In this document: positions 1 to 30,396 of the stretch, one piece after another
Position numbering within the stretch: position 1 is the stretch's first letter
Layout: each line of letters begins with the position of its first letter
Virus record (IMG/VR): IMGVR_UViG_3300046777_000609
Coordinates: 1-30,396 of that record
Length of the DNA stretch: 30,396 nt
Source: a virus
Strand: one strand, 5' to 3'
The notes under the pieces: model-generated
What the model saw: only the letters and a program-made list of their open reading frames with translations
Databases searched by the model: none
What the model was told of the DNA's origin: nothing
Made by a program: the position numbers and the translations under genes

Positions 1-101
1 ATATATACCCACTCTCACCCACGATTCGCCAATTTTTCGCCATCATTTTTCAACTGAATAATCCACCACCCACCCGGCTGAATTTATAACACCCCCACCC
101 C

Positions 102-130
102 CTGAAAAAATCAGCGGAATTTAATATAAT
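102..130 (+). promoter_or_regulatory. Putative sigma70-like promoter upstream of terminase operon
   Basis: A perfect TATAAT lies at 125-130. CTGAAA at 102-107 is a 4/6 match to the -35 consensus, with a 17-nt spacer. Transcription would start near 137, about 50 nt before the small terminase gene. The whole 1-186 leader is AT-rich with C-rich patches and holds no ORF I would call. A short CTGA/TCAG inverted repeat (102-114) overlaps the -35 box. This rests on consensus matching only. Confidence 0.5.
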
Positions 131-186
131 TTTTAAATCGTCTGGCATCATTGACCTGACGAAAGGGGAGGAATATATCTTGGGCT

Positions 187-705
187 ATGAGTGACGGCGT
201 AATTCCAGAGTATGACGAGACGGACGAGTTCTTTGGCGTGGCTGCGGACACGGGGATGACGCCTGAGGCGGTGTTTTGCCGTGAGTATTTGAAGACGGGC
301 GATGCGAAGATTGCGTGCGTCCGGGCTGGGTTGGTGGATAGTGAGTATTCGCTGGGTGTTCAGGCTGAGGCGCAGCTGCGGCGACCTGAGATCAGGGCAG
401 CGTTGGAGGTTTTGCGCGGGAGTGGTGTGAAGCGCGAGAAGTCTGTGGTGACGCGTGAGTTGATTGTGGAGGAGTTGCAGGCTGCGTCGGAGCGTGCGTT
501 GCAGACTGGGCAGGTGAGTAGCATGGTGAGTGCGAAGAAGCTGCAGGCACAGTTGCTGGGATATTTGGAGCAGACGGTTAACGTGAACCACACGGTGAGT
601 GCGCGTGATTTGCCGCTGAGTGAATTGCGTGCGTTGGTGAGTGGTCGTCTGGAGGGTGGGCGTCCTGCGATTATCGAGGGGGAGTATCGGGATGTCGGGG
701 AATGA
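187..705 (+). CDS. terS: Terminase small subunit
   Basis: This 172-residue protein is the probable DNA-recognition subunit of the packaging motor, which binds the packaging site and hands DNA to the large subunit encoded at 1316. After an acidic N-terminus, residues 24-78 follow the small-terminase pattern: an F-x3-YL opening, an A-x-A-C-x-RAG helix, then a 'LRRPEIRAALE' helix, typical of the helix-turn-helix DNA-binding domain. Residues 90-135 look helical, as expected for the oligomerisation core. The likely Shine-Dalgarno GGGGAGG (165-171) is about 15 nt from the ATG, which is unusually far, but no in-frame start lies closer. Position directly before terL supports the call. No database search was possible. 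Confidence 0.8.
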   Translation: MSDGVIPEYDETDEFFGVAADTGMTPEAVFCREYLKTGDAKIACVRAGLVDSEYSLGVQAEAQLRRPEIRAALEVLRGSGVKREKSVVTRELIVEELQAASERALQTGQVSSMVSAKKLQAQLLGYLEQTVNVNHTVSARDLPLSELRALVSGRLEGGRPAIIEGEYRDVGE

Positions 706-862
706 GCCGGAGCGCCCGCGCGTAACGAGCCAGTGGCTCCGTGAAGCGTTCCCGGAAGCTCGGATGGTGTGCATATGCCCGTCGCAGAGAGATGCGTGTC
801 CGGGTTGGTGTGAGCGTATGAAGGCTGGGCGTCAGGCGATCAGGGAGTGGTTGGGGGAATGA
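692..862 (+). CDS. Small Cys-motif protein, unknown function
   Basis: A 56-residue protein starting inside the end of the small terminase gene (14-nt overlap). I chose the ATG at 692 because GGGGGAG (678-684) sits 7 nt upstream; an in-frame GTG at 641 lacks such support. The middle carries CICPSQRDACPGWC, a C-x-C-x6-C-x3-C arrangement that could bind a metal, followed by a basic helix. Its stop overlaps the next start as ATGA (859-862), so translation is probably coupled. I do not recognise the family. A role next to terminase is suggested only by position. Confidence 0.6.
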   Translation: MSGNEPERPRVTSQWLREAFPEARMVCICPSQRDACPGWCERMKAGRQAIREWLGE

Positions 863-1095
863 AGTATCCGGTGACGTTTTTCGCGCCGTTCATGGGTGGT
901 CAGCAGTCGGTTGTGCCTGTGGGCGTGAAGGTGGATGGCGATCTGGCGTCGATTACGCTGCGTCGTGGCGAGTGTTTCGAGGAGTGGCGTGACAGCGGGA
1001 TGGTGACGACGGAGGGCACGGTGGGTGATATGAACCGTGCGGCGATTCACCGGCTGTTGGATGCGTGGATCGACGGGGAGGAGTTTGAGGGATGA
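859..1095 (+). CDS. Hypothetical protein between terminase subunits
   Basis: A 78-residue protein, beginning MKYPVTFFAPF, that I do not recognise. The start at 859 overlaps the previous stop (ATGA) and has GGGGG at 853-857. An in-frame GTG at 847 is less likely because it would extend into the upstream gene. The N-terminal half is predicted beta-rich (alternating hydrophobics, KVDGDLASITL) and the C-terminal half helical and acidic. Its stop overlaps the next start, placing it in a translationally coupled chain from terS to terL. Confidence 0.6.
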   Translation: MKYPVTFFAPFMGGQQSVVPVGVKVDGDLASITLRRGECFEEWRDSGMVTTEGTVGDMNRAAIHRLLDAWIDGEEFEG

Positions 1096-1319
1096 GTAAT
1101 TTGGTGGAGATAAAGCCGCCTCGTCAGGAGGAGTGGGATAGGGCTGCGGCGTATTTGCGTGATCTGGCGGATCGCTATGAGCGTGGCGACATAACGGAAT
1201 GCATTGTCGTTTTGAACGACAGGACGAGCAGTTGCTATGAGACGTGGGGCGATTTTGTGGATCGCTGGCGCCTGATGGGTGCGATTGAGTACGCGAAGGC
1301 TAAGGCTAGCGCGATATGA
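1092..1319 (+). CDS. Hypothetical protein upstream of terL
   Basis: A 75-residue protein starting at ATG 1092 in an ATGA overlap with the preceding gene, with GGGGAGGAG at 1075-1083 as Shine-Dalgarno. It contains an amphipathic helix (EWDRAAAYLRDLADRYERG), a short strand (ECIVVLND) and a C-terminal helix (MGAIEYAKAKA). Small proteins of this strand-plus-helix type often sit near terminase genes in phages, but I cannot assign a function. Its stop overlaps the terL start. Confidence 0.6.
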   Translation: MSNLVEIKPPRQEEWDRAAAYLRDLADRYERGDITECIVVLNDRTSSCYETWGDFVDRWRLMGAIEYAKAKASAI

Positions 1320-2854
1320 CGACCGGCCCGGATCTGGATTTTGACGAACTGTTGCGTGAGTTGCTGGCGCGTGAGGAGGCTATGGAGTCTCTGGCGTCGT
1401 ATATTGAGTACGTGAGTGGGCTGAAGCCGCCGCGACACCTGAAGTATGTGTGTGACAAGCTGGATGCGGTGGCGCGTGGTGAGATTAAGCGGCTGATGAT
1501 CTCTATGCCGCCGGGTGGTGGGAAAAGCTGGTGCGCATCGCACTACTTCCCGGCGTATTTCCTGTCGAAGTTTCCTGAGAAGAACCTGATTTTTGCGTCG
1601 CACAAGCAGGAGTTGTCGGACAGTTTTGGTCTCAAGGTGCGCAATACGATTCGTTCTGACGAGCATCAGCGGATCTTCCCGGATTCGGGGGTCAGCACGG
1701 ACAAGACGGCGGCTGGCGAGTGGATGACGACGGCGGGTGGTGGCTATCACGCGACGGCGGTTGGCGCGAACGTGACGGGTCGTCGTGGCGATATCCTGAT
1801 CGGGGACGACTTGCTGTCGGGCATCGAGGCGGCGGAGAGCGAGCGCGAGCGGAACAAGCTGTGGAACTGGTACGGCGCCGACTTTTTCACGCGCCGGAAG
1901 AACAAGGACACGCCGATTATCCTGATCGGGACGCGCTGGCACCTGTCGGACCACATGGGCCGGCTGGATCAGGCTGAGCGGGACGGTGATGGGGAGAAGT
2001 GGGACCGTGTCGTATTGCCTGCGATTGCGGGCGAGAATGATCCGCTGGGGCGTAAGCCCGGTGAGGCGCTGTGGCCGGAGCAGTTCCCGATAGAGGAACT
2101 CGAGAAAATCAAGCGTCAGCCGAGTACGACTTCGCGGATATGGGCGTCTCTGTACCAGCAGAATCCGGTGGTCGATAGCGGTGGCATCATCGACCAGACG
2201 TGGTTTCGCTGGTGGAAGCAGAAGGAGCCGCCGAAGGTTAAGTACGTGATCCAGTCGTGGGACACGGCGCTGACGGCGAATAAGACCTCGGCGTTTAGTG
2301 CGAGCACGACGTGGGGTGTGTTTGACGACGACAATGGCATCCCGAATTTGATCCTGCTGAGTGCGTGGCGCGACCGTGCGGAGTGGCCGGTGCTGCGTCG
2401 CATGGTCCAGCGCATGGCGAATGACTATCGGGACGACAATTACAAGGATCCGATCAGGCCGGTGAGGGGGCGGAAGCCGGATACGATCTTGGTCGAGGCC
2501 AAGGCGAACGGCCAGATGCTGATCCACGACCTTGCGAAGGCGGGTATTGTGGCGACGAAGTTCAATCCGGACAAGTTCGGCGACAAGATCGCGCGTGTGC
2601 GGCTGGTGACTGACCTGATCGAGAACGGCCGCGTGTGGTTGCCGGCGATGGGGCCGACGTATGAGCGGCTGCGGCCTTGGGCTGAAGATTTTCTGGAGCA
2701 GTGCGTACAGTTTCCGGCTGCGGACGCGCGTGACTGGGTGGATACGATGACGATGACGTTCCTCCGGGTAAAACAGTCGGGCTGGGTGACGAATACTGAA
2801 GATCCGATGGAAGAGGAATACGATAATGGGCGCGATCGAATTGCATTTTATTAA
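1316..2854 (+). CDS. terL: Terminase large subunit (packaging ATPase-nuclease)
   Basis: This 512-residue protein is the DNA-packaging motor that threads genome into the prohead through the portal and cuts it. The N-terminal ATPase shows a Walker A motif MPPGGGKS at residues 64-71, Walker B ILIGDD at 160-165 and a coupling-type GTRW at 205-208. The C-terminal RNase H-like nuclease shows SWDTA (first Asp at 316), ILVEAKANG (Glu 394) and DARDWVDTMTM (Asp 473/476), the usual three acidic positions. The length is normal for the family. The start overlaps the previous gene as ATGA, with only a weak AAGG (1302-1305) upstream, so expression may depend on coupling. Confidence 0.95.
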   Translation: MTTGPDLDFDELLRELLAREEAMESLASYIEYVSGLKPPRHLKYVCDKLDAVARGEIKRLMISMPPGGGKSWCASHYFPAYFLSKFPEKNLIFASHKQELSDSFGLKVRNTIRSDEHQRIFPDSGVSTDKTAAGEWMTTAGGGYHATAVGANVTGRRGDILIGDDLLSGIEAAESERERNKLWNWYGADFFTRRKNKDTPIILIGTRWHLSDHMGRLDQAERDGDGEKWDRVVLPAIAGENDPLGRKPGEALWPEQFPIEELEKIKRQPSTTSRIWASLYQQNPVVDSGGIIDQTWFRWWKQKEPPKVKYVIQSWDTALTANKTSAFSASTTWGVFDDDNGIPNLILLSAWRDRAEWPVLRRMVQRMANDYRDDNYKDPIRPVRGRKPDTILVEAKANGQMLIHDLAKAGIVATKFNPDKFGDKIARVRLVTDLIENGRVWLPAMGPTYERLRPWAEDFLEQCVQFPAADARDWVDTMTMTFLRVKQSGWVTNTEDPMEEEYDNGRDRIAFY

Positions 2855-2874
2855 AGTGAATGGTAGGAAATCTC

Positions 2875-5232
2875 ATGGCCCGACGACCGACTTCGCTCGC
2901 TGACACGCTGCGTCCCGCTTTCGAGGGTGTCGGCGGCGTTGAAATCGATATGCCTGCTGAGGGCGTCGAGATCGAGATCCCGATGGACCCGGGCGAGATG
3001 ATCGAGGGCGCTCTGGTAATGGAATCGCCGGATGGTGGGGTCGAGATCGACTTCGCGCCGGAGATGATGGACCCGATGCTGGGTGCTGAAGAGCACGACG
3101 CCAATCTGGCCGAGTTCATGGAGGACCGGGATCTGGCTGGTCTGGCTACTCAGCTGATGTCTGGCGTTGCTGAGGACAAGGAAAGCCGCGCGGACTGGGA
3201 AACCACGATGCAGCGGGGGATTGAGCTCCTCGGGCTGAAGATCGAGGACCGCACGGTGCCGTTCAATGGTGCGTGTGGCGTGTATGATCCGCTGATGGCG
3301 GAGGCGGTTATCCGCTGGCAGGCGGTTGCGCGTGGCGAACTGATGCCTGCGGGTGGCCCGGTGAAGACCGAGATTGTCGGTGTGCCGAACGAGGAGCTTG
3401 AGGCTCAGTCGGCGCGCGTCAAGGAATGGATGAACCTGTACCTGACGGAACTGGCGCCGGAGTACTACGAAGAGTTCGACCAGATGCTGATGTGGCTGCC
3501 GCTGGTGGGCTCTACGTTTAAGAAGGTCTATCAGGATCCCATTCTGGCGCGTCCGGTGGCGAAGTTCGTCACGCCGGATAACTTCATCGTGTCGTATGGC
3601 ACGAGCGATCTGAGCACGTCGCCGCGTTTTGCGCAGATTGTGCCGATGACCAAGAAGCAGATGCGGATGGCGCAGATTGCGGGTCAGTATCGGGACATCG
3701 ATCTGGGTGATCCGCAGGATACGGACGACGATGAGTCCCCGATCCGGTCGCAGGTAAACTCGACGGAGGGTGTCCAGCCGGGTGCTGAGGGCACTGAGGA
3801 GTACAAGGTCTATGAGATCTATGCGGATCTCGACCTGAAGGGCTTTGAGAGCGACCTGAACATCCCGCTGCCGTATATCGTGTCGGTTGAGGAGGGCACG
3901 AGCAAGGTTCTGTCGATCCGGCGGAACTGGAAAGAGGGCGACGCCTCGTACCAGAAGCGCGACTTCTTCGTGCATTACAAGTTCATCCCGGGTCTGGGCT
4001 TCTATGGCCTCGGGTATGCCCATATTCTGGGCAATTCGGCGAAGACGGCGACGACGATCCGTCGTCAGCTGATCGACGCTGGCACGCTGAACAACTTCCC
4101 GGGTGGCCTGCGGGTCAAGGGCATGCGTATCGAGGACAACAACCTCGGCATTGGCCCGACCGAGTTCCGGGAAATTGATACGGGTGGTCTCCCGATCCAG
4201 AATGCGATCATGCCGATGCCCTACAAGGAGCCTTCGGCGGTGTCTCTGTCGCTTCTGAAGGAGACATACGAAGGTGCTCGTAATCTGGCCAATACGGCTG
4301 AGATTGCGGTGGGCGATGGTCGTCAGGATGCTCCGGTGGGTACCACTGTGGCGTTGATGGAAGCTGCGACCCGCGTCCAGTCTGCTACCCTCAAGCGGGC
4401 GCACAAGTCTCTCGGGCAGGAACTGAAGCTGATTGCCAATCTGTTTGGCGAGCACCTGCCTGACGCACCGTATCCGTTCCCGGTTCGTGGCGGAATGAAG
4501 GCCATCATGCGGTCTGACTTCAGCAACAACGTGGACGTGATCCCGGTCAGCGACCCGAACATCAGTTCGTCGGCGCAGCGCATGATGCGGGCGGAGGCGT
4601 TGTTGCGTTTCGCGACACAGCAGCCGGATCAGCACGATCTGCGCGAGGCCTATCGCCAGATGTACGTCGAAATGGGCATTGACCCCATGAAGATCGACGC
4701 GATCCTGCCGAACCGCGAGCAGCAGGTGAAGCCGATGGATCCGCTCAGCGAGAACATGCGGGCGATTATGAAGCAGCCGGTCAAGGCTGGCGAGTATCAG
4801 GACCACGACGCGCACATCGCGGCGCATGCTCCGATTGCGGCTGAAAGCCCGGAACTGCAGGCGCACATCAACGAGCATCTGGCGTTCAAGATGCGGATGC
4901 AGGTGCAGCAGATGATTGGTCAGCCGCTTCCGCCTCCGGGTGCGCCGATGCCGCCTGAGATGGAGAACCAGCTGGCTATGATGGTTGCGCAGGCGATGCA
5001 GCAGCTGGCGCCGATGTACAAGCAGCAGCCGGAGCCGCAGATGGATCCGCTGGTGCAGGTCGAGATGGCCAAGATCCAGCAGCGTCAGGCGTCGGATGAG
5101 CTCAAGGCTCAGACGGAACTGGCGAAGGCGCAGATGGAATACCGGAGTGACGCGGAAGACCGCGCTTTGAAGGCACAGGTGGAAGGTGTTAAAATCGCGG
5201 CTGAGGCTCAGCGCAATCTCGGAGGTATGTAA
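2875..5232 (+). CDS. Portal protein (P22-type)
   Basis: The portal is the dodecameric head vertex through which DNA enters and leaves and onto which the adaptors dock. I chose ATG 2875 (MARRPTSLAD, 785 residues) because AGGAAA lies just upstream at 2865-2870; an in-frame ATG at 2860 would add five residues. The core shows typical features of large podoviral portals, including an acidic N-terminus, the stretch DRTVPFNGACGVYDPLMAEA, FVHYKFIPGLGFYGLGYAH, and a helical region near residues 490-540. The last ~100 residues are Gln/Ala/Lys-rich and helical, like the C-terminal barrel helices of P22 gp1 (725 residues). It lies directly downstream of terL. Confidence 0.88.
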   Translation: MARRPTSLADTLRPAFEGVGGVEIDMPAEGVEIEIPMDPGEMIEGALVMESPDGGVEIDFAPEMMDPMLGAEEHDANLAEFMEDRDLAGLATQLMSGVAEDKESRADWETTMQRGIELLGLKIEDRTVPFNGACGVYDPLMAEAVIRWQAVARGELMPAGGPVKTEIVGVPNEELEAQSARVKEWMNLYLTELAPEYYEEFDQMLMWLPLVGSTFKKVYQDPILARPVAKFVTPDNFIVSYGTSDLSTSPRFAQIVPMTKKQMRMAQIAGQYRDIDLGDPQDTDDDESPIRSQVNSTEGVQPGAEGTEEYKVYEIYADLDLKGFESDLNIPLPYIVSVEEGTSKVLSIRRNWKEGDASYQKRDFFVHYKFIPGLGFYGLGYAHILGNSAKTATTIRRQLIDAGTLNNFPGGLRVKGMRIEDNNLGIGPTEFREIDTGGLPIQNAIMPMPYKEPSAVSLSLLKETYEGARNLANTAEIAVGDGRQDAPVGTTVALMEAATRVQSATLKRAHKSLGQELKLIANLFGEHLPDAPYPFPVRGGMKAIMRSDFSNNVDVIPVSDPNISSSAQRMMRAEALLRFATQQPDQHDLREAYRQMYVEMGIDPMKIDAILPNREQQVKPMDPLSENMRAIMKQPVKAGEYQDHDAHIAAHAPIAAESPELQAHINEHLAFKMRMQVQQMIGQPLPPPGAPMPPEMENQLAMMVAQAMQQLAPMYKQQPEPQMDPLVQVEMAKIQQRQASDELKAQTELAKAQMEYRSDAEDRALKAQVEGVKIAAEAQRNLGGM

Positions 5233-6051
5233 ATGGCAGAAGATCCGATGCGGGCCAAGGCTCGCACTACGTTCGGCAAGGCTTTCATGGACGCGGCCAA
5301 GCCTCGCCCGCTTGCTAAGGATGCTGCGACTGCGTCGCAGAAGGTAGCGAACCAGCGCCCGATTCCGACCTACAAGGTTGGCGGTGTGGTGAAGAAGGCT
5401 GACGGCGGCGTCATGCCGGGCCGTATTGCTGCCCGCATCAAGGCCGGCAACTACAAGGATGGCGGCGAGACCTTTGACTACAACAAGGGCGGCAAGGTTC
5501 AGACCTCGGCTGACACGGCGCGCAAGCTGGCCACTGAAATGGGCGGCATGAAGAAGGGTGGCGCCTGCGGCATGAAGCCTGTGAAGAAGGCTGTCGGTGG
5601 TACGGCTACTCCGCTCAAGGATGCTTCGGCTAAGACCAGCGGTCTTCCGGGCACCAGCGGTGTGCAGCTTGCTGCTAAGACTCCAGTCAATCGCGCTGTC
5701 GGTGGCGCCGGCAAGACCCGCAAGGATCAGGCTCCTATCAAGCGCGCCCACGGTGGCGTGGCGAAGAAGGACACGATGCCGCGCGAGGGTGTCAGCACCC
5801 GTCCGACTGGTCCGGGTGGCCGTCGTATCACGTTCGAAGAGCTTGAGCAGTCAAACCGTGACACAGGCGGCATGAGCGCTGAGCAGCTGCGTGCGGCTGG
5901 CCGCGCAATTGGCCGTGGAAATCGTACCCCGAAGGAACCGATTCCGCGCGCCAAGGGTGGCGCTGCCAAGGTTCGCAAGGGTATGATGACCGAGAAGGGT
6001 GACATCAAGCAGGCCGTTAAGCCCAAGAAGGGTATTGGCGGGTTCATGTAA
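5233..6051 (+). CDS. Basic Lys/Gly-rich repeat protein (A-x-GG motif)
   Basis: This 272-residue, strongly basic, low-complexity protein starts immediately after the portal stop, with GGAGG at 5221-5225. It is built around recurring [KR]-x-A-x-GG units (KKADGG, KKAVGG, NRAVGG, KRAHGG, PRAKGG) and Lys-Gly-Gly steps, and ends KKGIGGFM. Two Cys in one stretch and one more ordered acidic helix (residues ~195-225) interrupt it. I do not recognise a named family. Charge and position between portal and scaffold suggest a DNA-contacting or internal head protein, but this is inference. A related A-E-GG-E-V motif recurs near the C-termini of the proteins encoded at 25478 and 28333. Confidence 0.7.
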   Translation: MAEDPMRAKARTTFGKAFMDAAKPRPLAKDAATASQKVANQRPIPTYKVGGVVKKADGGVMPGRIAARIKAGNYKDGGETFDYNKGGKVQTSADTARKLATEMGGMKKGGACGMKPVKKAVGGTATPLKDASAKTSGLPGTSGVQLAAKTPVNRAVGGAGKTRKDQAPIKRAHGGVAKKDTMPREGVSTRPTGPGGRRITFEELEQSNRDTGGMSAEQLRAAGRAIGRGNRTPKEPIPRAKGGAAKVRKGMMTEKGDIKQAVKPKKGIGGFM

Positions 6052-6068
6052 ACGGGGGGCGCCGGGTT

Positions 6069-6263
6069 ATGCCTGCACGGTCGAAGAAGCAATTCAGGCT
6101 TATGGCTGCTGCAGCGCACAACCCGGCGTTTGCCAAGAAGGTTAATGTCCCGCAGAAGGTGGCAAAAGAATACACCGCTGCGAGCAAGGGCACGTACAGA
6201 AAACTACCGGAGCAGAAAAATGTCAGCAGAGAAAGTACGGCAAGAGGCCGTCGCACTGATTAG
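6069..6263 (+). CDS. Small basic phage protein, DUF3008-like
   Basis: A 64-residue basic protein (MPARSKKQFRLMAAAAHN...) matching the layout of small phage proteins I know as DUF3008-like: an N-terminal SKKQ-x-R-[LF]-M box, a central 'P-x-VAKEY' helix and a 'LPE' turn near the end. Its function is unknown; such genes usually lie among head genes. The last 44 nt overlap the start of the next gene in another frame. G-rich sequence at 6054-6064 may serve as ribosome-binding site. The family assignment is from memory of the pattern. Confidence 0.65.
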   Translation: MPARSKKQFRLMAAAAHNPAFAKKVNVPQKVAKEYTAASKGTYRKLPEQKNVSRESTARGRRTD

Positions 6264-6501
6264 CGAGGCGCGCGACCGCGCCGTCGAATATACCCTCAAT
6301 GCACGTTTCCGGCCCGCAATGTTCGGGGACAACTACGTCCCGGCTGCGACTTCCGAGGAGATTGCCCTGCAGGCGCTGGAGGGCAACGCCATGGCGCGTG
6401 CGTACACCAACGCCATCGACATATTAAACGAGGTCTACAGGCGCATGTTCCAGCCTGACGACGATAAAAAGCCGGAGCCTATGAAGAAGGAGATGTACTG
6501 A
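6220..6501 (+). CDS. Hypothetical helical protein
   Basis: A 93-residue protein starting at ATG 6220 (MSAEKVRQEA). The reading frame is open upstream to 6130, but that extension is Arg-rich and simply shadows the overlapping upstream gene, so I use the internal start. The protein is helical and mildly acidic, with a basic C-terminus (KKPEPMKKEMY). The stop overlaps the next start as TGATG (6499-6503). I do not recognise the family; the place between portal and scaffold suggests a head-assembly accessory. Confidence 0.65.
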   Translation: MSAEKVRQEAVALISEARDRAVEYTLNARFRPAMFGDNYVPAATSEEIALQALEGNAMARAYTNAIDILNEVYRRMFQPDDDKKPEPMKKEMY

Positions 6502-6962
6502 TGACCCTGAGTTTGATTGAGCCGCACGAAGAGCAGATGGCCAAGGATATCGTTGATATGCAGTTCCGTCAGATGACGGGAAAGCCGTTCGACATGCGTC
6601 CTGCCGGCTACCTCGTGGCGCTGAAGATCTATGTCCGCCCTGAGGAACTCAAGACCATCAAGCGTGACGACGGCACTGAGGCCACGATCTACCTCCCGGA
6701 CGTGGTCCGCGCGGAAGACAAGTTCCAGTCGTGCGCCGCTCTGGTCTGCGCGATGGGGCCGGAAGCCTATCAGGGCGAGAAGTTCAAGGATAGCGGCCCG
6801 TGGTGCAAGGTTGGCGATTGGGTCATGATCCCGCGCTACGAAGCCACTGCGCTGTCATTCCGTGGCGTCGCGATGGCCCTGCTGCCCGATGACCGCATTC
6901 TGGCTGTGATCGCGGATCCGACCGATGTCGACTCTGCGAAGTACGCCCGTGACCTCGTTTGA
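6501..6962 (+). CDS. GroES-like co-chaperonin
   Basis: This 153-residue protein probably caps the host GroEL ring and adapts it for folding phage proteins, as T4 gp31 does for its capsid protein. After a ~33-residue N-terminal extension, residues 36-138 follow the GroES order: GYLVALKIYV first strand, a flexible segment with hydrophobic IYLPD (63-67) where GroES has its GroEL-binding mobile loop, LVCAMGPEAY (81-90) matching 'V-x-AVG-x-G', WCKVGDWVMI (101-110) matching 'VKVGD-x-V', and LLPDDRILAVI (127-137) matching 'ESDILAIV'. GGAG at 6489-6492 supports the start. It lies just upstream of the scaffold gene. The call rests on motif order, not on an alignment score. Confidence 0.75.
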   Translation: MTLSLIEPHEEQMAKDIVDMQFRQMTGKPFDMRPAGYLVALKIYVRPEELKTIKRDDGTEATIYLPDVVRAEDKFQSCAALVCAMGPEAYQGEKFKDSGPWCKVGDWVMIPRYEATALSFRGVAMALLPDDRILAVIADPTDVDSAKYARDLV

Positions 6963-6973
6963 TGGAGTTGGAT

Positions 6974-8002
6974 ATGAATGATGGTGAAAACGAAGGCGCT
7001 CTTGACCTCCCGGTTTACGAGGAGGGGCCAGAGGAAGAGGTAGAGATCGAGCTCACAGAGGACGATCTTAGCGACATCGACATCGAGCACGAGGAAGAGC
7101 CTGAGGCCGAGCCTGAGGCTGAAGCCGAAGCTGAGGAAGCTGAGGAAGAGCCTGAGCCGGAGGAGCAGCCGCGTCGCCGCTCGCCTGACAAGCGGATCTC
7201 TGAGCTTGCTCGTCGCGCGCAGGAAGCTGAGCGCCGTGCGCAGGAATACGAGGCCCAGCTTCGTCAGGAAGCGGAACTGCGTCGCCAGTCTGACATGGCG
7301 ATGATGACGCACTACGAGAACAACCTGAAGACGCAGGCATCGATCACCCGGTCGGAGCTTCAGTCTGCCAAGACGCTTGGTGACACGGAGAAGGAAATCG
7401 AACTGCAGCAGCAGTTGTTCCAACTCCAGAGCAGCCTGAGCGAAGTGGAAAGCTGGAAGGCTTCTCAGGCACAGGCTCAGCAGCAACAGCAGGCGCAGCC
7501 TCAGCCGGCGCAGCAGCAGCAACAGCAGCAGAAGGTTACGCTTGAGCCGCGCACGCAGCAGTGGATCCAGAAGAACGACTGGTTCCAGCCGCAGTCTGCG
7601 ACGTTCGATCAGGAGATGCACGAGGAGGCGACGATTTATGCTCGCCGAATTGAGCGTCGTTATCGTTCCGAAGGACGTGGTGACGAGATTGGTGGAGTAG
7701 AGTACTTTGCCGAGATCGATCGCCACATGCGTAACGAGTTCCCTGATGCATTTGCCGAGCAGGCAACACCGAAGAAAGCAACCCCGCAGATGAGCCGCAA
7801 TAGCCCTGTAGCCCCCGTTTCCCGTACCGGAAATCCCGGGCAGCCGGCGCGGCCCTCCAAGACCGTAAAGCTCTCAGCTGAAGAGCGGAAGATGGCCCAC
7901 AGCCTAGCCGCATCAGGGGCCATTAAGGGCAAGAACGGTGGTCGCGTGACGCCGCAGGAAGCGGAACGCATTTATGCAATCCAGAAAATGAACCGGAGGT
8001 AA
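6974..8002 (+). CDS. Scaffolding protein
   Basis: A roughly 342-residue protein with the build of a prohead scaffold, which fills the assembling shell and leaves before DNA enters. Features are a very acidic N-terminus (Glu/Asp/Pro/Ala runs), a long charged coiled coil beginning near KRISELARRAQEAERRAQEY, Gln-rich linkers including a run of seven Gln, and a basic C-terminal domain ending in a helix (TPQEAERIYAIQKMNRR), the usual capsid-binding end. I prefer ATG 6974 because GGAG (6964-6967) sits 6 nt upstream; ATG 6962, overlapping the previous stop, is possible and adds four residues. It lies upstream of the capsid gene, as expected. Confidence 0.82.
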   Translation: MNDGENEGALDLPVYEEGPEEEVEIELTEDDLSDIDIEHEEEPEAEPEAEAEAEEAEEEPEPEEQPRRRSPDKRISELARRAQEAERRAQEYEAQLRQEAELRRQSDMAMMTHYENNLKTQASITRSELQSAKTLGDTEKEIELQQQLFQLQSSLSEVESWKASQAQAQQQQQAQPQPAQQQQQQQKVTLEPRTQQWIQKNDWFQPQSATFDQEMHEEATIYARRIERRYRSEGRGDEIGGVEYFAEIDRHMRNEFPDAFAEQATPKKATPQMSRNSPVAPVSRTGNPGQPARPSKTVKLSAEERKMAHSLAASGAIKGKNGGRVTPQEAERIYAIQKMNRR

Positions 8003-8007
8003 TAATA

Positions 8008-8481
8008 ATGGCACGTATTTCTCGTCAGGCGGGCACTCGCGCCGCCACCAGCCGTGAGTCTGAACTGCGCAAGGCGCCGGAAACGCATTACCAGTCGAAG
8101 CTCTATGTCCCGAAGCAGAAGATCCCTGATGGGATGACCTATTCATGGGTGCGTGAGTCGACGCTGAATGAGCCGGATCCGGATAACATGACCGACCGCA
8201 TGATCCGTGGTTGGCAGCCGGTTCCCGCCTCGCGCCACCCGGAAATGGTTCCTCCCCCGCTTCCCGGCTATGAGGGCATGGAAGTCAGCGTGATCCGTCG
8301 CGGTGGCTTGATCCTGTGCGAAAAGCCTGAAGAAGATGTGAAGCGGGCGCGTCGTGATCGCGATCTGGAGAACATCGAAATGCTGCAGGATATTGCGTGG
8401 ACTGGTCAGGAAGATCCAAACCTGCCGCGCATCGATGACAGCCACGTTGGTTTCGAACGCGTAACCAGCTTCAAAGACTAA
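8008..8481 (+). CDS. Conserved hypothetical virion-type protein
   Basis: A 157-residue protein with a strong Shine-Dalgarno GGAGG (7995-7999). The N-terminus is basic (MARISRQAGTRAATSR), the middle has YSWVRESTLNEPDPDN and a Pro-rich patch near residues 70-90, and the C-terminus is charged and helical. I recall similar 'D-x2-N-x8-GW-x-PVP' proteins between scaffold and capsid genes of other podovirus-like phages, without known function. It is the last gene before the transcription terminator at 8519, so it closes the first operon block. Confidence 0.65.
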   Translation: MARISRQAGTRAATSRESELRKAPETHYQSKLYVPKQKIPDGMTYSWVRESTLNEPDPDNMTDRMIRGWQPVPASRHPEMVPPPLPGYEGMEVSVIRRGGLILCEKPEEDVKRARRDRDLENIEMLQDIAWTGQEDPNLPRIDDSHVGFERVTSFKD

Positions 8482-8489
8482 AGCTCCGG

Positions 8490-8511
8490 CCACAGCCTTC
8501 ACAAGCTGTGG
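8490..8511 (+). other. Stem-loop after first operon
   Basis: A perfect 7-bp stem CCACAGC/GCTGTGG (8490-8496 with 8505-8511) closes an 8-nt loop. It starts 9 nt after the stop at 8481 and has no T-run. It could protect the 3' end of the transcript or help stop transcription together with the terminator immediately downstream. Confidence 0.6.
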
Positions 8512-8518
8512 TTAACTG

Positions 8519-8563
8519 CCCCTGCCGGTCATCCGCTCCCCTCGGCCGGCAGGGGTCTTTTTC
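8519..8563 (+). terminator. Rho-independent terminator
   Basis: A perfect 10-bp GC-rich stem CCCCTGCCGG/CCGGCAGGGG (8519-8528 with 8546-8555), a 17-nt loop, and then TCTTTTTC (8556-8563). This is a textbook intrinsic terminator on the + strand. It separates the terminase-to-scaffold block from the capsid block. Confidence 0.88.
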
Positions 8564-8569
8564 ATTTGA

Positions 8570-8598
8570 TTGACAGTATTCCTTCCGCAGGGTATTTA
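8570..8598 (+). promoter_or_regulatory. Putative promoter for capsid operon
   Basis: A perfect -35 TTGACA (8570-8575) is followed after exactly 17 nt by TATTTA (8593-8598), a 3/6 match to the -10 consensus; the sequence onward is AT-rich (TATTTATTAAT). It lies 7 nt after the terminator's T-run, and transcription would start near 8605. This suggests that the capsid block is transcribed independently, with a leader of about 130 nt. Confidence 0.6.
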
Positions 8599-8612
8599 TT
8601 AATCAACCTTCG

Positions 8613-8699
8613 ATGGTGGTCACGTATCCACTGCTCGACGCCCGTCACGTATCGGGCTCCTTGGCGGGGTTAAGCCAATCGACGCCGTTACGTATCGGC
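8613..8699 (+). other. Structured leader: tandem stem-loops with shared T(C/T)ACGTAT loop
   Basis: Four consecutive hairpins, each with an 8-nt loop. HP1 is GTGG-TCACGTAT-CCAC (8616-8631). HP2 is CCCG-TCACGTAT-CGGG (8641-8656), extendable by G8640-C8657. HP3 is TTGGC-GGGGTTAA-GCCAA (8661-8678). HP4 is GCCG-TTACGTAT-CGGC (8684-8699). HP1, HP2 and HP4 share the loop while their stems differ by compensating changes, which favours an RNA structure. TCGACG/TCGAC precedes HP2 and HP4. The ACGT core is self-complementary, so loop-loop pairing is possible. The array ends 36 nt before the start at 8736. Function is unknown. Confidence 0.6.
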
Positions 8700-8735
8700 A
8701 CCTGAACCAAACCCAATCAACGCATGGAGTGTACC

Positions 8736-9332
8736 ATGAGCTATGGCACTAACGCGCCCAAGGGTCTTCAGCCTGTCCGTATGTTGGACGGCTCGGCTTG
8801 GACTGGCGCGCTCAACAGCTACCAGATCGCCTCGACTTACGCGACTGCTCTCTATACCGGCGACCCGGTGACGATCCTGACTGACGGCACCCTTGGTGTT
8901 GGCGTCGCCGGCTCGGCTATTGTCGGCGTTTTTGCTGGCGTGAAGTACATCGACTCGACTGGTGTCCCTAAGTTTCAGGCTTACTGGCCCGGCAACCCCG
9001 GCGTCCTGACTGGCTCGACTGTCGAAGCCCTTGTCATCGATGACCCGAACGTCGTGTTCACCATTCAGGAAACCAGCGGCACCGGCACTGCGGGCACCCC
9101 GCTTGCTCTGGCCGATCGGGGCCTGAACGCGAACTTCCTGTACACCGCCGGTACGGCTGCCACTGGCCAGTCTGCCGTGTCGCTGAACAACGCTTCGGAA
9201 GCCGATACGAGCACGCTGAACCTGAAGATCCTGCAGCTGGACCCGACCCCGGGCAACGCTGTCGGCGCCTTCGCGAACTGGCTCGTCGTCATCAACAACC
9301 ACCTCTACAAGGGTGGCGTGACCGGCATCTAA
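8736..9332 (+). CDS. Putative capsid decoration/head accessory protein
   Basis: A 198-residue protein, the first gene of the capsid block. ATG 8736 (MSYGTNAPKG) is preferred because GGAG at 8726-8729 lies 6 nt upstream; an in-frame ATG at 8724 would overlap that site. The sequence is small-residue and beta-rich (DPVTILTDGTLGVGVAG, AIVGVFAGVKYID) with no signal peptide or membrane segment, and ends in VVINNHLYKGGVTGI. Proteins of this kind directly upstream of the major capsid gene are usually head decoration or stabilising proteins. The call comes mainly from position and composition. Confidence 0.6.
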   Translation: MSYGTNAPKGLQPVRMLDGSAWTGALNSYQIASTYATALYTGDPVTILTDGTLGVGVAGSAIVGVFAGVKYIDSTGVPKFQAYWPGNPGVLTGSTVEALVIDDPNVVFTIQETSGTGTAGTPLALADRGLNANFLYTAGTAATGQSAVSLNNASEADTSTLNLKILQLDPTPGNAVGAFANWLVVINNHLYKGGVTGI

Positions 9333-9356
9333 TGGCCTGAGCAGGGAGTTTTCATC

Positions 9357-10262
9357 ATGGCAATTAATACCACTCAGATCCGCGACCTGCTCCGCCCGGG
9401 GCTTGCTGCGGTGTTCGGTGACTACCCGATGTATCCGGGTCAGTGGTCGGAAATCTTCGAAAAGCACACCTCCGATAAGGCGGTGGAAATCGAAGTTGAA
9501 GTCAAGCTGCTTGGTCTGGCTCAGATCAAGGCGGAAGGCGCTTCGACCGCTTATCAGGACATGGGTCAGCGTTATGTGACCAACTACGTGAACCGTTACA
9601 CGTCGGTTGGTTTCATCATCACCCGTCAGGCGATCAAGGACAACCTGTACCAGTCGTCGTTCCCGCTGCAGGCGAAGGCTCTTCGTCAGTCGATGGAACA
9701 GACCAAGGAAGTCCTCGGCGCCTCGGTCCTGAACAACGGCTTCTCGTCGAACTTCCCGATCGGCGACGGCCAGCCCCTGTTCTCGACCGCTCACCCGATC
9801 GACAACGGCACGGTCGCCAACACCTTCACGGTGCAGGCCGACCTGAACGAAACGTCGCTGCAGGACGCCATCGTCGGCGTTCAGCGCTTCCGCGACGTGG
9901 CCGGCCTTCGCATCATGACGAAGCCGACCAAGCTGATTGTTCCGGCTGAGCTTCAGTGGACGGCTACCCGCCTGCTGGAATCGCAGTTCCGCGTCGACAC
10001 CGCGAACAATGACATCAACGCGATCTACAGCAACTCGGCCGTGCCGCAGGGCTATCGCGTGAACATGTTCCTGACCGACACGAACTCGTGGTTCCTGATG
10101 ACGGACGCTCCGAACGGCTTCAAGTACTACGAACGTGAAGCTCTCGAAACCGATGTCTACACGGACTTCGACACCGACAACCTCAAGGCCAAGGCCATTG
10201 AGCGTTACTCGTTCGGCTGCTCGAACTTCCGCGCTGGCTGGGGTTCGCAGGGCGCTTCGTAA
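9357..10262 (+). CDS. Major capsid protein (HK97 fold)
   Basis: A 301-residue protein that should form the head shell. The N-terminal part has the arm and E-loop-like charged region (FEKHTSDKAVEIEVEVKLLG), followed by a spine-helix-like segment (QAKALRQSMEQTKEVLGASV) and the 'PLFSTAHP' motif seen in Mu gpT-type major head proteins. The beta-rich C-terminus contains MTKPTKLIVPAELQWTA. Codon use is strongly biased to C-ending codons, as expected for a highly expressed gene, and GGGAG (9344-9348) lies 8 nt upstream. It follows scaffold and decoration-type genes. A stable hairpin follows its stop. Confidence 0.88.
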   Translation: MAINTTQIRDLLRPGLAAVFGDYPMYPGQWSEIFEKHTSDKAVEIEVEVKLLGLAQIKAEGASTAYQDMGQRYVTNYVNRYTSVGFIITRQAIKDNLYQSSFPLQAKALRQSMEQTKEVLGASVLNNGFSSNFPIGDGQPLFSTAHPIDNGTVANTFTVQADLNETSLQDAIVGVQRFRDVAGLRIMTKPTKLIVPAELQWTATRLLESQFRVDTANNDINAIYSNSAVPQGYRVNMFLTDTNSWFLMTDAPNGFKYYEREALETDVYTDFDTDNLKAKAIERYSFGCSNFRAGWGSQGAS

Positions 10263-10271
10263 TCGGACACC

Positions 10272-10293
10272 GGGGGTGGCTTCGGTCACCCCC
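10272..10293 (+). other. Stable UUCG-tetraloop hairpin after major capsid gene
   Basis: GGGGGTGGC (10272-10280) pairs with GTCACCCCC (10285-10293) around TTCG, giving a 9-bp stem with one G-U pair and a C(UUCG)G tetraloop, which is exceptionally stable in RNA. No T-run follows, so it is probably not a terminator. It may shield the capsid mRNA from 3' exonucleases or set the expression ratio with the downstream gene. Confidence 0.65.
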
Positions 10294-10310
10294 AGCTATG
10301 GAGAGAAACC

Positions 10311-10985
10311 ATGACTCACTTCTCTGATGGCGTCCGGGTAGGTCGTAGCTTCAGCCTTAATGGTACTGCCCAGATCCCGGGCGCTCCTGTTTCGCCGGTC
10401 TATCTTTACGATATCGTTCCGGTGGCTCTGGATGCCGATGGTATTGCTGCTGCTCAAGCAGTGGCCGGTGACGGCAATCTCACGCTGAATGGCGCCCTCG
10501 CTAGCGGTGGCACTGTGACGCTTGATGTTCCGCGCACTGTGGAGATCGACAGCAGCAACGCTGGCGATACGACGCAGACCGCTACCGTCTATGGCACCGA
10601 TGTCTATGGCAACGCGATGACTGAAACGATCGCCTTCAACGGCACCACTGCGGTGGCTGGCCAGAAGGCTTTCAAGACTGTCACTCGTGTCGCCATTTCG
10701 GCTGCTCTGGCGGGGAATGCCAATGTTGGGACCACCGATGTGTTCGGCCTCCCCTTCCGGGTGGACAGCCGTAACTACTGCCTTACTGCTTGGAACGGTG
10801 CTTTCGTTACGACGGGTACTTTTGCGGCTGCTGACGTTACCAGCCCCGCCACTGCTACCACGAATGACGTTCGCGGCACCTATCTGGTTCCTGACGCGGC
10901 AGACGGTACCAAGAGGCTTACCCTCTGGATGTACATTGAAGATGCCGACACGGTCACTGGCCTTTACGGCGTGACGCAGGCGTAA
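10311..10985 (+). CDS. Beta-rich virion structural protein
   Basis: A 224-residue protein downstream of the capsid gene with GGAGAG at 10300-10305. After an N-terminal SFSLNGTAQIPGAPVSPVYL segment it is dominated by beta-strands and Thr/Ala/Gly turns. It includes TVYGTDVYGNAMTETIAFNG, a pattern I recall from phage structural proteins of unknown role. No membrane or signal sequence is visible. Likely a head decoration, head fibre or head-tail accessory protein; position between the capsid gene and small head-type genes supports a virion role. Confidence 0.6.
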   Translation: MTHFSDGVRVGRSFSLNGTAQIPGAPVSPVYLYDIVPVALDADGIAAAQAVAGDGNLTLNGALASGGTVTLDVPRTVEIDSSNAGDTTQTATVYGTDVYGNAMTETIAFNGTTAVAGQKAFKTVTRVAISAALAGNANVGTTDVFGLPFRVDSRNYCLTAWNGAFVTTGTFAAADVTSPATATTNDVRGTYLVPDAADGTKRLTLWMYIEDADTVTGLYGVTQA

Positions 10986-10990
10986 ATGAT

Positions 10991-11037
10991 TGGGGCGACT
11001 GGCAGGATTGGGGGTTCCCGGTCGGAAAGTCGCCCCA
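10991..11037 (+). other. Long intergenic stem-loop
   Basis: A perfect 10-bp stem TGGGGCGACT/AGTCGCCCCA (10991-11000 with 11028-11037) encloses 27 nt that contain a second short stem TTCC/GGAA (11015-11018 with 11024-11027). No T-run follows. It fills most of the gap between the genes ending at 10985 and starting at 11055, and the GGAGG of the next gene (11045-11049) lies just outside it. Likely an mRNA-stability or processing element. Confidence 0.6.
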
Positions 11038-11054
11038 CTCACTTGGAGGTTTAG

Positions 11055-11300
11055 ATGCGCGGCAAGAAGGACTTCCAGTTCAAGGCTGAGCACAAGAGCC
11101 CCTCTGGCGGCCTCAACGAGAAGGGCCGCGCAGCATACAATCGCGCGACTGGTGGAAATTTGAAGCCGCCTCAACCTGAGGGCGGGGCCCGGAAGAAGAG
11201 CTTTTGCGCTCGTTCCGCAGGCCAGATGAAGATGTTCCCCAAGGCGGCGAAAGATCCGAACAGCCGGCTGCGTAAGGCACGGCGAGCATGGGACTGCTGA
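11055..11300 (+). CDS. Small basic protein, DUF6321-like
   Basis: An 81-residue, very basic protein with GGAGG (11045-11049) 5 nt before its ATG. It carries the 'SPSGGLNEKGRAAYNRATGG' box and a later 'KKSFCARSAGQMK' box followed by 'RKARRAW', the order I recall for the DUF6321 family of small phage proteins, found in many aquatic phages without known function. The family assignment is from memory. The charge and the company of another basic gene suggest contact with DNA or with acidic capsid surfaces. Confidence 0.7.
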   Translation: MRGKKDFQFKAEHKSPSGGLNEKGRAAYNRATGGNLKPPQPEGGARKKSFCARSAGQMKMFPKAAKDPNSRLRKARRAWDC

Positions 11301-11301
11301 C

Positions 11302-11475
11302 ATGAAGGTCTGGAACAAGCCACGCCCTGAAGGGCTGGGCAAGCCTAAGCCCCTCTCTGGCGGCCAGAAGGCATCTGCCAAGTCTGCCGCCAAAAAGGCG
11401 GGGCGCCCTTATCCGAATCTTGTGGACAACATGCGGGCAGCAGCTAAGCGGAAATCTGAAGGGACTAAGAAATGA
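11302..11475 (+). CDS. Very small basic protein
   Basis: A 57-residue ORF, MKVWNKPRPEGLGKPKPLSG... to ...KRKSEGTKK, rich in Lys/Ala/Arg and lacking acidic clusters. It starts one base after the preceding stop (11300) and its own stop overlaps the next start as ATGA (11472-11475), so it fits the operon exactly; without it there would be a 171-nt gap in an otherwise gapless stretch. I do not recognise it. With the upstream basic protein it forms a pair of small cationic proteins next to the capsid genes. Confidence 0.7.
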   Translation: MKVWNKPRPEGLGKPKPLSGGQKASAKSAAKKAGRPYPNLVDNMRAAAKRKSEGTKK

Positions 11476-11801
11476 GGCCGATTGTTCAGACTGTTTCGGA
11501 TGCCAGCGTCGCTGCGAAGTATGGCAATCCGATTCCGCTCGATGTGTTCATCTCGCCGTTCAACACGTCGCTGAGCGTGACCGTCACTGGCACTGTCAAC
11601 TACACGGTGCAGTACACGTTCGATAACGTGCAGGCTTCCGATTGGACGGCAGCGACCGGCAATTGGGTGGACCATCCGAGCCTGACCTCTAAGACGGGAT
11701 CTCTGGACTCAAACCTCGCCTATCCGGCAACGGCAGTCCGTATCGCTCTGAACTCGGGCAGTGGTTCGGTTCGTTTCACGGTCATTCAGGCCGGCATCTG
11801 A
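11472..11801 (+). CDS. Small beta-sandwich virion protein
   Basis: A 109-residue protein starting in an ATGA overlap, with GAAGGG at 11458-11463. It is almost all predicted beta-strand (TSLSVTVTGTVNYTVQYTFD, AVRIALNSGSGSVRFTVIQ), with a DWTAATGNWVDHPSLTS loop between. Compact beta-sandwich proteins of this kind occur among phage head and tail accessory proteins. The repeated alternation of Val/Thr and the '-SGSVRFTVIQAGI' end suggest a small capsid or tail decoration. The exact role is not known. Confidence 0.6.
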   Translation: MRPIVQTVSDASVAAKYGNPIPLDVFISPFNTSLSVTVTGTVNYTVQYTFDNVQASDWTAATGNWVDHPSLTSKTGSLDSNLAYPATAVRIALNSGSGSVRFTVIQAGI

Positions 11802-11813
11802 GGAACGTAGGTC

Positions 11814-12368
11814 ATGATCGCAACCAGCATTGATGGATCGGTGGGTGGCAGCAACCAGCTGCTGGATCTCCTTGCCGTTGTCGCAAACCCCGAGTCGTAT
11901 GCCGAAAAGGTGAAGCGCCTTGAGGAAGTGACTGCGGAGAATAAGAAGTATGTCGAGCTGGTGGCTCCGGCCTCTGACATTCTTGAGCTGCGTGAGCGTG
12001 CCCGCGAAGCCATCACCGCTGCAGAAGAGCAGCTTCTGGCAGCTAAGGCTGAAGCTGACGGCATCGTCAAGGACGCCAAGGCTGAAGCTAAGTCTATTCG
12101 GGACAAGGCTAAGGCTGATGCCAAGCTCGCTAAGGAGCAGATGGACGCGCAGCTGGCCGCTATTGCTGTTGATCGCGATAATGTTCTGGCGGCTGAGCGT
12201 GAGGCCAAGTCAGCCGCCGCTGAGGCGAAGCGTACCGCGACCAATCACAAGAAGATGGCTGACGCAGCCAAGGCTGAGAGCGCTGCTGCTGCGGCTGCTC
12301 TGGAGGAGGCTGTTGCGCTGAAGGCTGACATCATTGCCAAGCACAAGGCCTTTATCGAAAGCCTGTAA
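11814..12368 (+). CDS. Ala-rich coiled-coil protein
   Basis: A 184-residue protein that is nearly all helix. From about residue 28 onward it has heptad-like Ala/Lys/Glu repeats (RLEEVTAENKKYVELV, EADGIVKDAKAEAKSIRDK, AKLAKEQMDAQLAAIAVDRD) with long Ala runs. The first ~25 residues (MIATSIDGSVGGSNQLLDLL) are different and could be a docking segment. The resemblance to F-ATPase b-subunit-like coils is compositional, not homology. AGGA at 11801-11804 lies upstream. Possible roles are an internal head protein, a fibre stalk or an assembly factor; the sequence does not decide. Confidence 0.6.
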   Translation: MIATSIDGSVGGSNQLLDLLAVVANPESYAEKVKRLEEVTAENKKYVELVAPASDILELRERAREAITAAEEQLLAAKAEADGIVKDAKAEAKSIRDKAKADAKLAKEQMDAQLAAIAVDRDNVLAAEREAKSAAAEAKRTATNHKKMADAAKAESAAAAAALEEAVALKADIIAKHKAFIESL

Positions 12369-12371
12369 TCC

Positions 12372-12959
12372 GTGTCCATTGCGCCGCACTCCGGGATCAT
12401 AGACTTTGGTGTCTTCACCCCTCCGGGCGGCGGGTTGAATGGCATTCAGGGTGAAGTGCCTGCCCCGCTTCTAATTGAGGCGGGGTATGTTCTTACTGCT
12501 GAAGGATGGTCTCCGGCTGGATCCATATCCGGCTTGGGGACAATGGCGACAGAGAACGCAAACTCTGTTTTGATCACTGGTGGCTCGATTCAGGGAACGC
12601 AGGTTCTGCCGCGTATCAGCGATCAGAACACAGTTGCATCTCCGTTCTCGTGGAATGGCGATAACAGCGACATCATTGCAATCGATTTGCTGGCCAATGA
12701 TCTGACTATCAATGCTGACGCAGGAACTCCTGACGACGGGCAGAAGATTATTTTCCGCATCTGCGACAACGGCACATCTCGCGTCATCACGTTCGATGGA
12801 GGTGTTGCCAAGGGCTTCCGGCCAATAGGTACGACGCTGACGCCCAGCGGAGGTGACTTTCTGTACTCAACTGTGGTAAACAAAGTCGTTTACTTCGGAT
12901 GCATATTCAACTCTCAGGTTAACCGCTGGGACATTATCGCCCTGTCACAGGAGGCTTAA
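12372..12959 (+). CDS. Tail fibre-like structural protein
   Basis: A 195-residue protein starting at GTG 12372 (MSIAPHSGIIDFG), with no clear Shine-Dalgarno, 3 nt after the previous stop. It has a Gly/Pro-rich N-terminus (FTPPGGGLNG), then SGLGTMATENANSVLITGGS, a phrase typical of phage tail-fibre repeats, and a beta-rich C-terminal domain (LTINADAGTPDDGQKIIFRI, NGTSRVITFDG). The latter resembles fibre domains that form trimeric beta structures. It starts a run of four fibre/decoration-type genes. Receptor-contacting or head-fibre function is inference. Confidence 0.6.
   Translation: MSIAPHSGIIDFGVFTPPGGGLNGIQGEVPAPLLIEAGYVLTAEGWSPAGSISGLGTMATENANSVLITGGSIQGTQVLPRISDQNTVASPFSWNGDNSDIIAIDLLANDLTINADAGTPDDGQKIIFRICDNGTSRVITFDGGVAKGFRPIGTTLTPSGGDFLYSTVVNKVVYFGCIFNSQVNRWDIIALSQEA
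12949..12954 (+). promoter_or_regulatory. Perfect AGGAGG ribosome-binding site for a TTG start
   Basis: AGGAGG sits 5 nt before TTG 12960, within the end of the preceding gene. It justifies choosing the rare TTG as start; the next in-frame ATG would remove most of the conserved N-terminus. Confidence 0.7.
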
Positions 12960-13364
12960 TTGGCTAACGCACTCTACCCGCTTTGGAAGGAGCAGCTGCT
13001 CCAGTTCACCGCAAACAACAACCTGTCGGCAGGCACCGTCAAGGTCGCCTTGATTGATACAGGCACCTATACCTATAGTGCCGCGCATCAGTTCTACACC
13101 TCAGCTTCAGCGGCTGCTGTTGGCACCCCGCAGACCATCGGCTCCAAGACATTCACCAACGGTGTGTTCGACGGCGCTGACGTGACCTTCACGGCTGTTA
13201 CAGGTAGCTCGGTTGAGGCGCTGATCATCTATATTGACACTGGTTCAGCTGCGACTTCGCCGCTGGTTGCTTACATTGACACCTCGGTGACTGGCCTGCC
13301 GGTGACGCCGAATGGTGGTGATATTTCAATCACTTGGAACGCTTCCGGCATTTTTGCCCTTTAA
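12960..13364 (+). CDS. Conserved beta-rich tail/virion protein
   Basis: A 134-residue protein starting at TTG with a perfect AGGAGG. The sequence reads as a known phage type to me: 'ANALYP-x-WKEQLLQ' at the start, 'VKVALIDTGTYTYSAAHQFY', then 'FDGADVTF' and 'ALIIYIDTGSAATSPLVAYID', ending in 'GIFAL'. Such proteins are common beside tail fibre genes of phages and prophages, and I recall no established function. It probably forms a small beta-sandwich on the virion. Confidence 0.65.
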   Translation: MANALYPLWKEQLLQFTANNNLSAGTVKVALIDTGTYTYSAAHQFYTSASAAAVGTPQTIGSKTFTNGVFDGADVTFTAVTGSSVEALIIYIDTGSAATSPLVAYIDTSVTGLPVTPNGGDISITWNASGIFAL

Positions 13365-13374
13365 GGACAGATAG

Positions 13375-13983
13375 ATGCCCATCGTCTATCGCTCCACGCT
13401 AGGACGTCCGCTCACCTATGGTGAGATGGACGGCAACTTTGCCGACCTCGCGGCGAGGACTGACCTTGCGTGGGCAATGGACGGCATCGAGCCTTCCGTG
13501 CGTGAGGGTGCGGGCAACCCGGCTGAGCTCCTGCCGTTCTACAACGGCATCTCTGCTTACGCCTACGCGCCGAACTCGATGTCAGAGAGCTTTGCAAACT
13601 GGGACGTACCGTTCAACTGGGCTCCCGGTACAGACCTGTACCTCGCGTTTCACTGGTCGCCGGGGTCCAGCACAGCCACGGGCAATGTGGTGTGGGCGGT
13701 TGAGTACACGGGTGCCTTCGTCAACGGGAACTTTTTCACCCCGATCACGGAGTACTACACTTCTCCGCACCCCACGTCTGACCCGTACATGCACCATCAG
13801 GTGGTCAGCACGCCGTTTCCGGGTAGCCAAGTCGAGCCGAACATGCGCTTTCTCCTGCGCATCTTCCGCGATGGTGCGAACGTAGCGGATACGTTCCCTG
13901 ATGACGCCTTCTTGGTCGGCGTGGACTTCTACTACCAAGTGAACAAGTTCGGCACGCAGTCATTCCTGCCACCCTACACGTAG
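13375..13983 (+). CDS. Virion surface/tail fibre-like protein
   Basis: A 202-residue protein with AAGGA at 13363-13367. It opens with PIVYRSTLGRPLTYGEMDGN, close to the 'R-S-T-x-G-x-PLT-x-x-E-x-DGN' opening widely seen in phage fibre or spike-attachment proteins. The rest resembles a jelly-roll (DLYLAFHWSPGSSTATGNVV, WAVEYTGAF, HHQVVSTPF, RFLLRIFRDGANVADTF, FLVGVDFYYQV), a scaffold often used for glycan binding. It lies in the fibre cluster. No catalytic residues are evident. Confidence 0.65.
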   Translation: MPIVYRSTLGRPLTYGEMDGNFADLAARTDLAWAMDGIEPSVREGAGNPAELLPFYNGISAYAYAPNSMSESFANWDVPFNWAPGTDLYLAFHWSPGSSTATGNVVWAVEYTGAFVNGNFFTPITEYYTSPHPTSDPYMHHQVVSTPFPGSQVEPNMRFLLRIFRDGANVADTFPDDAFLVGVDFYYQVNKFGTQSFLPPYT

Positions 13984-13993
13984 GAGGTAGCCA

Positions 13994-15589
13994 ATGGCGC
14001 TTGGCACTCCCACTACAGGTGCAATAGCCGGTTCATCAGCGGGCGGCACTAGCGTATCTCCCGCCTACCCAGCGGGTATTCAGGCTGACGACGTCCTCGT
14101 CCTAATTATCGGCCAGAAGCCGTCCACCGCCAACGGTGGTACGGTAACGACGCCATCTGGCTGGACCCTCCGAGATAGTCTGACGGGCGCTGGTGGTTAT
14201 GGCACCACGCTCGGCGCGGATACTGGCAATACTAATCTATTCATCTACACCAAAGACACGGTAACCGGTTCCGAGACCGGCAACTTGGCTGTCACGATAG
14301 GCACCAACAACGTCTCTTGGGCCTTCATGATCCTCGTGCCAGTCGGTAACGGCACGGTAAGCTATGGTTCGGCCGAGGGGCAACGCACAACTGCCCCCAC
14401 TGCGGGTACGCCCTTTACGATAGCGTTGGCTAATGGCGCGTCTGCCACGGCCTTTACGGCCAATGATCTTGCCCTCTGGGCGATGTGTATACCGACCGAC
14501 GTCACCACGCCGTCTCAGTTTACCGCGCAGAGTGTCACGGCCACGGGTGCGACGTTCGGCACGGCAGTCGAACTCAACGAGCCCGATAGCACTCTCGGCA
14601 ACGACATCGGCGGTTATTCGGCCTACGCCTTCTGTATCGCAGGGTCGAGCAGCACTGCTCCCAGCGTCACTGTTACAGCGGATGGTACCGTCACCAACGT
14701 CCGAGGGCCTGTCGTCCTCTTGCGTGTGCGCGAGACGCCCCCGCCGTCGCAGAGCCTGACGCAGAACGCTCGGTTCAACAACACCAATACCTTCTACTCG
14801 GCCACTGTCAGCGCAACCCGAAACCTGTCGCCTGCGCTCTATACCAACACCAATACCTTCTACAGTGCGACGGTTGTTCCCGGCGCACGCAACCTCACGC
14901 CTGCGCGGTACACCAACACCAACACCTTTTACAGTGCGACGATCACCCAGACGGGTGGCACTCAGACACTGGTCCCGGCGCGGTACGACAACGCCAACAC
15001 CTTCTACTCGGCGACGGTGCTTCGCGGCGCGATCACGCTGACCCCCGCGCGGTACGACAACGCCAACACGTTCTACGGCGCGGCGGTCACGGCGACCAAG
15101 ACGCTGACGCCGGCCCTCTACACCAATACGAACGTCTTCTATTCACCTGCGGTCACGCAGGGCGCAACGCTGCTGCCGGCGCGCTACGATAATCCCAACG
15201 TCTTCTACTCGGCCACGGTAACTCCCGGCGCGGTTGCACTGGCTCCCGCGCGATATGACAACAGCAACACGTTCTACAGCGCGACAATCACACGTGGCAC
15301 GATCACGTTAACTCCTGCCCGCTACGACAACGTTAATACCTTCTACAGTGCGACGGTAACCCAAGCCGGTGGCGGTCAAATTCTTCTACCGAGCCTGTAC
15401 GCTAACGCCAATACCTTCTACACCACCACAGCTGCGGCGACATATAACCTCCAGTTCGAGGACTACGTCGATCCGGGGTATGTGGATCCCGGATATATCG
15501 GGCTTGCGCTACAGAACGTAAATCAGTTCTTTGGCGCAGTCGTGGGCTCCATGCGCCAAGGCAACATGTTCTCCATGTTCTTCCCGTGA
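13994..15589 (+). CDS. Repeat-containing virion surface protein
   Basis: A 531-residue protein with AGGAGG at 13982-13987. Residues 1-~250 form a beta-rich domain of a type common in phage and bacterial surface proteins (IQADDVLVLIIGQKPS, TVTTPSGWTLRDS, VTGSETGNLAVTIG). Residues 255-485 are ten tandem copies of a ~23-residue unit with consensus LTPARYDNANTFYSATVT. A short tail with a duplicated YVDPG and the sequence GNMFSMFFP follows. No signal peptide or membrane segment is seen. Each repeat probably contributes a beta-hairpin, giving a stalk or solenoid. Role is unknown; head fibre or glycan-binding decoration is plausible. Confidence 0.7.
   Translation: MALGTPTTGAIAGSSAGGTSVSPAYPAGIQADDVLVLIIGQKPSTANGGTVTTPSGWTLRDSLTGAGGYGTTLGADTGNTNLFIYTKDTVTGSETGNLAVTIGTNNVSWAFMILVPVGNGTVSYGSAEGQRTTAPTAGTPFTIALANGASATAFTANDLALWAMCIPTDVTTPSQFTAQSVTATGATFGTAVELNEPDSTLGNDIGGYSAYAFCIAGSSSTAPSVTVTADGTVTNVRGPVVLLRVRETPPPSQSLTQNARFNNTNTFYSATVSATRNLSPALYTNTNTFYSATVVPGARNLTPARYTNTNTFYSATITQTGGTQTLVPARYDNANTFYSATVLRGAITLTPARYDNANTFYGAAVTATKTLTPALYTNTNVFYSPAVTQGATLLPARYDNPNVFYSATVTPGAVALAPARYDNSNTFYSATITRGTITLTPARYDNVNTFYSATVTQAGGGQILLPSLYANANTFYTTTAAATYNLQFEDYVDPGYVDPGYIGLALQNVNQFFGAVVGSMRQGNMFSMFFP
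14756..15448 (+). repeat. Ten tandem ~69-nt coding repeats
   Basis: 693 nt encode ten units averaging 23 residues with the invariant core N-x-FY. The DNA copies differ at many positions but keep the protein pattern, except that AACACCTTCTAC-type words recur almost unchanged. Unit lengths range from about 22 to 25 residues, varying in the linker after 'SATV'. Such repeats can change in number by recombination. Confidence 0.85.
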
Positions 15590-15646
15590 TTGCTGTTTCC
15601 GCAGGTTTGATGTATTCCTCGTCCACCAACTTGATAGGCGCCAGCG

Positions 15647-16333
15647 ATGACGACCAGCGGTACATATGATTTCGTTGATACCGAACAGGTAGACATCATC
15701 ACCGAAGCGTTCGAGCGCTGCGGCAGGAACCCCGCGTCTCTGTCATCTCAAGAGGTCAACAGCGCCACCAGATCGTTGAACTATCTCTTCTCGGACTGGG
15801 CCAACGATGGCCCTAATCTGTGGGAGGTGGATCTCGTTTCGCTACCTCTGGTTGCCGGGCAGGCGTCTTACACGCTGGCTGAGGAAACGGTCTACATCCT
15901 GCAGGCCTACACCCGGATCACGACTGGTGGCGTCAACAACGACATCATGATCCAAGGGATCAGCCGGGCTGAGTACGCCGCGATCCCGAACAAGTCGCAG
16001 CAGAGCCAGCGCCCATTCCAGTATTATTTCCAGCGCACAGCCGTGCCGACGCTGTACCTCTGGCAGGTGCCGGATAACAACAACGTCACCCTCTACTACT
16101 ACCGCATGAAGATCCAACAGGACGCAGGCGCTCTGGTCAATACGCTGGATGCTAACAACCGCTGGATGGAAGCGATCGCCGCTGGTCTCGCCATGAAGCT
16201 GGCCACCAAGTTTGCTCCCGATCGTCTGGGCATGCTGGTTCCGCAGTACGAGGCAGCCTATGCCCGCGCCAAGGCTGAGGATCGTGAGCGCGTGCCGCTG
16301 CGTATCACCATTGATCCGATGGGAGGTATGTGA
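15647..16333 (+). CDS. Head-tail adaptor (P22 gp4-like)
   Basis: A 228-residue protein that probably binds the portal after packaging and starts the tail. It has the pattern I associate with P22 gp4-like tail accessory factors: an N-terminal helical hairpin (DIITEAFERCGR, then ATRSLNYLFSDWANDGPNLW), the conserved 'L-x-AGQ-x-SYTL' strand region (LVAGQASYTLAEETVYILQ), a beta domain ending in YLWQVPDNNNVTLYYYRMK, and a C-terminal helix (NNRWMEAIAAGLAMKLATKF). The 57-nt gap upstream shows nothing notable. A second adaptor-type protein is encoded at 18501. Confidence 0.8.
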   Translation: MTTSGTYDFVDTEQVDIITEAFERCGRNPASLSSQEVNSATRSLNYLFSDWANDGPNLWEVDLVSLPLVAGQASYTLAEETVYILQAYTRITTGGVNNDIMIQGISRAEYAAIPNKSQQSQRPFQYYFQRTAVPTLYLWQVPDNNNVTLYYYRMKIQQDAGALVNTLDANNRWMEAIAAGLAMKLATKFAPDRLGMLVPQYEAAYARAKAEDRERVPLRITIDPMGGM

Positions 16334-16683
16334 TGCAGTACGCGCACGGTCAGGGCCGCAAGCGGCGCACCAAGCCGAAGTTCGATGCTGACAACCCTCA
16401 GGGCATTGCGATCTGCGATGGCTGCGGCTTTCTTGTTCAGCACAACCACCTCAGGGAGAAGAAGGACTATCGCGGCGGGACCACGCCTGTGGGCCTGAGC
16501 CTTATGGTCTGCGCCTCCTGTGACGACGTTCCTCAGCCATACTATCGGCGCCTGCTGCTCAAGCCGGATCCGATTCCGCTGAAGAACCCCCGCCCCGATT
16601 CAAACGACGCAACCACCAACGCTCAGACTACAGCGGCTAATGCATACTCGCTGTATCTGAACCAGCTGTATGGGCTAGCATAA
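16333..16683 (+). CDS. Zinc-ribbon virion-associated protein
   Basis: A 116-residue protein; ATG 16333 overlaps the preceding stop and GGGAGG (16321-16326) lies 6 nt upstream. It carries two CxxC pairs, CDGC near residue 35 and CASC near residue 62, spaced as a zinc ribbon. A basic N-terminus precedes them, and 'DPIPLKNPRPDSND' follows, a phrase I recall from zinc-ribbon proteins that sit beside adaptor genes in podovirus-like phages. The C-terminus is Ala/Thr/Asn-rich and helical. It may assist head-tail joining; the function is not established. Confidence 0.65.
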   Translation: MQYAHGQGRKRRTKPKFDADNPQGIAICDGCGFLVQHNHLREKKDYRGGTTPVGLSLMVCASCDDVPQPYYRRLLLKPDPIPLKNPRPDSNDATTNAQTTAANAYSLYLNQLYGLA

Positions 16684-17300
16684 TGGCGAACGTAAAGATC
16701 ACAGACCTCACTGCCGCCAGCACTCCGCTTGCTGGCACAGAACTGTTTGAGACGGTTCAGGGCGGTAATAGCCGCAAGGTCAGCGCCGCCAACATTGCCA
16801 ACTCGGCGACCAGCATCGCTTATGGCAGCATTACCGGACGGGCGTATATTTCTGCCTATAGCACGGCCGATCAGACGGGTAGCGTTTCCGCTGGCACTGC
16901 CGTTCGTCTTGCTACGACGGCATTCAGCAGCGGCATCAGTATTGCCAACGATGGCAGCGGCAATCCGACGCGTATCACCTTCGCAGCCGCCGGCACCTAT
17001 ATGATTGCGCCGAGTCTGCAGCTGGTCAACAGCGATACAAGTGATCATGACGCCACTATCTGGTTTGCAAAGAATGGTTCCAACATCGCCAACTCGGCAA
17101 CCAAGGTGACGGTTCCCAAGGCTGCTGATGGCGGCGCAATTTATTTTCAGATCATCTACTACGAGCAGGTTACCGCAGGCCAGTACCTTGAGATCTTCTG
17201 GCTTCCGGAAAACATAGCCGTTACATTGGATTACACTGCCGCTGGGGCTATCGCCCCGGCTATCCCATCGGCTATCGTTTGCTCCGAAAGGATCGCTTGA
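16683..17300 (+). CDS. C1q-like jelly-roll fibre protein
   Basis: A 205-residue protein starting in a 1-nt overlap with the previous stop. The N-terminus VKITDLTAASTPLAGTELFE matches the attachment segment found in many phage fibres. Residues ~60-205 read as a C1q/TNF-like jelly roll: ITFAAAGTYMIAPSLQLVNS, then ATIWFAKNGSNIANSATKV, then YYEQVTAGQYLEIFWLPE and a strand ending PSAIVCSERIA. These trimeric domains commonly bind ligands on fibre tips. It probably adds a second adhesin beside the large fibre at 19681. Confidence 0.72.
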   Translation: MANVKITDLTAASTPLAGTELFETVQGGNSRKVSAANIANSATSIAYGSITGRAYISAYSTADQTGSVSAGTAVRLATTAFSSGISIANDGSGNPTRITFAAAGTYMIAPSLQLVNSDTSDHDATIWFAKNGSNIANSATKVTVPKAADGGAIYFQIIYYEQVTAGQYLEIFWLPENIAVTLDYTAAGAIAPAIPSAIVCSERIA

Positions 17301-17662
17301 TGATTGAGCAACTGATTGCCCGGATATTTCATACCCGAAATGTGGCGCACTGGTCGCACTGGCGCGCCAAGGGTGATGGAAGCTATGCCCGCCATCAGGC
17401 GCTGGGGGATTTTTATGATGGCGTCATCGATGCCCTCGATCCTCTTGTTGAGGCCTATCAGGGTGCTTACGATCTGGTCGGTAGCATTCCTCAGGCTGAC
17501 TCGAAGGCAAAGGATATTCTGGGTTTGCTGCAAGATGACGCGGCTTGGATCGAGGCTCACCATGAAGAGATCTGTCGCGGCAATCGCGCCATTGCTAACC
17601 TGATAGATACCCTCACTGGAGAGTATCTCTCCACGATCTACAAGCTGCGTAACCTGAAGTGA
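17300..17662 (+). CDS. Miniature Dps/ferritin-like protein (DUF5856-like)
   Basis: A 120-residue helical protein starting at ATG 17300 in a TGATG overlap, with AAGGA at 17288-17292. Residues 17-55 follow the Dps pattern: HWSHWRAKGDGSYARH, then LGDFYDGVIDALDPLVEAYQG. His20, His32, Asp47 and Glu51 reproduce the H-x11-H-x14-D-x3-E spacing of the E. coli Dps ferroxidase centre (H51, H63, D78, E82); the position of Dps D67 is Gly36, with Asp37 next to it. A second half with EAHHEE and two helices could complete a four-helix bundle, though it is much shorter than Dps (~167). I recall phage relatives as DUF5856. Iron or DNA binding is inference. Confidence 0.72.
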   Translation: MIEQLIARIFHTRNVAHWSHWRAKGDGSYARHQALGDFYDGVIDALDPLVEAYQGAYDLVGSIPQADSKAKDILGLLQDDAAWIEAHHEEICRGNRAIANLIDTLTGEYLSTIYKLRNLK

Positions 17663-17670
17663 GGTCTGTG

Positions 17671-17928
17671 GTGGACTACCAGATTCTTTTTAACATCGCC
17701 TTCGGTGCTTGCGGCTTTTTCGGGGGGTGGGTGCTAAATAACCTCAGTAAGGCCATCGAGCGCCTCGATGCCGATGTGCGCGCCATGCCCATGACCTACG
17801 TCTCGAAGGACGACTGGCGTGACGCCATGCGCGAGATGAAGGAAGAGATGCGCTCCGGCTTCGATAAGATCGACCATACGCTGGGCACGATCTTTAAGAA
17901 GCTGGACCGGAAAGAGGATAAAGCCTGA
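17671..17928 (+). CDS. Membrane-anchored coiled-coil protein of lysis cassette
   Basis: An 85-residue protein. I choose GTG 17671 because GAGG (17661-17664) lies 6 nt upstream; in-frame GTGs at 17659 and 17668 are alternatives. Residues 1-~25 form one membrane segment (YQILFNIAFGACGFFGGWVL) followed by a charged helix with heptads (DAMREMKEEMRSGFDKIDHT) and a Lys-rich end. One N-terminal anchor plus a periplasmic coiled coil fits an inner-membrane spanin or an accessory holin. Adjacency to the endolysin supports a lysis role. No lipoprotein partner (outer spanin) is evident nearby. Confidence 0.6.
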   Translation: MDYQILFNIAFGACGFFGGWVLNNLSKAIERLDADVRAMPMTYVSKDDWRDAMREMKEEMRSGFDKIDHTLGTIFKKLDRKEDKA

Positions 17929-18320
17929 TGGCAATCGTACTCGGAGAGCGCTCACTGTCTCGTCTGGTAGGCGTGCACCCCGACATGGTTCGTGTCGTGA
18001 AGCGCGCTGCGGCCACTTCTGACCTTGACTTCACGGTACTGGAGGGGCTGCGCACACTGGATAGGCAGCATCAGCTTTTCAAGCAGGGCGCAACCAAGAC
18101 GATGAACTCGCGCCACCTGACGGGCCACGCAGTCGATCTGGCTCCGATGCTGGACGGCAAGGTATCTTGGGACTGGCCGCTTTATCACAGGCTAGCCAAG
18201 ATCGTGAAGGCTGCGGCTGCAGCCGAAAATGTCCCAATCACTTGGGGCGCTGACTGGCGGTCTTTTAAAGATGGGCCGCATTGGGAGCTTCCTTGGAAGC
18301 AATACCCGAAAGGAAAATGA
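17928..18320 (+). CDS. Endolysin, M15 L-alanyl-D-glutamate peptidase-like
   Basis: A 130-residue peptidoglycan peptidase that should cut the peptide stem and lyse the cell. The zinc site is visible as SRHLTGHAVDLAP (His63, Asp70) and DGPHWEL (His118). Asp115, three residues before the last His, matches the catalytic Asp/His spacing of T5-type endolysins. LEGLRTLDRQHQLFKQG (residues 38-54) is the conserved core preceding the site. The length fits single-domain M15 endolysins such as T5 Lys, with no separate cell-wall-binding domain. There is no signal peptide, so it needs a holin, probably one of its two neighbours. The start overlaps the previous stop. Confidence 0.9.
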   Translation: MAIVLGERSLSRLVGVHPDMVRVVKRAAATSDLDFTVLEGLRTLDRQHQLFKQGATKTMNSRHLTGHAVDLAPMLDGKVSWDWPLYHRLAKIVKAAAAAENVPITWGADWRSFKDGPHWELPWKQYPKGK

Positions 18321-18321
18321 T

Positions 18322-18471
18322 ATGCTCAAGGGATATCGCACTTATGTCATGGCTGGCCTCGGCGTTGTAACCGCTGCCGCCAGCTACCTCGTCGGCGATG
18401 TTGATCTGCTGACCGCACTCAATGCCGCCTTCACTGCAGCGGCTGTTGCCTTCCTGCGAAAGGCTATCTAA
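18322..18471 (+). CDS. Putative holin (small hydrophobic protein)
   Basis: A 49-residue protein starting at ATG 18322, 1 nt after the endolysin stop, with AGGA at 18310-18313. An upstream in-frame start (18229) lies inside the endolysin gene and is unlikely. It is basic at the N-terminus (MLKGYRTYVM), has a first hydrophobic stretch (AGLGVVTAAASYLVG), a short acidic turn (DVDLL), a second Ala-rich hydrophobic stretch, and ends LRKAI. Two short transmembrane helices with a charged tail fit a small class II-type holin. Function is inferred from size, hydrophobicity and position. Confidence 0.6.
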   Translation: MLKGYRTYVMAGLGVVTAAASYLVGDVDLLTALNAAFTAAAVAFLRKAI

Positions 18472-18500
18472 ACTTCCACGTTTCATGATATAGGTGCGTC

Positions 18501-19154
18501 ATGCCTGCTGCGATGACTTATAACAGCCTGCTTAATGACATGCGCGCCTATCTTGAGCGCGGTGCTACGCTTGCTACTGACCCTACGGTTTACGAGCAGC
18601 TGCCCAATCTGATTAATCTGGCGGAACGGCGGCTCGCTCGTGAACTGAAGATCCAAGGTACAGTCACGGCAATGACCGGCGTCTTCACGGCCGGCACCGC
18701 TGTCTATGCCAAGCCCAATCGCTGGCGTGAAACGGTCAGCATGAACTGCTCGACTACCGCAGGTGGCAATGTGCGCCGTGAGGTTTTCCCGCGCTCGTAT
18801 GAATACTGCCGCACCTACTGGCCGGATGACACCCAGACCGGGATCCCCCGCTTCTATGCGGACTATGATTACAGCAACTGGCTGATCACCCCCACACCCA
18901 GCGCTGCACTGTCGTTCGAGGTGCTGTTCTACGAGCAGCCGCCCTATCTGGACGATACGACGCAGACCAACTGGTGGACCGAATACTCTCCGAATGCGCT
19001 GCTGTACGCGTCGCTGCTGGAGGCGGCTCCGTTCCTGAAAAATGCAGAGGCTATCCAGATCTGGGAAGGCTTCTATAACCGCGCTATCGCTTCGCTGAAC
19101 GGCGAGGATATGCGCCAGATTGTTGACCGTGGCATCATTCGCAGGGAAGATTGA
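18501..19154 (+). CDS. Phage adaptor protein (SU10/T7 gp11-like)
   Basis: A 217-residue protein resembling the adaptor/tail tubular A family that links portal to nozzle. Features in order are TYNSLLNDMRAYLERG, an 'LPNLINLAERRLARELKIQG' helix, a beta domain starting TVTAMTGVFTAGTAVYAKP, GIPRFYADYDYSNWLITPTP, then FYEQPPYLDD, and a C-terminal helical region NALLYASLLEAAPFLKNAEA ending in the Y-x-RAIASLNGED helix. The length is close to T7 gp11 (196). It is the second adaptor-type protein in the window, and its stop overlaps the homing endonuclease start. Confidence 0.8.
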   Translation: MPAAMTYNSLLNDMRAYLERGATLATDPTVYEQLPNLINLAERRLARELKIQGTVTAMTGVFTAGTAVYAKPNRWRETVSMNCSTTAGGNVRREVFPRSYEYCRTYWPDDTQTGIPRFYADYDYSNWLITPTPSAALSFEVLFYEQPPYLDDTTQTNWWTEYSPNALLYASLLEAAPFLKNAEAIQIWEGFYNRAIASLNGEDMRQIVDRGIIRRED

Positions 19155-19684
19155 TGTATCAGGTGTACAAAATAACCTGCTCCTCAAACGGGAAAGTTTA
19201 TATTGGGTACACCTCAAAGGGATATCTTGCGCGATTTGAAAGCCACATTTCAAATGCACGATGGAAGCGCAAAACTGCATTGTACGACTCAATCCGCCTT
19301 TATGGGCCTGAGGCCTTTAGCGTGGAACTGCTAATTGAGTGCGAAAGTCATGCAGATGCTTGCGCTCATGAGATTAACTTAATTAAAGAATTAAACAGCC
19401 TTATTCCCTTTGGCTATAATATGACTAAAGGGGGCGATGGGGTTCCGCTTACTGATGCTCAACGCGCCGCCGCTAGTGCGAAGAAGCGCGGAAGATTTAC
19501 GGAAAAACAAAGAATCGCTGCAGATAGACGAATAGGCATCAAGGCTTCTGATGAAACACGCAAAAAGCTCAGTGATATGCGCAAAGGGAAAAAGCAAAGC
19601 CCTGAATGGATACGCAAAAGAACTGAGAGTATGATGCTCACAAGGGCATTGAATAAGGCAGAAAAGGTGCAGGTGGCGCTATGA
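19154..19684 (+). mobile_element. GIY-YIG homing endonuclease gene
   Basis: A 176-residue free-standing homing endonuclease that cuts alleles lacking it. The GIY-YIG domain shows VYKIT (4-8), KVYIGYT (14-20), the catalytic Arg in YLARFESH (Arg27), the catalytic Glu in AHEINLI (Glu73) and the usual end FGYNMTKGGDG. Residues ~145-165 read as a NUMOD3-type DNA-binding motif (SDETRKKLSDMRKGKKQSPE). The gene is AT-richer than both neighbours. Its start overlaps the adaptor stop (TGATG, 19152-19156) and its stop overlaps the fibre start (ATGA, 19681-19684), so it does not interrupt either reading frame. Confidence 0.88.
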
Positions 19685-22600
19685 CATCATATCAGAACGT
19701 CTTTGGCGGAAATGTCGTTTACCCGGCAGAGGTAAGCTATCGCGCCTTTACGCTGTCTGCGAACGTCGAACTGGCGTGGCCGACCGAGCTCGCTACCAAC
19801 ACCAATGTCGTTTCGTCCATCATGGATGTCACGCCGTCCGGGGCGGGCTTCGAAGTGGCCATGCCCGCCGCTGATCAGGCGAGTGTGGGCGAGACCGCGC
19901 TGTTCTTCAATGTCGGCGCCAGCAGCTTCACGGTCACTGACAACTCCGGGAATACAATCCAGACCATCGCGCCGGGTGAGGCGTGGCAGATCTATCTGAC
20001 CAACAATGCGACGGTCGACGGCTCGTGGCGCCCGATTCAGTACGGCGCTGGCACTTCGTCTGTCTCAGCCAGCGCTCTGGCCGGTGCTGGCATCAAGGCC
20101 ATCACGACCACCCTGAACCAGTCCACGCCGACCACCCTGCTGTCGGCTGACTACACGCTGACCTCAGTCGATCGTGCGCGCGTGCTGGTGTGGAACGGTG
20201 GGGCCGGCACCTTCACGATGCCGTCTGCCGCTGTCGCCGGTAATGACTGGTTTTTCGAGGTCCGCAACTCCGGGACGGGTGGTCTGACGATCGCGCCTAC
20301 GGGTGGAGAACTGATCAATGGTCAGGCGAACCTGATCTTCAATCCCGGTGATAGCGCTCGTGTCATCACTGATGGCCTGAACTTCTACACCATCGGCTTC
20401 GGGCAGAACGCGACTTTCGCATTCGACTTTGTCTCGATCAGCCTTACCGGCCAGCCTTCGCCCTATACGCTGGCAGGCACCGACCTGAATCGCATCGCCT
20501 ACCAGTTCAGCGGCACCCTGACCGCGAACATGGAGATCGTGGTTCCGAACACGGTGCAGCAGTACTGGGTGCGCAATAACACCACTGGCGCCTACACGCT
20601 GACCGTGAAGACCGCTGCCGGAACTGGCGTGGTGGTCGTGCAGAGTGGCGCCGCGATCATGTATTGCGACGGCACCAATGTCGTCGAGGCTGACACCAAT
20701 AATTTGAGCTCGCCGATTGCTGTCTCACAGGGCGGCACTGGCGCTACGACTTCCGGTACTGCGCTGATTAATCTGGGCGGCACGTCGCTCGGTATCGGCG
20801 TCTTCACCGCTGTGAACTCGGCCGTGGCGCGCGCCGCGCTCGGTGCGGCTCCGGATAACTTCCCGGGAGCGGGAATTACCTATTGGACCGGAAGCGCGTG
20901 GGGTACTCCTTACACTACGAGTGGCGCCGGCACGCAGCTAGCTCTCACTGCTAGCCCTGCATTCACTGGGACGCCCACTGCGCCGACTGCCACTGCTGGT
21001 ACCAACACTACGCAGATCGCGACAACCGCATTCGTTTCGGCGACGGCGTTTTCCAGCGCGCTGCCCAGCCAGCTTGGCAACGCTGGCAAGTTCGTCACCA
21101 CTGACGGCACGAACGCCAGTTGGAGCGATGTCCCGCTGGCGAGTGGTGTGTCTGGTACACTCCCCGTCGCCAATGGTGGTACGGGCGCGACTACACTCAC
21201 TGGATATGTGAAGGGTAACGGTACGTCAGTGATGACGGCTAGCGCTACTGTTCCGGTTGGAGATCTGAGCGGCACACTGCCCGTTTCTCAGGGCGGTACC
21301 GGCTCGACTTCGCTGGCCCTAAACAATGTCTTGCTGGGTAATGGAGTAAGTGCTCTGCAGGCGGTAGCTCCGGGGGCGTCTGGGAACGTACTCACTAGCA
21401 ACGGAACCTCGTGGATCTCGCAGGCCATCTCGTCTGCAAACGTGCAGACGTTTGCGGCATCGGGCACTTGGACAAAACCTGCGAGTGCGCAGTTTGTATT
21501 GGTCGAAGTATGGGGTGCTGGTGGCGGTGGTGGGCGGGGCACTGCTGGTGCAGCTAACCCGCCCGGAGGCGGTGGTGGTGGTGGTGGCTACAACTCCAAG
21601 ATGTTCGCCGCGTCGCAGCTTCCGCCCACGGTATCTGTCATTATAGGCGCTGGAGGCACTGGCTCATCGTCCAATGGTGTGGATGGTGGAACCGGAGGCA
21701 ATACGAGTTTTGGCACCTTCTTTTACGCGACCGGAGGTGCAGGTGGTCAGGGTGGGGCTACTGGTACCGGCTATCAAAGAGGTGGTAACGGCGGAGGAAT
21801 TAATTTTGGAGACGGGTTCCTTATATATGATTCGGTAGCCGGAAGCGTCATACTTTCACAGATCGCCGCTGGGGGTCGTGGTGGGGGTAGTTACGTCAAT
21901 GGTGCCACAACAGTTAATGAAGTCAATGGATCAGCCTCTCTGTTCGGCGGTGGCGGAGGCGCTGGCGCGCAAACTGCCAGTCCCACAACGGGTGGCGGGT
22001 CATCTGTATATGGCGGTGGTGGCGGTGGCTGCGGCGGCAGTACTACCGCTGGAGGAAGTACTGCAACCCGAAATCCATGCCGAGGTGGGGGCCCGGTCCC
22101 AACGGGGTTTTCGACGGTGCCCGGCGCGGTTGGGGGTGGCCAGATTCCCATTTATGGCATCACCTCACCGCCAGCAGCTGACTTTCTTTGTGGCGGTGGC
22201 GGTGGCACTCCCGCGCAAGCTGCTCCATCTACTGTATCCTCCCTTGCTCTTGCCAACAATGGAGCACAGACCGTCGCGTTGGCTTCGGTTACAGTGTCTT
22301 CCATTTCTTATTTGAGCCTATTGGTCAGTTCTAATGGCCTGTCTACCTACACCACTTATCTGGTCCCGAAGGCGTTTGCTTCATCTGAAATAATTTATGA
22401 TGGCAGCAAGTATGTCATAATGTCACTTAATAGCAACGCAAGCAGTAGTTCAGCATTCTGCATTTCTACAACTGACTTTGTTAATTTTACCGAATACTCA
22501 GTGGTTGGCTTTGCTAGTACAATTTCTATTCTAAGTGTTATAAGATACTTTTACTACTTAAATAACAGATACTTTATCTGCGCTGCTGACGGGTTGTATT

Positions 22601-23262
22601 CATCTACAGACCTGAGCAGTTGGTCGCGTGTGTTAAGTGTTGCCAACATAAGAAGCGCAGCGTTCGATGGAACGTATTATTACGCAGCTGTATCTGGAAC
22701 CATTTACAGGTCTTCTGACCTGTCATCTTGGACTAACTACTCAACCGCCAGTGGCACAGTTGAGCATATGGACGCGTCACCAACGCTTATCATTATAACA
22801 AGCTCAAGCGGTAATTCTCGCTATTCAACAGATCAGGGGCAGACTTGGAATAACCTTCCAACAATAGCATCTGCTTCTGGTGGATTTGTTAAATATATTT
22901 CAAGCACTGGAGAGTGGATGCTTCAATCATCTTCTCCATCAAACTCCCTGTATTACAGTTCAACACCTACTGTTAGCTGGACTCAATCTGCGTCTGCTGT
23001 TTGCCGCAACGGTGGTGAGGCTATCTACAATGGCTCATATTATATAACAAACCCAACAAATAGTGCTACTAACGCAACCTACGCCAGCGCCACTCTGGCT
23101 GGTACATTTACTGCGCAGACATTCTCTGCATTTCCCACGGCAGCAACTCCGGGCAGCCCGGGCGGTATTGCTGGGGGTGGTGGCGGCGGTGCTGCGTCGA
23201 GCACGACTACGACCAATGGCGGTAACGGCGGCAATGGCTACTGCCGTGTCTACACTTGGTGA
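19681..23262 (+). CDS. Large tail fibre/receptor-binding protein
   Basis: A 1193-residue fibre, likely the main host-recognition protein. Residues 1-~120 form the probable virion-anchoring part (YQNVFGGNVVYPAEVSYRAF). The shaft holds beta domains, then fibre repeats: VSQGGTGATTSG, ASPAFTGTPTAPTATAGTNT followed by TQIATTAFV, GTLPVANGGTGATT and GTLPVSQGGTGSTS. Residues ~608-845 are a glycine-rich tip with Gly runs up to eight, like polyglycine adhesins. Residues ~850-1143 form an inserted Asp-box repeat domain in AT-rich DNA. The glycine-rich domain then resumes and ends GGNGGNGYCRVYTW. The start overlaps the homing endonuclease stop. The assembly chaperone gene follows. Confidence 0.85.
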   Translation: MTSYQNVFGGNVVYPAEVSYRAFTLSANVELAWPTELATNTNVVSSIMDVTPSGAGFEVAMPAADQASVGETALFFNVGASSFTVTDNSGNTIQTIAPGEAWQIYLTNNATVDGSWRPIQYGAGTSSVSASALAGAGIKAITTTLNQSTPTTLLSADYTLTSVDRARVLVWNGGAGTFTMPSAAVAGNDWFFEVRNSGTGGLTIAPTGGELINGQANLIFNPGDSARVITDGLNFYTIGFGQNATFAFDFVSISLTGQPSPYTLAGTDLNRIAYQFSGTLTANMEIVVPNTVQQYWVRNNTTGAYTLTVKTAAGTGVVVVQSGAAIMYCDGTNVVEADTNNLSSPIAVSQGGTGATTSGTALINLGGTSLGIGVFTAVNSAVARAALGAAPDNFPGAGITYWTGSAWGTPYTTSGAGTQLALTASPAFTGTPTAPTATAGTNTTQIATTAFVSATAFSSALPSQLGNAGKFVTTDGTNASWSDVPLASGVSGTLPVANGGTGATTLTGYVKGNGTSVMTASATVPVGDLSGTLPVSQGGTGSTSLALNNVLLGNGVSALQAVAPGASGNVLTSNGTSWISQAISSANVQTFAASGTWTKPASAQFVLVEVWGAGGGGGRGTAGAANPPGGGGGGGGYNSKMFAASQLPPTVSVIIGAGGTGSSSNGVDGGTGGNTSFGTFFYATGGAGGQGGATGTGYQRGGNGGGINFGDGFLIYDSVAGSVILSQIAAGGRGGGSYVNGATTVNEVNGSASLFGGGGGAGAQTASPTTGGGSSVYGGGGGGCGGSTTAGGSTATRNPCRGGGPVPTGFSTVPGAVGGGQIPIYGITSPPAADFLCGGGGGTPAQAAPSTVSSLALANNGAQTVALASVTVSSISYLSLLVSSNGLSTYTTYLVPKAFASSEIIYDGSKYVIMSLNSNASSSSAFCISTTDFVNFTEYSVVGFASTISILSVIRYFYYLNNRYFICAADGLYSSTDLSSWSRVLSVANIRSAAFDGTYYYAAVSGTIYRSSDLSSWTNYSTASGTVEHMDASPTLIIITSSSGNSRYSTDQGQTWNNLPTIASASGGFVKYISSTGEWMLQSSSPSNSLYYSSTPTVSWTQSASAVCRNGGEAIYNGSYYITNPTNSATNATYASATLAGTFTAQTFSAFPTAATPGSPGGIAGGGGGGAASSTTTTNGGNGGNGYCRVYTW
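22230..23110 (+). other. AT-rich nested module in fibre gene (Asp-box repeat domain)
   Basis: Base composition changes abruptly to AT-rich inside the fibre reading frame and reverts before the final glycine-rich segment. The encoded ~290 residues contain repeats of the type [YC]-x-S-x-D-x3-W: STTDFVNFTEY, SSTDLSSWSR, RSSDLSSWTNY, STDQGQTWNN (22825 on, a perfect S-x-D-x-G-x-T-W Asp box) and YSSTPTVSWTQ. This suggests a sialidase-like beta-propeller, probably carbohydrate-binding. Boundaries are approximate. Confidence 0.65.
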
Positions 23263-23270
23263 GGTGAACC

Positions 23271-23627
23271 ATGCGCTACGTAATCATTGAAGATGGTGTG
23301 GTCACCAATGCGGCAGTGGCAGATGAGCCACTGGGCAGCAACTGGCTGCAGTCTGACACCGCCGATATCGGCGACCTCTATGACGGGGAGAATTTCTCCA
23401 AGCCGCCGACGCCACAAGAGGTCATCGATGAGGCGTGGAAGGCTCTCCGCCTGCGCCGTGATGGCCTCCTGTCGCTCTCGGACTGGACCCAGCTGCCAGA
23501 CAATCCTCTGAATGACACTCAGAGGGCTGAGGCAGTCGCCTACCGTCAAGCCCTGCGCGACTTCCCGGAGACGTGTCAAGATCCGCTGAATGCTGTATGG
23601 CCTGAAGCACCGTCTTTCCTTGGGTGA
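23271..23627 (+). CDS. Tail fibre assembly chaperone (Phage_tail_APC-like)
   Basis: A 118-residue protein directly downstream of the fibre gene, with GAGGTGA before its ATG. The N-terminus RYVIIEDGVVTNAAVAD is the typical 'environment' strand pair. The C-terminal half carries the tail assembly chaperone signature LRLRRDGLLSLSDWTQLPDN, then AYRQALRDFPE and VWPEAPSFLG. Proteins of this group help fold or trimerise the fibre encoded next to them and are not always part of the virion. The partner is most likely the 1193-residue fibre. Confidence 0.85.
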   Translation: MRYVIIEDGVVTNAAVADEPLGSNWLQSDTADIGDLYDGENFSKPPTPQEVIDEAWKALRLRRDGLLSLSDWTQLPDNPLNDTQRAEAVAYRQALRDFPETCQDPLNAVWPEAPSFLG

Positions 23628-23633
23628 TCTCGC

Positions 23634-25238
23634 ATGCTCATACCCATCAATGTCCGTTCTGACCCCGGCATCAAGCGTGATGGCACCAAGTTTGAGGGCA
23701 ATGCCTACGTCGACGGACAATGGGTTCGATTCCAGCGTGGCCTGCCGAGGAAGATAGGTGGGTATCGCAGGGTCACGAACTACATCAACGGGATCGTTCG
23801 CCAGTTCCATACGCAGGCGCTGAACAACTTCGTCTATACGCACGTCGGCCATTCTCTGGGTGTGCAGCGGTTCACGCTGGACGTTAACGGGAACCCGAGC
23901 TCGCCCATCGATCGCTCTCCGGCCGGGTATACCGAGAACGAGCAGATGATGTGGATGTTCGACGCCATGTTCGATGGTGCGGGCAGCGGTACCGTGTTGA
24001 TTGCGCATGGCACCGAGACGGCGAATGACATTTCCAGCGGCACGAACCTGCCCGCCTATATCGGTGACCTCTATGGTACCGGGCAGCTAACGCAGATCCC
24101 CACGGGTGGCGTATGTGGCGGCATCGTGGTGCTGCACCCGTACCTGTTTATGTACTGCAAGAACGGGTACATTAAATGGTCCGACGCCAATGACCCGACG
24201 AACTTTACGACCGGCGACGCGGGTGACGCGTTCATCGCATCCTCGAAAATCATCAAGGGTATGACGCTGCGTGGCGGCGGCAACAACCCTGCTGGCCTGT
24301 TCTGGACGCTGGATAGCGTGATCCGCGCCTATTACACGGGCGGCGACGACGTGTTTGCCTTCGACACCATCACGGCTTCATCGAGCATTCTCTCGGCCAA
24401 CAGCGTCATCGAGCACGACGGCATCTACTTCTGGGTCGGTCTGGATCGGTTCCTGCTGTACAACGGCGTGGTCCGCGAGATCGAGAACAACATGAACATC
24501 AACTACTTCTTCGAAGGGTTGAACTACGCGGCGGGAAACAAGGTCTTCGCGTTCAAGGTTCCCCGCTTCGGGGAGATCTGGTGGTGCTATCCGCGCGGCG
24601 AGGCAACGGAATGCACGCACGCTGTGATCTACAATTACCGCGAGAATACGTGGTACGACTGCGAGCTCCCCAATGGCGGTCGTTCCGCCGGGATCTACGC
24701 GCAGGTATTCCAGTCTCCACTGCTTGCCGGTAATGTTCCGATACTGCCGCCGACTGGTGACGAGCGCATTACTGAAGGCGGCGACGATCGTATTACCGAG
24801 GATGGGGCCTTCCGCATCACGGATACCGGCTACGATCAGTACAAGATCTGGCGCCACGAGACAGGCGTCAATGAGATTGATGGCACGCAGGTCAATGCGA
24901 TCGAGAGTTATTTCGAGACTGGCGACATCTCGCTGCTGGTTGCGGACCAGCCCAAGAACGCAGCCATTCGCGTCGAGATGATCGAGCCTGACTTTGTGCA
25001 GAGCGGCGACATGCAGGTCTATGTGACCGGCCGGATCAACGCCCGCGCACCCGAGGTCAATGGCCCCATTCGCAGCTTCCCGGACCAGCCAAGCGAGGTT
25101 TACGAGCAGCAGGTATTCCTGAAGGAGCAGAGGCGCGAGATGCGGTTCCGCTTCACCAGCAATACGGTTGATGGGGATTACCAAATGGGACAGGTGATTG
25201 CTCACATCGAGCAGGGTGATGGCAGGTATCAGTCGTGA
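23634..25238 (+). CDS. Tail nozzle / DNA stabilisation protein (P22 gp10-like)
   Basis: A 534-residue protein probably forming the beta-propeller hub or nozzle that plugs the packaged genome below the adaptors. It opens with INVRSDPGIKRDGTKFEG and YVDGQWVRFQRGLPRKIGGY, then shows long beta-rich stretches. It ends with RREMRFRFTSNTVDGDYQMG, a phrase I recall from gp10-like proteins of podoviruses. Residues ~378-400 contain three 'RITE/RITD' repeats (ERITEGGDDRITEDGAFRIT), a small beta insertion. The length is near that of P22 gp10 (472) with this insertion. Position after the fibre and before ejection genes agrees. Confidence 0.82.
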   Translation: MLIPINVRSDPGIKRDGTKFEGNAYVDGQWVRFQRGLPRKIGGYRRVTNYINGIVRQFHTQALNNFVYTHVGHSLGVQRFTLDVNGNPSSPIDRSPAGYTENEQMMWMFDAMFDGAGSGTVLIAHGTETANDISSGTNLPAYIGDLYGTGQLTQIPTGGVCGGIVVLHPYLFMYCKNGYIKWSDANDPTNFTTGDAGDAFIASSKIIKGMTLRGGGNNPAGLFWTLDSVIRAYYTGGDDVFAFDTITASSSILSANSVIEHDGIYFWVGLDRFLLYNGVVREIENNMNINYFFEGLNYAAGNKVFAFKVPRFGEIWWCYPRGEATECTHAVIYNYRENTWYDCELPNGGRSAGIYAQVFQSPLLAGNVPILPPTGDERITEGGDDRITEDGAFRITDTGYDQYKIWRHETGVNEIDGTQVNAIESYFETGDISLLVADQPKNAAIRVEMIEPDFVQSGDMQVYVTGRINARAPEVNGPIRSFPDQPSEVYEQQVFLKEQRREMRFRFTSNTVDGDYQMGQVIAHIEQGDGRYQS

Positions 25239-25477
25239 GCTTCGTCAATCCCAACTTCATCCCGACGTTCAGGGAGTGGGCGGATTACATGTATCCGACG
25301 CTTCAGGAGTATGGCGTCATCGAACAGCTTACGCATGGTAGCGATTGGAAAAGTTGGGCGGCTGGGTTATTAGCATTAAATGGTCTGGCAGAGCGTGCTA
25401 TTCCTTCGCCATACCAGTTCGATGATTGGAAGGATTGGGCGGTGCGTCTGATCGAAGCGCTGAATCAGGGGTCGTAA
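25235..25477 (+). CDS. Small Trp-rich conserved protein
   Basis: An 80-residue protein starting at GTG 25235 in a GTGA overlap with the nozzle gene. It contains two related Trp motifs, DWKSWAAGLLALNGLAERAI and DDWKDWAVRLIEALNQ, plus an N-terminal IPTFREWADYM. I recall similar ~80-residue proteins directly downstream of gp10-like genes in other phages, without known function. Translational coupling to the nozzle gene suggests a role in tail completion. Confidence 0.68.
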   Translation: MSFVNPNFIPTFREWADYMYPTLQEYGVIEQLTHGSDWKSWAAGLLALNGLAERAIPSPYQFDDWKDWAVRLIEALNQGS

Positions 25478-28333
25478 ATGGCAATCCAGTACATTGAGAT
25501 CCCCGGTCTCGGCTCGATCCCTCTGGAGATCCCTGACTTCTCGGGGGTCGATGCCTCATCAATGTACACCCCCGAAGCTATGGCATACACACCGAGTGTG
25601 TATAGCCCCGCTGCGGATTACATGTCTGCCCCTGAGCCCGTTGCCGGCATCAGCACCATGTTCGCTCCCGAGGCTTATGAGCGCGCCGGCCGCTTCGCTG
25701 GTGAGGGTGGTGGCGACATCGAGCTTAGCGGCCTTGGTCGCGTTGGTTCTGCTGCTGATGTAGCGACCACGCCGAACTATCTGGTGCGCCCGACTGCGGG
25801 GCTGGATCCGACTGGGTTGAGCTTCCAGACAGTCGGTGATCAGAGTGGCTTCCAGTTCGTAACGAACAAGGGCAACGCTGCTGGCGTCGATGGCAAGGCA
25901 GTCAGTACGAAAGGTGCTGCAGGCACTGCCAATCCGTCAGGTTTTGTCCCTTACGTTGAGGGCGCGACGTACCGCATCCGGGACGAAAAGGGTAAAGACG
26001 AGATACTCTACACCGGCGTTGGCGAGGAAGGCCTGCGCAATGTCTACGCATTGGCTCAGAACCTATCGGCGACCAAGGGCAAGAAAGCCAACTGGGGCGT
26101 CGAGATGCAATTGCCCGGCGAAACGTCGTGGCATCGCGTGGCCGATGACGATCCAGCGAAGAGCTTCGTCAACAAGGCTCTGGATGTTGTTGGTGATGCT
26201 GCACTTGGCTTTGTGGTTGGCGGTCCGGTTGGAGCTCTCGCGGCTGCTGGCCTGAGTGCCGCCGGTGTCAATGTCACTGACATTGCCGTCCCGATGATTT
26301 TAGCTGCGACTCCTCTCGGCCCGGTGGCCGGTGCAGGTATTGGGTCTTTTGGTGCAAGCGTGGCTCAAGGCCGCTCTCTAGAGGAATCTTTCATTAGGGC
26401 AGGCCTCTCCGCCGTTACGGCTGGTGCGATTGAGAAAATCCCCGGCGCCAAAGAGGCATTGGGTAGCGTCACCAGCAGTCTGGGTATTGATAAGGCAATT
26501 TCTTCCGGGCTTTTGCCTAAGATGAGTTCATCTCTTAGCAGTGCCCTTACGAGCCCAATTACTGGAGCCGGCGGAGAGATCGTGGTTCAGGGTCTTGGAT
26601 CGCTGCCTGTCTCGGCGGCGGCGGCTGGTATCGGCAGCGGTGTCACCGCTGATGTTATCGCCAACGCAGTTGCTAACAGCGCTTCTGGGCAGACCGCTCA
26701 GCAGGCGTTGGAGCAGGCCAAGCTGGAGCAGCAGTTTGATCAGACGCTGCCGCAGGACACGACTGCCGGCGAGCCGCCTATCACCGTGACTGGACAGACT
26801 GGCGCTACGGGATCCGAGGTTATCTCCGGGATTGGCGGTGGTGCCAGCACGGTTTCTGGTGCGGCGCAAGATCAGGTCCAGCAGCCGACTGAAGAAGACA
26901 TCGTTGTTCAGGCCCGCGTCGATGAGGCGGCGAACCTGATCACAGCGGGTGCCGGCATCGGCGCACTGACCTCTGCTGGCTTCACGCAAGCTGAGATTGA
27001 TAGGGCGATTGCGCAGGTCCAGCAGAAAGAGATTGTCGCTGAAGCTCAGAAGGCTGCCGGAGTAGATACGACCTCTCCTGCTATCGGTGGCGCTGCTGGC
27101 ACGGTAACGGGTGGCACCGCCCCCGAAACCATCGGCACTAAGGATATCGTTGCCGAAGGCCAGCAGCAGGATACCGGCACGCCTGCGGCAGGCATTGGCG
27201 GCACTACGGGTGGTGCGGCGCCTGAGACTGTCGGTACTGAGGATATCAAATCGGTCGGGCAGAAGCAGACCGGCGTGGATACGAGCACGGCTGGCATTGG
27301 CGGCGGTGCTGGTACGGTGACTGGCGGTGACACCGCTAGCCCGGTGGAAGAAGACGGAACCATTCGTGTTGAGGGTGAGAAGGACACCCCGACTACTGCT
27401 CCATCAGATCTTACAAAAGACACCGGTACCGGAGAAACGAAGACCGATGAGGGTGTCCGGGAGGAGCCTCCAAAGGATAAAGATCTCACTAAGGACGACG
27501 GCAAGGGCCTCAGCACGAAGGACTACATCCGGATGGCGCTGGCCGCGCCTCAGCTTCTGCGCGGCATCGGTGACCTGCTGGGTGCCGGAGAAAGCAACGA
27601 ACGCTTCGTGGCTGAACGCAGCCCGCTGACCTATACTGCGCTAAATCGCAAGCAGACGATCAGCGGCGGAACTGGTGCGGCGCCTGCGTTTGACGTGTTC
27701 ACCTATGGCCAGAATGTGCCGGGCGCACAGGCAAGCGAGTTCACATTCTTCGAACCGTATGCCCTGAAGGCGGCTCCGCAGACTTATACTTCCGCGACGA
27801 CTGTGCCGATCTATACACAGGCCGATGTCGACGCGCGGAATGCCGCCATTACCAATCAGTACAATGCCAAGGCGGCAGATTTTAATGCCTATCAGAACGC
27901 TCTCGCGTCGCAGGTTGCAGCTGGAACCATGACGCCAGAGGCCGCTGCGGCTGCTGCACAGCAGTATGCGACTGGCCTTGGTGTCACAGCGTCCGCCCCA
28001 GCAATGGCTGAGGGTGGCGAAGTCGATGATGACATGGTAAAACATCTCGTTGCCTACAGCCAAGGCGGTGGACACAAGGGCCCCGGCAAGGTCAGCGGCA
28101 TCGGTAGTGGTCAGGAGGATCTTATCCCGGCATGGCTTTCGGATGGTGAATACGTCTGGAGCGCGCAGGATGTGGCCGATCTCGGCGATGGTTCGACTGA
28201 TGAAGGCGTGAGGCGACTGGATAAGATGCGTGAAATGGTCCGCAGGAACGCTGGTCGCAAGCAGGTGAAGAAGATTGCCAAGCCCCAGCCCGGGCTCGAC
28301 AAGATGCTCAAGGCCGTAGGAGGGCCGGTGTAA
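25478..28333 (+). CDS. Large internal virion / DNA ejection protein
   Basis: A 951-residue protein, likely packaged in the head and ejected with DNA. The N-terminal ~230 residues are mixed. Residues ~234-300 form a long Ala/Gly/Val hydrophobic region (ALGFVVGGPVGALAAAGLSA, IAVPMILAATPLGPVAGAGI) able to insert into membranes. Residues ~390-640 are low-complexity Gly/Thr/Gln with recurring short strands (ITVTGQ, IVVQAR, IVAEAQ, IVAEGQ, IKSVGQ, IRVEGE) about 33-45 residues apart. The C-terminus carries MAEGGEV, then GIGSGQEDLIPAWLSDGEYV and LGDGSTDEGVRRLDKMREMV, a module I recall from internal proteins of other podoviruses. Confidence 0.72.
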   Translation: MAIQYIEIPGLGSIPLEIPDFSGVDASSMYTPEAMAYTPSVYSPAADYMSAPEPVAGISTMFAPEAYERAGRFAGEGGGDIELSGLGRVGSAADVATTPNYLVRPTAGLDPTGLSFQTVGDQSGFQFVTNKGNAAGVDGKAVSTKGAAGTANPSGFVPYVEGATYRIRDEKGKDEILYTGVGEEGLRNVYALAQNLSATKGKKANWGVEMQLPGETSWHRVADDDPAKSFVNKALDVVGDAALGFVVGGPVGALAAAGLSAAGVNVTDIAVPMILAATPLGPVAGAGIGSFGASVAQGRSLEESFIRAGLSAVTAGAIEKIPGAKEALGSVTSSLGIDKAISSGLLPKMSSSLSSALTSPITGAGGEIVVQGLGSLPVSAAAAGIGSGVTADVIANAVANSASGQTAQQALEQAKLEQQFDQTLPQDTTAGEPPITVTGQTGATGSEVISGIGGGASTVSGAAQDQVQQPTEEDIVVQARVDEAANLITAGAGIGALTSAGFTQAEIDRAIAQVQQKEIVAEAQKAAGVDTTSPAIGGAAGTVTGGTAPETIGTKDIVAEGQQQDTGTPAAGIGGTTGGAAPETVGTEDIKSVGQKQTGVDTSTAGIGGGAGTVTGGDTASPVEEDGTIRVEGEKDTPTTAPSDLTKDTGTGETKTDEGVREEPPKDKDLTKDDGKGLSTKDYIRMALAAPQLLRGIGDLLGAGESNERFVAERSPLTYTALNRKQTISGGTGAAPAFDVFTYGQNVPGAQASEFTFFEPYALKAAPQTYTSATTVPIYTQADVDARNAAITNQYNAKAADFNAYQNALASQVAAGTMTPEAAAAAAQQYATGLGVTASAPAMAEGGEVDDDMVKHLVAYSQGGGHKGPGKVSGIGSGQEDLIPAWLSDGEYVWSAQDVADLGDGSTDEGVRRLDKMREMVRRNAGRKQVKKIAKPQPGLDKMLKAVGGPV

Positions 28334-29379
28334 TGGCAGTGCAGCAGACCACCACCCAGACCATCCTGCCGGAATGGTACACCCAGTATGCGCAGCAGCT
28401 GACCGGCCGGGCGCTGGCAGCATCCGAAGAGCCGTATCAGGCATACAATCTTCCGCGTATCGCGGGCTTTGCTCCGGAGCAGGAGCAGGCATTCGCGATG
28501 GCGCCGACTGCTGCCGCTGCTTACAAGCCATATCTTGGCGCTGCTGGTGAGCTTGCGACAGTAGGCGGGACTGGCAGCGCATATAGCGCGGCCCAGCCTT
28601 ATCTCGCTCAGGGTGCTGGATCGTTCACGCAGCCGGGTGTCGCTCAGCAGTACATGAGCCCGTACATCCAGAGCGTCGTCTCCGGCATCGGCGATATTGC
28701 TGCCCAGAACCTGCGGGAAAAGATCCTGCCTGCCGTGAACCGCACCTTCATTGGTGGGGGCACATTCGGTGGTAGCCGGAGTGCAGACTTCACCCAGCGC
28801 GCCATTCGTGATGCTCAGGCTGCGGCGTTGTCGCAGCAGGTTGATGCCATGCGGCAGGGGTACAAGGAAGCTGCGGACCTCTATGGCACCGAGGCTGGCC
28901 GGTCGCTTACTGCTGCCGGTCAGGTCGGGCAGATTGCTGGAAGCGACTATACCCGCATGCTTGACGCGGCTCAGCGCATGGGCATTCTTGGAGAGTCCGC
29001 TCAGCAGTCTGGTCTCAAGGAAGCGGCCACACTGGAGTCGATCGGGCAGCAGCGTCAGGCACTTGGTCAGAAGTCTGCGGATCTGTCATATCAGGACTTC
29101 CTTGCCCAGCGGGATTATCCGTTTACGCAGTTGCAGAAGCTGACGAGCGTAGCTGGTACACCGAGCGCTCAGGGGACCACCACTGTCCAGCAGGCTCCGG
29201 GGCCGTCTGGAACCTCGCAGCTTCTGGGCGGTCTAGCTGGCGTTGCTGGTTTGCTGGGCGCCACCGGAGCTTTTGGCAAGAGCGGCTGGCTCTCATCGGT
29301 TTTCGCTGAAGGTGGCGAAGTGAAGAAGCAGGTTCCTCCCATGAAGTCCGGACTCGGGTGGCTGAAGGATAAGAACTGA
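28333..29379 (+). CDS. DNA ejection / internal virion protein
   Basis: A 348-residue protein with AGGAGGG (28318-28324) before ATG 28333, overlapping the previous stop by 1 nt. It begins with a Gln-rich stretch (TILPEWYTQYAQQLTGRAL), then YMSPYIQSVVSGIGDIAAQN, and the conserved turn GGGTFGGSRSADFTQRAIRD. Long helices rich in Ala/Gln follow. Near the C-terminus is a hydrophobic Gly/Ala segment (LLGGLAGVAGLLGATGAFG), then FAEGGEV and a basic end. This layout is common among phage proteins ejected with DNA. The helical core and membrane-active segment suggest part of a trans-envelope channel. Confidence 0.7.
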   Translation: MAVQQTTTQTILPEWYTQYAQQLTGRALAASEEPYQAYNLPRIAGFAPEQEQAFAMAPTAAAAYKPYLGAAGELATVGGTGSAYSAAQPYLAQGAGSFTQPGVAQQYMSPYIQSVVSGIGDIAAQNLREKILPAVNRTFIGGGTFGGSRSADFTQRAIRDAQAAALSQQVDAMRQGYKEAADLYGTEAGRSLTAAGQVGQIAGSDYTRMLDAAQRMGILGESAQQSGLKEAATLESIGQQRQALGQKSADLSYQDFLAQRDYPFTQLQKLTSVAGTPSAQGTTTVQQAPGPSGTSQLLGGLAGVAGLLGATGAFGKSGWLSSVFAEGGEVKKQVPPMKSGLGWLKDKN

Positions 29380-30396
29380 TGGCAATTATGTCTCCCCTCC
29401 AGCGCCGCAAACTGGAAGACCTGATCCGCCAGAACCCGGGCGCCCTCGCTCAGTTGGTCGGCGCTCAGGGCGGAACCCTTGGGGCACTGACCGGGGCTCC
29501 GGAAGGTGGTGTTAATCTGGCTGAGATCGCTGGCATGGCACCCAAGGAAAAGGTGGTCAGCCCGGCATCTCCCGCTCCGGTAGCTCAGGGCGCTCCGGTT
29601 GCCGCACCTCCGGTCCAGCAGGCTGCACCGAGGATCCAGATGGATCCCACCGGACTTCAACCTATGGCACGTGTTGGCCTTGCCCGCGCTCAAGCTGACG
29701 AGGAAATAGCCCGCGCGGCTCGTGAGGCGGCTGTGCCCGAAAAGGTGGAGCAGGCACTTGGCATGCGCGAAAGGCGCATCGAAGAGGGACTGCAGGAGAT
29801 CGAGGAAGACCAGAAGAAAGCTGGCTGGGAAGCTCTCGCGATGGCGGGCTTCAAGATGGCGCAGAGCCAGAGCCCGTATTTCATGTCTGCCCTCGCGACT
29901 GGTATGGAGGCGGGCCTCACGGGCTTCAGCGCCAAGAAGGCAGCAGCTGCTGAGCGCAAGGCCCGGCTGCAGGAGCAGCAGGAAAATGCCGTGCTGGAGC
30001 GGCAGCGCCAGATTGATGCCGACAGGGCTCGCCGCCTTGCGGAGGCGCAGGCTGGTCGCACCATTGCGAAGGATATTATTGGCACCGAACTTGCCGGAAC
30101 GCAGGCCTATATCACCGAGCAAACGGCGCCGTTTACGATTGAGCAGGCGAAGCTGGCTCCGCAGAAAACTCTGGCTGAGATTGAAAGCGAAAAGGCTCAA
30201 GGACGCCTGTATAAATCTCAGGCTGGATATTATGATCGCGGCCCCGGCGCAGGTGCGGGCGGCGGCGATGGCGGTGCTGGCGGTGGCGGCATTCCTAAAA
30301 ATTATTCAGCTGTGCGCAACGGGATTGTTGCGCAAATCAAAGCTGAAGAAGCTAAAGCCGCCAACCTGATTTATGAGGCTGACATACGAGCCGCAG
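29379..30396 (+). CDS. Internal virion protein, C-terminus beyond window
   Basis: An open frame starting at ATG 29379 (TGATG overlap; AAGGA at 29365-29369) that runs to the window edge without a stop, giving 339 residues so far. It begins MAIMSPLQRRKLEDLIRQNP, has a Pro/Ala/Val linker (SPAPVAQGAPVAAPPVQQAA), then a long charged helical region with GWEALAMAGFKMAQSQSPYF and SALATGMEAGLTGFSAKKA, a pattern I recall from large podoviral internal proteins. An Ala/Lys/Glu/Arg coiled coil and a Gly-rich linker (~residues 290-305) follow. It is probably the third ejection protein; lytic or other C-terminal domains may lie outside the window. Confidence 0.72.
   Translation, partial: MAIMSPLQRRKLEDLIRQNPGALAQLVGAQGGTLGALTGAPEGGVNLAEIAGMAPKEKVVSPASPAPVAQGAPVAAPPVQQAAPRIQMDPTGLQPMARVGLARAQADEEIARAAREAAVPEKVEQALGMRERRIEEGLQEIEEDQKKAGWEALAMAGFKMAQSQSPYFMSALATGMEAGLTGFSAKKAAAAERKARLQEQQENAVLERQRQIDADRARRLAEAQAGRTIAKDIIGTELAGTQAYITEQTAPFTIEQAKLAPQKTLAEIESEKAQGRLYKSQAGYYDRGPGAGAGGGDGGAGGGGIPKNYSAVRNGIVAQIKAEEAKAANLIYEADIRAA

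Follow-up and report, generated by a model that had tools for sequence, protein, structure and literature searches.

The coat operators of RNA phages such as MS2 and Qbeta are single hairpins at the replicase start, whose fixed loop is linked to the capsid protein. For gene 43 of T4 an operator hairpin with a fixed loop is found ~40 nt upstream of the start codon; this T4/RB69 operator is a single hairpin in front of the polymerase gene that is bound by a phage protein and whose sequence reaches the ribosome-binding site (PMC3014915). The leader of T4 gene 32 contains a single pseudoknot, which is not conserved in the related phage RB49 (PMC3014915). The put RNA of HK022 is ~70 nt long and comprises two stem-loops, with putL being located just downstream of its promoter (PMC9378689). 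Except for a few coliphages, little is known about how tailed phages set their large excess of capsid protein at the RNA level.

Here we characterize a tandem array of hairpins in front of the capsid genes of a 30.4-kb virus record (30,396 nucleotides, referred to as the window). The array is a real, previously uncatalogued RNA element that probably controls capsid production in a large phage group of which most members are uncultured. With the gene 43 operator it shares a leader hairpin with a conserved loop, but it is built from two to three tandem copies with free stem sequences that are located near the 5′ end and before capsid genes. Compared to autogenous operators of the T4 gp43/gp32 kind, a conserved leader RNA structure is thus present while the reach to the ribosome-binding site is missing. 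Like put RNA, the array places stem-loops close to the (here inferred) start of a phage operon transcript. However, put consists of two long stem-loops without a repeated octaloop module, whereas the array has two to three modules of ~22 nt that share a fixed octaloop. The MS2/Qbeta coat operators are similar in having a fixed-loop hairpin tied to a capsid protein, but are single and belong to unrelated viruses.

Searching the window against Rfam 15 with E values up to 5 provided only sub-threshold matches, none of them over the array (one spurious match ends at 8617). At the gathering score, no match was obtained over the leaders of L266, L278, L289 and L146, with only a tRNA being found in L146. 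A literature search, which was limited to open-access papers and had partial coverage, revealed no description of the array. This agrees with the initial annotation, for which no described element of this layout was known. While leader operators of phages are already known (T4 genes 43 and 32), the tandem octaloop array with its clade-wise loop exchange is new. Being widespread, statistically solid and located before capsid genes, it adds a new RNA family that can be used in annotation, and illustrates how a structure can be retained at its site even though the presumed recognition sequence is exchanged.

The array and its surroundings

In 5′ to 3′ direction the window carries terminase and portal genes, a GroES-like gene, a scaffold-like gene, a 157-aa gene, a terminator, a promoter-like site, the array, a 198-aa gene and the capsid gene. 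The GroES-like and scaffold-like identities are inferred from position, sequence and the gene order in annotated relatives. The features around the array are as follows:

8519 to 8562, + strand: intrinsic terminator (CCCCTGCCGG...CCGGCAGGGG-TCTTTTT) that ends the upstream transcript (sequence, scan)
8570 to 8598, + strand: promoter-like site TTGACA-17-TATTTA (sequence; absent from the consensus-scan list)
8611 to 8631, + strand: unit A1, CGA and hairpin GUGG-UCACGUAU-CCAC at 8616-8631 (fold, covariance model 33.8 bits, covariation)
8636 to 8657, + strand: unit A2, CGA and hairpin GCCCG-UCACGUAU-CGGGC at 8640-8657 (fold, covariance model 25.9 bits, covariation)
8661 to 8678, + strand: class B hairpin UUGGC-GGGGUUAA-GCCAA with a GG-rich loop, preceded by CC (fold, relatives)
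8680 to 8699, + strand: unit A3, CGA and hairpin GCCG-UUACGUAU-CGGC at 8684-8699 (fold, covariance model 22.1 bits, covariation)
8700 to 8735, + strand: AC-rich unpaired linker and Shine-Dalgarno sequence (GCATGGAG) (sequence, fold)
8736 to 9332, + strand: first gene of the operon, decoration-like protein of 198 aa (PHROG_37556, all-beta model)
9357 to 10262, + strand: major capsid protein (PF10124 Mu gpT-like, phrog_371 major head protein)
10271 to 10294, + strand: GC-rich hairpin after the capsid gene, without U-tract

Three of the four hairpins have the loop U(C/U)ACGUAU in common while their stems differ (GUGG/CCAC, GCCCG/CGGGC and GCCG/CGGC), as initially annotated. The stem length of 4 bp that had been given for all three applies to the first and the third, but the second stem has 5 bp. 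The fourth hairpin with its different loop was also correctly recognized. Furthermore, the TCGACG/TCGAC motif had been assigned to two copies only, whereas CGA precedes all three (8611, 8636, 8680). In relatives, class B-like hairpins with a GG-containing loop and varied stems recur between the A units; a CC:GG pseudoknot could form here but is not established.

The minimum-energy fold of positions 8575-8745 includes all four hairpins, with the first one being extended outward. Since the total folding energy of this region is ordinary (z = +0.2), the signal of the array lies in repetition and covariation rather than in stability. Triples of 4-bp stems with 8-nt loops within 90 nt, in which the loops differ by at most one base and the stems are different, occur once in the window and in none of 300 Markov-randomised 30-kb sequences, for which hairpin pairs were found at 0.027 per sequence (n = 300). 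A U-tract is absent after all four hairpins, such that the array does not qualify as an intrinsic terminator or attenuator.

The promoter-like site was omitted by the consensus promoter scan, since its -10 hexamer fails the -10 rule of the scan. From the sequence we infer that the capsid transcript starts near 8605, just before the first unit. In 64 of the 66 leaders compared, TTGAC and the first CGA are 36-41 nt apart, and this nearly fixed spacing places the first unit at the start of the inferred transcript. Transcripts starting only downstream of 8700 would have refuted the initial interpretation; both the promoter-like site upstream of the array and the near-fixed spacing argue against this. 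In the L061 and L079 leaders a hairpin resembling an intrinsic terminator has the TTGACA in its loop and a -10-like TATTTT in its tail, such that terminator and promoter-like site occupy the same DNA.

Conservation, covariation and distribution

Relatives with capsid proteins 95-97% identical to that of the window were taken from viral contigs, and the whole collection was searched for the tandem pattern. Two or three units are present in each of the 66 distinct homologous leaders (three in 55, two in 11). For the covariation analysis we used 97 distinct units that were picked by loop and CGA only, i.e. ignoring pairing. In these units 96.9% of the stem cells were paired compared to 58.6% in shuffles, and all four stem pairs varied on both sides. 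The covariation score, which is not an R-scape statistic, was 0.845 compared to 0.178 after shuffling, with 0 of 500 shuffles reaching this value. When the register was slid, pairing dropped to 28.6-46.4%. Of the 63 distinct ACGT-centred 16-mers in the leaders 35 were fully paired (shuffled mean 5.1, maximum 13), while only 28 of 969 ACGT sites elsewhere in the same contigs paired. The proposed selection for structure together with a fixed loop is thus supported, as hairpins and loop are kept in 66/66 leaders and the stems covary strongly.

The fixed parts of the unit are the CGA, which is near-invariant, the closing G-C pair and the loop U-H-ACGUA-Y, in which position 2 is mostly C and an occasional ninth base follows ACGU. 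The octanucleotide loop is therefore kept in relatives, as had been assumed, but its constant part is narrower and its length not strictly fixed. All units have the same orientation, with no reverse-oriented unit being found in the leaders compared, which fits the expectation for an RNA element. Units with stems like GGCCG...CG(U/C)GCC (L006, L076, L110, L470) contain an apparent single-base bulge on the 3′ side after two bp.

Among ~2.9 million viral contigs the tandem pattern matched 75 times, with 74 matches being located upstream of the decoration-like gene (three of them on contigs that end before this gene and were recognised by the upstream gene). The remaining match, L135, is a chance tandem inside coding sequence of a phage without homologues of the array-linked genes. 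Searching with the covariance model R1, strong units were confined to the capsid leader in 16 phage records, some of which are 50-60 kb long, as well as in five further array-bearing records, while matches elsewhere were scattered and scored far lower. The covariance-model search that had been suggested as a check thus gave strong units at this one location in the phage records searched. In G030 the array is present at 741-766 and at 61587-61658, i.e. at both ends of the 61.8-kb record, which suggests a complete genome with overlapping ends.

A host origin of the tandem was also considered. From 25 pattern matches in bacterial and archaeal genomes only L172 and L177 have both hairpins as well as the phage genes, while the others do not fold into both hairpins. 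L172 and L177 look like phage contigs binned in MAGs and, judged from sequence, the tandem array is not a host element. The two MAGs are from different phyla (Alphaproteobacteria and Actinomycetota), so that the host is not settled. A DNA similarity search in annotated phages gave no useful match. Phages outside the array-bearing clades whose capsids are 33-48% identical (HTVC023P/027P, CRP-902, GB2A and others) lacked the class A array.

In more distant phages the element is kept or exchanged. Clade 3, whose capsid is 72-74% identical to that of the window, keeps the unit on new stems. Together with L436, L437, L470 and L521 it provides stems such as GCCAA/UUGGC and GAACG/CGUUC. In these more distant units 97.5% of the cells were paired compared to 66.1% after shuffling, values that rest on an alignment fitted to the covariance model. 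In clade 2 (phages like MW202675.1, with a capsid identity of ~45-48%) exactly two hairpins with the octaloop CYCGGYG(U/C) were found in 52 of 58 distinct leaders. All six pairs of their stems covary (84.0% paired vs 58.6%, score 0.704 vs 0.244). In clade 4, with 58-71% capsid identity, tandem H-type pseudoknots occupy the capsid leader instead of the array. Reading by eye, their second stems are compensated (GACC:GGUC, GACA:UGUC, GCGA:UCGC and others), and a pseudoknot scan gave 13 solutions, including slight double counting of overlapping ones, compared to a null mean of 0.41 and a maximum of 2. We consider these pseudoknots, on sequence evidence, a further uncatalogued RNA element. In kind they resemble the pseudoknot in the leader of T4 gene 32 (PMC3014915), but are tandem rather than single and are located upstream of capsid genes. 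Pseudoknot leaders are L418, L420, L422, L423, L426, L427, L431, L432 and L435.

When the RNA type is placed on a capsid tree with 45 rows, its four states require three changes, the smallest number possible. All 36 array-bearing sequences are grouped on one side of a branch with good support (100/99), while the type A group is weakly supported (76/50). The tree has long branches, such that the deep joins may be unsure.

Possible roles of the array

The element is a real, conserved RNA structure with a fixed loop and CGA that is present at one location per genome record and replaced by other loop types in sister clades. That it acts in cis, and in which role, can only be inferred, as there are no partner, transcript or phenotype data. 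Tentatively, we favour that the modules bind one sequence-specific partner, most likely a phage-encoded protein, which sets translation or lifetime of the capsid mRNA. The decoration-capsid mRNA would have the element right at its 5′ end, each module consisting of CGA, a 4-6 bp stem of free sequence and the octaloop UHACGUAY, in two or three tandem copies. Since the stems are free while the loop is fixed, the loop together with the CGA would be recognised and the stem would provide structural support. The presence of several copies would suit multivalent binding of one partner, with the module number determining avidity or cooperativity. Binding may then set translation or lifetime of the mRNA, e.g. 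by autogenous control through a product of the capsid operon. The strict linkage to one operon and the exchange of the loop type between phage clades suggest that the partner varies along with the phage, and since the loop type follows the capsid tree, a partner co-evolving with the phage would be suited. A more specific version, which we regard as rather unlikely, is that each loop type (UHACGUAY, CYCGGYGU, covarying pseudoknots) binds a clade-specific capsid-operon protein, such that assembly would feed back on the capsid mRNA via RNA-protein coevolution in a tailed DNA phage; the capsid leader would then be an RNA interface that is rapidly re-tooled by wholesale replacement of its recognition loop. 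The natural loop-swap variants (type 1, type 2, pseudoknot) offer a direct way to test for the partner. Repression by simple steric hindrance is not obvious, since 45-90 nt separate the last loop from the start codon, with the Shine-Dalgarno region being open and outside the array. A host factor as partner cannot be ruled out, since the clades may differ in their hosts as well.

Alternatively, the array could stabilise the mRNA: its hairpins would hinder 5′-end-dependent decay while a hairpin after the capsid gene would shield the 3′ side, providing a long-lived decoration-capsid mRNA in which the loops only serve stem-loop stability. Such 5′ stem-loops are known for ompA and papA (work cited in PMC3997798). 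The first hairpin is indeed only few nt away from the inferred transcript start, the linker before the Shine-Dalgarno sequence is AC-rich and open, and in 34/34 distinct relatives the capsid stop is followed by a strong, GC-rich hairpin without U-tract. Similar post-capsid hairpins also occur in phages without the array, some with U-tracts. Stabilisation leaves, however, the invariant ACGUA loop core, the near-invariant CGA and the two to three copies with the same loop unexplained, and stems of 4-5 bp are poor barriers. We therefore consider it unlikely, even though it ranks highest among the rivals. Less probable again is a cis-acting antiterminator like HK022 put, in which the nascent array would bind the host RNA polymerase and cause read-through of pauses or terminators in the long structural operon. 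Its position directly after the promoter-like site at the head of this operon would fit, but terminator-like sites within the operon are no commoner than in shuffles, and no U-tract follows the conserved hairpin behind the capsid gene. In addition, small repeated octaloop modules do not resemble put RNA with its two stems and ~70 nt, and the loops of sister phages are unrelated to them.

The self-complementary loop centres (ACGU, YCGG) offer another option, that loops pair between hairpins of one or of two transcripts. Both the clade-1/3 loop and the clade-2 loop hold a self-complementary tetranucleotide, and kissing loops had been brought forward in the initial annotation. This idea did not find support: only the central ACGU is self-complementary, the outer pair of the hexamer is not kept with position 2 being mostly C, the two loops in the clade-3 leaders L502 and L498 are non-complementary, and compensatory loop-loop changes were not seen. 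We consider such dimerisation improbable. Least plausible of all are operators at the DNA level, i.e. repressor sites or cruciforms that directly follow the promoter. Tandem near-identical cores beside a promoter-like site would be in line with them, but the arms differ between copies and are nonetheless compensated, which a sequence-specific binder of duplex DNA does not need, and all units have a single orientation.

For a phage-encoded partner, as favoured above, the partial annotation of one relative contained no convincing RNA-binding protein. Against this model, the first gene product is decoration-like and without known RNA-binding fold. Its predicted all-beta structure (pLDDT 88) has capsid-stabilising proteins as best, though weak, structural matches, such that we rejected it as RNA binder by fold. 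A TadA-type UACG loop was ruled out as loop position 2 is mostly C, and pairing of the array loops with the start-codon region as the window lacks a complementary UACGG. No tRNAs that could indicate a tRNA link were found in the window or in three relatives scanned. At 8730-8750 of the window, the start codon of the decoration-like gene is covered by a hairpin (CCAU-GAGCU-AUGG), which in most relatives' leaders reads CCGUA-UGGCU-UACGG; some compensatory change is seen, with coding constraint limiting the inference. Comparing G003 and G001 with the window, the capsid protein is 95-96% identical while neighbouring genes are mostly at 40-80%, from which the capsid gene appears unusually conserved in the window's clade.

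Follow-up and report, generated by a model that had tools for sequence, protein, structure and literature searches.

A short late-gene phage protein of family DUF5856 with a predicted Dps-like fold and invariant metal-site residues

The window (the whole stretch of 30,396 nucleotides analysed here) is a 30.4-kb virus contig that encodes a terminase (1316), a portal (2860) and a capsid protein (9357), together with fibre genes, an M15 endolysin and two SU10-type adaptors. On its forward strand lies an open reading frame that translates to 120 amino acids and a stop, the subject of this analysis (Table 1). The ATG stands behind a Shine-Dalgarno-like AAAGGA and shares one nucleotide with the stop of the preceding gene (TGATG at 17298-17302), and the stop in turn overlaps the next start (GTGA at 17659-17662), so that translation within a run of late genes is, to judge from the sequence, very probable. 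The only in-frame upstream start listed is a TTG seven codons earlier, and a scan for promoters and terminators gave matches at chance level only. The first-pass annotation had set a 120-residue protein between a fibre gene and the lysis cassette, and this arrangement holds, with a fibre-like frame upstream and a PHROG 462 frame and the M15 endolysin downstream. The fibre-like protein has no Pfam or PHROG match; 54 of 155 loci have similar sequence close to the gene, which is in some places matched by the fibre encoded at 19681 as well. The Dps-like and lysis genes are flanked by the two SU10-family adaptors, both of them common in related loci. Between the second of these and the fibre gene, overlapping both, lies a gene for a GIY-YIG homing endonuclease, which is probably a recent mobile insertion since, of about 155 related loci, only 4 have similar genes.

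Table 1. Features in and around the Dps-like gene, in window coordinates.
Feature	Position	Strand	Evidence
SU10 adaptor family protein, first	15647..16333		2e-11
Upstream neighbour, fibre-like 205-aa protein, 1-nt overlap with Dps-like start	16683..17300	+	no Pfam or PHROG match
Shine-Dalgarno-like AAAGGA, 8 nt ahead of ATG	17286..17291	+	direct sequence reading
Dps-like DUF5856 / PHROG 858 protein, 120 aa	17300..17662	+	Pfam PF19174 6e-13, phrog_858 2e-13, AF2 pLDDT 95.9
His17 codon, equivalent to the leading His of H. pylori NAP 'HNxHW'; invariant in DUF5856	17348..17350	+	127/127 distinct sequences, 21/21 unbiased; NAP alignment
His20 codon (Dps H51)	17357..17359	+	127/127 and 21/21
His32 codon (Dps H63)	17393..17395	+	127/127 and 21/21
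Gly36 codon (Dps D67), substituted ligand	17405..17407	+	Asp/Glu in 7/21 diverse relatives
Asp47 codon (Dps D78)	17438..17440	+	127/127 and 21/21
Glu51 codon (Dps E82)	17450..17452	+	127/127 and 21/21
Downstream neighbour, 89 aa, PHROG 462 'lipoprotein'	17659..17928	+	E 3e-8
M15-peptidase endolysin	17928..18320	+	PF13539 2.5e-12; phrog_465 5.5e-60
SU10 adaptor family protein, second	18501..19154		7e-29
GIY-YIG homing endonuclease	19151..19684		phrog_314 7e-36

The protein is a further member of an already catalogued phage family, DUF5856 / PHROG 858. Comparison with DUF5856, a check proposed at first pass, gave a score of 50.1 bits against a curated cutoff of 34.6 (E 6e-13); its best PHROG is phrog_858, labelled 'starvation-inducible transcriptional regulator' (E 2.2e-13), and all 30 of 30 aligned relatives match DUF5856 and PHROG 858 too. 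Length and motif are likewise those of the family, and the late-gene setting is common to most of the lineages examined, whereas the clade of the window protein differs by a three-residue insert between H20 and H32 and by a glycine at the position of Dps D67. Searches by tblastn recovered 49 phage records with the window protein as query and at least 1,435 with a relative from Dickeya phage LIMEstone1, extending from T2, RB49 and RB43 to Ackermannviridae and jumbo phages, and IMG/VR holds at least several hundred DUF5856-type loci. Bacterial and archaeal genomes, when scanned, yielded only two small contigs from metagenome-assembled genomes, labelled Alphaproteobacteria and Beijerinckiaceae, which are probably phage themselves. 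Because of these labels, and because the near relatives are Caulobacter phages, we infer an alphaproteobacterial host for the window virus. A literature search for DUF5856 by name found nothing, and a broad search for Dps- or ferritin-like proteins of virions gave no match. The phrog_858 label taken literally would make the protein a transcription regulator, a function for which the label is the sole argument; it was apparently inherited from the naming of Dps, the protein is acidic and has no DNA-binding fold, and such a role is barely credible.

AlphaFold2, run on a 30-sequence alignment, predicts a four-helix bundle (helices 2-21, 28-56, 73-92 and 96-118) with a pLDDT of 95.9, and the best solved matches of this model are Dps proteins, in keeping with the likeness proposed at first pass: M. 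smegmatis Dps2 gives a Z of 14.4 and E. coli Dps one of about 13, with an rmsd of 2.2-2.4 over 118-120 aligned residues and model residues 1-120 lying on Dps 32-166. Foldseek gave TM values up to 0.83 with an E of only 0.01. A Z near 13 can be general among helical bundles, and sequence was therefore tested too. A distant member of the family with the short gap between H20 and H32 has the same predicted fold (pLDDT 94.0, Dps Z 12-13.9). Compared as profiles, DUF5856 and Dps align with an E of 9e-5 and a score of 32.1, the four ligands being paired in the alignment, against control scores of at most 22.1 for 60 column shuffles and 13.5 for the reversal. Single-sequence search of the PDB reached Dps at E 0.045 at best, insufficient alone, and PDB Dps matches of E 0.02-0.08 are weak as well; the window protein does not match Pfam Ferritin (PF00210), which four of the 30 relatives match below cutoff (best 0.0027). 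By itself, sequence ties the protein to Dps only weakly, and this counts against the interpretation favoured below.

With E. coli Dps, H. pylori NAP and M. smegmatis Dps2 the window protein has in common the four-helix fold and the equivalents of H51, H63, D78 and E82, and it also bears the HxxHW motif of the NAP type. Unlike Dps, it lacks the N-terminal DNA-binding tail (model residue 1 aligns with Dps residue 32) and the BC helix (there is no helix at 57-72, and the protein is about 15 residues shorter than the aligned Dps stretch 32-166), as well as any Pfam Ferritin score. Where Dps has R83 and W160, the window protein and most of DUF5856 carry Ala52 and Tyr114. As these additional features of Dps are absent or variable, neither cage formation nor DNA binding should be assumed, and with the tail, the BC helix and Arg83 missing, and Asp67 too in this lineage, the protein is a relative of Dps and not a proven Dps. 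The protection of phage DNA suggested at first pass has no basis beyond the fold, the protein being acidic (pI 5.6) and without a Lys-rich tail. E. coli Dps has a similar overall pI, yet binds DNA through its tail. True Dps proteins, also phage-encoded and of the Dps-type four-helix fold, are known from Gratiaviridae and from Lactobacillus and Streptomyces phages, and have been proposed to raise the oxygen tolerance of the host (PMC8008677; PMC6669764); these are recognisable by sequence, whereas DUF5856 is a separate, shorter family.

In the translation, the positions to compare are H17, H20-W21-R-A-K-G25, H32, G36, D47 and E51, and addition of a constant 31 to the window numbering yields E. 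coli Dps H51, W52, G56, H63, D67, D78 and E82. The first-pass annotation had read H20, H32, D47 and E51 at the exact spacing of the Dps ligands, in the same HW-x3-G context and with a single ferroxidase-region position changed, and each of these readings is correct, the changed position being Dps D67, here Gly36. The pattern H-x11-H-x14-D-x3-E arises in 0.09% of shuffles of the window protein and the fuller HW-x3-G-x6-H-x14-D-x3-E in none of 200,000, and the metal-site pattern is absent from every other frame of the window.

H17, H20, H32, D47 and E51 are all invariant in 127 distinct sequences, a set biased in that its IMG/VR loci were partly found by patterns containing H32 and E51. For this reason a second, unbiased set was built from tblastn matches, comprising 20 phage records and the window protein (n=21), most of them less than 35% identical to the window protein. 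Here exactly five of the 120 positions are invariant, and they are the same five. That the four residues named beforehand should fall among them has a probability of about 6e-7 (116 over C(120,5)) if invariant positions are random, and the invariant list from a comparison of ten Dps proteins likewise includes the same four ligands. Since the only five positions kept across 21 diverse phages are those of the site, the alignments indicate strong selection on the Dps-type site. Conservation in homologues of the four ligands named at first pass is thus complete, whilst the claim of an 'intact ferroxidase spacing' stands in part: the distances H32-D47 (15) and D47-E51 (4) hold without exception among the relatives, as in Dps, but that from H20 to H32 is 12 in the window clade and 9 in 17 of the 21. 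Exact spacing was therefore rejected as key evidence, the H20-H32 gap being three residues shorter in those 17. The position of Dps D67 carries Asp or Glu in seven of the 21, among them T2, RB49 and phiR1-37; in the Dps comparison set, too, D67 varies. N100 and D103 in helix D, together with Y114, are nearly invariant in the 127-sequence set and less so in the set of 21, and may serve a function specific to DUF5856.

In Dps the ferroxidase site spans two subunits, the His residues coming from one, and Asp78 and Glu82 from its two-fold partner. Helix B of the model runs unbroken from 28 to 56, which places H32 about 22 A from D47 in the same chain (a rise of 1.5 A for each of 15 residues), so that the two can share a site only across a dimer. 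A predicted structure with the four residues far apart had been named at first pass as evidence against the idea, a test that is ill-posed for a monomer model because H32 and D47 sit on one helix, as do H63 and D78 in Dps. Given the joint invariance of both halves of the site, a Dps-like dimer is the best explanation. It is slightly more probable than not that the window protein is a late, virion-associated member of DUF5856 that forms a two-fold dimer with metal sites between the subunits, the metal most likely being iron. It would then be a stripped four-helix member of the Dps/ferritin superfamily, expressed late and joining the virion, in which two copies would pair about a two-fold axis. 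His20 and His32 from one copy would come opposite Asp47 and Glu51 from its partner, and two metal sites of the Dps kind would result. The metal might stabilise the dimer in the particle, or be oxidised and held there, and in the latter case could limit peroxide and iron damage during assembly, storage or entry.

That such a protein belongs to the particle is suggested by its relatives. Dickeya phage LIMEstone1 ORF78 was detected in virions by 3 peptides (28% coverage; PMC3296691 Table 2) and Salmonella phage Sajous1 gp217 in CsCl-purified virions by 10 spectra, with a Phyre2 'Ferritin' assignment of 96.7 (PMC10892097, 2024), counts that are low and could reflect carry-over. Profile matching in this analysis identifies gp217 as a DUF5856 gene (1.3e-28). 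Both Ackermannviridae proteins belong to the same family and have the same invariant residues as the window protein, to which they are about 26-30% identical; their phages are enterobacterial and myovirus-type, whereas the window derives from a virus that has SU10-type adaptors and probably infects alphaproteobacteria. In phiR1-37, g280 is annotated as 'phage structural protein'. With homologues in purified particles, the virion part of four-helix fold offered as one option at first pass appears likely. The authors of the Sajous1 study went further and proposed that gp217 contributes to a 'ferrojan horse' entry system, in which iron in a tail protein would be offered to the iron-uptake receptors of the host; the same work reports that infection of Salmonella needs neither TonB nor FeoB (PMC10892097), and we regard this route as very unlikely.

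Gene neighbourhoods point in the same direction in many lineages, where DUF5856 genes lie beside portal, connector, tail, fibre, endolysin/lysozyme/M15 peptidase and holin genes. In T-even and related phages, however, the gene adjoins rI, and in the T-even phages tk as well, outside the structural module, and the T4 member (rI.-1/MobD.6) is frameshifted in two laboratory stocks and intact in another (PMC8573959), from which it follows that the gene is dispensable in such stocks. Together with the missing D67 ligand of this lineage and the low virion counts, the rI/tk setting and the dispensability in T4 count against the favoured metal-binding dimer of the particle. Two further explanations compete with it. 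Were the protein purely structural, the ferritin-like fold would have been reused and the conserved residues, playing no part in redox chemistry, would bind a structural metal (such as Zn) or be linked in a hydrogen-bond network; the homologues in virions, the adjoining portal, connector or fibre genes and the variable D67 position all fit, but such a protein would not be expected to keep just three His, one Asp and one Glu invariant, and T4 laboratory stocks manage without an intact copy, which makes this distinctly improbable. A working Dps-like ferroxidase of the late-infected cell, oxidising Fe(II) with peroxide and protecting replicating or packaged DNA against oxidative damage, would leave traces in virions by carry-over. 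The Dps fold and site conservation agree with it, as does the complete five-ligand set in the seven relatives with Asp or Glu at the D67 position, and the proposals made for true phage Dps offer a precedent; the missing Lys tail, BC helix and Arg83, the acidic pI, the late structural/lysis position and the homologues in virions speak against it, and we consider it improbable.

A likeness of these proteins to Dps or ferritin was already known from PHROG labels and from one paper, which reported a 'ferritin' in virions (PMC10892097). The present analysis adds three points: in phages very distant from one another the residues of the metal site alone are invariant, they imply a two-fold dimer, and the DNA-binding features of Dps are missing. 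The family, carried by T-even relatives and by Ackermannviridae studied for phage therapy among its records, is currently filed as 'unknown function' or 'transcriptional regulator'. Invariance of the site and virion proteomics turn this vague label into a testable question, namely whether phage particles carry an iron-oxidising or metal-locked protein, and at what place. A bolder generalisation, offered tentatively and with fairly low expectation, is that DUF5856 comprises minimal, non-cage, virion-borne two-subunit metal-oxidising proteins in a large share of tailed phages, which would handle iron or peroxide within the particle or as the DNA enters. In two BFVD models annotated as 'prohead protease' from uncultured phages (A0A6J7WIS1 and A0A6J7XDU5), one stretch matches the same fold, and these are possible cases of a ferritin-like domain fused to a capsid-assembly protein.
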